A DNA stretch of 61,806 nt from Acidimicrobiaceae bacterium (GTDB lineage Bacteria; Actinomycetota; Acidimicrobiia; Acidimicrobiales; RAAP-2): NCBI GenBank assembly GCA_003162395.1, contig PMON01000041.1, positions 1,143-62,948 of the forward strand, given 5' to 3'. The position numbers and the translations under genes were made by a program. Below the pieces are notes generated by a model. The model made no database searches. It was given only the letters and a program-made list of their open reading frames with translations, and had not been told where the DNA came from. Shown here piece by piece: positions 1-61,806 of the stretch. The stretch's first letter is position 1. Every line of letters begins with the position of its first letter.

Positions 1-1
1 C

Positions 2-520
2 GCCGGCGACGAGCTCGAGCTCGCCTCGCCGCTTGAGTTGCCAGGTGAGCAGCTCGATGAGTTCCACGCCATGGTGGAAGGAGTCACCCGAGCGTTTGGA
101 CCACTTGGAGACCCTGCCGTGAGCGAGGAACGAGCAGACTCACTGGAGTCATCTTCACTTGTTTACAGGTATGCCGGCCCGCCAGAGGTCACCGTGGTCG
201 CTGCTCCGTCAAGCGCTCCAGAGCAGAGGCGGGCAAACACTCGAGATACGTACAAGTACTGGATCGAGCAGATCGCCCCTCTACCCTGCGGCTCAAAGGT
301 GCTCGTGATCACGACCGCGATCTACGTGCCATATCAAGGTTGCGTCGCAATCGAATCACTTGGCGTATCGCATGGCTTAACCGTGGAGACGATCGGCGTC
401 GCAAACGACAGCCCTCTCTTTGGCCTGAGCCCACAACGCTTGAAGTGGTCCAACTACCTCCAGGAGATTCGATCCGCGATTGGCGGCATGCTCGCGTTGT
501 ATCGGTCGCTGAGTCCTTGA
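2..520 (+). CDS. Unrecognised protein, C-terminal part (partial at left edge)
   Basis: The reading frame is open to the left edge, so the start lies outside the window; an internal TTG at 38 is possible but nothing favours it. About 172 residues are visible. The central part (KVLVITTAIYVPYQ, then a VETIG strand) has the strand-helix-strand rhythm of a Rossmann-like fold and loosely recalls YdcF/DUF218 proteins, where a similar strand precedes a helix after a conserved aromatic; this is a weak resemblance. The tail (YLQEIRSAIGGML) is helical. It converges on the SIR2-TPR gene with only 23 bp between the stop codons, so a functional pairing is possible but not shown. No function is assigned. 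Confidence 0.6.
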   Translation, partial: AGDELELASPLELPGEQLDEFHAMVEGVTRAFGPLGDPAVSEERADSLESSSLVYRYAGPPEVTVVAAPSSAPEQRRANTRDTYKYWIEQIAPLPCGSKVLVITTAIYVPYQGCVAIESLGVSHGLTVETIGVANDSPLFGLSPQRLKWSNYLQEIRSAIGGMLALYRSLSP

Positions 521-543
521 CGCCTCGCGCAACCTACGCTCGC

Positions 544-2580
544 TCACCACAGGCAATAGATCGGAAGTGGGTCGGGCATTTCAAGTAGGTCGCCACATCT
601 CCCTGCCGCTTTGCGTAGCCACCCGGGTACGCACTCATCGAGAGAGGCGAGCTGGATGCGAGATAGACGTGGATCCACGAGGCCAGCACGGGACTGAGTG
701 ATGAGCGCGTGCACGGTGAGGTGGCCGAAGTCGCCCGTTGTGGCGAGATCGAGTGCGGTTGCTAGATCCTGCTGAGCAAGCGGAGTTGCAAGATCGCTCT
801 CGAGGCCGAGTCGGGCCTCAGCACGACCGATCAGGGCCGCAGTCCGGACGTACGGTCGGTGCGTGTCGGTCGCCGCTGAGTAGTGAGATATGGCTTGGTC
901 CCACAGCCCATCAACTCGTGCTCTTTCGCCGAGCTCGAACTGCCTCGTCAGCTCAAGTAGTGCGCGTGCCGGTCGACGCGATCGGGCTGGGCCGGGTTCG
1001 AGACCAACATCCCTCGATCCCAGTGCTCGGTGAATTGCGGCAAGAAGTGTTGCGCACTCCTCCCTGCGTCGACCTCCTCCGTCGTCACTCTCAAAGTAGG
1101 TCCCGGCGTTCATCAGCTCAGACTCTGCGAAGTCAAGGCGACCGTCGAGAAGCGCAAGACCAGCGTTGAGATACCGAGACCACCCCATCCACCGAACGCT
1201 CGCTAACCCGTCGTAGCCGCCGTACAACGAGGCAAGCCTCAATCCAGCCGAATCAAATCGGCCCATCCAGGAAAGGGCATAGACACCCTCGAACTCCGCA
1301 TGTGCCTTCTCGTCGACGCGCGATCGACGGATGACCCCGGCGGGGGCTGCCAATCTGGATGCTCGGTCTGCGGCCTCGAGCGCTTTGCCCAAGTCGCCTT
1401 GATAGCGCAGTCCCTTCGCCAGGACGATCCAGGTTGCTGGATCGTCCTGGTCAGATCGCTTAGCTAGGTCGACCGCTCTATCGTGGTCCCCAAGTTCAGA
1501 GCTCATGTACATCAAGTGCGCTCGCCGCAGCCGGTTGGTTGCCTTGCCACGAGTTGCTCTACCAAGTTGCGTGTCAAACCAACGAACGGGCCCGAACTGC
1601 CAGGCACCTGCGTACCACCGCATCTTGCAGTAGCGGAAGAGGGATGATCGGACATGGCGTCCGTGCAAGGCCTCTTCGAGGAAGGCGCTCGTCGCCAGAT
1701 CTCGCTGACTCGCGTGCTCAAGCAGAAGTGCTCTCGCGAATTCGCTCCGACCCGAGGGTGCCGTGGGAACGCGGGGGCTCGGATCCCCTAGTCCCTGGAG
1801 CTGGCGATCTGAAACACTCTGCGCCAGTCCCTCCTTAGTCGCCCACTGAACAAAAGCCTCGCTCGGGTTGGAGGTGACCAAGGGGTTGACGCCCAACGAT
1901 GAGCTGACGAAGCGCGCAAGTCCAGGTAGGAAGGCCCGAGCGACCCTCCATTCTTGGGCATCTGGCGTAAACCATGCGACAGCGTCAGGAGAGGCACTCG
2001 CCAGAGCGGCGTTCAAGGGAGCTCGTAGATCCACGTCTGCACCTCGGTACCCCACCACGATGACCTCCGAGGCGTCACGAAAGTCTGAGATCAAACGGTC
2101 GACCCATGGCCGAGGTAGTGGCCGAATGACTTGAGTCGATTGGAATATGAAGTTGCCGCGCCCGATCGTCCCATGGGGCTTGAGCAGACGTGCGTCAGAT
2201 CGGGGGCTGGCTCCCCAATCGGAGGCAACGAGATCCGGTGACCACGACGCCGTCCGGTGCCCTGGAATGGTCGCGAGATGCTCTTCGATCTTCTCGTCGA
2301 CATTCAGACACCACACCGTATCACCGGCCATGAGCGCTTCGGCCAGAACGGCGTGGACTGCATTGGGTTCTCCTGGTGAGAGCGTGTTTGAGATCCACTC
2401 GTTGATCGGAGCGCCGCTGGTGGAGACACAGTTCATGAAGACTTCTGGCGGGAGTCCTCTCGTCATCGACTCATCAATCTTGAGCCACTTACAAAGAACG
2501 ATTCGCAGGACGTCGAAGGTTGGCAGATTTGCTGGAGCCGCTCGAGATGCTCCAGCGCCGACCAGAAAAACTCTCGGCAT
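544..2580 (-). CDS. SIR2-like NADase/deacylase domain protein with TPR-like C-terminal region
   Basis: A 678-residue protein. Residues 1-250 carry SIR2-family landmarks: glycine-rich GAGAS at 8-12 for NAD binding, an N93/D95 pair in LNVDEK, a KPHG motif at 134-137 whose His136 matches the family's catalytic histidine, and GYRGAD at 177-182. No zinc-binding cysteine set is visible, which points to the SIR2_2-type branch found in bacterial defence proteins (several of which deplete NAD during phage infection) rather than to a protein deacylase. Residues about 280-660 are rich in alternating helices with TPR-like spacing, likely a sensor or scaffold. The ATG at 2580 is preceded by a strong GGAGGAG ribosome site. 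An antiphage role is inferred from domain architecture and from the defence-like neighbourhood. Confidence 0.75.
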   Translation of the reverse strand: MPRVFLVGAGASRAAPANLPTFDVLRIVLCKWLKIDESMTRGLPPEVFMNCVSTSGAPINEWISNTLSPGEPNAVHAVLAEALMAGDTVWCLNVDEKIEEHLATIPGHRTASWSPDLVASDWGASPRSDARLLKPHGTIGRGNFIFQSTQVIRPLPRPWVDRLISDFRDASEVIVVGYRGADVDLRAPLNAALASASPDAVAWFTPDAQEWRVARAFLPGLARFVSSSLGVNPLVTSNPSEAFVQWATKEGLAQSVSDRQLQGLGDPSPRVPTAPSGRSEFARALLLEHASQRDLATSAFLEEALHGRHVRSSLFRYCKMRWYAGAWQFGPVRWFDTQLGRATRGKATNRLRRAHLMYMSSELGDHDRAVDLAKRSDQDDPATWIVLAKGLRYQGDLGKALEAADRASRLAAPAGVIRRSRVDEKAHAEFEGVYALSWMGRFDSAGLRLASLYGGYDGLASVRWMGWSRYLNAGLALLDGRLDFAESELMNAGTYFESDDGGGRRREECATLLAAIHRALGSRDVGLEPGPARSRRPARALLELTRQFELGERARVDGLWDQAISHYSAATDTHRPYVRTAALIGRAEARLGLESDLATPLAQQDLATALDLATTGDFGHLTVHALITQSRAGLVDPRLSRIQLASLDECVPGWLRKAAGRCGDLLEMPDPLPIYCLW

Positions 2581-3025
2581 GATCTCCTCCTATCGCGTCG
2601 TCCTGTTCTTGGCTTCAGGGAATTGCACGGATCGATGACCTACGAGACCGTGTATCAGAGTTCGCCGCCTCCAAGACCTCCTCGCTAGCTTGGGGCACGC
2701 CAGCGTGATTCGGACCACAGAGACTCCAATTTAGGAAAGTGAATCGGGCCATCTTTGCAGTGACGCCTGATGACGTCTGTCCAGTTCAGAGGCTGTATCC
2801 AGTCCGCTCCGTATCCCCCTTTCTGGCCAGAATCCTACATTTGATTCCCAAGTGATTCCCAATTTTGCCCGGACACCGACTAGCCGGCAATCTTCAAGAT
2901 CGGACGTGAGTGGGTGAGCCAGCACGGGCGACGACACATGAGCTCATCCTGTGTCGATCTGCACGGTCGTCAGCCAACCCCGCTCATGTCCGAATCACCC
3001 CGAAAGTGGCGAGCGAGAACCAGAC
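2581..3025. other. Non-coding gap with a short tandem repeat
   Basis: No convincing gene is visible on either strand in these 445 bases. It holds the 5' region of the SIR2-TPR gene (a promoter is expected near 2600-2650 but none is clear) and a tandem repeat of TGATTCCCAA at 2842-2862. Confidence 0.5.
2842..2862. repeat. Tandem direct repeat TGATTCCCAA
   Basis: The decamer TGATTCCCAA at 2842-2851 recurs at 2853-2862, a spacing of 11 bases (about one helical turn). It lies in an otherwise empty gap of the accessory region. It could be an operator or a remnant of a recombination site; nothing else in the sequence decides between these. Confidence 0.4.
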
Positions 3026-3370
3026 TCAGGCCGCACCCGACAGGTCGGAGCCGCAGAATCGGCACATCACGGCTGCTGCTTTAATTGTCTCTGCGCACTT
3101 GGGGCAACTCTTCTCAGGCTCGCGAGGTTCCGGCACACCGACTTCAAAGTAGGCCATGGCCTTCCACTCGTCCCAAGTCACTCCCGTCACATCGAGGCCA
3201 AGTTCCAGCAATCTCTGCTGTCCCAACTGCTTCATACGTTCCATCTTGAAATTCATCATTCCGTCTGCCTGGTAATAACAAGGCACAATGAAGGCCCGGT
3301 GACCAGCGCTTCGATTTTCTCTGACGATCTGCTCCATCCTCGCAAGTTCCTTGTCTCCGCCTCGACCCAT
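3026..3370 (-). CDS. Small protein with C-terminal zinc ribbon
   Basis: A 114-residue protein starting at the ATG at 3370, chosen because a very strong GGAGGGGGG ribosome site sits just upstream; an in-frame ATG at 3397 has no such site. The C-terminus has CPKC followed after ten residues by CRFCG, a two-knuckle zinc ribbon of the kind found at the end of many bacterial proteins (UPF0547-like). The N-terminal 80 residues are hydrophilic, contain an RENRSAGHRAFIVPCYYQ stretch and no membrane segment, and belong to no family I recognise. It lies alone between the SIR2-TPR and protease genes, on the same strand as both. Confidence 0.6.
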   Translation of the reverse strand: MGRGGDKELARMEQIVRENRSAGHRAFIVPCYYQADGMMNFKMERMKQLGQQRLLELGLDVTGVTWDEWKAMAYFEVGVPEPREPEKSCPKCAETIKAAAVMCRFCGSDLSGAA

Positions 3371-3445
3371 ATTTCCCCCCTCCGAATCCGGCCTCATGCA
3401 AGTACGTTAGTTACGATTGGATCCCCGTGACCGCGTTCGCGTAAC

Positions 3446-5554
3446 TCAGCCGTGCGCGGAGGAGGCGCTCCCCGCACCGGGCCGGCTCCACCCGGGCTCG
3501 ATCCGCTCGCGCAAACGATGGACCGCTGCCTCGAGAGTGACGCGACGCGAGTCGCGGACTTCAGCGTGGCCGAGTCCCCGGCGCAGGGTCAGCGCCTCCC
3601 CCTCGTCCGTGCCAATCGTGTTCGAACCCACCCCGTCGGCGACGACGTAGTCGCTGCCACCTGATTCGGTGTCATAGCAGGTGTTCGTCGTCAAGGTTTC
3701 CGTGCTCGACGTGAGCGTCGTCGTGTACGGACCGTATGAGGTCCCTTCCTCGACGCAGTACCACGAGACGGATCCGACTGGGAAGTTGTTGAAGGTGATG
3801 TCCATCCAATCCCCCGAGGGTGCAGGTGTGCCGCCCCATCCGATGGAGATCGATCCGGGCGGAGGGGGCGGCGGAGGTGCCGGCGCGTCCGTGGCGATCG
3901 TGTTCGAACTCACCCCGTCGGACACGACGTAGTCGCTGCCTCCCGGCTCGGTGTCATAGCAGGTGTTCGTCGTCAAGTTCTCCGTGCTCGACTTGAGCGT
4001 CGTCGTGTACGGACCGTATGAGGTCCCTTCCTCGACGCAGTACCACGAGACGGATCCGACTGGGAAGTTGTTGAAGGTGATGTCCATCCAATCCCCCGAG
4101 GGTGCAGGTGTGCCGCCCCATCCGATGGAGATCGATCCGGGCGGAGGGGGCGGCGGCGTGGGGTTCGAGCCGCAGCTGGTGGTGTTCACGATGCACGCGC
4201 CCGGATACTCATTCCACATGACGTACGTCATTGCGGTGTAGAAGATGTTGTCAGAGCACGCCGAGTCGTTGACATGGCACGGCACGGTGTCTGGGCCGAA
4301 GGTCGAGGCGCTGTCGATCCCGGTTACGGTGACCCCGTCGCTGCCCACCTGGACGATCGGCCCACCGCTGTCGCCCTCCTGGTTGGCAATGCCGCCAGGG
4401 GTGTCGCTCACCGCGTAGACGAGGTGGCACTCGGTGCGGTTGCGGCCGAAGAGAGGGACTTTCAGCGTGATGCATCCCGGCGCATCGCTCTCAACCGCGA
4501 TCGGGAAATCGCTCTTCACGGTTGACGGCTCCTCCCCCGAATACGCACCCTCGTTGTAGACCGTCGCACCGAGTGGGTTGTCTCCGAAGCCGAGGACAGG
4601 CGACGAGGTGGGGCTCCCGATCGCTCCGGTCCAGATGCGGTTGGTGACCGGCATGCTGATGAGCTCGGTGTCCGCGCCGCCGTTGCTGGTGTCCTGGGCG
4701 CCCGTCGTGCCCATGAACGGGCCCTCCGGCTGCAGTCCGTCGAACCCGTTGTAGACGGGCCAGCTCGAGTCGAAGCAGTGCGACGCCGTGATCATGTACG
4801 GAGCACCCAGGTAGGTGATGCCCACTCCCGAGGTGCAGCCATTCCCGGGACCGTCCGGGGACATGATGTTGTCGCCGCCGCTCCAGGGTGACGAGTCGGA
4901 GTCTCGACCCCCCTGCGCGTTGACCGACGCTCGGCCTATACCTAGGACGCCTCGTACCGCGGTCGCGGGCCGAGGGATCGCGCTCGTCGTGACGTCCTGA
5001 AGCACCACGTTGTGGCGACCGAACATCCTGTCCAGCACGTTCTCCTTGGAACTGGTGAGATGGAGCACGCCGATGTGCTCGAGCCCGTCCCCTTTGATCC
5101 CGGGGAACCACGAGACCAGTCGGATGCCCCGCCGCGCGAGAGCGGAGTCGTCTCGCGTGACGCGCGCCTGGAGGTTCGCGAGCTTCAGCCCGCTGAGGTG
5201 CGTGCGGGCGAACGAGATCGTTCCCCGCGGCGCGAGACCACGGATCTCCTCCATGGGACCCGACTCGAGCCGGGTCAAGAGGACGACGACGTGTGCGCTT
5301 CGCCCCGTGACCTCAACGTCCCCGAAGATGCCGGGGAAGCGCGACTGCAGCAGAGGCTCAAGGGCGTCGGGGTCGGCCTGCAGCCGCGCCCTGCTGAAGT
5401 GTGGCAGGGCGTCCGAGGCCCGAGACTCTGCCCGTGCCATGGCTCTGCTCTCCGCTGACGCGGTTCCGGGCACCCCCAGCAGCGCGACGGATAGGGCGGC
5501 GCTCGCGAGCGCCACCACCGCGAGCCGCGATCTGGCTTGGAATCCACTCCTCAT
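3446..5554 (-). CDS. Secreted trypsin-like serine protease with duplicated C-terminal domain
   Basis: A 702-residue exported protein. Residues 1-35 form a signal peptide (basic start, hydrophobic core, ASA-type cleavage site). Residues about 38-200 look like a propeptide. The S1-type protease domain follows, with His259 in ITASHC, Asp295 in GADTEL and Ser396 in GDSGGP. The C-terminal part has two near-identical 94-residue units, each opened by a run of prolines and containing SISIGWGGTPAPSG and a cysteine pair, probably a beta-sandwich. The last 50 residues (charged, rich in Arg) do not continue the repeat and may be read-through after a lost stop. The start at 5554 is chosen for the signal peptide and a GGGGGA ribosome site; the open frame extends further upstream but its translation looks non-coding. 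It is divergent from the gene at 5845. Confidence 0.85.
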   Translation of the reverse strand: MRSGFQARSRLAVVALASAALSVALLGVPGTASAESRAMARAESRASDALPHFSRARLQADPDALEPLLQSRFPGIFGDVEVTGRSAHVVVLLTRLESGPMEEIRGLAPRGTISFARTHLSGLKLANLQARVTRDDSALARRGIRLVSWFPGIKGDGLEHIGVLHLTSSKENVLDRMFGRHNVVLQDVTTSAIPRPATAVRGVLGIGRASVNAQGGRDSDSSPWSGGDNIMSPDGPGNGCTSGVGITYLGAPYMITASHCFDSSWPVYNGFDGLQPEGPFMGTTGAQDTSNGGADTELISMPVTNRIWTGAIGSPTSSPVLGFGDNPLGATVYNEGAYSGEEPSTVKSDFPIAVESDAPGCITLKVPLFGRNRTECHLVYAVSDTPGGIANQEGDSGGPIVQVGSDGVTVTGIDSASTFGPDTVPCHVNDSACSDNIFYTAMTYVMWNEYPGACIVNTTSCGSNPTPPPPPPGSISIGWGGTPAPSGDWMDITFNNFPVGSVSWYCVEEGTSYGPYTTTLKSSTENLTTNTCYDTEPGGSDYVVSDGVSSNTIATDAPAPPPPPPPGSISIGWGGTPAPSGDWMDITFNNFPVGSVSWYCVEEGTSYGPYTTTLTSSTETLTTNTCYDTESGGSDYVVADGVGSNTIGTDEGEALTLRRGLGHAEVRDSRRVTLEAAVHRLRERIEPGWSRPGAGSASSAHG
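3609..3874 (-). repeat. Protease domain repeat, copy nearest the C-terminus
   Basis: This segment is nearly identical in DNA to the one at 3891-4156, offset by exactly 282 bp (94 codons). It encodes one proline-led extracellular domain of the secreted protease. The few differences suggest a recent duplication or gene conversion. Confidence 0.85.
3891..4156 (-). repeat. Protease domain repeat, inner copy
   Basis: Partner of the repeat at 3609-3874, in direct orientation and in frame. The stretch from about 3963 to 4156 matches its counterpart almost base for base. Confidence 0.85.
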
Positions 5555-5844
5555 CAATTTCCCCCTTCGTTCTCCCCGCGTACCCGCGGTGCTGTGTAGA
5601 CGACGTGTTCGCGCCTCGACGTGCGGCCCTCCTTGGTCTCGGCCAACTCCCCTTCCCTCGGTGGACCGGCCGCGTCCGTTATCTCCTTCTGGCGTGGATC
5701 CGTTCCCGGATGCTCCGTCACTGGTGGCGCCTCCTCTTCTCCTTGCGGCCAAGCCGAACTCCTCGCCCAAGTGGCCTGCGGTGGAGCTCAGCCTGCGGGG
5801 AAGATGTTGCAGACTTGCAACAGCGAGCTGATCGGGGACGTTCG
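5555..5844. promoter_or_regulatory. Divergent intergenic region, protease/unknown gene
   Basis: This 290-bp stretch separates two divergent start codons and must hold the promoters of both genes unless they are read from further away. I see no clear -35/-10 pair or strong inverted repeat. The translations across it are arginine-rich and look non-coding. Confidence 0.4.
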
Positions 5845-6792
5845 ATGCCTGCCACCGGCCCACCCGCCCACCGTCCCGAACGGGCTGCGGCCATCTACCT
5901 GCGGTACCTACTCCAGGCAGTGGACGCGTACAAGGCGACCTGGCTCATTCGGGCCGTGCAGCGCAAGGACTCTGGCCTTCACCAGGCGGCGATCGCCCGC
6001 GTGATCCGCGACTGGATTGATCGCACGGGAGAGTCGAGCGAGTTCGTGGACGAGCGACAGCTCGCTTCCCGCGTCAGCCGTGCCCTCCGGGGCACGTCGT
6101 TCTCGACGGAGACCCTCCACTGGTTCATCCAGGCGTTCGGGATGCGGCGCGACCACGCGGACACGCTCACGAGAACGCTGATGGGACGATCAGACTGGGG
6201 ATCCGAGGAAATCCCCGCGGTCGTGCTCGGGAATTATGAGTTCGAGCTTGAGCACCGGGCGCCGCTCGCCTACGAAGTCCGGTGCGCGGTCGATCGACAC
6301 GTCCTGGACCACCGCGGGATCCCGACAAGCCATCGAACGCTGCTGCAGCTCAAGTCGCTCCAGGATGGGCTCGCCTACTACCCGTGGGTGATCGACACGA
6401 CCGAGGTGACCGGGGTCGAGGCATACGGAGCCGCCGTAAGCGATCTGATCCCCTTCGGCGAGTCGAACCTGCAACGGATCGACTTCGTGTTCCCGCGCCC
6501 GGTCTCGCGTGACCAGATGGTCTCCTTCGAGTACGAGCTCACCTTCACGTACGGCGAACCGCCGGAGATGATGTTCGTGCGCCAGTGCAGGAGGCCCGTG
6601 CAGAACCTTGACATGGTGGTTCGGTTCGATCGGGGGAGGTTGCCCGTGCAGGTCGAGTGGATCGGGGGAACGCTGGGGAACCCGGAACCCGCCCAAGCGA
6701 TCGAGGTCGAGCTCGACGACGCCAACGCGGTCCACACCCTCCACGAGTACGTCGCCGGGGCCTACGTGGGGTTCCGCTGGAGGTTCACCTGA
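5845..6792 (+). CDS. Unrecognised two-part protein, helical N-terminus and beta-rich C-terminus
   Basis: A 315-residue soluble protein. Start at the ATG at 5845, preceded at short distance by GGGGAC; the frame is open further upstream, but that stretch is antisense to the protease signal peptide. Residues 10-110 are helical and end in a segment (ETLHWFIQAFGM...DHADTL) with the rhythm of an XRE-type helix-turn-helix, though no clear match is claimed. Residues 125-315 are beta-rich with a Y/F-rich core (VSFEYELTFTYGEPPEM). No signal peptide or membrane segment is visible. It is divergent from the secreted protease with 290 bp between start codons, so a regulatory link is plausible but inferred only from position. 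Confidence 0.65.
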   Translation: MPATGPPAHRPERAAAIYLRYLLQAVDAYKATWLIRAVQRKDSGLHQAAIARVIRDWIDRTGESSEFVDERQLASRVSRALRGTSFSTETLHWFIQAFGMRRDHADTLTRTLMGRSDWGSEEIPAVVLGNYEFELEHRAPLAYEVRCAVDRHVLDHRGIPTSHRTLLQLKSLQDGLAYYPWVIDTTEVTGVEAYGAAVSDLIPFGESNLQRIDFVFPRPVSRDQMVSFEYELTFTYGEPPEMMFVRQCRRPVQNLDMVVRFDRGRLPVQVEWIGGTLGNPEPAQAIEVELDDANAVHTLHEYVAGAYVGFRWRFT

Positions 6793-6897
6793 TCCACACG
6801 GAGGCTCCAATCGCCTGGCATCGGTGGGAGGAGTGCCGCGGACCCCCGGTGAGATACTTACAACGTCTCGTCCGAGGGCCGAAGGTCGATCGGCGTT

Positions 6898-7287
6898 GTG
6901 GTTCGCGGCGTGCTCGCTGCGACATTGGTCCTCGGTCTTGGAAGCTGGGTGCTGTTTGCCTCATCTGGTGCAACCTGGCCAAAGGCTCTCCTCGTTGCCG
7001 ATGGTGCCACCGTCTTCCTAGGGCCTTTGCTCCTGCTTCCGTGGTGGGCCGCCCGCCGCGTGAGTGACGGGTCTAGGGCGGAGGTCTTCGCGCGGCGCTC
7101 CATGTCGCCGATCTTCTCCGCCCGTCGCCTGGTGTGGTCGACCATCGTGTGCACCGTGACGCTGGCCGCGGGTTTGGCCGTCAGGATGTCGGACCCTGGG
7201 GACTCTCTTGGCGATGCCGCGATCTTCGTCACAGTGTTGCTGGCACTGATGATCGTTGGTGGCGTCGCGAGTCGGCCGGCGAATTAG
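6898..7287 (+). CDS. Small integral membrane protein, unknown
   Basis: A 129-residue protein starting with GTG at 6898; the ribosome site is weak. Four hydrophobic segments can be seen: about residues 4-22, 30-50, 78-98 and 104-123, separated by a basic loop (RVSDGSRAEVFARRSMSP) that should face the cytoplasm. No family is recognised. It follows the gene at 5845 in the same direction with 105 bp between, so they may share a transcript. The regular alternation of hydrophobic segments argues for a real gene, but the start is uncertain. Confidence 0.5.
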   Translation: MVRGVLAATLVLGLGSWVLFASSGATWPKALLVADGATVFLGPLLLLPWWAARRVSDGSRAEVFARRSMSPIFSARRLVWSTIVCTVTLAAGLAVRMSDPGDSLGDAAIFVTVLLALMIVGGVASRPAN

Positions 7288-7472
7288 CTACGGAACGGGC
7301 GCCTTCCGGTCGGCACAGCCAGGCGAGCCCCATCACACATTCGTACGGGCGCACCATTACCAAGCAGACCGTGCGGCGACTCTCCGTCTAGCTAGCTACG
7401 CAGCCACGACAACCTAGGGCCCGCTGTCGCACGGGCCAATTAGTTGAGCCTTGACAGTGAGCGTGTACCGGT

Positions 7473-8534
7473 TCAATCGAGCCGTTCGAAGCTTGGCTTC
7501 GGCGCCAGCACTCTTGGCTCAGCCTTCCCGAGATGCAGCCACGCTGGCGCCTCCACACCGACCAGCCTTTCCTCGACACTCACCAGCTGCTGTTGTGCTG
7601 CGTCATTTAGCGCATCCTCGATCTCAACCACCGCGGCGTCGGCCGCCCGCTCCAGTTGCCGCTGCACCTTCTCGGCAGTGGCACTAGGGCCGAGCCAGTA
7701 TTTCGCATTCGTGTGCTTGCCGATGGTGTAGATCGCTTCTGCCACGGCGGCGTAAGCATCGTTGAAGAGGCCCATGAATCCGTGGGGATCCGGCAGCCCG
7801 ACTACCCAGAGGCCGGTCCTGGGGTCGTGACTCACGCCGGCAGAATGAGCAGCCGACTGTGGCACGATGCCAATTCGTAGTCCCGCGCCGCCCTCCAGAT
7901 CATCCCACTGACTTTTCACGGTTGCAGCGAAGTAGCGCTCACCGATCTTGTCGGTCAAGAAGAGGTCCGTGCGCCAAATCTTGGTGATCCTCGGGTTCAG
8001 CCCAGCCTCGGCCGACGGCCCAGAGGCAGCAGTGCGGACCCATGGACCGAAGGCGAATGGCCTCCCTCGTCCATCGGGAAGGAGGCGCGCCGACGTACCC
8101 GCTTCATCCACGACGGCATCCAAGAAGCCCAAGTGCTTTGCCCGCTCGTAGCCGAACATCACTGAGTTGGGACTAGGACTCTTTCCCAGTCTCGGGCAGG
8201 CACAAGACAATGCCCTTGCTACAGGCTCACAAACGGTGGGCTCTCCACCCACCAGCGCTTCGTGAACCGTCCACTCGAATCCGTCCCCCCGCATCCCCTT
8301 GTCGCGATCCAAGCGAGACACCCAGGCGAGCTGTTTGAGGCTCACCTGGTCTCTGTCCGACTGAATGACTTCGAGAACGTCCTTCCCGAGTTGGTCAAGG
8401 AGCGCTCGCAGGATTGATCGAGCAACGGCATACAAGGCTCTGCCGTATTCGTCAGGAGGTTCGACCTGCCTGATGAACGAGACCACGGGCTTCGTGGAGG
8501 TATCGCTGCTCTTCCTGCTCTCAGTGTTCATCAA
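7473..8534 (-). CDS. Putative PD-(D/E)XK-like nuclease, defence-associated candidate
   Basis: A 353-residue soluble protein. It has features suggesting a restriction-endonuclease-like fold: a helix with E87 and E92 in GFEWTVHEAL (motif I position), then D190 in WRTDLFL followed 15 residues later by a strand ending T205-V-K207, then GGAGLRIGIVP. This is a D...xVK pattern in which the usual second acidic residue is replaced by Thr, so catalysis is not certain. The C-terminal third is helical (QRQLERAADAAVVEIEDAL). The start at 8534 has a second ATG at 8531. It is convergent with the membrane protein at 6898 and stands apart from other genes. Nuclease identity is an inference from motif spacing, not a family assignment. 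Confidence 0.5.
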   Translation of the reverse strand: MMNTESRKSSDTSTKPVVSFIRQVEPPDEYGRALYAVARSILRALLDQLGKDVLEVIQSDRDQVSLKQLAWVSRLDRDKGMRGDGFEWTVHEALVGGEPTVCEPVARALSCACPRLGKSPSPNSVMFGYERAKHLGFLDAVVDEAGTSARLLPDGRGRPFAFGPWVRTAASGPSAEAGLNPRITKIWRTDLFLTDKIGERYFAATVKSQWDDLEGGAGLRIGIVPQSAAHSAGVSHDPRTGLWVVGLPDPHGFMGLFNDAYAAVAEAIYTIGKHTNAKYWLGPSATAEKVQRQLERAADAAVVEIEDALNDAAQQQLVSVEERLVGVEAPAWLHLGKAEPRVLAPKPSFERLD

Positions 8535-9102
8535 TTTGCCCTCGCGACGTTTATCTGCTGGACACTACCGACACCCGAAGTACTGGTCACTCCCGCCTTC
8601 TACAGCCGCTTGATTGGCGCGCACGTGCTTCTCACGAGCGAAGCCCAGCGCCGCGCCGTAGATCCGCGCCACTTCCGATGGCTCCGGCACCACTACCAAC
8701 GTGGTCAACTACATCTCTGCGATCTCGTCGGCGAACCCCACGAGAACCGACTCCCACTGCGTCCTCGACAGCTCGCTCGAGGTCACCTCAATCGGGGTTA
8801 CAAGTGAGCTCCCAGATCTCGCGATCCGCGCGAACCGCCGACATCAGTTACACTTGGCGAAGCCTTAAGCGCGGCGCAACGCGATCCTCCAGAACCGCCT
8901 CAAGTCGAGCCCGTACGACTGGATCGGCCCGCGATCTCAGGCGATGCAAGAACCTCCGGAGGTGGTCCTCATGCTTGATCGTGAACTGAGCGGCAGCTTG
9001 GCACACGGGACCTCAATCGTCGTGGCTTGCCCAACTGGTCACCGCCCACCCGCACGCGCCTGTCGTACGGTCGGGTTGCTGCCGAAGGGTCCCGACTATG
9101 AC
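8535..9102. other. Non-coding or decayed gap
   Basis: No full-length gene is visible in these 568 bases. A 52-codon minus-strand frame at 8848-9006 (GTG start, helical translation) and an unanchored plus-strand frame ending near 8872 both look mildly protein-like, which could mean a decayed gene. Neither has a clear ribosome site. Confidence 0.4.
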
Positions 9103-9915
9103 TCAGTTTTTCCAATCGTCCTTCACGTCGTACGACGCTCGTTTCAACAGGTCTTCGAGGAAGGTCACTTGTTTCGGCAACTTCTGCGCGATCTCGACTT
9201 CCTTCGGATACTGCGAGTAATCGCCCCAGTTGTCGCGGAACAAGACCGCTTGCTGAAGGTCGACAAGCGCGTGTTGGAGAAGATCGAAAGTGTCGTTCTG
9301 CCACTGCGGCCACTCAACAAGTCGGCGCGGGTTGTCGTAGACACCCATGTCTTGGCCTCGCTTTAGCTGCGCGGTCAGCATTTTTCGAAACGCCTCTTGA
9401 CGATCCTCCGTTGATACGGCTTCGAGCTTCTGCTTGCGGAGAGTCGACGCTTCGCCCGTGCTGGGCTCGATTAGCGGCTGGATGGCATTAACTCGGCTTC
9501 GCCAAGCGTATTCGGCAGTTATCTCCGCGCGCGAACGCCCAGGAGTACGTCCTTGGACAACGTCAATCGCCTCACCCAGATTGGATCGAGGATCTGCGAC
9601 TCTGAGTGCTTCAGCAATGTCGCCGTCGTCACCCTCAGGAATCGAGTCGCCAACCTGTTCTTCCGCGACGCTCACTGGCCTGAATCGTCTATAGGTGTGT
9701 CGCCACGTCCACTCGCCCAACGCAGCCACGATGTGCGGTACACGGAGGAGCCATATCAGCGCACAAACGGCGACGCAAAGGACCACAAGAAGGGCCACGA
9801 GCTCCACGTGCCGCACGGTCCCATGGGTCATCGGGATGAGAATGCCGAGGCCAACGACCACTACCGCAGCCACTGTCCAGATGGTGATCGTTTCAGGCTT
9901 CGGAATTCGCCTCAT
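9103..9915 (-). CDS. Membrane-anchored protein of unknown function
   Basis: A 270-residue protein with two N-terminal membrane helices (about residues 10-30 and 38-60) and a hydrophilic C-terminal domain of about 200 residues on the cytoplasmic side by the positive-inside rule. The C-terminal domain is rich in charged helices (RKQKLEAV, DRQEAFRKMLTAQLKRG) and ends in a QLPK...FLEDLL stretch. I do not recognise the family. It lies alone between the nuclease candidate and the OLD nuclease, all on the minus strand, with 149 bp to the latter. A membrane sensor or effector role in a defence context is only a guess. Confidence 0.6.
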   Translation of the reverse strand: MRRIPKPETITIWTVAAVVVVGLGILIPMTHGTVRHVELVALLVVLCVAVCALIWLLRVPHIVAALGEWTWRHTYRRFRPVSVAEEQVGDSIPEGDDGDIAEALRVADPRSNLGEAIDVVQGRTPGRSRAEITAEYAWRSRVNAIQPLIEPSTGEASTLRKQKLEAVSTEDRQEAFRKMLTAQLKRGQDMGVYDNPRRLVEWPQWQNDTFDLLQHALVDLQQAVLFRDNWGDYSQYPKEVEIAQKLPKQVTFLEDLLKRASYDVKDDWKN

Positions 9916-10064
9916 CGCCTAACGGTAGAGCCGGATTGCGCGAGGGTTGGGTAAGTCCTAATCGTCGCTGGTTCTTGCGTTAGGGTCCCGTCTCGGGTGC
10001 CTCCGAGGCATACCCTTCCTCGCCGAGATTCCCGGATCCCTTTGGGACTCCGCAACTGAACTGC

Positions 10065-12026
10065 TCAGGGTAAAAGTCCGTTGATCGTTCGGAAGAGTTC
10101 TTCGAAGCGATCCAGGGCTCCGTCCATTCCTGGTAGGCCGCCAGCTCCCGATTCGACGAGGAACCGGGCAGGGCCGAAGTGGTCGAACTCTGGGTCGCCG
10201 GCCCCAAGAGTCTTGAAGTGTGTCGCCACTTCAACAACAACTCTCTCTACAGCTCCAGACGGCGGCACTGCACTGAGGCACTTCTTGCCTTTTAGGTCAT
10301 AGGTCGCATTGACCAGAGCGACATACGTCTCTCGTCCAATGATGTCTTCGATGTCAGCCTCAGTTGTTCCAGAGACAAACATGTCCGCGGTGATGACGTG
10401 GCCCTCTTGGAGCAACTCTGACTCTCGAAGGTCCTTGATCTTCTTCTTTACTCCATCGGCATAGTCAGCGAGTACGGCAACGTGCAGCTTGCTTCCGCCG
10501 AAGAGAGTCATGAATCCGCTGACCTTTGTGATCCCTCCGCATGGCGTGATCGTCCAACGTCGATCCAAGCCAGTCCGTTTCGCGCGTTGCAGTTCGTTCG
10601 AGAACCAATTCAAGTACAAGAGATCCGAGGGGCCTTCGACAAGAAGGCAGTGCTCGCCGACGAACAAACTCTGAGTGATGTCGTAGCCAAGGGCTGCCTG
10701 AAGAGGGAACAAGGTATCCACGTCGGTGCTTAGCACGTCATCGCCGACTCTCGTACCTAGTACTTCATCATTCGGTCCCGACGCGTCTTCAACCGTCCGA
10801 CAAGAGAGAAGGTCAGCAGCGTCGATCATGAACGGTGAATGAGTAGTGTAGATGACTTGGTACTCGGCAAGAAGCTCTTCCTTGATAAATCGGAGCAAGT
10901 CAGACTGAGCGCGAGCATGAAGTGAAAGTCCAGGCTCGTCGAGGAGTACAACGAGATTGTCGCCGTATTGGCGTGTCACTTCTGAAAACCAAACCAGGAA
11001 CGAAAAGAACCAGATGAATCCGGCGCTTCTCTCATCGAGACGGATTGTCATTCCATGGCGATTGTTCTTAATTCGGGTGCGAAAGACCTTGCCGGAGTTG
11101 AATGGGGCTGGGTCGCCAGGAGCTCCCTCGTCGAATCTGAAGTGGACCTCGAGGTGCTTGTTCTGTGTCCAGTACTTGAATATGCGAGCGGTCAATCGGT
11201 TCTGAACTCCCTCCAGCTTCGCAATGAGTGGCTCGAACTCGGTGATCCCACCAATGGCATCCGGTGTCATACCAACCATCGATAAGAGCGCGAGGAAGAC
11301 TTTGTTTCCGGGATCCTGGTCAAGTGTGCTGTTCGCAATCTCTTGAGAAAGCTGGTTTAATGACACTTGGCCTGGAAGGCGATCGTAACTGGAGTAATAG
11401 AGGAATCGCGGCAAACGGGAATCGAGAAACGCATCGACCGCACCTCGAAGACTCACGGTGCCGAGCCTGTCCTGCAGCGTCTGGCTGAGAGCTTCCTGAT
11501 TGGGAGTCTTCTCTGTGATTGCTGAAAGAGACTCGATCAGCTTCTGTGGCGTGCTTATGTCGGCTAGCGACTGCTTCTCGACGTCGCTCAATCCCGATGA
11601 CTCAAGCAAGTGCGTCACGGCTCCTGCGTAGTCGATGTCGACCGTCCACTGGCGCTTGTTGTCGTACGACTTCGCAAGTGCGACCGAGGAACTTCTAAGG
11701 ATCTCCGCGCCAACCAACGCATTGATGTGGTCGACCTCGTCATGCGTGAGGTCCCACTCAGTCTCGATGGGAGTTGCGACCTCTCCAGACTCCTCATACT
11801 CGGAGAGGTGAAGTCTCGGATAATGCTCCGTCACATTGAAGTCGGCCCGCGCAGGTTGAACAGAATTCAGCTTCTCTAACGCTTCGAGCAACGCTGTCTT
11901 CCCAGATTCGTTCTTGCCAACCAGGCACGTAAGGTCGCCGACGGTAAACCACTGTGAGTCAAGGACACTCTTGTAGTGACTGACACGCATTCGCTTCAGC
12001 TTCATGATTGAACCGGCCGCCGGCAT
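10065..12026 (-). CDS. OLD-family ATP-dependent nuclease (AAA ATPase plus TOPRIM)
   Basis: A 653-residue protein of the overcoming-lysogenization-defect family. The N-terminal ABC-type ATPase has a Walker A GKNESGKT at 37-44 and a Walker B region LVVLLDEPG followed by LH, typical of the RecF/SMC-like ATPases in this group. The C-terminal TOPRIM domain shows LLVEGPSDLLYL with its metal-binding Glu and a VLADYAD strand. These enzymes cut DNA and act in phage defence. No UvrD-like helicase partner is adjacent, so this is a stand-alone (class 1) OLD rather than a Gabija pair. The start may instead be the ATG at 12005, seven codons in; no ribosome site decides. It follows the broken McrB-like gene on the same strand. 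Confidence 0.85.
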   Translation of the reverse strand: MPAAGSIMKLKRMRVSHYKSVLDSQWFTVGDLTCLVGKNESGKTALLEALEKLNSVQPARADFNVTEHYPRLHLSEYEESGEVATPIETEWDLTHDEVDHINALVGAEILRSSSVALAKSYDNKRQWTVDIDYAGAVTHLLESSGLSDVEKQSLADISTPQKLIESLSAITEKTPNQEALSQTLQDRLGTVSLRGAVDAFLDSRLPRFLYYSSYDRLPGQVSLNQLSQEIANSTLDQDPGNKVFLALLSMVGMTPDAIGGITEFEPLIAKLEGVQNRLTARIFKYWTQNKHLEVHFRFDEGAPGDPAPFNSGKVFRTRIKNNRHGMTIRLDERSAGFIWFFSFLVWFSEVTRQYGDNLVVLLDEPGLSLHARAQSDLLRFIKEELLAEYQVIYTTHSPFMIDAADLLSCRTVEDASGPNDEVLGTRVGDDVLSTDVDTLFPLQAALGYDITQSLFVGEHCLLVEGPSDLLYLNWFSNELQRAKRTGLDRRWTITPCGGITKVSGFMTLFGGSKLHVAVLADYADGVKKKIKDLRESELLQEGHVITADMFVSGTTEADIEDIIGRETYVALVNATYDLKGKKCLSAVPPSGAVERVVVEVATHFKTLGAGDPEFDHFGPARFLVESGAGGLPGMDGALDRFEELFRTINGLLP

Positions 12027-12145
12027 GGCATAGTCATTGCCTGAATTTACCTGTTCCGTCGTTCAGACGCAGCGACGTCACAACGAAGCCTGTCAGGTCA
12101 ACGATGCGGTGTCCGGCTCGATTCACGACCCTTGGGAGCGTCGGG

Positions 12146-13240
12146 TTACTGAGGGTGAATGACCCGATGACAGTCAAGCCGAGGCGGACGGCGACGAGCC
12201 TCCTTGCTTGCGTGACCTCCATAGAAAGATCCATCCGTTGAGTCAAGTACCTCTAGCCGCAAACGTGTATGGGTCCTGATGGTGAGATCCCCCCTCGCAG
12301 ACGAATTCCCACCTGCCTTCCCCGAGAGATCCGATCCGGACCACGTTGTCCTCGATCCCCATATCGGACACAGAGCGTGATTAGGCACAAAGATCGTGCG
12401 GGGAGCCTTCCTCTGGGATCGATTGGCAATTGCCTGACGAAGCTTGGATGGGACAGTTCGGTATTCCAGGAGCCCGTTCCAGTCATCTTCATTGATCTCA
12501 CCTACGCCCGTAGGTCGCTCCCTCCACAACGTCACGCAGAAGGCGAGGGACTGCGCGTCGAGCCGATCCCGAAGCGCCAGATCAAACGAGCCTGCCTCCA
12601 CCTGCATGACATCGAAAAATGCAAGCGCGTGTTCGTACGTGTCGCCGAGCGAGAGTTCCTTCTCGGCTTTAGGCACGCGCGTCAGTTCGCAAGCCCGTTC
12701 GACGACCGTGACCCTGTAGTTGGGCCACTCGACGTAGTCGATAGCACCAAGAAGGTACGCGGCCACGTTCAGCCGTACACCTCTACCGGACAGCACGGCA
12801 TCTGGCAGGACCTGGCTAAACCGATCCAGCCTCATGCCTACTGGACTGCCATCGTCAATCCAGAGAGCCTCAAGTGCCGCCCTGCCGTCTTCGGGACTTG
12901 ACTCGAGCCACTCCAGAAAGGGCCACCACGCGAAGCGGATCACGATGTTGTTGTCGGGATTGCTGAACGCACTTCGAACCGACGGGAGCCACTCGTGGGA
13001 GCTGAGCAACGACTCACGTGCTCTGGCGAGGCGTTCCGCCGCCTTTTTCTTGTAGACACGCTCCTCTTTGTCGAACGTGGGCATGTCCAGGAATTTCTTG
13101 GCCCAGAAGAAGAACGAGCCCCATCCGGTCTCCATGTGATCGTCCATGATGGACAACGATACAAGTGGGTCGCGAGCTTGCAGTCTTGCCTTCAGGGCCG
13201 CGTGCCGCGATCCGATTTGCTGGATCCCTGTCGAGCACAT
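12146..13240 (-). pseudogene. McrB-like protein, N-terminal domain only; motor domain missing
   Basis: About 250 residues resemble the N-terminal region of actinobacterial McrB-type AAA proteins: an FVxRFxWWPFLEWL segment, RLDRFSQVLP..SGRGVRLNVAAYLLGAIDYVEWPNYRV, and LRDRLDAQSLAFCV. In intact relatives this precedes an AAA+ NTPase domain with Walker motifs; none is present here. From about 12350 the translation degrades, and a neighbouring frame becomes protein-like after a GGGG run (IEDNVVRIGSLGEGRWEF), suggesting a frameshift. A third frame (12034-12246) also looks coding. The GTG/ATG start is uncertain; an internal ATG at 13147 is an alternative. It is likely a decayed restriction component next to the OLD nuclease. 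A stand-alone protein of this form cannot be excluded. Confidence 0.55.
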
Positions 13241-13301
13241 TCCGCAGCCTCAACCATCGTTCGGAGTGACGTCTGTCACATCGACCGGCGATCATGGAGA
13301 C

Positions 13302-13742
13302 ATGGTCGCGAGCAGCGCACGATTCGATCGTCGGTACCGCGACTTGATGGTCAATTCAGTTGTGGGAAATCTCCCCGAGGTGCTCATGGCTCGATACGTC
13401 GCAGACGAGCGAGTGGCATGCATCATTGAAGCTGGTGGGAATCGCTACGTGCAGTTCCTCGTGACTGAGGATCAGCACGTTGTAATCGAGTGCGTATCGA
13501 ATCGGTTCCTCGAGGGTGAGGACCTGCTCACTCTTGACGACGAGCTCACGCTCCTGTCGGCCGGATTCGCTCCGCCCGAGCCCGATCACGAGCCTCATCC
13601 CAATTGGTGGTGGCACGCTGATAACCAAGCTGGGATCATGGAGGCGTGTGTGTTGGCGGCTCTTGTGCTTCGAGACGTGTTCAAGCTCTCCGGTGCCTCG
13701 CGCGTCGATCTCATTGAACGGCCGCTGGGGAGTCGCAGATGA
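13302..13742 (+). CDS. YbjN/T3SS-chaperone-like protein (TY-Chap type)
   Basis: A 146-residue soluble protein. It shows the RYVQFLV...VVIECVSNRFLEGEDLLTLDDELTLLSAGF pattern, followed by PNWWW, which I associate with the YbjN/CesT-like peptide-binding chaperone fold found as small stand-alone actinobacterial proteins. Such proteins are thought to bind partner peptides; no substrate is known here. The start ATG at 13302 is supported by GGAGA just upstream; the frame is open further but that part looks non-coding and is antisense to the McrB-like gene. It is followed by the DUF1810 gene after 72 bp on the same strand. Confidence 0.55.
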   Translation: MVASSARFDRRYRDLMVNSVVGNLPEVLMARYVADERVACIIEAGGNRYVQFLVTEDQHVVIECVSNRFLEGEDLLTLDDELTLLSAGFAPPEPDHEPHPNWWWHADNQAGIMEACVLAALVLRDVFKLSGASRVDLIERPLGSRR

Positions 13743-13814
13743 CGTTGGCGTGCGACACTCGCGCCCAGTTCAATCCGCGCTCTCGGGACCGGAGCGACTG
13801 GCGATAGCTACGTG

Positions 13815-14225
13815 ATGCGGAACTACGACCTTGAGCGATTCGTCAGAGCTCAGGACGCGGACAGATCATTCGACCAAGCCATGAGAGAGCTCGATGCGGG
13901 CCAGAAGCGATCCCACTGGATGTGGTGGGTTTTCCCTCAGACGATCGGCCTCGGTTCATCGGGTACGTCAAGGAAGTACGCGATCGGCTCGCTTGAAGAA
14001 GCGATTGCGTATGCGGCACATCCAATACTCGGTCTTCGCCTTCGGGAAGCTACGAGGCGAGTTCTTGCCATCGAGGGACATTCGGCGCTCGAGATCCTTG
14101 GTTCGGCGATCGATGAGAAGAACCTCCGTTCATCGATGATGCTCTTTCTTCGCGCGTGTCCCAGTGACCCACTCTTCGCCCTCGTCCTTGACAAGTACTA
14201 CAACGGCCAGTCGAGTGCGTGTTGA
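13815..14225 (+). CDS. DUF1810 family protein
   Basis: A 136-residue protein that matches the DUF1810 family along its length: DLERFVRAQDADRSFDQAMREL, then KRSHWMWWVFPQ, GLG-S--S-KYAI, EAIAYAAHPILGLRL and the terminal DKYYNG. The family is widespread in bacteria and has no established biochemical role. The C-terminus stops shortly after DKYYNG, slightly earlier than usual relatives, which carry a few more residues. The ATG at 13815 directly follows a GTG at 13812 that could also serve. Its operon mate may be the YbjN-like gene upstream. Confidence 0.85.
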   Translation: MRNYDLERFVRAQDADRSFDQAMRELDAGQKRSHWMWWVFPQTIGLGSSGTSRKYAIGSLEEAIAYAAHPILGLRLREATRRVLAIEGHSALEILGSAIDEKNLRSSMMLFLRACPSDPLFALVLDKYYNGQSSAC

Positions 14226-14314
14226 TGCTGGTGAGAACCTTCCGATCCGTGGGCGGATCGAGCTGGCTTCAGTGTCTGCTCCAAGAGCGGGCGTCATGAT
14301 GCGACACTGACGGC

Positions 14315-15283
14315 ATGGGCGCTTACGACATCGTGGGGGACGTGCACGGGTACGCGGACAAGCTGGAGGGTCTTCTCAAGGCTCTCGGCTACAAGGACCA
14401 CGACGGGACCTTTCGCCGCGCTGGCAGTCAGGTGATATTCGTGGGCGACCTCATCGACCGCGGACCGCAGCAGGTCGACACCGTCAACCTCGTGCGCTCC
14501 ATGGTCGACGCTGGAACTGCCCAGATCGTGATGGGCAATCACGAATTCAACGCGATCTCGTACGCAACCGAGAATCCGGACCGTCCGGGCGACTTCATGC
14601 GGAGCCACGAGGGAGAGAAGGGCCAGACACATCAACAGGACCACAAAGAGTTTCTTGAGGAGTTCCGATTTGGCTCAGCCCGTCACCGTGAAGTCCTCTC
14701 ATGGTTTCGGACGATGCCGCTGTGGTTGTCGCTCGACGAGATCCGGATCGTTCACGCGTGCTGGCATGAGCCCTCCTTGCACGCCTTACGACAAGCGCTT
14801 GCAGCTTCCAACGGCCTGAGCGACGAGTTCATCATCGAGGCGAGCACGAAGGGCAGCGGTGCACACGGCTTGATCGAGACGACGCTCAAAGGCCCCGAGT
14901 TGCACCTCTCGGATTACGGGGCGCCGCCGTTCCGTGACAAGGGCATGCGGCTTCGCTACGACGCTCGCATCAGATGGTGGGATGACCGCGCCACGACGCT
15001 CCGAGAGGTCGCAGAGATCCAGCTTGGGGCGCTCGGAGAGGACATGGAGCCCTATCCCCAACTGTCGAGGACGCCATGCGACAAGAGCGAGGCGCTCCGA
15101 TACGACGACGCGGTGCCTGTGTACTTCGGGCACTACTGGCGGTCAGGGGCGCCCACGCTCGCCGGCACGCGAACCATCTGCGTCGACTACAGCGCAGGCT
15201 CGAAGGCGGAGTCTCTCGTGGCTTACCGATACGAGGGATCCGGTGATCTCTCGGACGAGAACTTCGTGGCGTTCCCTGGTTGA
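14315..15283 (+). CDS. Calcineurin-like metallophosphoesterase (PrpE/ApaH-type)
   Basis: A 322-residue cytoplasmic phosphoesterase. The dinuclear metal motifs are clear: DIVGDVHGYADKL near the start, VGDLIDRGPQQ about residue 45, VMGNHEFN about residue 70, VHACWH near 150, and a late YFGHYW histidine near 270. This order and the RGP motif place it with diadenosine tetraphosphatase and PrpE-type Ser/Thr phosphatases; the substrate cannot be told from sequence. It starts at the ATG at 14315, 89 bp after the DUF1810 gene. Related enzymes occur next to RNA-repair kinases, but no such partner is present here. Confidence 0.85.
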   Translation: MGAYDIVGDVHGYADKLEGLLKALGYKDHDGTFRRAGSQVIFVGDLIDRGPQQVDTVNLVRSMVDAGTAQIVMGNHEFNAISYATENPDRPGDFMRSHEGEKGQTHQQDHKEFLEEFRFGSARHREVLSWFRTMPLWLSLDEIRIVHACWHEPSLHALRQALAASNGLSDEFIIEASTKGSGAHGLIETTLKGPELHLSDYGAPPFRDKGMRLRYDARIRWWDDRATTLREVAEIQLGALGEDMEPYPQLSRTPCDKSEALRYDDAVPVYFGHYWRSGAPTLAGTRTICVDYSAGSKAESLVAYRYEGSGDLSDENFVAFPG

Positions 15284-15319
15284 CGAGTCACGCGCAGCAG
15301 GTGAGCGTGAGATCGAGAG

Positions 15320-15616
15320 TCACGGATACGGATCGGCAGGACCGGGCAAGGTGCCGCCGCTCAGACGGCGGATCTCACGAACCAGCGCCTCCACGTACTC
15401 GAGCTCCCGTCCAACCGGTGGCCGGTCGATTTGCAGGTATCTACGTTGCTCAAAGAGGAGAATCGTCCGGATTGCGTCGAGGCTGTCGGGCAAGGTGCCA
15501 GCCACTCCATACACGGCGGCAGCGTCGTTCGCAATTTCGAGAACATCCTGAATTTCTCCGACACGGTCGTAGGCGTTGAATGAGAGTGCGAACCCTGTGA
15601 GTGCTTCGCGTACCAT
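15320..15616 (-). CDS. Small soluble protein, unknown; may continue the upstream ORF
   Basis: A 98-residue acidic helical protein (YDRVGEIQDVLEIANDAAAVYG, then DAIRTILLFEQRRYL). No family is recognised and no cysteine motifs or membrane segments are seen. It begins at an ATG 34 bp below the stop of a 45-residue ORF in another frame. The same frame as this gene is open back to the end of that ORF, reading VPSDTEQDKQDRTER, but contains no start codon there. This suggests either close coupling or a single gene split by a frameshift near 15650. Confidence 0.45.
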   Translation of the reverse strand: MVREALTGFALSFNAYDRVGEIQDVLEIANDAAAVYGVAGTLPDSLDAIRTILLFEQRRYLQIDRPPVGRELEYVEALVREIRRLSGGTLPGPADPYP

Positions 15617-15650
15617 CCGCTCGGTACGGTCCTGCTTGTCTTGCTCGGTG

Positions 15651-15788
15651 TCACTGGGGACCGGTCCAGCCGTTCAGCTTGAGCCATTCGTCGTACTCCC
15701 TGCTACGCGCATCTTCCCAGCGAGCTGTAACACGGCGCCAGCGATTGCGTAGCTCAAGGATCTCAGATTCGCGACTCGGTCCGGCCAT
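15651..15788 (-). CDS. Very small ORF, possible N-terminal part of the next gene
   Basis: A 45-residue charged peptide (ESEILELRNRWRRVTARWEDARSREYDEW) starting at the ATG at 15788; an upstream in-frame ATG at 15833 gives a less protein-like extension. It reads like a helical N-terminal domain and ends just before the frame of the 15320-15616 ORF becomes protein-like. No ribosome site is obvious. It is either a small upstream gene or the first part of a frameshifted 150-residue protein. Confidence 0.4.
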   Translation of the reverse strand: MAGPSRESEILELRNRWRRVTARWEDARSREYDEWLKLNGWTGPQ

Positions 15789-15907
15789 CGGAGACTTCGA
15801 CGCGCTTGCACTCCCTACGGCCCAGTGGTGCACACCACGTTGCTGAGCACTCTCGAGAAGCGCTTCGCACTCATTCCATGGTTGCTAAGCGGGCAACCTG
15901 CGTTATC

Positions 15908-16954
15908 TCAACCTGCACCCGAAGTGTCGTCGGCTCCATCGCCATCTCCCACCATCCCACAAAGTCGATGCCCATCGAACGCATCGCGAGCAGATTCGGC
16001 TATCGCTTCGGCAAGAGCCAAAAGGCGCTGCACGAGTTCAGGTGGGTCAGTCTTCCGGTACCAGGCGCTGTAGTACCCCTCAATTGGTGCGCCCCCTTTC
16101 CCAGTGATCATCGATCGCTGCTCGGAGATTGGTAATGCATCGCACGGAACTATGGGTACCCCCCAATCGAGAGTTCCCATATACAGGAGCACTGGAACAT
16201 TTGGGCTTTCGAGCACAACGTTGGCGTGAAGCCCCACAACAGTGAAGGCCGCATCAAGCATCGATCGAGATCGATAGCCCTCAGGGCTGGCCAGGATGCT
16301 GTCTCTTACCAAGTTCGTAATCGGCGTCGGCTCCATAGGTTCATTCGGCAGCCTGGGTCCATGACAGGCCGCGAGATGCCATCGTGATACTGCGACGGGT
16401 TCCAAGAGGTTCGAGCCTTGAGATGTTGGAGCGATGGCCATATCGGTACGCCCAGCAATGAGGTCGACGAGCGCCTTTTCTCCACTCCCTGCTCGATGAT
16501 CGTCCGTGACTCCGGCGAGCACGATGTCATCGTCCGATTCGGTAAGCGCTCGCCCGACGAAGGCGATGAGATGGGCCGGGTAGCAAGAAACACGGAGTGA
16601 ACGGGTAGAGCCGATTCGTCCTGCAGCGCTCGTGAAGCGACTCATCATTTCGAGTAGCTCCGCCAGACTCGGCGCAAGCTCTGTTGCGGCTGCGGTGAGG
16701 CGAAGCGAGCGTCGCCCCGCGGTCTCGGTTAACTTCACGTCGCCAAGATTGCGTTCGAGTAAGCGAAGCGTCTGCGAGATCGTTCCAGCCTTCACACCGA
16801 CCCGCTCAGCAGCTCCCGGCAGCAGTGGATCCTTGGCATCGCTGGCTGCAAGAACCGCAGCGAAGACCTCGAGTTGTCGTGCCGTGAGGCCCAGGGCCAA
16901 GTGGTCCGAACCTCTCCGTTCACTAGCCGTCTCATCAGGCATTTTGAAGCACAC
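15908..16954 (-). CDS. LysR-family transcriptional regulator
   Basis: A 348-residue regulator. The winged helix-turn-helix spans about residues 22-85 (LTARQLEVFAAVLAASDA...AERVGVKAGTISQTLRLLERNLG), followed by a linker helix and the two-lobed effector-binding domain starting at TRSLRVSCYPAHLI. Start is GTG at 16954 or ATG at 16942. A well-placed GAGGAG site instead serves an ATG at 16986 in a different frame, so a short leader ORF or an N-terminal frameshift is possible. It is divergent from the membrane protein at 17138, a typical arrangement for a LysR target, and a candidate T-N11-A operator lies just upstream. The effector is unknown. Confidence 0.85.
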   Translation of the reverse strand: MCFKMPDETASERRGSDHLALGLTARQLEVFAAVLAASDAKDPLLPGAAERVGVKAGTISQTLRLLERNLGDVKLTETAGRRSLRLTAAATELAPSLAELLEMMSRFTSAAGRIGSTRSLRVSCYPAHLIAFVGRALTESDDDIVLAGVTDDHRAGSGEKALVDLIAGRTDMAIAPTSQGSNLLEPVAVSRWHLAACHGPRLPNEPMEPTPITNLVRDSILASPEGYRSRSMLDAAFTVVGLHANVVLESPNVPVLLYMGTLDWGVPIVPCDALPISEQRSMITGKGGAPIEGYYSAWYRKTDPPELVQRLLALAEAIAESARDAFDGHRLCGMVGDGDGADDTSGAG

Positions 16955-16962
16955 CGCCTGGT

Positions 16963-16980
16963 AGTTGGTTCAAGCCAACT
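16963..16980. promoter_or_regulatory. Candidate LysR operator (T-N11-A dyad)
   Basis: AGTTGG and CCAACT form a perfect 6-bp inverted repeat with a 6-base centre. The dyad contains a T-N11-A core (T at 16966, A at 16978), the classic LysR-box geometry, and sits 9-26 bp upstream of the regulator's GTG in the divergent promoter region. Confidence 0.45.
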
Positions 16981-17137
16981 TACCATGCGACTCTCCTCGC
17001 AAAGCGATATCTTCCGACGCAGAAGCCAAGTGGAAGGCAGTTGAGAGAAGCAGAGGCAAGGGCCGGGTCCATGCCCTGCACGTCAGGGCGACCCCTCTTC
17101 GGCGGGGCCCGACGGCCAAGGAGCGCGGGGGTCCTGC

Positions 17138-18799
17138 GTGAGTCCTTGGGTCGATCGAACGAAAGCAAACAGAGGCACCTCTCCCGAGCCGCGCCACAAT
17201 CGTCGCCGGATCTCGGATCGGTCGGCACTGGGGTTCCTTGTCATCGCGGTTGCCGCGGCGACCTACCTCCAGTCACTAGCGCCAACGCTCCAAGCAGAGG
17301 GAAACTTCAACGGAAGCTTGGCAGCATTCGTGGTCTGTCTCCTGGCAAGTCTCATCACCGTTGCCACTCTCGGTTCTCCACTCGAGACTCGAGCGGATGT
17401 GGTCCGACCTCCGCTCGCCACGATGTCAAGGGTCGGATTAAGGAACTTCGTCCTCGTCTTTTACGGTCTACTGATCGCCTGCGCGGCTCTGCAGCCCGAG
17501 GTCTCCCTGGCAGGGCACAACCTCCTTCTGTTCGTTCTCGCGGTAGCCGCGGTCACGCCTGTCGGATCGATCCCATGGCTTCGCGACATGCTGCGCCAGT
17601 TGGAGGATTGGCCAGAACTCGAACCGCTGGCGAGATCCGAAGCTGGCTCCGTCCTCGCGATTGAAGCAGGAGTTCTCGCGTCGTCCTTCTCCGGACCGAC
17701 GGGGCTTGCCGGATTCATCGTGTTCGCCTTCGGGACCACGCTCGCATGGTACGGGGGTCTTACGTTCATCATCTCCGCCATCAAGATCTGGCGCTGTCTC
17801 CGGGAGGCGAGGGTCCAGTCGATCCTTGATCGGCTGTTGGCTCTCCGTCCCGTCGACCACGTGCTTCGTCGAATGCCGTGGGATGCTCGATTCCGCCTCC
17901 GAACCAACACCTACCGCATAGGTGCCAGCTTCATGGTCGTGATCGCGCTCGTATGTGGCGCCGCGGCAGTCGCTGTCGCGACCGACACCCATCGGTCCAA
18001 TCCGCCGCTGGTGTCCGCTCCTAGCGTGCTGACCAAGCGCTTCCACGCCATCGAGGAGACAGCGATTGGCAAAGGTTTCATCAGGGACTGCCCCGGTGGC
18101 CCGCCCCGTCTACCCGGAGCGGACCTCGTGAATTCTGTCCCTTGGGCCTCTGAAATGCTCTTCGACCAGTGGCTCGAGCCCGGCTATGGCGTGGGCGCCG
18201 ACATCGCAGGCTGCCCTGGACCGTCCATCCAAGTGAAGGACGTGACGGACCGCGTCTTCTACGAGCTTGGGACTCGCAATGGAGTGGTTGAGAGTGTTGC
18301 TATCGCGTCTTCTCGTCACGGCGGTTGCATCTTGCTGGATGGTGGTGCTGCGCAGCTAGCTCTATCGCAGCTGACCAGCAACCACGTATTCGCATGTGCT
18401 CCAAGGGGAGCCGCCGGTAACGGCGACTACCAGCTCCTCTATACGAACGAAGGAACGTCGATGTTGCTTCGTCCGATTGTGCACACACCTGGACATCGGA
18501 ACGACTCAATGCCGTATGTCGAGATTCCAGCATCCGCATTCAAGCTCTGGTACGGCGAGTGCGTCACGAGGGGAATGTTCCTCTGGGCACGCTTGGACGG
18601 CGGCAGCTATTGGAATCCTCGCAGGCTCATCATCTCGATCTATCCGTACTCAGATCCTGTAGCGGTGATCGTGCGCAACAGCGCGGACACATACCAAGTG
18701 GCTTGGGGAGCCGACAAGGGGACGGTGGGAATAGGACCTCCGGAGTGGATCAGCTCCACGACAATTTCATTCCTGGCAAGCGGAGCTCGGCACTACTGA
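17138..18799 (+). CDS. Polytopic membrane protein with large C-terminal exposed domain, unknown
   Basis: A 553-residue protein starting at GTG 17138 after a GGGGG ribosome site. About seven membrane segments are visible: 30-51, 60-80, 102-120, 127-148, two between 174 and 218, and 263-284. The remaining 270 residues are soluble, contain several Cys (DCPGG, GCPGP, GGCILL, FACAPRG, GECVTRG) that could form disulfides outside the membrane, and end in aromatic-rich strands. I do not recognise the family. It is divergent from the LysR regulator with 183 bp between starts, so it is the most likely target of that regulator. Confidence 0.65.
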   Translation: MSPWVDRTKANRGTSPEPRHNRRRISDRSALGFLVIAVAAATYLQSLAPTLQAEGNFNGSLAAFVVCLLASLITVATLGSPLETRADVVRPPLATMSRVGLRNFVLVFYGLLIACAALQPEVSLAGHNLLLFVLAVAAVTPVGSIPWLRDMLRQLEDWPELEPLARSEAGSVLAIEAGVLASSFSGPTGLAGFIVFAFGTTLAWYGGLTFIISAIKIWRCLREARVQSILDRLLALRPVDHVLRRMPWDARFRLRTNTYRIGASFMVVIALVCGAAAVAVATDTHRSNPPLVSAPSVLTKRFHAIEETAIGKGFIRDCPGGPPRLPGADLVNSVPWASEMLFDQWLEPGYGVGADIAGCPGPSIQVKDVTDRVFYELGTRNGVVESVAIASSRHGGCILLDGGAAQLALSQLTSNHVFACAPRGAAGNGDYQLLYTNEGTSMLLRPIVHTPGHRNDSMPYVEIPASAFKLWYGECVTRGMFLWARLDGGSYWNPRRLIISIYPYSDPVAVIVRNSADTYQVAWGADKGTVGIGPPEWISSTTISFLASGARHY

Positions 18800-19220
18800 T
18801 GGTCCGCCGTCGCAACACCGGCTGACGTCTTCGAGATCGCGCTCGTACTGCGGGACGCCAGCCTCGACAAAAACTCCCGCAGATACCAATCCCGGCCGGA
18901 AGCCTCAACGTTGTGAGCATGCGTGAACGCCTGTTCGGCCAAGCGATGGTTCTGCGTTGGTCTAACGCCGCGATGCCCCTGACGAATCGCTGCGTCTGTC
19001 GCCCCGAGCGTCGATGACAACCTTGGTCGACGATGTCGAACTCAGCAGGGAACGGCTCTCCGCCAACCCACTCCCCCAGCGAGTGAATTCCTGTCAGGGA
19101 TCCGCAGGCGCCTCAAGCCGGGGTGCCGCCGACGTCATCCGGCGGCCAGGCATTGTTGCCCTGCAATCCATAGGCTACGGCGAGATCCTGCCACCGGGGG
19201 GCTGGCTACGATCGTTCACC
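18800..19220. other. Gap with possible small ORF
   Basis: No clear gene. A minus-strand 75-codon frame (18793-19020) has a partly protein-like middle but no supporting site. The plus-strand frame of the next gene is open back to a TTG at 19014, but its translation there is poor. A TACGAT hexamer at 19207-19212 lies eight bases before the ATG at 19221 and is a likely -10 element. Confidence 0.4.
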
Positions 19221-20504
19221 ATGAAGTGCTCACCCGATCGGTTTGCTGTCTCAAAGTTCTCTCGCGAACGCAACCTGATCAACCTTGAGCCCAGCTACCA
19301 ACGCGAAGGCGGCGTCTGGTCCGTCCCGAAGCAGCAACTGTTCATCGACTCACTACTCAATCAATACGACATTCCAAAGATCTATCTGCACAAGGTTGAT
19401 CGTGACGCGACAGGTCTCGACTACGCGGTCATCGACGGGAAGCAGCGAATCAGCACGATATTCGCCTTCCTTGATGGTGATTTGGATTTGGCAGACGACT
19501 TCCAGTACGGCGGGCCGCCGTGTGAGGACCCGCCGACGAAAGAAGTTCGATTCTCTGGGCTTTCGACCTCGGCGCAGGAGATCTTCAAGGAGTGCACGTT
19601 GGACGTCGTGATCGTCGAAACGTCGGATGAGGACGAGATCGAGGAGCTCTTTTCCAGACTCAATAACGGAGAGAAGTTGAATGCAGCCGAGAGTCGAAAC
19701 GCCATCGGCGGCAAGGTCACCGAGCTGATCCGGGAACTGTGCTCGGAATCCTTCTTCTCCAGCAAGCTCGGTTTCTCGAATCGGAGGTATGCGCACTACG
19801 AGGTGGCTTGCAAGCTGCTCTATTTGGAACACTGTGCGGCGCAGTCATCATCCCGAGACTGGTTTGTTGATCTCAAGAAGAAGCATCTCGACGCATTCGT
19901 CAAGGATCATCGGGTGATGAGCGACCGAGATGCAGTCAAACTGATGCGGGCTGTCAAGGCAAACTTGAGGCGCATCTCGCCTGTGTTTGACGATAAAGAC
20001 ATAGAGCTTTCAAAACAGTCCTACCCGCAGCTGATGTACCTCTTTCTCAAAACCATCATGGAGTCGTACGGAGCAATCGACCTGGCAGCGAGGCTGAGAC
20101 GCTTCTTGGTGGACTTTAGACAGGAGCGCTTCTACAACCTTCAGAAGAACGAAGACGAACGCGACGCCGAACTTGCGGAATTCGGCCGCTTGATGCAGCA
20201 GGGTACGAATGATTCAGGAAGCATGAAGGAGCGCGTGAATATTCTGACGAAGAGATTTCTAAAGGCCAACGAAGACGTGACGCTCCTAGATCCCCGTCGG
20301 GCATTCTCCCTCGAGGAGCGTTGGGTGCTATGGCAGCGCTCAGGAAAGGAGTGTGAGATTTGTCACGTAGGTCTGGCAACGCTCGACGAGCTCGATGGTG
20401 ATCATATCGTCTGGCACACCGTGGGAGGGCCGACGACACTTGAGAATGCGAGGGCGCTGTGCATTCCATGCAATCGCGGGCACGTTGAGTCGCAGCGGGA
20501 CTAA
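19221..20504 (+). CDS. DUF262-HNH endonuclease (GmrSD/SspE-like, stand-alone)
   Basis: A 427-residue protein. The N-terminal DUF262 domain has PSYQREGGVWS near residue 25-35 and IDGKQRIST at 71-79, the family's DGQQR-type NTP-binding motif. The middle is helical. The C-terminus is an HNH nuclease: CEIC, then DGDHIVWHTVGGPTTLENARALCIPCNRGH, with a zinc-binding Cys4 frame around the catalytic DH. In GmrSD-type restriction enzymes DUF262 is usually joined to DUF1524; here a classical HNH domain takes that place. Such enzymes cut modified phage DNA in known cases; the target here is unknown. The start at 19221 is chosen because family similarity begins there and a TACGAT promoter element sits eight bases upstream. 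Confidence 0.85.
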   Translation: MKCSPDRFAVSKFSRERNLINLEPSYQREGGVWSVPKQQLFIDSLLNQYDIPKIYLHKVDRDATGLDYAVIDGKQRISTIFAFLDGDLDLADDFQYGGPPCEDPPTKEVRFSGLSTSAQEIFKECTLDVVIVETSDEDEIEELFSRLNNGEKLNAAESRNAIGGKVTELIRELCSESFFSSKLGFSNRRYAHYEVACKLLYLEHCAAQSSSRDWFVDLKKKHLDAFVKDHRVMSDRDAVKLMRAVKANLRRISPVFDDKDIELSKQSYPQLMYLFLKTIMESYGAIDLAARLRRFLVDFRQERFYNLQKNEDERDAELAEFGRLMQQGTNDSGSMKERVNILTKRFLKANEDVTLLDPRRAFSLEERWVLWQRSGKECEICHVGLATLDELDGDHIVWHTVGGPTTLENARALCIPCNRGHVESQRD

Positions 20505-20546
20505 CGAAAGACTAACTACTGGATCCCTCTCGATTCACGCAGTCCG

Positions 20547-21587
20547 TCATGGGAGTCCAGCGCCTTGCTCTGGCAGTTGCAGATCCACAATCGGAGTCGA
20601 ATCACTGCCCCCAGCTCCCCACTCGTCAGGACTAGAGGCAACGAGCCACTGGTTGCACACCGCCATGTCGATCACATACGACACCCCCTCGACTCCGACC
20701 GGAAGACCACCGGCAAACGCATCGACCGTCAGCCGAGGGAATCCCGGCGCAACCGTGTACAAATGCTCCCCAAGGATTCTAAATGGTTCCTCGTACAGAG
20801 CACGGTGTGCGGGGTTGTAGTCACGGAGGCTGAGTTTGTGTGCAAACTCCTCGCCTGATTGTGGATAGCCGCGCAGCCCGGCGGTAATCCGATCGACGAG
20901 GTCGGCGAGCGTGTTGTGAGCGAGCCTGTCTCTCACGACTAGGAGGCTGAACAACAGGAGCTCTCCCTCCTCTGGATCGGCCAACTGATCGAGGTGCTGG
21001 ATGCGGTGCAGGACCGCGCCATCGGCGCGTCGCGTTGCCGCCTTCACCTCCACTGAACAGTCAGACCACTGGAAGTCATGGCGCGATCCAGTTGATGCGG
21101 TCCACGCATCCATGACGCCAGGCTTCCTGTGCGCCCATCGATGTAGAAACCACAGCTCCGCAAAGAGGCCGAGAACTTCTCTCTCGGACATCCGTCCGGA
21201 CTCAACGCCCCAGAACCATTGCCAACGCGAAAGAGCTGCAGCGACAGCAGCAACACGTTCGACCTGCGTGACGGGATCGGCGTCGTTGCCAATCTCAGCG
21301 GCGACTGCAGTGAATGTAGCGATGACGTCATCGGAAAGACATGTCAGATCCAGGTACTCCGCGGACTGCTCGCCCGCGACTTGGTGACGCGCAACTGTCA
21401 TCAACAAACCACGAGTCGTGGTTGGTGGAGCCGTCGTTTCGTCGGGGACCTTGAGAAGGAGGTGGCGGCGACCAATGTGATCGACTGCTACCCATATATC
21501 GGCAGCGACAATTCGCGCTTCGAGCTGCTCTGGTGTGTCTGGTGTTCCGAGAGATCGCCAGTGAGCGTCAAGCTCATCGGCGTTCAT
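20547..21587 (-). CDS. PD-(D/E)XK motif protein (DUF4420 family)
   Basis: A 346-residue protein. The nuclease signature is complete: E144 in LGLFAELWFL, D171 in GSRHDF and E180-V-K182 in VEVKAATRR. This matches the DUF4420 group, often annotated as PD-(D/E)XK motif protein, which in actinobacteria commonly sits next to a Z1-domain protein, a cytosine methyltransferase and Vsr or AIPR genes in restriction-like clusters. The start ATG at 21587 overlaps the stop of the Z1 remnant by four bases (ATGA). The upstream Z1 gene is truncated and no methyltransferase is present, so this is probably an orphan. The gene itself looks intact. It converges on the DUF262-HNH gene with 42 bp between. Confidence 0.85.
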   Translation of the reverse strand: MNADELDAHWRSLGTPDTPEQLEARIVAADIWVAVDHIGRRHLLLKVPDETTAPPTTTRGLLMTVARHQVAGEQSAEYLDLTCLSDDVIATFTAVAAEIGNDADPVTQVERVAAVAAALSRWQWFWGVESGRMSEREVLGLFAELWFLHRWAHRKPGVMDAWTASTGSRHDFQWSDCSVEVKAATRRADGAVLHRIQHLDQLADPEEGELLLFSLLVVRDRLAHNTLADLVDRITAGLRGYPQSGEEFAHKLSLRDYNPAHRALYEEPFRILGEHLYTVAPGFPRLTVDAFAGGLPVGVEGVSYVIDMAVCNQWLVASSPDEWGAGGSDSTPIVDLQLPEQGAGLP

Positions 21588-21820
21588 GCTCGCTGACTTC
21601 CCGGACCCTGGATGTACGTGACAGAGGCGGGCGACTCTGAGAACGGGAACGACATCGCGTAGCCAAGTACCGTTCGCCTGTCTTCCCCATCGCTGAAGAG
21701 CGGGACGCGATTCTTCGCATTGGCACCTGGAATTGAGTTTCCGCTGATCGGGTAGATCAAGAGTAAGCCCTCCTCGGGACTGCGCATCGAACGATATGCA
21801 TCGCCCTTGGTCGGATAAAG
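21584..21820 (-). pseudogene. C-terminal remnant of a Z1-domain protein
   Basis: The frame from about 21835 to the stop at 21584 reads LYPTKGDAYRSM, then GLLLIYPI and VLGYAMSFP, the pattern I associate with the C-terminus of Z1-domain proteins. Only some 75 residues remain of a family that normally exceeds 800. The upstream part is replaced by the group II intron fragment, with the junction between about 21815 and 21835. The four-base overlap with the DUF4420 gene shows the two were translationally coupled before the loss. Confidence 0.6.
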
Positions 21821-22369
21821 TCGATCGGTCGATGCCAGGCGCGCCCTTGTTGGCGCGCACCTGGGTCCATCCGCGCTCCACTACGACCGCCTCCGACGCC
21901 CACCCGACTCGATGCCCACTTCCCGTTGATGCGGTTATAGGGCTCGGCACTCCGACGGCAACTGCTCGCAGGCCGTCGGGCCGGGGAGGGCCTCTCCAGT
22001 TCCCGCCGCCACCTTCTGAACGTTCCACGCCCCATACACCGGAGAGTTCTTCGCGGCTGCACCCTAGGGTCTTCACCGCTTCCATGGCCTTCGCCCTGAC
22101 TACCCGGGCTCGGCTCTCCCTTGACCCCGCCCGAAGGCAGGACCCCTAACGATGCGGCAGGCTTCGCTTCATGCTGCGGACCGCTCAGTTGCTCCCCCCA
22201 GAGGGGCTTTCGACACTGGGCTTCGACCCGAACCGTTTCCAGATCGAGCCGCCAGCCTGCTACCGGGCCTCCTGGCAGTTACCCGGACCGGACTTGCACC
22301 GGTTGGCGACGACGAGCTTGTCGTTGTCAGTTCAGCTCAACAGCATCACCTCCAACTGTCTGGACGCAC
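21820..22369 (-). mobile_element. 5' fragment of a group II intron with start of its reverse-transcriptase ORF
   Basis: Read on the minus strand, the element begins at 22369 with GTGCGTCC, the GUGYG 5' end of group II introns. About 50-65 bases in it carries CCGGTGCAAGTCCGG, like the domain I element seen in many bacterial introns. Near its other end one frame encodes GWTQVRANKGAPGIDRSTL, the start of the reverse-transcriptase domain. The rest of the protein and intron domains IV-VI are missing: sequence switches to the Z1 remnant near 21815-21835. The intron therefore cannot splice or move. It lies in the same orientation as the flanking genes. Confidence 0.7.
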
Positions 22370-22407
22370 GTAGGGATGGAGTAGGGATGATGAGGGGAAT
22401 TGGAGCA

Positions 22408-22437
22408 GTTTCCGCGCCATGTATTTGGCGCGGAAAC
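22408..22437 (-). terminator. Stem-loop terminator after acyl-CoA dehydrogenase gene
   Basis: A perfect 11-bp inverted repeat (GTTTCCGCGCC with an 8-base loop) begins one base after the stop codon region of the acyl-CoA dehydrogenase gene. A long T-run is absent downstream on the minus strand, so termination efficiency is uncertain, but position and stem strength fit a transcription terminator. Confidence 0.7.
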
Positions 22438-22438
22438 C

Positions 22439-23584
22439 TCATCCCAACAGGCGTTTTGCGATGACAACCCGTTGGATTTGGTTTGTCCCTTCGTATATCT
22501 GGGTGATCTTGGCATCGCGGAAGAAGCGCTCGACGGGGAAGTCCTTCGTGTAGCCATAGCCGCCGAGGAGCTGGACCGCATCGACCGCGACGCTCATCGC
22601 AGTGTCCGAAGCAAAGGACTTGGCCGCTGCACCGAAGTAGGTCAAGTTGCCCTCTGGGTCGCCTGCGTCGATGATCGAGCACGCGCGATAGACGAGGGCG
22701 CGCGAGGCCTCGGTGCGGATCGCCATGTCAGCCAGCATGAAGCGCAGCCCCTGGAAGTTCGCGATCGGCTCGCCGAACGCCTTGCGCTCCTTCATGTAGC
22801 CACCCGCGTAGTCAACGCACGCCTGGGCGATCCCGACGGCCTGGGCGCCGATGCCTGGTCGTGAGCGGTCGAGCGTGTGCATCGCGATCATGAACCCCTC
22901 GCCCTCCTTGCCGATGAGGTGCGTGGCCGGAACTCTGACCTCGTCGAGGACGACCTCGCCCGTGGGGCTGCCGCGCAAGCCGAGCTTGTCCTCGTGCTTG
23001 GCGATCTTGACGCCCCAGTCCCTTTCGACGAGGAAGCACGAGACGCCCCTCGACCCCGTGTCAGGGTCTGTCTTCGCGAAGACGGTGTAGGTGTCCGAGA
23101 TGCCGGCGTTCGTGATCCAGTACTTGGTCCCGGTGATCACGTAGTCGTCGCCATCGCGCACCGCCCGTGCCCGCATCGACGCGACGTCGCTCCCTGCGTC
23201 CGCCTCGCTCAGGCAGTAGCTCCCCTGGATCTCCCCCGAGGCGATCTTGGGAAGGTACTCGCGCTTGAGCTCCTCGGAGCCGAAGTTCATGACCGGGAGC
23301 ATGCCCAGCTTGGAGATCAGCATCGTGACCGACGTGGACGCGCACCCCCGGGCGACCTCCTCGGCCATGATCGCCTGGGTCACCGAGTCAGCGCCTGCTC
23401 CGCCGTACTCGGCAGGGATGCCAAGGGCGGGCAGCTCAAGCTCGCGGCACGCCTCGAAGCTCTTCCACGGGAACGACGACGTCCTGTCGGCCTCCGCGGC
23501 ATGGGGCGCGATCCGCTCGTCAACGAAGCTCCGCATCGTGTCGCGGAACAGTCGCTGCTCGTCGGTGAGGTCGAATGTGGTCAC
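22439..23584 (-). CDS. Acyl-CoA dehydrogenase
   Basis: A 381-residue flavoprotein of usual family length, oxidising acyl-CoA to enoyl-CoA in beta-oxidation or branched-chain acid breakdown. The FAD and substrate motifs are present: CLSEADAGSD, YWITNAG, then near the C-terminus QLLGGYGYTKDFPVERFFRDAKITQIYEGTNQIQR, where the Glu of YEGT is the usual catalytic base. The start at 23584 has a GGAGAT site. The upstream gene stops 10 bp before it, so the two form an operon. It is the first clearly core gene to the right of the accessory region. Confidence 0.93.
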   Translation of the reverse strand: MTTFDLTDEQRLFRDTMRSFVDERIAPHAAEADRTSSFPWKSFEACRELELPALGIPAEYGGAGADSVTQAIMAEEVARGCASTSVTMLISKLGMLPVMNFGSEELKREYLPKIASGEIQGSYCLSEADAGSDVASMRARAVRDGDDYVITGTKYWITNAGISDTYTVFAKTDPDTGSRGVSCFLVERDWGVKIAKHEDKLGLRGSPTGEVVLDEVRVPATHLIGKEGEGFMIAMHTLDRSRPGIGAQAVGIAQACVDYAGGYMKERKAFGEPIANFQGLRFMLADMAIRTEASRALVYRACSIIDAGDPEGNLTYFGAAAKSFASDTAMSVAVDAVQLLGGYGYTKDFPVERFFRDAKITQIYEGTNQIQRVVIAKRLLG

Positions 23585-23594
23585 GTGATCTCCT

Positions 23595-24107
23595 TCATTC
23601 AGCTGCCACGAGGCGTTCCCGCCAGCTCGCTAGCTCGTAGGTCGCGATCACAGCCACGCCGAGCACGTCCTCGGTCACCGAGTCGACGAGCGCTCGCTGG
23701 GACTCATAGCTGTGGCAGACGCCCTTGAAGAGTGTCCGTCGATACGCGACCAGGTCCTCGGGCGCGTCACCCAGGTACCCGAACAGCGAGGCCGCGGCCT
23801 CGAGGTCGTGGGTGCACGGTGCGCGGCCGGCGAGCGCGGCGCGGCGCGAGCCGAGAAGCGCGATCCCACGCGCAACGTCCCGGCGGTCCTCGCCGTCGGC
23901 GAGGTGGAGGCGCGGTGCGAGCCGATTCGCGAGCGAGAGCGCGTAACCCTGGTCCGGGCCCGTGGCGCCCACCCCCTTGCCGTGCGGGACCGTCGGGGAT
24001 CGCAGCTCGCCGGGGCGGTTCGTTCGTGCCTTCGTCGGGATCGGCGCGGGTATCGACGGGCGGACGCGGTCGGTGTCAGGGACGGGAACGAACGTCGGCT
24101 GCGCCAC
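23595..24107 (-). CDS. Conserved hypothetical protein
   Basis: A 170-residue soluble protein with no recognised domain. The N-terminus is proline-rich (PTFVPVPDTDRVRPSIPAPIPTK), followed by a helical region (GYALSLANRLAPRLHL, GDAPEDLVAYRRTLFKGVCHSYESQRALVD). It starts with GTG at 24107 and is preceded by TACGAT with exactly six bases between, a leaderless promoter arrangement. It stops 10 bp before the acyl-CoA dehydrogenase start, so it heads that operon. The link to fatty-acid metabolism is positional only. Confidence 0.7.
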   Translation of the reverse strand: MAQPTFVPVPDTDRVRPSIPAPIPTKARTNRPGELRSPTVPHGKGVGATGPDQGYALSLANRLAPRLHLADGEDRRDVARGIALLGSRRAALAGRAPCTHDLEAAASLFGYLGDAPEDLVAYRRTLFKGVCHSYESQRALVDSVTEDVLGVAVIATYELASWRERLVAAE

Positions 24108-24156
24108 CGATCCATCGTAGGCGAGCGGTCGATCGGCGGAACTCCGTCGAGCGAGG

Positions 24157-24837
24157 TCAGTCGACGCGCAACGCGCCGAGCACTCGAGTCGCGGAGCGTG
24201 GTCTCGGCGGCGACGCGCGAAGCTTGAGGGCGATCGCCCCGCTCACGAGGGCCGCGTAGGCGCACCACAGCGACGTGAAGCCGTCGGCGCACAGTCTCGC
24301 GAGGATGACCACCGCAACGAGGTTGAGGACGCCGAACCACACCACGTCGCGATAGCCCGACGCGAGGAGCGCGCCGCACGTAGCCACGATGTACAGCCCG
24401 ATGATGACCGTCCCGTGTTGCAGTCCGATCGAGTAGGCGAGGTGGTACGCACCGAGATGGGCTGAGGGGTGTCCGATGAGCATCGCCTCGAGGAGGATCA
24501 CGGCGACCACGACACCGACGACGGCGAACGGCACGAGTCGCCATCGTCGCCGGGCGTTGGGCTCAAGGCCCATGACGAGGAGAGGTGCGAGAACGGGCAG
24601 CACGACGAGGGCGAAGACCAGGTAGATCCACATCGCGACCGTGCCGACGCCTCGTGGCACGACCCCTTGGAGCCCCCACCAGACCAAGCTCTCGTCGATC
24701 TGGTGTGCACCGAGCATGAGAGGCAGGGCCGCGACGACGAGGTACTCGGAGCGACCGCGGAGGTGCCGGCAGGCGTCGACGCCAATGACCATGACGACCG
24801 CACCACCGACGAGATCACCTTGCGGGGAGAAGCACAC
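24157..24837 (-). CDS. DUF6629-type integral membrane protein
   Basis: A 226-residue protein opening with MCFSPQGDLVGGAVVMVIGVDACRHL and continuing PLMLGAHQIDESLVWWGLQG, the start I associate with the DUF6629 family of actinobacterial membrane proteins. Seven hydrophobic segments cover most of the length. Function is unknown. Start is GTG at 24837, where the family's conserved MCFSP begins. It lies 49 bp upstream of the leaderless gene at 24107 on the same strand but probably has separate transcription. Confidence 0.8.
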   Translation of the reverse strand: MCFSPQGDLVGGAVVMVIGVDACRHLRGRSEYLVVAALPLMLGAHQIDESLVWWGLQGVVPRGVGTVAMWIYLVFALVVLPVLAPLLVMGLEPNARRRWRLVPFAVVGVVVAVILLEAMLIGHPSAHLGAYHLAYSIGLQHGTVIIGLYIVATCGALLASGYRDVVWFGVLNLVAVVILARLCADGFTSLWCAYAALVSGAIALKLRASPPRPRSATRVLGALRVD

Positions 24838-24920
24838 GCAACCCCTTCGACGCCGGGACGCACCAGCCTAGGCGCGCAGCCTGTCGCTGCTGGGTCGTCT
24901 CGGCCGCGTCGGCGCGCTCC

Positions 24921-25847
24921 CTAGACGTACTCGAGCCAGTGGTCGAACTGCGGCACCTCGCCGTGGACCACCTTGAAGAAGGTCCGCTGGAGCTCCATCG
25001 TGATCGGACCTGGCTTGCCGAACCCGATGGAGCGGTCGTCGACCGCGCGCACGGGCGTCACCTCTGCGGCGGTCCCGGTCAAGAACATCTCGTCGGCCAA
25101 GTAGAGGTCCGTGCGCAGGAGCGCCTCGAAGCGGACCTCGTAGCCGAGATCGCGCGCGATCTCGATGACCGAGTGTTGCGTGATACCCGGGAGCGCGCCG
25201 GCGACCGACGGCTGTGGCGTGATCACGTGACCTCCCTTCACGATGAAGACGTTCTCGCCGGATGCCTCTGACACCGTGCCGTCGGGGCCAAGCATGATGG
25301 CCTCGTCATAGCCGCCGTTGATCGCCTCGAGCTTGGCGAGCGCGGAGTTCACGTAGCCACCCGTGGACTTGGCGACGGTCGGAACCGCGTTCGGGTCGTG
25401 TCGCCGCCAGGTCGAGACCTTCAGCGAGACACCACTCGCGAGCCCTTCGTCGCCAAGGTAGGCACCCCACGGCCACGCGGCAATCGCCACGTTGACCGGG
25501 GCGGGCAGCGGGTTGACGCCCATCTCGCCGTAGCCGAGGTACACGAGCGGACGAAGGTAGATCCCTTGGGAGGCGTCGTTGGCCCGGACGACCTCCATGG
25601 CGGCGTCCACCAGCTCGTCAAGGTCGTACGGCAACGGGATGAGCAGGACCTTGCAGCTGTTGACGAGCCGCTGCATGTGGTCGCGGAGCCGGAAGACCGC
25701 GGGGCCGCGCGCCGTCGCGTAGCACCTGATGCCCTCGAATGCGCCGGTCCCGTAGTGGAGGCTGTGCGTGAGGATGTGAACGGTCGCTTTGTCCCAGTCC
25801 ACGAGCTTGCCGTCCATCCAGACCATCGACGTGGGCTTCACTGGCAT
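24921..25847 (-). CDS. ilvE: Branched-chain amino acid aminotransferase
   Basis: A 308-residue fold-type IV PLP enzyme that catalyses the last step of valine, leucine and isoleucine synthesis, exchanging amino groups with glutamate. Family features are in order: LHYGTGAFEGIRCY near residue 33, RLxDHMxRL, YLRPLVYLG, the PLP lysine in VAKSTGGYVNSALAK around residue 160, and EASGENVF. Length is typical. The ATG at 25847 has a GGAGG ribosome site. It is followed after about 80 bp by the DUF6629 gene. The 200-bp leader upstream shows no attenuator that I can identify. Confidence 0.93.
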   Translation of the reverse strand: MPVKPTSMVWMDGKLVDWDKATVHILTHSLHYGTGAFEGIRCYATARGPAVFRLRDHMQRLVNSCKVLLIPLPYDLDELVDAAMEVVRANDASQGIYLRPLVYLGYGEMGVNPLPAPVNVAIAAWPWGAYLGDEGLASGVSLKVSTWRRHDPNAVPTVAKSTGGYVNSALAKLEAINGGYDEAIMLGPDGTVSEASGENVFIVKGGHVITPQPSVAGALPGITQHSVIEIARDLGYEVRFEALLRTDLYLADEMFLTGTAAEVTPVRAVDDRSIGFGKPGPITMELQRTFFKVVHGEVPQFDHWLEYV

Positions 25848-26048
25848 CGAGGACCTCCAAGGGCTCAGTCTGCGACATCAACGGTACCGCGTCGGTGTCG
25901 CGTCCAGGCGCCCAACCAGTTGGTCATGAGGCACTGTTTTCCACAAGGATTACCTGGAGCTGAAAAACCTTGCGATCTGCAGGCGCGAGACGCTCGAATC
26001 CCCTCTGCTCAGTGCACGGTGACCGCTGGTGGCGGCGAGCGACGGCGT

Positions 26049-26522
26049 TCAGCGACCGTCGGCGGCCGCCTCCAGCGCGGCGATGTCGAGCTTGACCATC
26101 TTCAGCATCGCCTGCATCGTGCGATCGGCGCGCGCGTGGTCAGGGTCACTCATGAGCTCGCCCAAGCGATCGGGAACAACCTGCCATGAGACGCCGAACC
26201 TGTCGACAAGCCAGCCGCACTGGACGTCCTTCCCGCCGTCGCCCAGTCGATCCCAGTAGTAGTCGACCTCGGCTTGGTCGGTGCAGTTGACGACGAAAGA
26301 GATCGCCGGCGTGAGCTCGTAGGTGGGACCACCATTGAGCGCCATGAACGCGGTGCCGTCCTACTCGAAGGTCACGACCATGGTCGAGCCCTTCGGGCCG
26401 GGAGCGCCCTCAGGCACCGCGCTCGCACCTGTGCGCCGTGAGTTGGGGAAGATCCCCACGTAGAAGTCTGCGGCTTGGTCGGCCGTACCGTCGAACCACA
26501 GACAAGGGGTGACTGGTGACAT
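26049..26522 (-). pseudogene. VOC-family (PhnB/3-demethylubiquinone-type) gene interrupted by in-frame TAG
   Basis: The gene would encode about 157 residues with two vicinal-oxygen-chelate modules: MSPVTPCLWFDGTADQAADFYVGIFPNS at the start and FMALNGGPTYELTPAISFVVNCTDQAEVDYYWDRL in the second half. A TAG at 26361-26363 splits them in the same frame, exactly where relatives read TFELDG. A single base change from TTG (Leu) or a similar codon would explain it. The downstream part could restart at an ATG at 26345 but would give half a fold. No sign of a stop-suppression system is present. Confidence 0.8.
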
Positions 26523-26700
26523 GCCCGAATCGTACGACAGCAACGCCGCCAGAGAGAGGAGCCATGGACTCCTGCAAGCACGCCGTCCGCCTCGAATCAT
26601 GCTTCGCGCGTGCGGGCGACGTCGATCTCGGGGACAGAGGTCAGCAGCGCGGCGATGTCAAATTGGCAGCGCACGGTAGCCTGCACACCCGGACAATCCT

Positions 26701-27180
26701 ATGAGTGAAAACCCGAACACCCTGACCAAAGAGACCCACGAGCGGCTCGTCGCAGAGCTTGAGGACCTCACCACACGGGGTCGGATCGAGATCGCCTCGG
26801 CGATCGAGGCAGCTCGCGCGCTCGGCGATCTCTCCGAGAACGGCGATTACCACGCCGCGAAGGACTCGCAGGGAAAGATGGAGGCGAGGATCCGCCAGCT
26901 CCAGGCGCTGCTCAAGACCGCCGAGGTCGTCGATGCCAAGCAGGGCAGTGACGGGACCGTGCGACACGGCGTCGTCGTGGCACTGCGCTATGAGGGCGAC
27001 GAGGAAGACGACGTCCAGCGGTACTTCGTCGGCTCCATCGAGGAGCGAGGCGACCTCCCGGTCGCGTCGCCAAGCTCACCTCTCGGCCAGGCGCTCCTCG
27101 GCCGCTCTGCTGGTGCGGTCATCGACTACGCCGCACCGGGCGGGAAGCTCCGAGTGACGCTGGTCGCCGTCGAGGTCTGA
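26701..27180 (+). CDS. greA: Transcription elongation factor GreA
   Basis: A 159-residue factor that rescues backtracked RNA polymerase by stimulating cleavage of the nascent RNA. The N-terminal coiled coil spans about residues 8-75 and ends with GDLSENGDYHAAKDSQGKMEARIRQL, whose acidic residues at the tip are the active ones. The C-terminal FKBP-like domain closes with SPLGQALLGRSAGAVI and a final strand. A TAGCCT hexamer at 26677-26682 could be the -10 element, giving a leader of about 11 bases. A degraded PQ-loop gene reads into its 3' end from the other strand. Confidence 0.93.
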   Translation: MSENPNTLTKETHERLVAELEDLTTRGRIEIASAIEAARALGDLSENGDYHAAKDSQGKMEARIRQLQALLKTAEVVDAKQGSDGTVRHGVVVALRYEGDEEDDVQRYFVGSIEERGDLPVASPSSPLGQALLGRSAGAVIDYAAPGGKLRVTLVAVEV

Positions 27181-27710
27181 GACCAGCTCGTTGCCTCTTG
27201 CAGGGGCGGCGACGACGTCGGCGCGCGGCTGGGTTCGGCGCTGCTCGCCGCGGTGCCGTGCGTGGGCCAACTCCGCGATCGCCTTGCCCGTGAGGCCGTC
27301 GTACACGAGCCACAGCGCGACGCCGGCCGTGCCAAGGAGCCACGAGCTCGTCGACATGCCAAAGGCGCGGGTCACTCGAACGAGCTGGGTGAGCTGCGGC
27401 ATCGGCGTGGCCACGATCTGGACGCCGAGGCAACGGCTCGCAGGAGGCCCCGTCGTCGCGCCGCACCGTCAAGCATCCCGAGGAGACGGATCATGAACGG
27501 TGCGCCGAGGATCGACGACACGACGATCTCTGGCGAGCGCGCCGCGGTGCCGTCGGCCACCCAGAACGCAGACATGCGGAGACGGAGGCTCCAAGTCGTC
27601 GCGTTGACGCCGTCAGGGCCCTGCCGGTAGACACGAACTGGCTGGACTGGCGCGGTCACCGTACTGAGCGCGTCTCCGCCCACCCTCCGAGTGCGATCGG
27701 CAGGGGACAT
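27076..27710 (-). pseudogene. PQ-loop (SWEET/SemiSWEET-like) transporter gene with frameshift
   Basis: Two PQ-loop units lie in different frames. The first (about 27460-27660) reads VQPVRVYRQGPDGVNATTWSL and WVADGTAARSPEIVVSSILGAPFMIRLL. The second (about 27260-27415) reads PQLTQLVRVTRAFGMSTSSWLLGTAGVALWLVYDGLTG. Each has the PQ, gap, R, G(V/M)S/N, W pattern of the family. The frame changes between about 27410 and 27440. The second frame runs on antisense into the greA 3' end and stops at 27076, while the original end was probably near 27190. One indel, a decayed gene or a sequencing error are the options. Confidence 0.55.
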
Positions 27711-27797
27711 CGCGAGATCCTGCAGCGTCGCCCGCTCAAGATTGGGTCATCTCGATGCAGTGTCGCGGACGCCCCCTCATGGACGTAGTGTCAAGCG

Positions 27798-27953
27798 ATG
27801 ATCTTTCGACGACTCGTGCGGCTCGCGTTGCTCGCTGCGCTCGCGAGCGCGGTGCGGGCAAGCATCCAGGCCACGCGCTCCCACACGAAGGCGTCGCAGG
27901 CCGTCCCGGAGAGCGCCGACACCTGGCCGCCGGTCCCACGCCGCCCCCAGTAG
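27798..27953 (+). CDS. Small single-pass membrane protein (51 residues)
   Basis: A short frame starting at ATG 27798 and ending at TAG 27951-27953. It encodes a basic N-terminus and a hydrophobic helix (FRRLVRLALLAALASAV), then a hydrophilic tail ending ADTWPPVPRRPQ. The basic-hydrophobic-TWPP layout recalls tiny anchored proteins in Acidimicrobiia. It converges on serA with 5 bp between stop codons, which suits a real gene filling the gap. The ribosome site is weak. Confidence 0.5.
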   Translation: MIFRRLVRLALLAALASAVRASIQATRSHTKASQAVPESADTWPPVPRRPQ

Positions 27954-27958
27954 CGGCG

Positions 27959-29533
27959 CTACAGCTCCACGCGGTACAGCTCGTGGATCCCGTCGCCCTC
28001 ACGTAGGCGGGCGAGCACGTCATCGCTCGGCGTGCGGTCGCAGGACAGGACCATGAGCGCGGTGCCCGTGGCGGGGCTCGGCCCGACCGCCATCGAGCAG
28101 ATGGACACGTCGGCGCGGCCGAGCTCGGTGCCAACGAGCCCGATCATGCCCGGGCGGTCGTCGTTTCGCACCACGAGCATGTTCGCGGCGGGAGGGATGT
28201 CGACGGTGTGCCCGTCCACGCTCACGATCCTGGCTTCTGTTCGCGCCCCGACCGTCGCGATCGTGCCGGACACCGAGTGCGTCGGAGAGCGGACCGTGAT
28301 CACGCTCACGAACTCAGGGCTCACGATCGTGGCCGTCTCAGCCCAGATGATCCCGAAGGACTCGGCAAGTTGGGGGGCGTTCACGTAGGAAACGGACTGA
28401 TCGGAGTGCACCGAGCACACGCCCTTCAGCACGCACAGCGTGAGGATCGAGGTGCCCGCGCCGGCGAGCTCGCCCTGGAAGTGCACCTCGATCTCGCGGG
28501 GCGGCCCGCCATCGTGCAGGCAGCTAAGGAAGCTGCCGAGCTGCTCGGCGAGCGCCATGAACGGCCGTGCCACGTCAGAGACCTCCTCCGCGGCGACGTT
28601 GACCGCAAAGGGGACGAAGGCACCCGCCAGGGCGAGCTGCACCTGCTCGGCGATGGTCACGCCTGCCTTTTCCTGTGCCTCTTTCGTGCTCGCACCGAGG
28701 TGGGGTGCCACGACGACGCTGTCAAGACCGAAGAGCGGTGAGTCGGTGCACGGCTCGGTCGCGAACACGTCGAGTCCCGCGCCCTGGATGTGACCCGAGG
28801 TGATCGCCTCGACGAGGTCCGTCTCCACGATGATGCCGCCTCGCGCCGTGTTGATGATCCGCTGCCCCACCTTTGCGTGCACGAGGAGCTTGGCGTCGAT
28901 GAGGCCCATTGTCGAGGCGTTCTTCGGGAGGTGCACCGAGACGAAGTCGCTCAGCTCCATGAGCTCTTCGAGTCCCAGCAGCTCCACACCCATGTGCCGA
29001 GCGCGCTCCTCGGACACGAACGGGTCGTAGGCGACCAGGCGCATCCCAAAGGCCAGAGCGCGCTGCGCAACGAGCGCACCGACGCGTCCGAGCCCGATCA
29101 CGCCGAGTGTCTTGCCGGCAAGCTCGACGCCCTCGAACTTGGAGCGCTCCCACTTGCCCGACTTGAGCGACGCGTGCGCCTGGGGGAGGTTCCGGGCCTG
29201 GGCAAGGAGGAGTGCCATCGCCTGCTCGGCCGCGGACAACACGTTTGACTGCGGTGCGTTCACGACCATGATCCCCCGCGCGGTGGCTGCCGCCACGTCG
29301 ACATTGTCGAGTCCGATCCCCGCGCGTCCGACGACCACGAGATCGGTGCCGACATCCAGGACCTCTTCTGTGACCAGGGTCGCAGAGCGGATGATGAGGG
29401 CAGCCGCTCCCCGCACGGCCTCGAGCAGCTGCTCGGGGCTCAGGCCTGACTGAACGTCGACCTCGTGGCCGGCGGCTTGCAGTGCCTCGATGCCTGACGG
29501 GGCGATTTGCTCGGTCACTAGCACGCGTGGCAC
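27959..29533 (-). CDS. serA: D-3-phosphoglycerate dehydrogenase
   Basis: A 524-residue long-form enzyme for the first step of serine synthesis (3-phosphoglycerate to 3-phosphohydroxypyruvate). The substrate/NAD domain shows VVGRAGIGLDNVD, the nucleotide-binding GLGRVG, the LPKNASTMG region, arginine-containing NTARGGI and the His of APHLGAST. The middle part (residues 320-450) is the allosteric-substrate-binding domain of the long actinobacterial form, and the end (ANMLVVRNDDRPGMIGLVG) is an ACT domain for serine feedback. Start GTG at 29533 has AAGGAG upstream. The aminotransferase gene ends 53 bp upstream on the same strand. Confidence 0.95.
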   Translation of the reverse strand: MPRVLVTEQIAPSGIEALQAAGHEVDVQSGLSPEQLLEAVRGAAALIIRSATLVTEEVLDVGTDLVVVGRAGIGLDNVDVAAATARGIMVVNAPQSNVLSAAEQAMALLLAQARNLPQAHASLKSGKWERSKFEGVELAGKTLGVIGLGRVGALVAQRALAFGMRLVAYDPFVSEERARHMGVELLGLEELMELSDFVSVHLPKNASTMGLIDAKLLVHAKVGQRIINTARGGIIVETDLVEAITSGHIQGAGLDVFATEPCTDSPLFGLDSVVVAPHLGASTKEAQEKAGVTIAEQVQLALAGAFVPFAVNVAAEEVSDVARPFMALAEQLGSFLSCLHDGGPPREIEVHFQGELAGAGTSILTLCVLKGVCSVHSDQSVSYVNAPQLAESFGIIWAETATIVSPEFVSVITVRSPTHSVSGTIATVGARTEARIVSVDGHTVDIPPAANMLVVRNDDRPGMIGLVGTELGRADVSICSMAVGPSPATGTALMVLSCDRTPSDDVLARLREGDGIHELYRVEL

Positions 29534-29586
29534 GGCACTCCTTCTGACGGGGTCCCCAAGGCTACGGCGCGCGGCGCCGCGCTCGG

Positions 29587-30801
29587 TCAGCCCAAGGCGA
29601 ACTGAGCGATGCGCTGCACGCCCTCGACCAGGTCGGCGTCCGAGATCGCGCTCGAGAGCCGCAAGTGCCCTGGGGCGCCAAAGGCTTCACCAGGCACCGT
29701 CGCGACGTGCACGGTCGAGAGCAAGCGCTCCGCCAGCTCCGCCGACGTCGTGACCTTTCGGCCAGACAACTCTCGACCGAGCAGCCCCGAGACGTCGGGG
29801 AAGCAGTAGAAGGCGCCGTCGGGGATGACGCAGGACACGCCGTCGATCGCGTTCAGCATGGCCGTCATCGTGGTCCGCCGCCGGTCGAAGGCGGCGCGCA
29901 TCTCTGCGACGGCGGTGAGATCGCCCTCGAGCGCGGCGAGGGCCGCGCGCTGGGAGACGTTGGAGATGTTCGACGTGACCTGTGACTGGAAGGTCGTCGC
30001 GGCGTCGATCACGTCGCGTGGTCCGATCAGCCAGCCGATCCGCCACCCAGTCATCGCGTAGGTCTTGGCGACCCCGTTGACGATGAGTGCGCGATCTGCG
30101 AGCTCAGGCGCGACGACTGGCATCGAGGTCTGGACGGCGTCGCCGAACACCAGGTGCTCGTAGATCTCGTCGCACAGAACCCAGAGGTCGTTCGCCGCGG
30201 CCCACTCCCCGATCTCGCGCACGAGTGACGCGGGATAGACGGATCCGGTCGGGTTGCACGGCGAGTTGAAGATGAGCACCTTGGTCCGCTCAGTGCGTGC
30301 GGCCTCGAGGTCCCGCACCGAGGCGAGGAACCCTGACGAGGCGGTGGTCACGACCGTGACGGGCCTGCCGCCCACCAGCCGGGCCACCTCGGGATAGGTC
30401 GTCCAGTACGGCGAGGGGATGAGCACCTCGTCACCCGGGTCGAGCAGCGTCGTCAGCGCGGTAAATACGGCGTGCTTCGCACCGTTGGTGACGAGGACGT
30501 GGTCAGGGGTGGCGGCGAAACCACTGTCGCGCACGGTCTTGGCGCAGATCGCTGCTCGCAGTGCGGGTAGGCCCGCCGTCGGGGTGTAGTGGTGCATCGC
30601 GGGGTCCCGGCACGCCTCGATGGCAGCCTCGACGATCGAGTCCGGTGTCGGGAAGTCGGGCTCGCCGGCGGCGAAACTGATAACGGGCACGCCTGACGCG
30701 CGCAGCTGCTTGGCCGCGGCATCGACGGCGAGCGTGGCCGACGGCTCGAGCGACGCGAGCGCAGCGGCAACCCGGTGCGTCGCGGTCGAAGCTCCCGCCA
30801 T
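29587..30801 (-). CDS. Class I aminotransferase, aspartate aminotransferase type
   Basis: A 404-residue fold-type I PLP enzyme, probably aspartate aminotransferase. It shows [45 protein letters not shown], the NSPCNPTGS loop, the DEIYEHL aspartate and the PLP lysine in [17 protein letters not shown], followed by a C-terminal substrate arginine in LRLSSA. Start at ATG 30801 gives the usual N-terminus; an ATG at 30810 is possible. It runs head-to-head with serC, the two starts being within a few bases. Its position with serA and serC suggests a role in amino-group supply, but substrate range is not proven. Confidence 0.88.
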
Positions 30802-30811
30802 GACTGGCATG

Positions 30812-31984
30812 ATGCCATACGTGATCGACGCCGAGGACCTCACGATTCCGTCCCATCTGCTGCCCAAGGACGGGCGATTCGGCTCCGGACCCTCGAAGGT
30901 GCGTGCCGAGCAGGTTGCGTCCCTCGCCGCAGACGCCCCGACGTACCTTGGGACGTCGCACCGTCAAGCGCCGGTCCGCGACATCGTCAGCGAGATCAAA
31001 GCGGCAATGGCGTCGCTCTTCAGCCTGCCTGATGGCTACGAGGTCCTGCTCGGCAACGGGGGGACCACGACGTTCTGGGACGCCGCGACGTTCGGCCTGA
31101 TCGACACGCGCAGCGAGCACTTGTGCTTCGGCGAGTTCTCGTCGAAGTTCGCGGCTGCGACGCGCGCTGCCCCCCACCTCGCCGACCCCGTCATCATCGA
31201 GTCCGAGCCGGGCAGCCATCCCGACGTCGTCGTTGACGACTCCGTCGACACCTACGCCCTCACCCACAACGAGACGTCGACGGGAGTCATGGCCCCGATC
31301 GCGAGGCCGGCCAATGGCGAGGGCATCGTGCTCGTGGACGCGACCAGTGGCGCCGGAGGGCTCCCCGTCGACGCCTCGCAGTTCGACTGCTACTACTTCG
31401 CGCCCCAGAAGTCCTTCGCGAGCGATGCGGGCCTGTGGCTCGCGCTGTGCTCTCCAGCGGCCCTCGAGCGAGTCGAGCGCATTCCTGCGAGCCGATGGGT
31501 CCCGCCATCGCTCGACCTCAAGATCGCGCTCGACAACTCGCGGCTGAACCAGACCTACAACACCCCCGCGCTCGCGACGCTGCACCTCCTTCGCTCCCAG
31601 GTGCGCTGGATGCTGTCAAATGGTGGGCTCGAGTTCACGACGGGGCGCTGCGACCGGTCCGCCGACGTCCTCTACGGCTGGGCCGAGGCGAGCGAGTTCG
31701 CCCAGCCCTTCGTCGAGAAGCGTTCGATGCGAAGCCACGTGGTCGGCACCATCGACTTCGACCAGTCGATCGACGCGCTCAAGGTCGCGGGCATCCTGCG
31801 CGCGAACGGGGTCGTCGACACCGACCCCTACCGCAAGCTCGGCCGCAACCAGCTGCGCATCGCGTTGTTCCCCGCGATCGACGCCGAGGACGTGGCCGCG
31901 CTGTGCGGATGCATCGACTGGATCGTCGAGGCTCTCGGGCCGAGCTCGCACGGTGGGCGCACCGGCGCACGACCTCAGTCGTGA
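30812..31984 (+). CDS. serC: Phosphoserine aminotransferase
   Basis: A 390-residue PLP enzyme of the actinobacterial SerC type, converting 3-phosphohydroxypyruvate to phosphoserine. Recognisable parts are [54 protein letters not shown], the DATSGAGG region and the PLP lysine in [16 protein letters not shown]. Start at ATG 30812 or the adjacent ATG at 30809. It is divergent from the aspartate-type aminotransferase with overlapping start regions, so its promoter must lie inside that gene. Its 3' end overlaps the convergent secreted-protein gene by 10 bp. Confidence 0.93.
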
Positions 31985-32772
31985 TGCCGGGACAGGAACG
32001 AGTCGACCGAGAGCACGCACAGTTGGCGGTCCCGCGACGGGAGCGTGCAGGTGATCAGCCACGCCCGGGGTTCGCGCAGACCACGTCGCGGGCGCCACAC
32101 CATGGCGCCGTAGGCGGCATCCGAGCCGCCCGATGGTCGACCGGCCCCGAACACACCCGGCGGGTCGATGAACTTGGTCCGTGAGCGCGACGCGCGCGAG
32201 ACGAGCTCCTCGTGGGCCTCGGCATGCTGGCACGTGATGCCGTAGGTCGCGAGGTAACGGTGCCGAGCCGCGGCGAACAGGCTGCAGGCGGTCTCGAGGC
32301 TGCACCCCCCGCAGCCACCTGTCTGGGACGCGACGATCCCATGGTGCACCACCGCGACGTCCCCCCACGGCGGTCGGGGCTGGCCAGGCGGGTACACGAC
32401 GAGCGTGCTCAGTCCCGCGACGCCGTCAAGCGCGGTGCACTGCCACGTGGCAGGTGCGACCACGTCGAGAGTGCCGAGCGCGTCGGTGAAGGTCGCGAGC
32501 GAGGGCTCGAGGCGGCGCGAGACGACTGCGAGCCTGAAGGCCGGGAGCCCGGCGCGGCCCGACACGGGCGCGCCGAGGTGGGTGGGGCACAGCGTGACCG
32601 GCAGGTTTGCGGTCATGAGCGGGCCCTGCACGGCCCAGCTCCCCGGTCGGTGCACGGCGCTCGACGAGGGCTCCCCGAAGAGCACGGCGACGCTCGCGGC
32701 ACTGGCGACCGAGAGGACGACGACGATGCACGTCGCCCATCGCTTGGTGAGCCGGCTCGGAGTGCGCGTCAT
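31975..32772 (-). CDS. Membrane-anchored or secreted protein, unknown
   Basis: A 265-residue protein with a basic start and one hydrophobic helix (WATCIVVVLSVASAASVAVLFG), serving as signal anchor. The exposed part contains TWQCTALDGVAGLSTLVVYPPGQPRPP and a cysteine-rich GGCGGCSLETACSLFAAARHRYL segment, which suggests disulfides or metal binding. No family is recognised. The ATG at 32772 overlaps the gatB stop as ATGA, so it is translationally coupled as the last gene of the esterase-gatCAB chain. Its role in that operon is not evident. Confidence 0.7.
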   Translation of the reverse strand: MTRTPSRLTKRWATCIVVVLSVASAASVAVLFGEPSSSAVHRPGSWAVQGPLMTANLPVTLCPTHLGAPVSGRAGLPAFRLAVVSRRLEPSLATFTDALGTLDVVAPATWQCTALDGVAGLSTLVVYPPGQPRPPWGDVAVVHHGIVASQTGGCGGCSLETACSLFAAARHRYLATYGITCQHAEAHEELVSRASRSRTKFIDPPGVFGAGRPSGGSDAAYGAMVWRPRRGLREPRAWLITCTLPSRDRQLCVLSVDSFLSRHHD

Positions 32773-34202
32773 CGACTGCGGCGACTGGCAAGCCCTGCGA
32801 TCACAGCCTTGCCATCGGCCTGTCCCTTCGTCTGTTTCATCACGTGGCCCACGAAGAACTGTGCGAGCTTGTCGTCGCCCTGACAGTACCTCGTCCACTC
32901 GTCGGGGAACGATGCGACGACCTCGTCGATGGTCGCGTCGAGAGAGCTGGCGTCGAGCTGCTCGAAGCCTCGGCGCTTCGCGAGCTCGCGGGGGTCCCCG
33001 CCGTGCTCGACGAGATCGGCCAGGACGGCCTTGGCGTGTGTGGCGGAGAGCTCGCCTGCCTGCTCCATCGACAGGACCGTGACGACGTCGTCGACACCGA
33101 GCGTCTCGGCGCCGTTGAGGGCCGCGACTTCGTTCGCCACGCGCGAGAGCGCGCGGGCCGGGTCGACGCCCGAGGACACAGCCGAGGTGACCATCGCGTC
33201 GATGCCGAGCTCGACCACAGAGAGCACCTGGTCGCGCTGCGACGGCGTTGGCTCCCCCAGCAAGGCGAGGAGCGTCGTGCGGCGGGCGGCGGGGAGGGCG
33301 GGGAGCTCCGCGGCGACGCGATCGCGCCAGGGGTCCTCTGGCACGAGTGGGAGCAGGTCCGGCTCGGGAAAGTACCGGTAGTCGTAGGCCTCCTCCTTCG
33401 AGCGCATGGTCACGGTCGTGCCCGCAACCTCGTCCCAGTGCCTCGTCTCTTGGACCACACGGCCGCCGGCGGCGACCAGCTCAGACTGGCGCTCTGCCTC
33501 GTGGTCGACGGCGCGCTGGAGGCTGCGCAGCGAGTTGAGGTTCTTGATCTCACAGCGCGTGCCGAGTGTTGCGTCGCCGACCCTACGGACCGACACGTTG
33601 GCGTCGACGCGCATCGAGCCCTCCTCCATGCGTCCGTCCGAGGCACCCGTCGCTACCAGGATCGAGCGCAGCTCGGCCGCGTACGCACGGGCCTGGGCGG
33701 CGCTCGTGATGTCCGGCGCCGAGACGATCTCGACGAGCGGGACGCCCGCGCGGTTGTAGTCGACCAAGGAGCGCTCGGCGCCATGGATGCGCCCCGACGC
33801 GCCGACGTGCGTCGTCTTGCCGGTGTCCTCCTCCAGATGCGCGCGCTCGATCCTGACGGTCGAGCCGTCGGGAAGCTCGAGCGTGCCTCCCACATTGATC
33901 GGCTCGTCGTACTGGCTGATCTGGTAGTCCTTCGGCATGTCGGGGTAGAAGTAGTTCTTCCGGTGAAACGACGACGGCAGGATCGAGCAGCCGAGCGCGG
34001 TGCCGATCGCCATCGCGAGCTCGACCGCGCCTCGGTTGAGCACGGGCAGCGAGCCCGGGAGCCCGAGGCACACCGGGCAGACGTTCGTGTTCGGCGCGGA
34101 CCCGAAGGCATTCGCGCAGCCGCAGAAGAGCTTGGTCACCGTCTTGAGCTCGGTGTGCACCTCGAGCCCGACGACCATCTCGTAGCCATCGAGAATCGTC
34201 AT
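32769..34202 (-). CDS. gatB: Aspartyl/glutamyl-tRNA amidotransferase subunit B
   Basis: A 477-residue subunit of GatCAB, which makes Gln-tRNA(Gln) and Asn-tRNA(Asn) from mischarged precursors. The kinase-type core begins YEMVVGLEVHTELKT, has KLFCGCANAFGS..NTNVCPVCLGLPGSLP with its Cys pairs, YFYPDMPKDYQISQYD and VDYNRAGVPLVEIVS. The C-terminal helical and YqeY-like tail follows from about residue 300. Length is typical. ATG at 34202 overlaps the gatA stop (ATGA), giving strict subunit coupling. Confidence 0.95.
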   Translation of the reverse strand: MTILDGYEMVVGLEVHTELKTVTKLFCGCANAFGSAPNTNVCPVCLGLPGSLPVLNRGAVELAMAIGTALGCSILPSSFHRKNYFYPDMPKDYQISQYDEPINVGGTLELPDGSTVRIERAHLEEDTGKTTHVGASGRIHGAERSLVDYNRAGVPLVEIVSAPDITSAAQARAYAAELRSILVATGASDGRMEEGSMRVDANVSVRRVGDATLGTRCEIKNLNSLRSLQRAVDHEAERQSELVAAGGRVVQETRHWDEVAGTTVTMRSKEEAYDYRYFPEPDLLPLVPEDPWRDRVAAELPALPAARRTTLLALLGEPTPSQRDQVLSVVELGIDAMVTSAVSSGVDPARALSRVANEVAALNGAETLGVDDVVTVLSMEQAGELSATHAKAVLADLVEHGGDPRELAKRRGFEQLDASSLDATIDEVVASFPDEWTRYCQGDDKLAQFFVGHVMKQTKGQADGKAVIAGLASRRSR

Positions 34203-35620
34203 CTCGGCGCGCCCTCCTCGAGGACCTGGGCGGCAGCGAAGACCAGACGCTCGCTGCGTGCGGGCCCGAGGAGCTGGACGCCGAGGGGCAGCCCGTCCGC
34301 CCCAGAACCGAAGGGCACGGTGATGGCGGGGTCGCCCGAGAGGTTCGAGGGGATCGTGTAGACGTCGGACAGGTACATCGCCATCGGGTCGGTCGTCTTC
34401 GCGCCCAGCTCGAACGCGGTCGTCGGCGCCGTCGCGCCCACGAGGAGGTCCGCGCGCCCGTAGGCGCCGGCGAAGGCTCGCGACAGGAGCGTGCGCACTC
34501 GCTGGGCACGCCCGTAATAGGCGTCGTAGTAGCCCGCCGACAGCGCGTAGGTCCCGAGCATGATCCGGCGCTTGACCTCGTCGCCGAAGCCCTTGGTCCT
34601 CGTCGCCACGTTCATCATGGTGAGGTCGTCTGCGTCGACGCGTAGGCCATAGCGCACGCCGTCGTAGCGAGCGAGGTTCGAGCTCGCCTCGGCAGGCGCG
34701 ATCAGGTAGTACGCCGACAGGCCCAGGCGCAGCTCGGGGATCGAGATCTCGATCACCGTGGCGCCGGCGTCGCGCAGCACGGCCGCAGACGCGTTGACTG
34801 CGGCCTCGACGTCCGGTGCGGCACCGTCGAGGAGCTCGCGCACCAGCGCGACCGTGCGTCCCTCAACGCCGTCGTGGAGCGAGGCGACGAGCGAGGGAGC
34901 GGGCTCTTGGAGCGACGTCGAGTCCCTCGGGTCGTGGCCCGCGATCACCTCGAGGCAGACCGCGGCGTCCGCGACGGACCGCGTAAGCGGACCGATCTGG
35001 TCGAGCGAGCTCGCGAAGGCGATGAGCCCGTAGCGCGAGACCATCCCGTAGGTCGGCTTGACCCCGACGACGCCGCACAGCGCGGCGGGCTGGCGGATCG
35101 AGCCGCCAGTGTCGCTCCCGAGCCCGATCGGCACCATGCCCGACGCCACCGCCGCGGCCGATCCGCCCGAGGACCCACCTGGCACCCGGGCGTGGTCATG
35201 CGGGTTGCGCGTCGGCCCGAACGCAGAGTTCTCCGTGGATGAACCCATGGCGAACTCGTCGAGGTTCGTCTTGCCGACCGGGATCGCGCCGGCGCCGAGG
35301 AGCCGGTCGACGACCGTCGCGGTGTAGGGCGGCCGCCAGCCTTCGAGGATCCGGCTCGCAGCGGTCGTCGGCACGCCGCGCGTGCACAGGTTGTCCTTGA
35401 GCGCGATGGGAACGCCCGCGAGCGGCCCGGGGTCCTCGCCGTTTGCGACCGCGCGGTCGACGCGCGCGGCGGCAGAGAGTGCGCCGTCGACATCGACGTG
35501 TAAGAAGGCATTGAGCGCGCCGTTGCCCGCCGCGATCGCGGCGAGCGACCCCTCGGTCAGCGTGGTGGCGGTCGTCTCGCCCCGCCGCACCGAATCGGCG
35601 AGCTCGATCGCGGTCGTCAC
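34199..35620 (-). CDS. gatA: Aspartyl/glutamyl-tRNA amidotransferase subunit A
   Basis: A 473-residue amidase-signature enzyme that releases ammonia from glutamine for GatCAB. The catalytic triad region is complete: Lys in PIALKDNLCTRGVPTT, then PGGSSGGSAAAVASGMVPIGLGSDTGGSIRQPAALCGVVGVKPTYG with the cis-Ser and nucleophile Ser. The C-terminal TVPFGSGADGLPLGVQLLG is typical. GTG start at 35620 overlaps the gatC stop (GTGA). Confidence 0.95.
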   Translation of the reverse strand: MTTAIELADSVRRGETTATTLTEGSLAAIAAGNGALNAFLHVDVDGALSAAARVDRAVANGEDPGPLAGVPIALKDNLCTRGVPTTAASRILEGWRPPYTATVVDRLLGAGAIPVGKTNLDEFAMGSSTENSAFGPTRNPHDHARVPGGSSGGSAAAVASGMVPIGLGSDTGGSIRQPAALCGVVGVKPTYGMVSRYGLIAFASSLDQIGPLTRSVADAAVCLEVIAGHDPRDSTSLQEPAPSLVASLHDGVEGRTVALVRELLDGAAPDVEAAVNASAAVLRDAGATVIEISIPELRLGLSAYYLIAPAEASSNLARYDGVRYGLRVDADDLTMMNVATRTKGFGDEVKRRIMLGTYALSAGYYDAYYGRAQRVRTLLSRAFAGAYGRADLLVGATAPTTAFELGAKTTDPMAMYLSDVYTIPSNLSGDPAITVPFGSGADGLPLGVQLLGPARSERLVFAAAQVLEEGAPR

Positions 35621-35916
35621 GGCGCGTCACCGATGATCTGGGGCACGCAGAAACGGTCGTCCTCGACGGCCGGCGCCTGGTTCAGCACCTCGTCGCGGTC
35701 GAGTCCCTCGACGACGACGTCCTCACGGAGATACGCGGCCGCGGCGAACGGGTGCGCGGTCGGTGCCGTCGACTCGAAGTCGAAGGCTTCGAGGTCTCGG
35801 GCGTGGTCCAGCACCGCGCGGAGCTGATCGGTGTAGCGCTCGAGATCCTCGTCGCTGAGCGCGAGCCTCGCGAGCTTTGCCACGTGCGCGACGTCCTCGC
35901 GCGAGAGCGACGTCAC
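35617..35916 (-). CDS. gatC: Aspartyl/glutamyl-tRNA amidotransferase subunit C
   Basis: A 99-residue subunit that wraps around GatA and GatB. The family pattern is clear: SREDVAHVAKLARLALSDEDLERYTDQLRAVLDH, then the mid-part with a LREDVV motif, and the C-terminal PAVEDDRFCVPQII. The GTG at 35916 is chosen because it matches family length and overlaps the upstream esterase stop as GTGA; a start farther upstream would add an unsupported tail inside that gene. Confidence 0.92.
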   Translation of the reverse strand: MTSLSREDVAHVAKLARLALSDEDLERYTDQLRAVLDHARDLEAFDFESTAPTAHPFAAAAYLREDVVVEGLDRDEVLNQAPAVEDDRFCVPQIIGDAP

Positions 35917-36671
35917 TCCGACTCGAACGCCGCGTCGAGGAACCGGCACGTCTCGGACTCGACGAGCTCGGCGTCGAAGTCGAGCGTGGCGACGTGGTAG
36001 CTGCGCTCGAGCCAGTGGTGCTCGACGCGTCCGGGCACCGTAGCCACCACGAGCTCGGAGTTGTCAGTCGACACCACGTGGTCCTGGCGGCTCGTGAGCA
36101 CGAGCGTCGGGCACGTGATCGTCCCCAGCGCGCCCGCAACGTCCTCGAGCCCGTCCATGAGGCTGGCCGCAGCCTCGATCGGGAGCGTCGAGTAGCCGTA
36201 CTCGTCGCCCCCGGGCTTGGCGATGTCGTTCGCCACGCCCTCGATGGTCACGGCGCCCGCGGCGAGGAGGTCCGTCACGCCGTCGCGCAGCTCCTTGGCG
36301 ATCGGCTGGACCAAGGGATTGACGAGCACGAGGGCCGCGAGCTCGGGGCGCTGTTCGGCGAGCCACGCGGCCAGTCCCCCGCCCATCGACAGGCCAACCG
36401 CGGCGACGCGACGGCACCGGGCTGCGAGGGCGTCGTGGGCAGCCGCCGCCTCGCGCGCCCAGTCCTCCCAGCGCATCGGGATGAGGTCCTCGACCGCGGT
36501 GCCGTGGCCCGGCAGGAGTGGCAGCTCGACGGCGTAGCCGCGGTTCGCGAGCGCCTCGGCGATCGGACGCAGCGAGTGCGGGCAGCCCGTGAACCCGTGG
36601 AGCACGACCACGCCGAGCTCGCCCCCGCCCGCGGAGAAGGGCTCGCACCCCGACGTCACGGGCGTTGCCAT
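35913..36671 (-). CDS. Alpha/beta hydrolase, Est30-like carboxylesterase
   Basis: A 252-residue cytoplasmic hydrolase. The oxyanion region is VVVLHGFTGCPHSLRPIAEAL, the nucleophile elbow GLSMGGGLA carries the catalytic Ser, the acid is Asp in SRQDHVVS and the base is His in SYHVATLD. Spacing and length fit the thermostable carboxylesterase/monoglyceride lipase group. ATG at 36671 is preceded by TAGGCT (36680-36685) with eight bases between, so the mRNA probably has almost no leader. It heads a chain of four-base overlaps leading into gatCAB. The substrate is unknown. Confidence 0.88.
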   Translation of the reverse strand: MATPVTSGCEPFSAGGGELGVVVLHGFTGCPHSLRPIAEALANRGYAVELPLLPGHGTAVEDLIPMRWEDWAREAAAAHDALAARCRRVAAVGLSMGGGLAAWLAEQRPELAALVLVNPLVQPIAKELRDGVTDLLAAGAVTIEGVANDIAKPGGDEYGYSTLPIEAAASLMDGLEDVAGALGTITCPTLVLTSRQDHVVSTDNSELVVATVPGRVEHHWLERSYHVATLDFDAELVESETCRFLDAAFESE

Positions 36672-36695
36672 GGCCGCCGAGCCTACCTGCGCAGT

Positions 36696-36701
36696 TATCC
36701 T
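36696..36701 (+). promoter_or_regulatory. -10 element of SCP2 gene, leaderless geometry
   Basis: TATCCT followed by six bases and the GTG at 36708. The same TANNNT-N6-start spacing recurs at 24114, 49663, 54118 and 57569. Confidence 0.5.
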
Positions 36702-36707
36702 TCGCCC

Positions 36708-37133
36708 GTGCCGTCGGGCGAGGACACCCACAAGTTCGAGTTCCTGAGCGACGAGTGGATCGCCGCGGTCGCCTTGCTGCGCGACGAGTACCACACCGAG
36801 GGCTTGCGCGCGCCTGTCACGCTGCGCGCGAATCTCGTCGTGACCGAGGTGCCGTTCTCGAGCGAGGACCTCCTGGCGTACGTCGACACCTCAGGGGGCG
36901 GCCTCGTCATCGACCGTGGCCAGCTCGAGGGGCCGGATCTCTCCATCATGGTCACGTGGGCGACGGCCAAGGCCCTCTTGGTCGAGGGCAACCCGCAGGC
37001 TGCCCTGAGCGCGTTCATGGAGGGAAAGGTCCGCATCGAAGGCGATGTCGGCAAGCTGATGGCGTTCCAGTCCGGCGTGGTCGACCCGAGCACTCAGCAG
37101 GTCGCCGCGCGCATCCGCGCCCTGACCGCGTAG
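36708..37133 (+). CDS. SCP2 sterol-binding domain protein
   Basis: A 141-residue single-domain protein. The SCP2 fold is suggested by FEFLSDEWIAAVALL, the strands around TLRANLVVTEVPF, VIDRGQLEGPDLSIMVTWATAKALLVEGNPQAALSAFMEGKVRIEGDVGKLMAFQSG, where FMEGKVRIEGDVGKLM is the usual lipid-binding helix entry. Such proteins bind acyl chains or sterols and are common in actinobacteria. Start GTG at 36708 is chosen from family length; it is preceded by TATCCT at the leaderless spacing. It is divergent from the esterase with 36 bp between starts. Confidence 0.85.
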   Translation: MPSGEDTHKFEFLSDEWIAAVALLRDEYHTEGLRAPVTLRANLVVTEVPFSSEDLLAYVDTSGGGLVIDRGQLEGPDLSIMVTWATAKALLVEGNPQAALSAFMEGKVRIEGDVGKLMAFQSGVVDPSTQQVAARIRALTA

Positions 37134-38765
37134 CTAGGCGGTCGCCTCGTCGGCTGTCGACACCAGGTCTTGCACGTGGTGCGACAGCCGTCGAAGGCAG
37201 ACTGCGGCGACCACGGCGACGGCGGCGACCGAGGTGCCGACGAGGAACGGGGTGTGAAAGGTCGCAAGCAGGTTCGCGTGGCTCGAGGACTTCGTCGACA
37301 GCCCTCGTTGGCGCATGATGCCCTGCTGGATCGTCGTGAGGACCTGGATGCCCGCGACCTCGCCTACCTGCATCGCCAGGATCTGTGCGGCGGACATGAC
37401 ACCGAAGTCGGACTCCGAGACCTCGTTCGCCATGAGCGAGGAGGTCGCCGGCATCGCCACGCCCATCCCGAAGCCCGAGAGCGCCAGGGCGACGAGCAGG
37501 ATGGACAGCGGCGTGCCGGGGGTCATCAGTGCGAACAACCCGAGCGACCCGCACAACGAGGCCGTGCCGATGACCGCGGTCGTGCGTTCCCCAACCTTCG
37601 CCGCGGCGTAGCCGGCGATGGGCGAGAACACGGCGAAGCACAGCGGACGGGCGATGGAGACGAGCCCCACCTTCGTGAGCGAGAAGCCGTAGCCGAGCTC
37701 CATCAGCAAGGGCGCGAGGAAGAACGCGCCGAAGTACGCGAAGTTGCCCGTGCAACGCAGCACCATGGGCAGCACGAAGTTGCGCCGGTGGAAGTACTGC
37801 GGCGGGATCAGCGGGTTCGGCGCGGTCCTGATGCGCCGGATGAAGAGCCCGATCCCGACGAGCGTCGCGAGCCAGCACACCCACGCAGCGGGCGACAGCC
37901 ACCCGATCGCATGGCCAAGTGAGAGGCCGAGCATGAGGGCGGTGACCGAGCCCGAGAGCGACCATGAACCCACCCAGTCCATGTCCTTGAATGCACGGAC
38001 GGCCTTGGAACGCTCGGCAGGGTCGTCCTCGTTGGGGCGTCGAGGCAGCACGACCGCGACCACGCACAGGGCGACGGCGAGCAGCACGAGCTGTGCCCAG
38101 AACAGCGAGCGCCATCCGAAGTACTGGATCACCGGCGAGCCGATGGACACGCCAAGGACAGGTCCTCCCGCTCCGACGAGCGACCACCAGCCCATTGCCT
38201 TCACGCGCTCGCGCGGGGGGAACGCCGACATGATGAGCGCCATGGACGCAGTCCCCGTCGCGGCACCCTGGATGCCGTCTAGCGCCCGGGCCGCGATGAG
38301 GAGCCCAGCGGTCGGCGCGAGTGCGGTCGCCAGCGCCGAGACCATCGCGCCGGCGAGCCCGAGCAGGTACAGCCGGCGATGCCCGAAGACGTCGCCGAAC
38401 TTCCCGAAGAGCGGCGCGGCCAAGCCGTAGGCGAGGAGCGGGCCGATCATCGTCCAGGTAAGGACCGTGAGTGAGGTGCCGAACTCGTGCGCGACCCTCG
38501 GCAGGGCGACGATGAAGACGGTGAACGTGAAGTTGAGCGCGAGCAGCCCAGCGAGGAGCGAGCTCAGCACCCACCAGCGATGCCGGTCTGAGGAGAGCGC
38601 GCGGAGCTGCACGCGCGAGGTGAGCAGCGCGACCCAGTTGAGTTCGGATGACGCCTCTGAGCCGCTCGTGCCGAACGCGGCGGCCGCAGGATCCGCGCGC
38701 GAGTCGAGCAGCTCGTCGGGATCGTCGAGCCGCGTGCGCGTCCCACCAGGGTCTGGGGGGCTCAC
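37134..38765 (-). CDS. MFS transporter, DHA2/EmrB-type
   Basis: A 543-residue transporter with an N-terminal cytoplasmic stretch of about 60 residues and some 14 membrane helices, typical of drug:H+ antiporter family 2. Motif A is seen as GKFGDVFGHRRLYLLGL, motif B-like RALDGIQGAATG in TM4 and the motif C region GGPVLGVSIG in TM5. The substrate cannot be told. Start GTG at 38765 overlaps the stop of the dehydrogenase gene as GTGA; the frame continues upstream but only as antisense-like sequence. Its stop directly abuts the SCP2 stop (convergent). Confidence 0.88.
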   Translation of the reverse strand: MSPPDPGGTRTRLDDPDELLDSRADPAAAAFGTSGSEASSELNWVALLTSRVQLRALSSDRHRWWVLSSLLAGLLALNFTFTVFIVALPRVAHEFGTSLTVLTWTMIGPLLAYGLAAPLFGKFGDVFGHRRLYLLGLAGAMVSALATALAPTAGLLIAARALDGIQGAATGTASMALIMSAFPPRERVKAMGWWSLVGAGGPVLGVSIGSPVIQYFGWRSLFWAQLVLLAVALCVVAVVLPRRPNEDDPAERSKAVRAFKDMDWVGSWSLSGSVTALMLGLSLGHAIGWLSPAAWVCWLATLVGIGLFIRRIRTAPNPLIPPQYFHRRNFVLPMVLRCTGNFAYFGAFFLAPLLMELGYGFSLTKVGLVSIARPLCFAVFSPIAGYAAAKVGERTTAVIGTASLCGSLGLFALMTPGTPLSILLVALALSGFGMGVAMPATSSLMANEVSESDFGVMSAAQILAMQVGEVAGIQVLTTIQQGIMRQRGLSTKSSSHANLLATFHTPFLVGTSVAAVAVVAAVCLRRLSHHVQDLVSTADEATA

Positions 38766-39640
38766 TGCAGGAGCTTGGGCAGCCCTGCCTCGAGCTCGTC
38801 GATCGTGAACCGATCGCCCTTCTCCAGCGTCTCGGTCATTGTCCAGTTCTGGAAAAGCCGTATCACGCCACCGTGAACGAAGAAGACCTTGCCCGACGCG
38901 GGGCAGTTCTCGGTTGCGAGCCAGGCGACAAGCGGCGAGACGTTCGCGGGGTTCCACAGGTCGAACTTGGAGACGTCCTCGGGCTCGGCGACCATGTCGG
39001 AGAGGCCTGGGGTGTTCTGCGTCATGCGCGTGCGCGCCGCGGGCGCGATGGCATTCGCTCGAACGCCGTAGCGGCCGAGCTCGTCGGCGATGATGACGGT
39101 GAACGCAGCGATGCCTGCCTTTGCTGCCCCGTAGTTGGACTGGCCGATGTTGCCGAGCAACCCCGATGTCGACGACGTGTTGATGATGCTCGCCTTGACC
39201 TCGTTGCCGTCCTTCGCGCGCTCGCGCCAGTACGCGGCGGCGTGGCGGCTCGGGACGAAGTGTCCCTTCAGGTGAACGCGTATCACGGAGTCCCAGTCCT
39301 CCTCGGAGAGGTTGACGAGAACGCGGTCGCGGAGGATCCCGGCGTTGTTCACGAGCACGTGGAGATCGCCGAATGCCTCGACGGCGACCTTGATCAGGTT
39401 CGCGCCGCCGTCCCAGTCCGCGACGTCATCGTGGTTCGCGATCGCTTCGCCACCGAAGGACTTGATCTCTTCGACGACTTGCTCGGCCGCCGACGCGGAC
39501 TCAGCTTCGCCGTGGAGGCCGCCACCAAGGTCGTTGACGACGACCTTGGCGCCCTCGGCCGCGAACAGCAGGGCATGCTCCCGGCCAATCCCGCGTCCTG
39601 CGCCCGTGATAATCGCCACGCGGCCGTCCAGTGCACCCAT
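38762..39640 (-). CDS. Short-chain dehydrogenase/reductase, hydroxyacyl-CoA dehydrogenase-like
   Basis: A 292-residue SDR. Cofactor motif TGAGRGIGREHALLFAAEGAKVVVND at the start indicates NAD-type binding; NNAGILRD, the Ser of NTSSTSG, and YGAAK supply the active site. The SxxxREHAL and NDLGG signatures resemble the (3R)-hydroxyacyl-CoA dehydrogenase part of the multifunctional beta-oxidation protein and its actinobacterial homologues, so a role in lipid or sterol breakdown is likely but unproven. ATG at 39640 has a GAGGAGG site. It is coupled to the MFS gene by a GTGA overlap. Confidence 0.9.
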   Translation of the reverse strand: MGALDGRVAIITGAGRGIGREHALLFAAEGAKVVVNDLGGGLHGEAESASAAEQVVEEIKSFGGEAIANHDDVADWDGGANLIKVAVEAFGDLHVLVNNAGILRDRVLVNLSEEDWDSVIRVHLKGHFVPSRHAAAYWRERAKDGNEVKASIINTSSTSGLLGNIGQSNYGAAKAGIAAFTVIIADELGRYGVRANAIAPAARTRMTQNTPGLSDMVAEPEDVSKFDLWNPANVSPLVAWLATENCPASGKVFFVHGGVIRLFQNWTMTETLEKGDRFTIDELEAGLPKLLQ

Positions 39641-39730
39641 TGCTGCCTCCTCGTCCCGGCGCCAAGACTAGTGAGTGGCGCGCGCGCCCCCTGCGGTGCG
39701 GGGCCATGTCAAGGGCCAACGGCCGAGGTC

Positions 39731-40453
39731 CTACGCGGACGTCGGCGGCGTCGACTCGGACACCGAGTGACCCGGGGCCGATCGCCTGATGCTGGAGAAC
39801 GTCCGCAGGCTCGCCGGGGCGAACCGCTGATGGTACGAGAAGATCGCGGCGCCAAGGATGACGAGCACGAGGGCGTCGAGGATCCCACGGCTCGTGACCG
39901 TCCTGCTCGAGCTCGCGAGGAAAATCGTTGGCGAGATCAGCCCGAACACCAACCACAGCGCGACGATCAGGGCGAGCACGACGATGAGGATCGCAATGAA
40001 CGAGACGAGCGCGACGTAACTGCGCATCACGCGCTTGGTGGGCCCGCTCGGGTTCGCCTCGGCATCGGCCAGCGCGTTGCCTTTTTGGAGGTGCAAGAAC
40101 CCGGCCCCTCCGGCGAAGACGACGAGCAGTGCCCCGAACACGCAGGCACGGATCGCCTCGTTCCCGTAGGAGACGGTCTCAAAGAACGGAGCGGCCGGGT
40201 GACCTCCGATCAGGTTGATGAGCGAGAACGCGGCGGCGGCGATCCCGAAGTAGGCGATCCAGATGAAGAGGAACGCCCCCGAAAACAGGTACGCGGCGAT
40301 CGGCCGGCTCCCGGTCGGATCCGCGTCGCTCCGGTTGCCGATCGCGACGATAAAGAACGCAAAGGCGCTGACGATCACGACGAAAAAGACGACTTCTACG
40401 ACCGTCTCGACTAGCGAGAGCGCGCCGAGACTTGATGACAGTAAACTCTGCAT
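39731..40453 (-). CDS. Integral membrane protein, unknown
   Basis: A 240-residue protein with about six hydrophobic segments: residues 14-38, 52-80, 98-120 and 142-178 (probably two), and 190-206. Loops are short; the C-terminal 30 residues are hydrophilic and serine-rich. I do not recognise the family. It lies 90 bp upstream of the dehydrogenase gene on the same strand with no obvious coupling. Length and regular hydrophobicity support a real gene. Confidence 0.7.
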   Translation of the reverse strand: MQSLLSSSLGALSLVETVVEVVFFVVIVSAFAFFIVAIGNRSDADPTGSRPIAAYLFSGAFLFIWIAYFGIAAAAFSLINLIGGHPAAPFFETVSYGNEAIRACVFGALLVVFAGGAGFLHLQKGNALADAEANPSGPTKRVMRSYVALVSFIAILIVVLALIVALWLVFGLISPTIFLASSSRTVTSRGILDALVLVILGAAIFSYHQRFAPASLRTFSSIRRSAPGHSVSESTPPTSA

Positions 40454-40532
40454 GCACCACCCCCAGTAGCGGACGCCTCTCGGAGCCCATTTGAGACGTT
40501 ACGAGTGGGTCCTCGAGGTGGCGGGGATGGTC

Positions 40533-40841
40533 TCAGCGCGCTCGCTGCATGAACCGAGGCCAGAAGTCGAGGTCCCGTGCGTGCGCGTGGTAGTGGTCCG
40601 GAATGTTGCGCATGTGATCGTCAATGCGGTAACCGCCTTGCCCGAAGCGCTCGTCGGCGACCACTCGCAGCCGAGTCGTGAGCGCCTCGAGCACGTCGTC
40701 GGGCGGCACGGACCCGTGCACGCGCCAGACCACCATGGGCACCTCGCAGATCTCGCAGTCCGCGATCCAGCAGAGCTCGTCGTCGTAGTACCAGGTCGTC
40801 ATTCGAGCTGCCTCGCACAGCTCGCAGCGCTCCTCGGGCAC
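40533..40841 (-). CDS. Small protein with two CxxC zinc-knuckle-like motifs
   Basis: A 102-residue protein starting at GTG 40841, which leaves 8 bp to the kinase stop at 40850. It has CELC near residue 8 and CEIC near residue 31, a likely Cys4 zinc site, then MVVWRVHG and a helical tail containing a His-rich DHYHAHARDLDFWPRFM. It looks like a conserved actinobacterial family without known role. The tight spacing after the PASTA kinase suggests co-translation and perhaps a related function. Confidence 0.65.
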   Translation of the reverse strand: MPEERCELCEAARMTTWYYDDELCWIADCEICEVPMVVWRVHGSVPPDDVLEALTTRLRVVADERFGQGGYRIDDHMRNIPDHYHAHARDLDFWPRFMQRAR

Positions 40842-40849
40842 CGGGTTGC

Positions 40850-42901
40850 CTAGTGCCCGTACAGCGCGACCCCGGAGCCCTGGGGGACGACGGTCCCGGC
40901 GGGGGGTTCGGTCGTCCAATGGTGCGACTTCGTCGAGCCGTGCACCGCGATCACCAAGAGGCCGGCGTTGCTGATCCACCGCTGAGCCTTGAAGAGCGAC
41001 AGGTCGCCCAGCGAGGGAACCGTGGCAGGCGGACCCTCGGAGACCACGACGTTCACGACCTGGCCCGGTTGGAGCCGCGCCTGCGCCGCGGGCGTCGTGG
41101 AGATCACGTTGCCGGCGCGAATCGAGCGCGAGTACGCATGCGACACCTCGGGCACGAAGCCCAGGTTGCTCAGCGCGTTCGCCGCGGACTGCCCGGGATG
41201 GCCCACCTCGTTCGGGATGGGCACGGGCGGCGGGCCCTTCGAGAGCACCAGGGTGAGACCGCTGCCGTAGGCGGCCGTCGCCGGGTCCACGCGGTTGCCC
41301 GCGTAGACGGCGAGCACACGGCCTGCGGGGACGGACGACGAGTACGACTCGAACGAGATCGGAATCGTGGCGGAGAACCCTGCGGTAGCGAGCGCTGCGA
41401 GCGCGCCCGGTCCGGTCCGCCCGAGGACCGATGGCAGGCGTTCGGGCGGCGGTCCCGCCGAGGAGACGACGTGGATCACGCCGCCGACTGGAACCTTGGC
41501 GCCGATGGTCGGGTGCTGGCGGACGATCTGGTCGAAGGGCACCGTCTTTGACGGTTGGTAGCTCGTGACGGCAATGGTGACGTGGTCTGCCGCGAGCAGC
41601 GTCCGTGCCTGCGCCACGGTGTCGCCGACGAGCCTCGGCATGGGGAACGTCGGGGTCGCCGTGCCTTGCGACGCATAGACGCCACCGGCCGCCCCGACGG
41701 CGAGCACCACGAAGACCACCGCGACTGCCGGCCAACGACGACGCGCGCGCGTGCTCACGAAGGGAGCGGAGGGCGGGGAATCGCCCCCGCGCGTCGCGGC
41801 GGGCGCGTTGGGCGATCCCACCACCGTCACGTCGGTAACGAGGGGCGAGCCAACCATCGTGGCGTCTGTGGCGAGCCCGCCCACGGTCGTGACGTCGGGA
41901 TCTGGGGCATTGCGCGACGGAGGCGTCATCGGCTCAATGGGGGCCGCGATGGTCGGCGGGTGCGTCGCCGTCAACCTCGAGGCTCGCACGACGCGATGCT
42001 GGCCCGTCAGCTCCTCGGTCGTCGGAGGGTGGAAGCCTATTGAAGCCGCGTGCCGCGAACCGCGTGAGCCACCGGGATCAGGGAGCGACCGGGCAAGCTC
42101 GGCGAGCCGCGCCGCGAGCGCCGTCGCGTCGATCCGCGCGGCGGGATCCGGTGCCGCAGCAGCGACGAGCACCGCGCTGATGGGCCCGAGCGCGGGGTGG
42201 TCGGGGAGCGCGGCGTCGACACGGGCCGTGAGAGTCGCGACCTGGGAGTCAGCGGCGAACGGGACGACACCCGTGAGGCACTCGTAGAGAACGAGCGCGA
42301 GCGAGTACACGTCGGCCTTCCCGTCGACCGCGAGTCCGCGTGCCTGCTCGGGTGACGTGTACCGGACGGTCCCGATCAGTCCCTCGGGCTCGGTCCAGGC
42401 AGCTTCGGCGAGCGCGCGCGCGACGCCGAAGTCGGTGATCCTGATCCGGCCGGCGTCGTCGAAGAGCAGGTTCGAGGGCTTGACGTCGCGATGGACGAAG
42501 CCTCTGGCGTGCGCGTAGGCGAGGCCGTCGGCGGCCTGTGCGCCGATCGACACCGCTTGTTCGATCCGAAGGCTGCCCTGATGGTCGAGGACGTCGCGCA
42601 GGGAGCCCCCCGCCAGGTACTCGGTGACGAGCCAGGCCTCACCGTCGGCCTCCCCCCAGTCGAAGACCCGCAGCACGTGCGGATGGTTAAGACCCGCCAC
42701 CGCGACGGCTTCTGCGCGGAATCGCTTGAGGAATGCGGAGTCCGTGGTGAGCCCCGTTCGCAGCACCTTGACCGCGACCTCACGGCGCAGCGATCGGTCC
42801 TCAGCCAGGTAGACGGTCGCAGCAGAGCCCGCACCGAGCGGGCGCGTGAGCAGATACCGGCCACCGAGAAGGGTGCCGGTCGGAGAGTCGGTCGTGCGCA
42901 T
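40850..42901 (-). CDS. Ser/Thr protein kinase with PASTA domains
   Basis: A 683-residue receptor-type kinase of the PknB/StkP group. The kinase domain (about 14-275) has the glycine loop LGAGSAATVYLAED, Lys in REVAVKVLR, HRDVKPSN catalytic loop, DFGVA and an APE-region SPEQARG. A long linker rich in Pro/Thr leads to one membrane helix (WPAVAVVFVVLAVGAAGGVYA, about 400-420) and then four PASTA-like repeats that bind cell-wall fragments outside. It probably links wall state to division or growth. ATG at 42901; TATCTT lies about 14 bases upstream. ligA ends 51 bp away. Confidence 0.92.
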   Translation of the reverse strand: MRTTDSPTGTLLGGRYLLTRPLGAGSAATVYLAEDRSLRREVAVKVLRTGLTTDSAFLKRFRAEAVAVAGLNHPHVLRVFDWGEADGEAWLVTEYLAGGSLRDVLDHQGSLRIEQAVSIGAQAADGLAYAHARGFVHRDVKPSNLLFDDAGRIRITDFGVARALAEAAWTEPEGLIGTVRYTSPEQARGLAVDGKADVYSLALVLYECLTGVVPFAADSQVATLTARVDAALPDHPALGPISAVLVAAAAPDPAARIDATALAARLAELARSLPDPGGSRGSRHAASIGFHPPTTEELTGQHRVVRASRLTATHPPTIAAPIEPMTPPSRNAPDPDVTTVGGLATDATMVGSPLVTDVTVVGSPNAPAATRGGDSPPSAPFVSTRARRRWPAVAVVFVVLAVGAAGGVYASQGTATPTFPMPRLVGDTVAQARTLLAADHVTIAVTSYQPSKTVPFDQIVRQHPTIGAKVPVGGVIHVVSSAGPPPERLPSVLGRTGPGALAALATAGFSATIPISFESYSSSVPAGRVLAVYAGNRVDPATAAYGSGLTLVLSKGPPPVPIPNEVGHPGQSAANALSNLGFVPEVSHAYSRSIRAGNVISTTPAAQARLQPGQVVNVVVSEGPPATVPSLGDLSLFKAQRWISNAGLLVIAVHGSTKSHHWTTEPPAGTVVPQGSGVALYGH

Positions 42902-42952
42902 GGTTACCCGCGTCCAAGATACTGATCAGTTCCACTGATTCGGTGGACGACC

Positions 42953-46062
<3,110 letters not shown>

Positions 46063-46102
46063 GCGCACATTGTGCCAGAGCGTTCCGGGGACCTGACCTC
46101 GG

Positions 46103-47317
46103 TTAGGCGTGGGCGGCTCGAAGCCGCGAGACGGCAGCGTGCACGATCGTCGCCGCCTGCTCGATCTCGCTGTCCGTGGTCTCGGCGCCCATCGACAGGC
46201 GAAGCGACGCGCGGGTGGTCGCGTCCGTGCCACCCATCGCTTCGAGGACATGGCTCCTCGTGGCCGCGCCGCTCGAGCAGCTCGACGCCGCCGACACGCA
46301 AAGTCCCGCCTCGTCACACAAGAACACGAGCTCCTCGCTCGAGACGCCATCGATCGTGACGTGACACGTGCCGGGAAGCCTCCTCGCACCTCGCGCGGTG
46401 ACGTGCAGGTGTTCGACCCCGGCGACAAGGAGGTCGGTGAGGCGGTCGCGTCGCGCTGTCGTGCACGCGACGGCCCTCACGCGCTCGTTGCTTGAGAGCC
46501 GAAGCGCGACGGCGAGTCCGACGGCAGCGGCGACGTCGGGCGTTCCCGCCCGGCGGCCCCGCTCCTGACCGCCGCCGACGATGAGCGGCACAAGGGCGAT
46601 TTCGCGACGGAAGCACAGCGCTCCGACGCCAATCGGTCCGCCAAGCTTGTGTGCACAGATCGAGACGAGGTCCGCGCCCGCTGCCTCGACACCGAGGTCG
46701 AACCAGGGCGCGGCCGCCACGGCGTCGGTGTGGATGACCACGTCGGGAGCGATCTCGCGCGCGAGCCTCGCGAGCTCAGGGATGGGCTGGATCGTCCCCA
46801 CTTCGTTGTTTGCCGTCATCACCGAGACCAGGTCTGCGCCAGCGAGCAGCGACGCCGCGATCTCGAGGTCCACGGTGCCGTCGGTCGAGACGGGGATCCG
46901 CGCGACGTCGGCAGGTGTCGCAAGCAGCGGGCGCTCGAGCCTTGCCGCGGCGTCGAGCACGGCGTGGTGCTCGATCGAGGACACCACGAGTCGGGCGCGA
47001 TGGCCGCGACGAGCCCGGTCGGCCGCGACACCGAACACCGCGAGATTGCATGACTCGGTCCCCCCGCCCGTGAAGACGACCCCGCCGGGCGCAGAGCCAG
47101 TGAGCTCGGCTACTTCTTCACGGGCGTCGTCGAGCACCCGGCGTGCCGCGCGCGCGGAGCGGTGCGAGCCGGTGGGATTCCCGACCGTGCCGCTCAGGTA
47201 CGGGGCCATTGCCTCGAGGACCTCTGGACGGCGCGGTGCCGTGGCGGCGTGATCGAAGTAGAGGAGGGACGGATCGCCGTCAGATGAGGTGGGCCGCTTC
47301 GTCCCTGTGTGCGTCAC
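46103..47317 (-). CDS. Cysteine desulfurase (NifS/IscS type)
   Basis: A 404-residue PLP enzyme that takes sulfur from cysteine. It opens YFDHAATAPRRPEVLEAM, has GGTESCNLA, the PLP lysine in SICAHKLGGPIG and the mobile catalytic-cysteine loop in CVSAASSCSSG. Position before mnmA suggests it supplies the persulfide for tRNA thiolation, and possibly for Fe-S assembly. Start GTG at 47317 overlaps the aldehyde dehydrogenase stop as GTGA. Confidence 0.93.
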   Translation of the reverse strand: MTHTGTKRPTSSDGDPSLLYFDHAATAPRRPEVLEAMAPYLSGTVGNPTGSHRSARAARRVLDDAREEVAELTGSAPGGVVFTGGGTESCNLAVFGVAADRARRGHRARLVVSSIEHHAVLDAAARLERPLLATPADVARIPVSTDGTVDLEIAASLLAGADLVSVMTANNEVGTIQPIPELARLAREIAPDVVIHTDAVAAAPWFDLGVEAAGADLVSICAHKLGGPIGVGALCFRREIALVPLIVGGGQERGRRAGTPDVAAAVGLAVALRLSSNERVRAVACTTARRDRLTDLLVAGVEHLHVTARGARRLPGTCHVTIDGVSSEELVFLCDEAGLCVSAASSCSSGAATRSHVLEAMGGTDATTRASLRLSMGAETTDSEIEQAATIVHAAVSRLRAAHA

Positions 47318-48684
47318 GTCGCGGCGACGAAGAACGTCTTCACGTTGGTGAACTCCTGGATCCCGTGCGCGCCGAGCTCGCGGCCGTACCCGGAGAGCTT
47401 GATCCCGCCGAAGGGAAGCTCAGGTGTCGAGGCGACCATCGCGTTCACGAAGACCATGCCTGCCTCGAGCTGCTCGATGCCTCGCTGCTGCTCGGCGTCG
47501 TCTTGGGCCCACACCGACGCACCGAGGCCCCACGGGGAGTCGTTGGCGATCGTGATGGCGTGATCGAGGTCGTCGGCGACGAGCACCACCGCCACGGGGC
47601 CGAACAGCTCCTCGCATCCCGCGCGCATGGACGGGTCCACGCCGGTGAGGACGGTGGCAGGATAAAAGAAGCCGGGCCCCTCGGGCACGGTGCCGCCGGT
47701 CGTCGCGGTCGCCCCCTTGGCCAGCGAGTCGGCGACCTGGCCCGCGAGCTCGTCACGCTGGGCTTCGGAGACGACAGGTCCGAGCACGGTCGCGGGGTCG
47801 AACGGATCGCCCATCACGGACTCGGACATGGCGGTCGTGAAGCGATCCACGAACTCGTCGGCGCGCGACGACACGACGATGAACCGCTTCGACGCGATGC
47901 AGGACTGGCCGTTGTTCTGGAGGCGCGCCGTGACCGCGAGGGGCACGGTCCGCTCGAGGTCCGCGCTCGGCGCGATCACGAAGGGGTCCGCCCCGCCGAG
48001 CTCGAGCACGGTCTTTTTGAGGCTCTGCCCGGCTGTCGCTGCGACGGAGCGGCCCGCGCGCTCCGAGCCCGTGAGGGTGACGGCTGCGATGCGGTCGTCG
48101 GCGATCACTCGCGCGATGTCCTCGACCGTGGCGAACAGATTCGTGAAGACGCCCTCGGGAAAGCCGGCTCGCACGAAGAGATGCTCGAGGAAGTCCGCGG
48201 TGCCCGGGACGTTGGAGGCGTGCTTGAGCACACCCACGTTGCCCGCCATGATGGCGGGCGCGGCGAAGCGGATCACCTGCCACAAGGGGAAGTTCCAGGG
48301 CATGATCGCGAGAACCGGACCGAGTGGCTCGTAACGCACGCCGCTGCGTGCCGCCGACGAAGGGATCTGCTCAGTCGCGAGGTAGCGCTCTGCGTGCTCT
48401 GCGTAGTAGCGCATCGCCAGCGCGCACTTGGCGACCTCGCCCTTTGCCGAGGCGAACGTCTTGCCCATCTCAGTCGTGAGGATCGTGGCGACGGTCGGGA
48501 GCTCGGCTTCGAGCACCTCGGCCGCAGAGGTCATCAGCATCGCGCGCTGTGCGAAGGGAATCGTCCGCCATGTTTGCCAGGTCTCGTGCGCTCGATCGAG
48601 ACGCCTGTCGATCTCGGCGGCGTCGTGGTAGTCGAAGCGGACGACTTCTTGGCCGGTGGTCGGGTTGATCGCGACGTAGGACAT
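47314..48684 (-). CDS. Succinate-semialdehyde-type aldehyde dehydrogenase
   Basis: A 456-residue NAD(P)-dependent enzyme. Signature parts are IMPWNFPLWQVIRFAAPAIMAGN, the glycine region TGSERAGRSVA, the catalytic Glu in VLELGGADPFVI and the catalytic Cys in NNGQSCIASKRF. The length and the motif set resemble NAD-dependent succinate-semialdehyde dehydrogenases (GabD2-like), but substrate is not certain. Start is ATG at 48684, where family similarity begins; an ATG at 48714 adds ten poor residues. It is divergent from the sirtuin gene with 44 bp between starts and coupled to the cysteine desulfurase. Confidence 0.9.
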   Translation of the reverse strand: MSYVAINPTTGQEVVRFDYHDAAEIDRRLDRAHETWQTWRTIPFAQRAMLMTSAAEVLEAELPTVATILTTEMGKTFASAKGEVAKCALAMRYYAEHAERYLATEQIPSSAARSGVRYEPLGPVLAIMPWNFPLWQVIRFAAPAIMAGNVGVLKHASNVPGTADFLEHLFVRAGFPEGVFTNLFATVEDIARVIADDRIAAVTLTGSERAGRSVAATAGQSLKKTVLELGGADPFVIAPSADLERTVPLAVTARLQNNGQSCIASKRFIVVSSRADEFVDRFTTAMSESVMGDPFDPATVLGPVVSEAQRDELAGQVADSLAKGATATTGGTVPEGPGFFYPATVLTGVDPSMRAGCEELFGPVAVVLVADDLDHAITIANDSPWGLGASVWAQDDAEQQRGIEQLEAGMVFVNAMVASTPELPFGGIKLSGYGRELGAHGIQEFTNVKTFFVAAT

Positions 48685-48728
48685 GGCACCATCATTGCCG
48701 TGCCAGAGGCCCATGGCAGGCTCCAGGC

Positions 48729-49508
48729 GTGGATGACCTCGACGTCGCGCGCGGGCTGCTCGAAGCAGCCGACCTCGTCAGCGTGCTCACGGGGGCGGGC
48801 ATCTCGACGGCCTCGGGCATCCCGGACTTCCGCGGTCCTGAGGGGGTGTGGACCAAGGACCCCGCTGCAGAGGCCCTTTCGTCCTACGACACGTGGATCC
48901 GCGACCACGACGTCCGACGACGCGCATGGCGTCGGCGCCTCGACGTGAGGGGCGTCCGGCCCGTGCCCAACGACGGGCATCGCGCCCTGGTCGAGCTCGA
49001 GCGCTCTGGTCGGCTCGACGTGCTGGTCACCCAGAACGTCGACGGCCTGCACGCCGACGCAGGCACCGATCCGGCGAGGCTCGTCGAGATCCACGGCTCG
49101 AGCCGAGAGGTGGTGTGCCTCACGTGCGGGGACCGTGGACCTGTGGACGCGGCGCTCGACCGGGTCGCCCATGGGGAGGAGGACCCGACGTGCCTGGCGC
49201 GTGTCAGCGCACGCCACTGTGGCGGGATCCTCAAGTCTGCGACGATCTCGTTTGGTCAGTCTCTGATCGCGAACGACCTTGAGCGCGCCGACGCCGCGGC
49301 GTCACGCTGCGACGTGCTGCTCGCTGTCGGCTCGACGCTGTCAGTGTGGCCGATCGCCGGGATGGTGCCGCGTGCACGCGAGTCCGGTGCCGACGTCATC
49401 GTGGTGAACGGCGCCGCGACCGCCATGGACTCGCTCGCGACCGTGCTCGTCAGCGGGGCGATCGAGGTGGTGCTCCCGAGACTCGTCGAGGGACTCTCGA
49501 CGCGATGA
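48729..49508 (+). CDS. NAD-dependent protein deacylase (sirtuin)
   Basis: A 259-residue CobB-like sirtuin. The NAD fold has TGAGISTASGIPDFRGPEG near residue 21, TQNVDGLH about 100 and the catalytic His in EIHGSSREV. The zinc site is CLTC plus two later cysteines (TC and HC) spaced by eight residues instead of the usual two, then GGILKSATISFGQ. Final NAD loop GSTLSVWPIAG and VNGAAT are present. It removes acyl groups from lysines, often controlling metabolic enzymes. Start GTG 48729; divergent from an aldehyde dehydrogenase. Confidence 0.9.
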   Translation: MDDLDVARGLLEAADLVSVLTGAGISTASGIPDFRGPEGVWTKDPAAEALSSYDTWIRDHDVRRRAWRRRLDVRGVRPVPNDGHRALVELERSGRLDVLVTQNVDGLHADAGTDPARLVEIHGSSREVVCLTCGDRGPVDAALDRVAHGEEDPTCLARVSARHCGGILKSATISFGQSLIANDLERADAAASRCDVLLAVGSTLSVWPIAGMVPRARESGADVIVVNGAATAMDSLATVLVSGAIEVVLPRLVEGLSTR

Positions 49509-49527
49509 CGGGGAAGATCGTGTACCC

Positions 49528-49656
49528 CTACTCGTCGGCCTCGTCGTCGTGCCGGCGACGGGGCCGGTAGGCGAACCACCAGACGCTCGCGATCGCCGCG
49601 ATCGCGCCCAGGATGCCGATGGCGGGCTTTGTGACGTTGCGGTGCTCGTCGGCCAT
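49528..49656 (-). CDS. Small single-pass membrane protein (42 residues)
   Basis: A short protein with a hydrophilic start (MADEHRNVTKP), one helix (AIGILGAIAAIASVWWFAY) and a charged tail (RPRRRHDDEADE). The positive residues after the helix would stay in the cytoplasm. TACGCT at 49663-49668 lies exactly six bases before the ATG, which supports a leaderless transcript. It converges on the sirtuin gene with 19 bp between. No function known. Confidence 0.6.
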   Translation of the reverse strand: MADEHRNVTKPAIGILGAIAAIASVWWFAYRPRRRHDDEADE

Positions 49657-49662
49657 CGCCCA

Positions 49663-49668
49663 AGCGTA
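49663..49668 (-). promoter_or_regulatory. -10 element of small membrane protein gene
   Basis: TACGCT on the minus strand, with six bases to the ATG at 49656; same geometry as at 54118 and 57569. Confidence 0.45.
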
Positions 49669-49738
49669 CTGACCGCGACACCACGGGTGGCCTGTCTCGC
49701 CGCCCGCGGTGCCGCTGCCCCAACGCAGTCGTGCAGCC

Positions 49739-50314
49739 TCAGGCGCTCTTGCTTGCCTGGACCTCGATCTCGAGATCGATCTTGTTCCCGAGGACGAAAC
49801 TTCCGTTCTCGATCGCGCCGTTGAAGTTGACGCCGAAGTCTCGACGGTCAATCGACGCGGTGGCCTCAAACCCGGCGAGCGTCGAGTTGGGTGCCATGCC
49901 AGGCCCGGTGCCGAGGAACTCGAGGTCGAAGACGACCTCTTTGGTCGTTCCCTTGATCGTGAGGTCCGCCGCGAGGTCGTAGTGGCCGTCGCCGCGCGAG
50001 CTCACGCGCTTCGAGACGAGCGTCAGCTCGGGGTACGTCTCGACCTCGAAGAAGTCCGAGGATCGCAGGTGCTCGTCGCGCTGGTCCTGATTCGTCTTGA
50101 TCGTGGAGGCCTTGGCCGCCGCGCGGACAGAGGAGGACTCTGGGGTCTCCCCGATCACGATCGTGCCCTCGAACCCGGTGAAGCTGCCGCGGACCTTGGC
50201 TGCCACCAGGTGGCGTGCCACGAACCCCACGTGGGAGTGGCTCGGGTCGACGGTGTAGGTCCCTGGGGTCGGAAGCCCGGTCGTCTGGTTGGTCTGCTCT
50301 TGGGTGGTGGTCAT
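49739..50314 (-). CDS. YceI-family lipid-binding protein
   Basis: A 191-residue lipocalin-like beta-barrel protein. Landmarks are PGTYTVDPSHSHVGFVARHLVAAKVRGSFTGFEGTI at the start, RDEHLRSSDFFEVETYPELT in the middle and the C-terminal DFGVNFN...LGNKIDLEIEVQA. Unlike many YceI proteins it has no signal peptide, so it should be cytoplasmic. Family members bind isoprenoid lipids. ATG at 50314 has an AAGGAG ribosome site. It is divergent from a MarR gene, its likely regulator. Confidence 0.92.
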   Translation of the reverse strand: MTTTQEQTNQTTGLPTPGTYTVDPSHSHVGFVARHLVAAKVRGSFTGFEGTIVIGETPESSSVRAAAKASTIKTNQDQRDEHLRSSDFFEVETYPELTLVSKRVSSRGDGHYDLAADLTIKGTTKEVVFDLEFLGTGPGMAPNSTLAGFEATASIDRRDFGVNFNGAIENGSFVLGNKIDLEIEVQASKSA

Positions 50315-50329
50315 TTTCTCGCTCCTTGT

Positions 50330-50376
50330 TGGTCCTCGGACCAGTATACTTGCTGCTACAGATACTGTGCAACAAG
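50330..50376. promoter_or_regulatory. Candidate MarR operator region
   Basis: Two dyads lie between the divergent starts: TGGTCC-TC-GGACCA at 50330-50343 (perfect) and CTTGCTGC with GCAACAAG at 50349-50376 (one mismatch, 12-base centre). Either could bind the neighbouring MarR protein; the first is just upstream of the yceI ribosome site. Confidence 0.45.
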
Positions 50377-50432
50377 ATTCTGACTCGAAAGAGAAGAGTC
50401 ACTGCCAGGCGAGCAGGGAGTGGATTGGTACC

Positions 50433-50921
50433 GTGACCATCGTGCCCGAAACCCAGACGACGCCAGCATCCTGCGCCGATCAGCGGGTGCTGCTCTTCGG
50501 GCTGCTCATGGAGACGAACGCCCGCTTGGAGCGTCAGCTCGGCGCCGCCATGGAACAGGCGATCGGCCTGCCCTTGGCGTGGTTCGAGGTGCTCGTGCGC
50601 GTCCAGCGGGCCGAGCGCGGGTTCCTGTCGATGTCCGAGCTCGCGGGCCAGACCGTCTACTCCTCGGGAGGGACCACTCGGCTCGTGGACCGCATCGAGC
50701 GAGAGGGGCTCGTCGAGCGCTTCGCGTGCCCGAGCGACCGTCGCTCGGTGCACGTCCGGATCACCGAGGCCGGCGAGCTCGTCCTTGCCACGGCACTCGA
50801 GGTCCATGCGGGTCACCTCGACACCTACGTCACCTCGAAGCTGTCCGACGAGGAGCGCGAGATCCTCGAGACCGCGCTTCGCAAGCTGAACGGCGGCCCG
50901 CCCTCGTGCGCGTCTAGTTAA
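50433..50921 (+). CDS. MarR-family transcriptional regulator
   Basis: A 162-residue winged-helix regulator. It opens with helix LLFGLLMETNARLERQLGAAMEQAIGLPLAWFEVLVRV; the recognition part is FLSMSELAGQTVYSSGGTTRLVDRIEREGLVERFACPSDRRSVHVRITEAG, with the DRR(S) wing typical of MarR. The ligand is unknown. GTG at 50433 is chosen for family length; translation upstream is poor. Divergent from yceI, with candidate operators between; the 3' end overlaps ileS by eight bases (convergent). Confidence 0.9.
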   Translation: MTIVPETQTTPASCADQRVLLFGLLMETNARLERQLGAAMEQAIGLPLAWFEVLVRVQRAERGFLSMSELAGQTVYSSGGTTRLVDRIEREGLVERFACPSDRRSVHVRITEAGELVLATALEVHAGHLDTYVTSKLSDEEREILETALRKLNGGPPSCASS

Positions 50922-53900
50922 CGACCGACAGCCACACGGTGGCAACGAGGTCGTCGGCGAGCTCCATCACGACGCCGTCACCCTCGCCTGCAGCAGCATG
51001 AACCTCGTCAGCCAGTACCTCGCGGGCGAGGAGGCCGCGCTCGGCGTCGTCGAGGTCGATGCCAACGACCCACAGCTCGACGTGATCGGTCACCTCGAGC
51101 CCTCGCTCCTTGCGCAGCTCCTGGACCTGTCGGACGAGCTCGCGCATCGCGCCCCGGCGCCGCAGGTCGTCGTCGAGCTCGAGGTCGAGCGCGACCACCT
51201 CGGCGCCCGCGCGCGACACTGCGAAGCCCTCCTCGGCGCGAACGCGTAACTCGACATCGCCGCCGTCGAGGTCGATGCGTTCGCCGCCGATCTCGACGCA
51301 GACCGTGCCGCCTGCTTCGAGCGTCCGACCCGCCTCGGCGGCATCGAGGCCCGCCAGCGCGGCGCGCAGCGACTGGGCTCGCTCGCCGAGCTTTGGTCCG
51401 ACCGACCTGAAGTTGGGGTGCAGCTCGTAGGTGAGCACGTCGGACATGGCCGCGGAGTACTCGACGTGGTCGACGTTGAGCTCGTCCTCGACGATCCCCG
51501 ACGGCGGCAGCGCGGCACCAGGCGGCAAGAAGACGAGCGCGCGGCGCAGCGGCTGGCGGACCTTGATCCCGGCCTCGGCGCGCGCTGCGCGGCCGAGCGA
51601 GACGACCTCGCGCGCCACTGCCATGCGGGCCTCGAGGTCCATGTCGATCAACGCCGAGTCGACCTCGGGCCAGTCACAGAGGTGCACCGAGTCAGTCGTC
51701 GTCGTGTCGACGAGCTCGGTGTACAGGTAGTCGGCGAGGAACGGGCACATCGGCGCCATGAGCAGCGCCACGCGCACCAGCACTTCGTGGAGCGTCGCGT
51801 GCGCGGCGAGTGAGTCCGAGGCGGGCAAGCTCGGGTCGGTCCGCCAAAACCGGCGTCGAGACAGGCGCAGGTACCAGTTGGAGACGTCGTCGATCAACGA
51901 CGCGATGGCCACTGCCGCCGGAAGAGGCTCGTAGCCGTCGAGCGACGAGCTCGCCGCCTCGGTCGCGCGCTCGAGCCTCGAGAGCACCCAGCGATCGAGC
52001 TCGGGTCGCTCGGCGGGCTCGGCGATCTCAGTGTTCGCCGGGTCGAACCTGTTGATCGACGCGAAGGTCATGAAGAAGCTGTAGGTGTTCCAGAGCTTCA
52101 CGAGGGAGTCACGCGTCGTCGCGTCGATTGCCTGCAGCGAGGTCCTCGTCGGCGTCCACGGTGAGCCCTGTACGAACATCCACCACCGCAGCGGGTCCGC
52201 GCCCCGGGTGTCGAGGATCTGCCAGGGGTCGATCACGTTGCCCACCGACTTGGACATCTTTCGGCCGTCCTCGTCAACGATGTGCCCGAGGCACAGCACG
52301 TGACGGTACGCCGCCTCGTCGAAGACGAGCGAGTTCACCGCGAGCAGCGAGTAGAACCATCCGCGCGTCTGGTCAATCGCCTCGGCGATGAAGTCCGCGG
52401 GGAACGTGAACGCCGCCTTGGACCCCTCGACGTGCGGGTAGCCCCACTGGGCCGCGGGCATCGCGCCGGAGTCGAACCACGCGTCGATCACGGGCAGCAC
52501 TCGCGTCGCGGTCTCACCGCACGCCGGGCACGCGAACGTCACCTCGTCGATCACCGGCCGGTGCGGGTCGATGTCCGACACGTCCGTGCCGGTGAGCTCG
52601 GAGAGCTCCGCCCGCGAGCCCACGCAGGTCACGTGGCCTGACGTGCAGCGCCACACCGGCAGCGGCGTCCCCCAGTAGCGATCCCTTGACAGCGCCCAGT
52701 CCACGTTGTTCTCGAGCCACTCGCCGAATCGTCCGTCCCGGATGTGCTCGGGGTGCCAGTCAATGCCCGCGTTCTCCCCGAGTAGGTCGTCGCGTCGCTG
52801 CGTCGTCGCCACGTACCAGCTGGGCTTGCCCCAGTACAACAGCACGGTGTTGCAGCGCCAGCAGTGCGGCACGGAGTGGTCGTACCACTCGGCCCGCTCG
52901 AGCAGGTCGCGCTTGGAGAGCTCGGCCACGATCCGCTCGTTGGCGTCGCGGACCCCTTGCCCGACGAGCCACGCGACCGCAGCCGTGAACCGCCCGTCCT
53001 GGCCGACGGGGTTGAGCGTCGCGAGCCCGAACTCCTTGCCGACCAAGCGGTCGGCCTCGCCGAACGCAGGCGACAGGTGGACGAGCCCAGTCCCGTCGTC
53101 CACGTTGACGTAGTCGGCGGGCACGACGACGCCCGCGTCGCCGTTCTCGATCGGCAGGTCGTTGAAGGGCCGGAGGTAGCGAAGGCCAACCAAGGACTCG
53201 CCCGAGACGGTGCCGGCCACGACGGCCGCCTCGCCGAAGACGGACCCGACGAGGTCGGCCGCGACGACGGTGCCGTCGACGACGGCGTAGGTGAGGGCCG
53301 GGTTGACTGCGACGCCAACGTTGCTGAGCAGGGTCCAGGGCGTCGTCGTCCAGACGAGGAGCGACGTGGCGCCCGGCGGCGGCGAGACCGTGCCCTCCGC
53401 GAGCGCCAGCCGGACGTACGCGGAGAGGTCGGCCTCCTCGGTGTAGACGTCGGGCTGCCCGAGCTCGTGGCTCGACAGCGGCGTCTCGCAGCGCGGGCAG
53501 TACGGCAGCACCTTGAGGTCCTCGTAGAGCAGCCCCGCATCAAAGATCGTCTTCAGGTGCCACCACACCGAGTCGACGTACTCTGGCGCGTAGGTCCGAT
53601 AGGCGGCGTCGAAGTCGAGCCAGTAGCCGATCCGTCTCGTCAGCTTCTCGAAGTCCTCCACGTAGACCTCGACGGACTCGCGGCACAGCTCGACGAACCG
53701 GGCGATGCCGATCTCGTCTTCGATGGCGCGCTTTCCAGAGATCGCGAGTCGTCGCTCGACTTCGACCTCGACGGGGAGCCCATGGGTGTCCCAGCCCGCC
53801 CGTCGCTCGACGAAGTGCCCTCGCATCGTCTGGTAGCGGCAGAACAGGTCCTTGTAGACACGTGCCCACACGTGGTGCAGCCCGGGACTCCCGTTGGCAG

Positions 53901-54045
53901 TCGGCGGTCCCTCGTAGAAGACCCACGGGGTCGCGTCGGCGCGCTGCTCGAGCGAGCGCTCGAAGATCCGGTGAGCGGCCCAACGCTCGAGCACGTCGGT
54001 CTCCACCGACACGAAGTCAGGGTTCTGGCTCACGGGGCGGAACAA
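50914..54045 (-). CDS. ileS: Isoleucyl-tRNA synthetase
   Basis: A 1043-residue class I synthetase. The HIGH motif appears as HHVW in PPTANGSPGLHHVWA, the KMSKS loop as GRKMSKSVGN, and a large CP1 editing domain lies between them, with zinc-type Cys pairs (CPRCETPLS, HCWRCN, CPACGE). The length and the tRNA-stem-contact tail match the long eukaryote-like IleS found in many actinobacteria. Start is TTG at 54045: it is preceded by GGAGAG at correct spacing and yields MFRPVSQNPDF, close to the usual MFR-V start; a GTG at 54033 lacks a ribosome site. No T-box is seen in the 84-bp leader. Confidence 0.95.
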   Translation of the reverse strand: MFRPVSQNPDFVSVETDVLERWAAHRIFERSLEQRADATPWVFYEGPPTANGSPGLHHVWARVYKDLFCRYQTMRGHFVERRAGWDTHGLPVEVEVERRLAISGKRAIEDEIGIARFVELCRESVEVYVEDFEKLTRRIGYWLDFDAAYRTYAPEYVDSVWWHLKTIFDAGLLYEDLKVLPYCPRCETPLSSHELGQPDVYTEEADLSAYVRLALAEGTVSPPPGATSLLVWTTTPWTLLSNVGVAVNPALTYAVVDGTVVAADLVGSVFGEAAVVAGTVSGESLVGLRYLRPFNDLPIENGDAGVVVPADYVNVDDGTGLVHLSPAFGEADRLVGKEFGLATLNPVGQDGRFTAAVAWLVGQGVRDANERIVAELSKRDLLERAEWYDHSVPHCWRCNTVLLYWGKPSWYVATTQRRDDLLGENAGIDWHPEHIRDGRFGEWLENNVDWALSRDRYWGTPLPVWRCTSGHVTCVGSRAELSELTGTDVSDIDPHRPVIDEVTFACPACGETATRVLPVIDAWFDSGAMPAAQWGYPHVEGSKAAFTFPADFIAEAIDQTRGWFYSLLAVNSLVFDEAAYRHVLCLGHIVDEDGRKMSKSVGNVIDPWQILDTRGADPLRWWMFVQGSPWTPTRTSLQAIDATTRDSLVKLWNTYSFFMTFASINRFDPANTEIAEPAERPELDRWVLSRLERATEAASSSLDGYEPLPAAVAIASLIDDVSNWYLRLSRRRFWRTDPSLPASDSLAAHATLHEVLVRVALLMAPMCPFLADYLYTELVDTTTTDSVHLCDWPEVDSALIDMDLEARMAVAREVVSLGRAARAEAGIKVRQPLRRALVFLPPGAALPPSGIVEDELNVDHVEYSAAMSDVLTYELHPNFRSVGPKLGERAQSLRAALAGLDAAEAGRTLEAGGTVCVEIGGERIDLDGGDVELRVRAEEGFAVSRAGAEVVALDLELDDDLRRRGAMRELVRQVQELRKERGLEVTDHVELWVVGIDLDDAERGLLAREVLADEVHAAAGEGDGVVMELADDLVATVWLSVVN

Positions 54046-54117
54046 GTGCTCTCCTGGTGCGCTCGGTCGTATGAGACTAGTGACCGACCCGCGTGTCACT
54101 CGACGATTGCTGCGCCG

Positions 54118-54123
54118 TACGAT
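54118..54123 (+). promoter_or_regulatory. -10 element of GNAT gene, leaderless geometry
   Basis: TACGAT followed by six bases and GTG at 54130. No Shine-Dalgarno sequence fits in that space. Confidence 0.5.
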
Positions 54124-54129
54124 TCGCTG

Positions 54130-54618
54130 GTGCCCGACGGCGAGCTCGCCATCGCCCCTGAGGCGTTCGACTCCCCCGGGGTCCAGAGCATCGTGCTCGC
54201 CGCCCTCGACGAGTTCGACCATCTGTACGGCATCGGGAACCGCGGCGCGCACGACCTCGGTTCGCACGACTTCGACCCGCCGCACGGTGTGTACGTCGTG
54301 GCGCGCACCGAGGACCAACTCGCCGGCGGCGTCGGCATCCGACCGATCGTCGATCCCGGGCTGCGCATCGGCGAGGTCAAGCGGCTCTGGGTGCGACCCG
54401 ACCTCCGCCGCTCGGGCGTCGCGAGGCGACTGATGGACGCGGTCCTCCACGAGGCCGTCGCGCGCGGCTACCGCGAGCTGTTTCTCGAGACCGGTCCGCG
54501 CCAGCCCGCCGCACGACAGCTCTACGAGCGCCTCGGCTGGGAGCGCGTCGACGGGTTCCCCGAGGGCGCGCACGTCCACGACACCGGCTTTCGGTTCCAC
54601 CTGGCGCTCGCGAGGTAG
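54130..54618 (+). CDS. GNAT-family N-acetyltransferase
   Basis: A 162-residue acetyltransferase. The acetyl-CoA site is in KRLWVRPDLRRSGVARRLMDAVLHEAVARGYRELFLETGPRQPAARQLYERLGWERV, where RRSGVA forms the pyrophosphate loop. The substrate is unknown. GTG at 54130 is supported by a TACGAT at leaderless spacing; the frame is open far upstream but antisense to ileS. Divergent from ileS with 84 bp between starts; converges on the DUF885 gene. Confidence 0.88.
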   Translation: MPDGELAIAPEAFDSPGVQSIVLAALDEFDHLYGIGNRGAHDLGSHDFDPPHGVYVVARTEDQLAGGVGIRPIVDPGLRIGEVKRLWVRPDLRRSGVARRLMDAVLHEAVARGYRELFLETGPRQPAARQLYERLGWERVDGFPEGAHVHDTGFRFHLALAR

Positions 54619-54634
54619 CGCGCGACGTCGGCGA

Positions 54635-56335
54635 CTAGGAGCCGTCCCAGCCGTCGACCTCGGCGCGGAACGGATCGAGGCCCATCGGCCCGAGGCCGAG
54701 CGCGTGGGCGTGGAAGCGCTTCAGGTCGAAGCTGTCCCCGAGCCTCGCGCGCGCGTCGGCCCGCGCGGCGAGCCAGACCCGCTCGCCGACCTTGTAGGAG
54801 ATCGCCTGGCCCGGCATGCTCAGGTAGCGGTCGACCTCGGATCGGGCCATCTCTGGGTCGGTGATCGCGCGCTCCTCGAGGAGCGCGACCGCCATCGCGG
54901 GCGTCCAGGGCTTCGACGAGCAGTCGCCCAGCGCGCCCAGCGTGCCGAGGTCGCTCGGCGCGGGGAACCCGAGGTGCAGCCCCAGGTCCACGACGATCCG
55001 AGCGGCGCGCAGCGACTGGCCCTCGAGGTACCCGAGCTCGTCGGCTGGATCCGAGAAGCCGCCGAGCTCTTCCATCAGCCGCTCGGCGTACAGCGCCCAG
55101 CCCTCCCCGTAGCCGCTGATCCAGCCCTCGAGTCGCTGGAACCGGCTCAGGCGATCCGCCAGGAGCAGCGAGCCCGCGCCCTCGAGGTGGTGGCCCGGCA
55201 CGGCCTCGTGGTACCAGGTCGACGCGATGCGCCACCACGGGAACCTCGTCCGGCCGAGCGTCGGGTACCACGTCGTGCCCGGTCGAGACAGGTCCTCGCT
55301 CGGGGAGATGTAGTACGGCGCGGCCGCCGAGCCCTCCGGGGCGAGCCGCGCGTCGCAGCGCTGGATTCGGGGGTCGATGTCGAAGTGGACGCCGTCGAGC
55401 GACTGGATCGTCGCGGCAGTGAACGCCTCGAGCCGTTCGATGAGCGCGTCGGTGCCCTCAATCGCGCCGTCGTCGTTCGCGTCGAGCGCGTCGGCGACGT
55501 CGGCGAGCCTCGTCGCGCCGGGGAGGAGCTCTGCGGCGAGCTCCCACATCCGCTCGTTGATCCGCTGGAGGTCCTGCCATCCCCACGCGTAGATCTCGTC
55601 GACGTCGAGGTCCGCGCCCGTGAAGTACCTCGCCCACCGCACGTAGCGATCCTTCCCGCACGACTCAACCTCGGTCGCCTTCGGCGCGAGCTCCATCACG
55701 AGGTACTCGCCGAACTCGCCGCACGCCGTGTCGGCGTCCTTGGCGGCCGCGCGAAGAGCGTCGGGGTCGTCCGATCGCGCCGCGAGGGGGTCGATGAAGC
55801 GCTCGTACCCGCCCGATGCATACAGCGCAGCCTGCTCGGCGATGCCGACGAGGTGACGCCGCGGTGCCAGCTCGCCCCGTGCTGCGACCGACTCGAGGCC
55901 GTCGCGCCAGCTCGACAGCGCCTGGCGGACGCTCAAGAGGCGCGCGCGCACGTTCGCCAGGTCCTCGTTCGTCTCGGTCGCCATGAGCTCGAAGACCTGA
56001 CGGATCTCAGAGATGGGCGAGTTGATGACGCCGACGGTCCGGGCGAGCTCGCCGGATCCCTCGAGCTCAGCCCGACTCGCCAGGCGCTCTTCCATCACGG
56101 ACTTCGCGATCCGATCCGCGTCGTCGGTCGGCACAATGGCACGCACTGCGGCGAGCGACGAGCGCGAGAACGCGGCGTCTCGCTCCCAGCGGTCGTCGGA
56201 GAACTCTGGCAGCTGGTCGTCGTAGCCCTTGATGCCGAAGTACGTCGCGACCATCGGGTCGAGCGCCGCGTGGTCCTGGACCAGCTGCTCGGCGAGCTCG
56301 AACAATGGTGATCGTGCGGGAGCGTCCTGTGCCAT
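54635..56335 (-). CDS. DUF885 family metallopeptidase-like protein
   Basis: A 566-residue soluble protein of the DUF885 family, related to M3/M32-like zinc peptidases. The candidate active site is STWYHEAVPGHHLEGAGSLL near residue 375, a modified HExxH with extra His, and a later GYGEGWALYAERLMEELG that supplies the downstream Glu. N-terminal two-thirds is helical. Substrate unknown. ATG at 56335 is preceded by GGAGGA; the frame continues upstream as antisense-like translation. It is followed by nothing on its own strand until ileS. Confidence 0.88.
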   Translation of the reverse strand: MAQDAPARSPLFELAEQLVQDHAALDPMVATYFGIKGYDDQLPEFSDDRWERDAAFSRSSLAAVRAIVPTDDADRIAKSVMEERLASRAELEGSGELARTVGVINSPISEIRQVFELMATETNEDLANVRARLLSVRQALSSWRDGLESVAARGELAPRRHLVGIAEQAALYASGGYERFIDPLAARSDDPDALRAAAKDADTACGEFGEYLVMELAPKATEVESCGKDRYVRWARYFTGADLDVDEIYAWGWQDLQRINERMWELAAELLPGATRLADVADALDANDDGAIEGTDALIERLEAFTAATIQSLDGVHFDIDPRIQRCDARLAPEGSAAAPYYISPSEDLSRPGTTWYPTLGRTRFPWWRIASTWYHEAVPGHHLEGAGSLLLADRLSRFQRLEGWISGYGEGWALYAERLMEELGGFSDPADELGYLEGQSLRAARIVVDLGLHLGFPAPSDLGTLGALGDCSSKPWTPAMAVALLEERAITDPEMARSEVDRYLSMPGQAISYKVGERVWLAARADARARLGDSFDLKRFHAHALGLGPMGLDPFRAEVDGWDGS

Positions 56336-56361
56336 CGGTCCTCCAGTGGTCGCGAAGGACG

Positions 56362-57072
56362 CTACTGGGGACCGGGTCGCTCGTTCCCGGCACGTCCTGC
56401 GACCGCAGTCGGCTCGAATCGGGTGGTGAGCCACGACGCGTCGAGGTCGGCCAGCGAGTCGAGCACCAGCGTGGCGCTGTCGAAAGCCGCGTGAGCGCGC
56501 TCGTCGGCGGCGGGCACGGCGACGCAGCCCATGCCGGCAGCGGCCGCGGCGACGACGCCCGCTGCCGAGTCCTCGAAGACGAGGCAGGCGCGTGGCGCGA
56601 TGCCCAGCGTCGCCGCGGTCGTGAGGAACACCCCCGGATGTGGCTTCCCGAACGGCTCGTCCTCTGCGGAGTGGATCACCTCGAAGGACTCGTCGAGCCC
56701 GAAGTGCCGCAGCGTCCGGTCGATCAGCCGCCGAGGCGTGGAACTCGCGAGCGCGATGGGACCGAGCGAGGCGCAGAGCGACAGGGCGCGCGTCGCCCCT
56801 GGCAGCAGGCGACCGACGTCGTCGACTAGCTCCCCGACGCGGTCGAGGACCAAGTCGACGACCTCTCCGATGCTGGGCGCGTCCCACGGGGCGAGACCGT
56901 GGTAGTGGTCCACGACCTCGCGGACGAACATCCCCTTGGTCGCACGCGTGGCGTCGGGATCGATCGGCGCGCCCAGGGGCACGAGGATCTCGAGCTCGGC
57001 TCGATGCCAGAGGATCTCGGAGTCGACCAGAAGGCCGTCCATGTCGAAGATGGACGCCGCGTAGGCGGGCAC
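56362..57072 (-). CDS. HAD-superfamily phosphatase, beta-phosphoglucomutase-like
   Basis: A 236-residue hydrolase. Motif I is FDMDGLLVDSE (nucleophile and general acid Asp), motif II the Ser in ALASSTP, motif III Lys in FGKPHPGVF and motif IV the acidic pair in VFEDSAAGV. An alpha-helical cap lies between. This subgroup includes sugar-phosphate phosphatases and mutases; the substrate is unknown. Start GTG at 57072 is one base after the stop of the peroxidase gene, so the two are cotranslated. Confidence 0.88.
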   Translation of the reverse strand: MPAYAASIFDMDGLLVDSEILWHRAELEILVPLGAPIDPDATRATKGMFVREVVDHYHGLAPWDAPSIGEVVDLVLDRVGELVDDVGRLLPGATRALSLCASLGPIALASSTPRRLIDRTLRHFGLDESFEVIHSAEDEPFGKPHPGVFLTTAATLGIAPRACLVFEDSAAGVVAAAAAGMGCVAVPAADERAHAAFDSATLVLDSLADLDASWLTTRFEPTAVAGRAGNERPGPQ

Positions 57073-57073
57073 G

Positions 57074-57562
<489 letters not shown>

Positions 57563-57568
57563 GGCGCG

Positions 57569-57574
57569 ACGATA
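57569..57574 (-). promoter_or_regulatory. -10 element of peroxidase gene, leaderless geometry
   Basis: TATCGT on the minus strand, six bases before the ATG at 57562. Confidence 0.5.
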
Positions 57575-57684
57575 GTGGGACGCGCGGCGTCGGGAGGCGG
57601 CCGCCACTCGGCGTCGCGGACCATCGAACGTTATGGTCGAATCCGTGCGGGCACTGGACCGCACCTCCGAGAGAAGGGCGTCGG

Positions 57685-58698
57685 ATGGCAAGTGACCCCG
57701 GTCGCCGCTATGACCAGATGAGCTCGAAGGCCTACGAGCACCCCGCGGACCGAGCGGCGACGTCCGCGCTGCGGTCGATCCCGCTCATGGACAAGGCGAT
57801 CAAGCGGCTGACCCACCTCGCCATGGAACGCCAGCTGCACCAGATGCTGGTGGGAAACGCCGTGCGGATCGGCGAGCACCAGGTGCCGGCGCTCTTCGCT
57901 TCGTACCAGCGCTGCGCCATCGCCCTCGACATCGAACCCGCCCCCACGCTCTACATCACCCAGACGCCCCTCGCGAACGCGATGACCGTGGGCGCGCAGC
58001 GACCGGTGGTGCTCATCTACTCAGGACTCGCCGCGTCCTACGATGCCGACGAGGTCCAGGCGATCCTGGCCCATGAGCTCGGCCACGTGCTCTCGGAGCA
58101 CTACTACTACACGACCGCGTTCGTGCTGGTCGCACAGATGCTCACGTCGTCGCTGCCCGGCGGGGTGACTGGCCTCCCGGTGATGGCGCTCTACATGGCC
58201 CTGCTCGAGTGGTCTCGGGCCGCCGAGCTGTCCTCGGACCGAGCGAGCGCGCTCGTGATGGACGATCCGCTCACGACGTGCCGGATGCTGATGCGGATGG
58301 CGGGCGGTGCCGTCGAGGGCATGAATCTCGACGCGTTCATCGCGCAGGCGACGGAGTACGAGGAAGAAGACGACCTCTTTGCGCGGTGGGGCCGGGCGAT
58401 GGTGGAGCTCACTCGGACCCACCCGTTTGCGGTGCGGCGGGTCCGCGAGCTCGTCGCCTGGGTCGAGGCGGGCGACTTCGACCGGATCCGGTCCGGAAGC
58501 TACGTCCGCCGAGGCAGCGAGCCGCCGCCGTCAGCGGAGTTCGAGGCGGCCGTCGCGCACTACCGAGCGCGCTTCACGAGCACGCTCGAGCGCACGACGG
58601 GCGGCGTGCAGCGGCTGGTCAGCCAGCTCGAGGACTGGTTCAAGGGGACCGACGCGCACGACGGCGAGGACGACGCCGACGCTCAGGGCGTCAGCTGA
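57685..58698 (+). CDS. M48-family zinc metalloprotease
   Basis: A 337-residue protease with the HELGH zinc motif in QAILAHELGHVLSEHYYY (about residue 130) and the third ligand Glu in WSRAAELSSDRASA. One hydrophobic region (TTAFVLVAQMLTSSLPGGVTGLPVMALYMALL) may insert in the membrane; there is no signal peptide. The acidic tail is hydrophilic. Its relatives serve in quality control; substrate unknown. GAAGGG lies upstream of ATG 57685, and TATGGT at 57632-57637 is the likely -10, giving a leader of about 40 bases. Confidence 0.9.
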   Translation: MASDPGRRYDQMSSKAYEHPADRAATSALRSIPLMDKAIKRLTHLAMERQLHQMLVGNAVRIGEHQVPALFASYQRCAIALDIEPAPTLYITQTPLANAMTVGAQRPVVLIYSGLAASYDADEVQAILAHELGHVLSEHYYYTTAFVLVAQMLTSSLPGGVTGLPVMALYMALLEWSRAAELSSDRASALVMDDPLTTCRMLMRMAGGAVEGMNLDAFIAQATEYEEEDDLFARWGRAMVELTRTHPFAVRRVRELVAWVEAGDFDRIRSGSYVRRGSEPPPSAEFEAAVAHYRARFTSTLERTTGGVQRLVSQLEDWFKGTDAHDGEDDADAQGVS

Positions 58699-58753
58699 CC
58701 GTCACACGGGCAGCCGGCTAGACGCCGTCCCGGCGAGGAGCCGATGGAACGCG

Positions 58754-60364
58754 CTACGTCTCCTTGGGATACTCGTCGATGCCGAAGAGGCCGACCTCCC
58801 TACCAAAGTCCTCGGGAACGAGCGTGGGCGTGTCGGCATTGAGCACCTCGCCACGGAAGAAGGCTGGTCGGATCGAGCGGTAGACCAGCATCAGCACGAC
58901 GCCCAGGATGAGCGCGATCATGTCGATGACGAAGACGCCGCTCATCTGCCAGTGTGGCCAGAAGGACAGGTCCCACTGCGTCGCGCTGCCGGAACGCGAG
59001 GGGCTCCAGTAGTACCAGAGGTTGTACCCGAGGGCCCCCCAGAGCATCACGAAGCCGAGGAGCGGCAGGATCCCGCGCAGCAAGAGGTTTCTCGCGCTGG
59101 CGAACAACGAGCTTCGGAAGAACCACACGCACTCGAGCCCAGTGAGGCCGTAGTAGAAGGCGATCATCACCCCGAGTGCGGACACCGAGTCGGCGATCAC
59201 CGAGCCCGCGGAGATGTAGTTCATCGCGACGTAGAGCACGATCGAGACGAGGCCCATGATCACCGTCGCCCACGTCGGGGTGAAGAAGCGACGGTGGGTC
59301 TTCGCGAACGCCTTCGGGACTGCCTTGTAGACGCCCATTGCAAGAACGGTCCGTGCCGTCGGCAGGATCGTGGTCTGGGTGCTGGCTGCCGCCGAGCTCA
59401 GCACCATGAGCAGCAGCAAGTGAAACAGGACGTTGCCGAAGGAGCCGGACCCGAAAACCGCGTGGCCGAGGACCGAGAGCACGTCGTTCACGTTGCTCGG
59501 GTTCCCGAGCCCGACGCCGGTTTGCCCGACACCAGCGAACGACTGGACGGAGACGACCACGAGCACGTAGGTCGCAAGCAAGATCAGCGTCGAGAGGACC
59601 GCCGCTCGTCCCGGCGTGGTGTGGGGATGTGCCGTTTCCTCGTTGACCGAGACCGTTGTGTCCCACCCCCAGTAGATGAACAGCATCAGCAAGACGCCGT
59701 TGATGAACGCCGAGGGACCCGAGATGTCGAACGGGTTGAACCACGACGCTGCGATCGCGAGGTGGTACGAGGGCGCCGTGCCGTTGCCAACCTTGATCAG
59801 TGCCCACACCGACAGCACGACCAGCATCGTGAGCTCAATGCTGAGCAGCACCTTCTGGAAGTTCGCCGAGACCTCGATCCCCACGTAGCAGATGAGGGTC
59901 ATCACGACGATCCAGGCGATGCCCACGAGCAGCACCCAGACGCTGCTCGCGTTGCCGCCAATCGAGCCCGTGTTGAAGAGGAAGAACACGTACTGCCCAG
60001 CAATCTGGGCGAGGCTTGCCATGACGAGGACGTCGGCGGCGACGATGCCCCATCCACCCATCCACCCCGTCATCGGGCCGAACGCACGCGTACCCCAGGT
60101 GAAGGTCGTCCCGCAGTCGGGGTCCTTGGAGTTGAGCTCCTTGTACGCGTAGGCGATGCACAGCATCGGGACGAACGCGATGATCGTCACAATGGGCGCC
60201 TGAAGGCCGATCGCGGCAACCACGAAGCCAAGCGTGGCCGCGAGGCTGTAGGCAGGCGCCGTCGAGGCAACACCGACGACCGTGCTTGAAATCAGCCCGA
60301 GCGCGCCTCGCTTGAGACCCTTTTGCAAATGATCCGACGTGCCGTCCACTATTTCCGTGGTCAC
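58754..60364 (-). CDS. APC-family amino acid/amine permease
   Basis: A 536-residue transporter with about 12 membrane helices. The first helix region GLISSTVVGVASTAPAYSLAATLG carries the unwound GxG/S-type substrate loop of the APC fold; CGTTFTWGTRAFGPMTGWMGGWG and the WGWDTTVSVNEET segment are typical of amino acid-polyamine transporters. GTG at 60364 has a GGGGGAGG ribosome site. It lies 194 bp below the alanine dehydrogenase gene, same strand, and may have its own promoter. The substrate is inferred to be an amino acid or amine from the neighbours. Confidence 0.9.
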   Translation of the reverse strand: MTTEIVDGTSDHLQKGLKRGALGLISSTVVGVASTAPAYSLAATLGFVVAAIGLQAPIVTIIAFVPMLCIAYAYKELNSKDPDCGTTFTWGTRAFGPMTGWMGGWGIVAADVLVMASLAQIAGQYVFFLFNTGSIGGNASSVWVLLVGIAWIVVMTLICYVGIEVSANFQKVLLSIELTMLVVLSVWALIKVGNGTAPSYHLAIAASWFNPFDISGPSAFINGVLLMLFIYWGWDTTVSVNEETAHPHTTPGRAAVLSTLILLATYVLVVVSVQSFAGVGQTGVGLGNPSNVNDVLSVLGHAVFGSGSFGNVLFHLLLLMVLSSAAASTQTTILPTARTVLAMGVYKAVPKAFAKTHRRFFTPTWATVIMGLVSIVLYVAMNYISAGSVIADSVSALGVMIAFYYGLTGLECVWFFRSSLFASARNLLLRGILPLLGFVMLWGALGYNLWYYWSPSRSGSATQWDLSFWPHWQMSGVFVIDMIALILGVVLMLVYRSIRPAFFRGEVLNADTPTLVPEDFGREVGLFGIDEYPKET

Positions 60365-60558
60365 CGCAACCTCCCCCGAGGCACCGCTGCCGCGTCCCGT
60401 CGACTCGGCACGTCCAATGGCAAATGGAACCTAGTGCACGACGCTGCCCGCGGTCGGTACTCGACGGCCAGTGCGACCTTCATGGGCTTCGTCGATCGAG
60501 GCGGCCACGGTTCGTGGCGCAGCGGTGATGTTGCCCGGCGCGTCGGCCGTGCTGATGC

Positions 60559-61677
60559 CTACAGGACGGCGCCGAGCTCGACGACCGGCAAGTCGTGCGC
60601 GTCGCCGACGGGCCCGCAAGTGAGTGCGCCCTCGACGACGTTCACGCCTTCGGCGAGCGCGCGATCCTCGCGGACCGCATCGCGCCAGCCCTTACGCGCG
60701 ATCGCCATCGTGTACGGGAGCGTCGCGTTCACGAGCGCGTGCGTCGAGGTCTCGGGCACGGCGCCCGGCATGTTGGCGACGCAGTAGAAGATGCAGCCTT
60801 TGTGCTCGAACACAGGGTCGGAGTGCGTGGTCGGGTGCGTGCCCTCGAAGCACCCCCCCTGATCGACCGAGATGTCGACCAGCACCGACCCAGGCCGCAT
60901 GCGCGACACGAGGTCGTCGCTCACGAGCTTGGGTGCCTTCGCTCCGAAGACGAGCACGGCCCCGATCACGATGTCCGCACTGATGCACGCCTCTTCGATG
61001 GCGTGCACGGAGGACGCGACGGTCTCGACCTCGCCTCGGAAGTGGTGGTCGACCTGCCGAAGGCGTTCGAGGTTCTTGTCGAAGATGTGGACGTTGGCGA
61101 GCATCCCGACTGCGACGGTCGCCGCCGCCATTCCCGAGACGCCGGCCCCCAGCACGATCACGTTCGCAGCCGCGACCCCCGGCACGCCGCAGACCAGCGT
61201 GCCTCGGCCGCCCCCAGAGCGCATGAGGTGGTGTGCGCCCATGAGCGGTGCCATGCGCCCCGCGACCTCGCTCATCGGCGTGAGCAGCGGGAGGGAGTTG
61301 TCCGGGAGTCGGACGGTCTCGTACGCAATGGCCGTGTTGCCTGCTGCGAGCAGCGCGTCGGTGCACGGTCGCGACGCGGCGAGGTGCAGGTACGTGAAGA
61401 GGACCTGGCCCGTTCGCAGTCCAAGGAGCGGATACTCGGACTTCACGGGCTCTTTGACCTTCAGCACGAGATCCGCAGTGGACCAGACGTCGACCGCCGT
61501 CCCGACGATCGTCGCTCCCGTGGCGGCGAAGTCATCGTCTCGGATGGAAGAGCCAGCCCCGGCGCCTGCCTCGATCAGGACCTCATGACCCGCGCCCGTG
61601 AGCTCTCGAGCGCCGGCGGGTGTCAGCGCGACGCGGTACTCGTCGTCCTTCACCTCGCTGGGGACCCCGATGATCAT
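60559..61677 (-). CDS. ald: Alanine dehydrogenase
   Basis: A 372-residue NAD enzyme interconverting alanine with pyruvate and ammonia. It begins MIIGVPSEVKDDEYRVALTPAG with the substrate-binding Arg, has VKEPVKSEY with the active Lys, TYLHLAA with the catalytic His, the nucleotide loop VLGAGVSGMAAATVAVG and VDISVDQGGCFEG with the catalytic Asp. ATG at 61677 lies 16 bp after the upstream aldehyde dehydrogenase stop, so the two are one operon. Confidence 0.95.
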   Translation of the reverse strand: MIIGVPSEVKDDEYRVALTPAGARELTGAGHEVLIEAGAGAGSSIRDDDFAATGATIVGTAVDVWSTADLVLKVKEPVKSEYPLLGLRTGQVLFTYLHLAASRPCTDALLAAGNTAIAYETVRLPDNSLPLLTPMSEVAGRMAPLMGAHHLMRSGGGRGTLVCGVPGVAAANVIVLGAGVSGMAAATVAVGMLANVHIFDKNLERLRQVDHHFRGEVETVASSVHAIEEACISADIVIGAVLVFGAKAPKLVSDDLVSRMRPGSVLVDISVDQGGCFEGTHPTTHSDPVFEHKGCIFYCVANMPGAVPETSTHALVNATLPYTMAIARKGWRDAVREDRALAEGVNVVEGALTCGPVGDAHDLPVVELGAVL

Positions 61678-61693
61678 GTCGTGGCTCTGCCCC

Positions 61694-61806
61694 TCACTCG
61701 CCCATGAAGTGCATCACGTGCTTGACCCGCGTGTAGTCCTCGAAGCCGTAGACCGAGAGGTCCTTGCCGTAGCCCGAGTGCTTGAAGCCGCCGTGCGGCA
61801 TCTCGG
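61694..61806 (-). CDS. Aldehyde dehydrogenase, C-terminal end (partial at right edge)
   Basis: The last 37 residues are visible, reading MPHGGFKHSGYGKDLSVYG then FEDYTRVKHVM. This ending is characteristic of the gamma-aminobutyraldehyde/betaine-aldehyde dehydrogenase group (PatD-like), which oxidises amino-aldehydes from putrescine breakdown. The rest of the gene lies outside the window. It is followed closely by ald. Confidence 0.8.
   Translation of the reverse strand, partial: EMPHGGFKHSGYGKDLSVYGFEDYTRVKHVMHFMGE

Follow-up and report, generated by a model that had tools for sequence, protein, structure and literature searches.

The window, i.e., the whole stretch of 61,806 nucleotides which was analysed, carries on its minus strand a complete nuclease gene of the DUF4420 family which is preceded by pieces of other genes. 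Read along this strand an acyl-CoA dehydrogenase gene is followed by a spacer of 72 bp, the 5' part of a group II intron, a piece of the intron-encoded reverse transcriptase (RT), the end of a Z1 ATPase gene, and finally the DUF4420 gene. The coordinates are collected in Table 1.

Table 1. Features of the locus, in the order of the minus strand; positions are those of the window.
Feature	Position	Strand	Basis
Acyl-CoA dehydrogenase gene; 5' flank, final core gene ahead of the intron	22442..23584	-	PF00441/PF02771/PF02770
5' exon of the intron, with hairpin	22370..22441	-	sequence, fold
IBS2 (ACTCC), -13..-9 from the 5' splice site	22378..22382	-	covarying pairing with EBS2
GTGCG, group II intron 5' end	22365..22369	-	sequence and alignment of relatives' 5' ends
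5' part of the group II intron, from domain I into domain II	21880..22369	-	78-82% identity to plasmid introns
Rfam group-II-D1D4-4 element	22169..22305	-	RF02003, 103.6 bits, E=4.7e-22
EBS2 (GGGGT)	22142..22146	-	pairing/covariation test
Intron-encoded RT fragment, ~23 codons	about 21810..21879	-	tblastn and DNA match to L039
Z1 ATPase gene end, last ~70 codons; ~860 upstream codons gone	21584..about 21809	-	alignment to intact Z1
Complete DUF4420 (MzaD-like) PD-(D/E)XK nuclease gene, 346 aa	20547..21587	-	PF14390 and catalytic residues

The DUF4420 domain of the nuclease is full-length (PF14390, E=1.3e-44, residues 7-308 of 346). A first-pass annotation of this DNA had described the residues D171, E180 and K182 as intact; in an alignment of eight DUF4420 sequences all three are indeed invariant, and E144 is likewise invariant. 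Against the MzaD model NF041934 the protein scores 60 bits, far under the cut-off of 420 bits. The coupling of the nuclease to the Z1 end by an ATGA overlap is evident from the sequence and recurs in the intact cluster L047. A Z1 C-terminus had been anticipated for positions 21584-21820; from 21584 to about 21809 the sequence aligns with the C-terminal 64-72 residues of intact Z1 proteins encoded ahead of DUF4420 genes (against L048 53% over 64 aa, E=6e-16; against L049 40% over 72 aa). These intact Z1 proteins comprise about 890-943 aa in L047 and L048, both from the same order, and in L049, a Priestia plasmid; in L046, again from the same order, the Z1 frame is split in two. Of a complete Z1 ATPase, the last ~70 aa are left at our locus.

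The intact cluster L047 consists of a C5 methylase (PF00145), a MORC/MutL-like ATPase (MzaB model, E=1.8e-56), a Z1 protein matching MzaC, and DUF4420. At our locus the places upstream of Z1 are taken by the intron and the dehydrogenase gene. A search of the own genome for the cognate C5 methylase, run without a positive control, returned no homologue, and no PF10593 domain is present elsewhere in this genome, which is 87% complete; a Z1 copy elsewhere is thus unlikely, though possible. The earlier designation as an orphan nuclease without methyltransferase agrees with these results. In a set of 397 genomes of this order, DUF4420 occurs in nine and Z1 likewise in nine. Of the nine with DUF4420 the source genome alone lacks Z1, and the other eight have it. 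In seven of these eight both genes are found a few kb apart on a single contig; in the remaining one (G224) they are on two different contigs. On contig 32 of G333 (12603-15475) and contig 13 of G067 (28827-31906) DUF4420 is located upstream, not downstream, of Z1. The locus is best read as the remnant of an MZA/CglI-like cluster, i.e., C5 methylase, MORC ATPase, Z1 and DUF4420, which was truncated into the intron.

The identity of the intron piece is equally clear. The GTGCG end, which conforms to GUGYG, the domain I element and the start of the RT, all claimed earlier, were found, and the RF02003 covariance model matches 22305-22169(-) at more than twice its gathering score of 49. Introns from Rhodococcus, Streptomyces and Embleya plasmids share 78-82% DNA identity with it, and the longest matches all end at 21880. 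Of an intact RT/maturase just ~23 codons are left. Domain V is not detected in the window with RF00029; the sole RF00029 match in the genome, sub-threshold at 38.7 bits, belongs to another intron copy on contig 34. Because domain V and the 3' end are missing, the piece cannot splice by itself. A search of the own genome for the lost 3' half and RT returned contigs 34 and 56 as the only candidates, and neither fits. Contig 56 encodes an unrelated RT. The copy on contig 34 (52500-57500) is a second, decayed intron of the same lineage, 71% identical, with a frameshifted RT; it possesses a domain I and an RT start of its own and is not the missing half. A twister-sister hit overlapping the intron (19 bits, gathering score 34) was taken as chance. 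Two more intron 5' pieces exist in genomes of the family (L040, L041), in which homology stops after about 170-180 nt; 3'-truncated copies thus recur in this bacterial family. Bacterial group II intron copies are mostly truncated or inactivated (PMC4424553).

The intron 5' end can be examined by its exon recognition. In domain I the motif CG(T/A)NN is followed by five bases which pair with the exon at -13..-9, as judged from 12 distinct intron-exon pairs. At offset -13, 51 of 60 possible base pairs form, compared with a maximum of 44 among 20,000 shuffles, none of which reaches the observed value, in a test which is not fully blind as the EBS2 motif was first spotted by eye on some of the tested sequences. 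Other exon offsets yield about half as many pairs. The EBS2 of the window forms all five pairs with its IBS2, one of them G-U, and also scores five at offset -8. A search by eye for EBS1-IBS1 gave no clear pairing for the window copy, and therefore the EBS2-IBS2 interaction alone is claimed. Because this pairing covaries, the 5' junction is in all likelihood genuine, and the intron most likely sits in its own target site just downstream of the dehydrogenase gene. The earlier proposal had placed the insertion in or near the cluster; the target used lies beside a core gene, and that the cluster already lay there at this time may be presumed. A perfect hairpin follows right after the dehydrogenase stop (GTTTCCGCGCCA...TGGCGCGGAAAC, window 22398-22445; -33.1 kcal/mol, z -7.1) and lacks a T tail. 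It brought to mind the insertion of group IIC introns at terminators, a mode which was dismissed because the hairpin is positioned further upstream than the IBS2 (-13..-9) with which introns of this lineage pair.

Downstream of 21880 the picture is more complicated than previously assumed. The RT motif VVERGWTQVRANKGAPGIDRSTLSD resembles group II RTs (64% over 25 aa, E=5e-8, tblastn against the L039 RT), and its DNA is 73% identical over 62 nt to L039:632-693. In the window this motif adjoins 21880 directly, whereas it sits ~236 nt further on in each of the intact relatives available for comparison (L030-L033, L039). Thus, 21880 is a separate second junction. The absent ~236 nt comprise the remainder of D2 through IVa and ~50 RT codons, and the deletion ends have GG(T/A)CGT in common, which suggests a deletion between short repeats. 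Internal loss is common in this intron lineage: L039, the closest relative, seems to have lost an internal part of its RT too, and the RT of the other copy in the own genome is broken. The RT/Z1 junction is located within 21796-21815, most likely at 21808-21812; RT similarity extends through 'STLSD' and Z1 similarity begins at 'TKGDAYRS'. The junction region has no match among phage records.

The first-pass annotation had correctly recognized a Z1 gene truncated next to an intron 5' piece, both halves of which are confirmed by homology, and a change of sequence within about 20 bases; the junction at 21880 went unnoticed. Its assignment of the upstream segment to an intron 5' half applies from 22369 to 21880 and, for the RT start, to ~21810, yet overlooked the 236-nt gap inside. 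One deletion with its ends in the RT and in Z1 is not enough to account for the locus, since the intron must also have lost ~236 nt internally in a separate deletion. Could these junctions have been created by the assembly? Group II introns are repeats and the genome comes in 81 contigs. However, both junctions are situated in unique DNA, the genome contains just one more related intron, which shows 71% identity and covers neither of them, and two junctions 70 bp apart do not resemble the collapse of a repeat. An assembly chimera at the intron is highly improbable.

The intron coincides with a change in the surrounding DNA. The GC content is about 0.60 over 1-22 kb and about 0.69 over 22.4-60 kb, with the step at about 22.4 kb. 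The dehydrogenase orthologue in a genome of the same genus (64% complete) is 86% identical at its 3' end, similarity stops at the stop codon, and different DNA follows; neither the intron nor DUF4420 has a match in this 64%-complete genome. The GC step and the end of conservation indicate that core DNA meets a variable, lower-GC defence island at the intron. The left 22 kb look like such an island: they carry an OLD-like AAA-TOPRIM protein (10065-12026, -), a SIR2-like protein with TPR (544-2580, -) and, convergent to the nuclease, a GmrSD_N (DUF262) plus HNH gene (19014-20504, +; PADLOC NsnA, 116 bits). The GC step at the intron, the loss of conservation at the dehydrogenase 3' end and the additional defence-like genes would also be compatible with an import of the island, in which a lower-GC segment with an already truncated Z1-DUF4420 end recombined onto the intron remnant and no cluster was deleted at this site. 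The end product would be the same functionless scar. Yet the junction displays no repeat or integrase signature, and a deletion between neighbours is simpler; we regard such an import as a possible but rather unlikely course.

We consider it reasonably probable that the locus is a scar of decay at the border of core and island, formed by intron insertion, internal loss and a second rearrangement into Z1, which left the nuclease without function. A mobile group II intron most likely inserted ~70 bp downstream of the acyl-CoA dehydrogenase gene, as the intact 5' splice junction and the EBS2-IBS2 pairing show. Comparison with its relatives shows an internal loss of ~236 nt, which would have come next. 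A second rearrangement would have joined the RT remnant to about codon 860 of Z1, thereby removing the remaining intron and the upstream genes of a cluster of C5 methylase, MORC/MutL-like ATPase, Z1 and DUF4420. The end state is an intact nuclease gene without ATP-driven motor or methylase. The order of events and a deletion in place are what we infer; no genome was found which carries the ancestral, unbroken arrangement at this site.

What might the remaining nuclease do? In CglI and NgoAVII, the Z1 systems which have been studied best, the DEAD-Z1 ATPase and ATP hydrolysis are required, and the nuclease proteins alone neither cut nor nick DNA (PMC4267653). As the characterized nucleases of Z1 systems, R.CglI and R.NgoAVII, need an active DEAD-Z1 partner, the nuclease of the window is probably inert; for DUF4420 this is an argument by analogy because the CglI and NgoAVII nucleases belong to another family. 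By this analogy the protein most likely has no restriction activity. The intact frame could reflect recent loss or continued use. Continued use would mean reading from the dehydrogenase transcript or from a frame of 512 codons which starts in the intron at 22085. The catalytic residues and the full-length domain, the open frame 22085-20547 and the shared strand with the dehydrogenase speak for it. On the other side, a strong hairpin separates dehydrogenase and intron, Z1 is retained in all eight other DUF4420 genomes of the order, and a scan for sigma-70-type sites detected no promoter near the intron piece. Such use is improbable, and the earlier suggestion that intron-derived upstream DNA feeds the reading of the nuclease gene finds no support.

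The 512-codon frame (22085-20547, -) starts in intron DNA and runs in frame through the RT remnant, with the Z1 remnant out of frame and DUF4420 in frame. A gene caller would probably annotate it as one fusion gene. It is barely conceivable that the junction made a new gene, i.e., a DUF4420 nuclease with an intron-derived N-terminal extension which acts without Z1.

Assuming that the preferred course, decay at a mobile element, is correct, this is a well-resolved case of a multi-gene restriction-like cluster dismantled at a mobile-element scar. An intact nuclease gene is left over, and automatic annotation would call it a defence gene, possibly as the 512-aa fusion. Neither a truncated group II intron nor a decayed restriction cluster is new as such; the value lies in the exact anatomy of an ordinary genomic scar, mapped almost to the base. 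Because DUF4420 otherwise always occurs with Z1 in this order, the orphan is a useful natural test of whether such a nuclease works on its own.

With the anti-phage system MZA (MzaB-MzaC-MzaD) and with clusters of C5 methylase, MORC, Z1 and DUF4420 such as L047, the locus shares a Z1 C-terminus which is ATGA-coupled to DUF4420; it differs in that the methylase, the MORC ATPase and ~860 Z1 codons are gone. As in CglI and NgoAVII the nuclease is the partner of a DEAD-Z1 ATPase, yet R.CglI is a PLD-B3 protein, the nuclease of the window is a DUF4420 protein, and its ATPase is gone. With the RF02003-type actinobacterial introns of Rhodococcus and Streptomyces plasmids the intron shares the 78-82% identity of the 5' part, the type of 5' end and the EBS2-IBS2 geometry, whereas the copy in the window has the internal deletion of ~236 nt and has lost the RT almost entirely, together with domains V-VI and the 3' exon.
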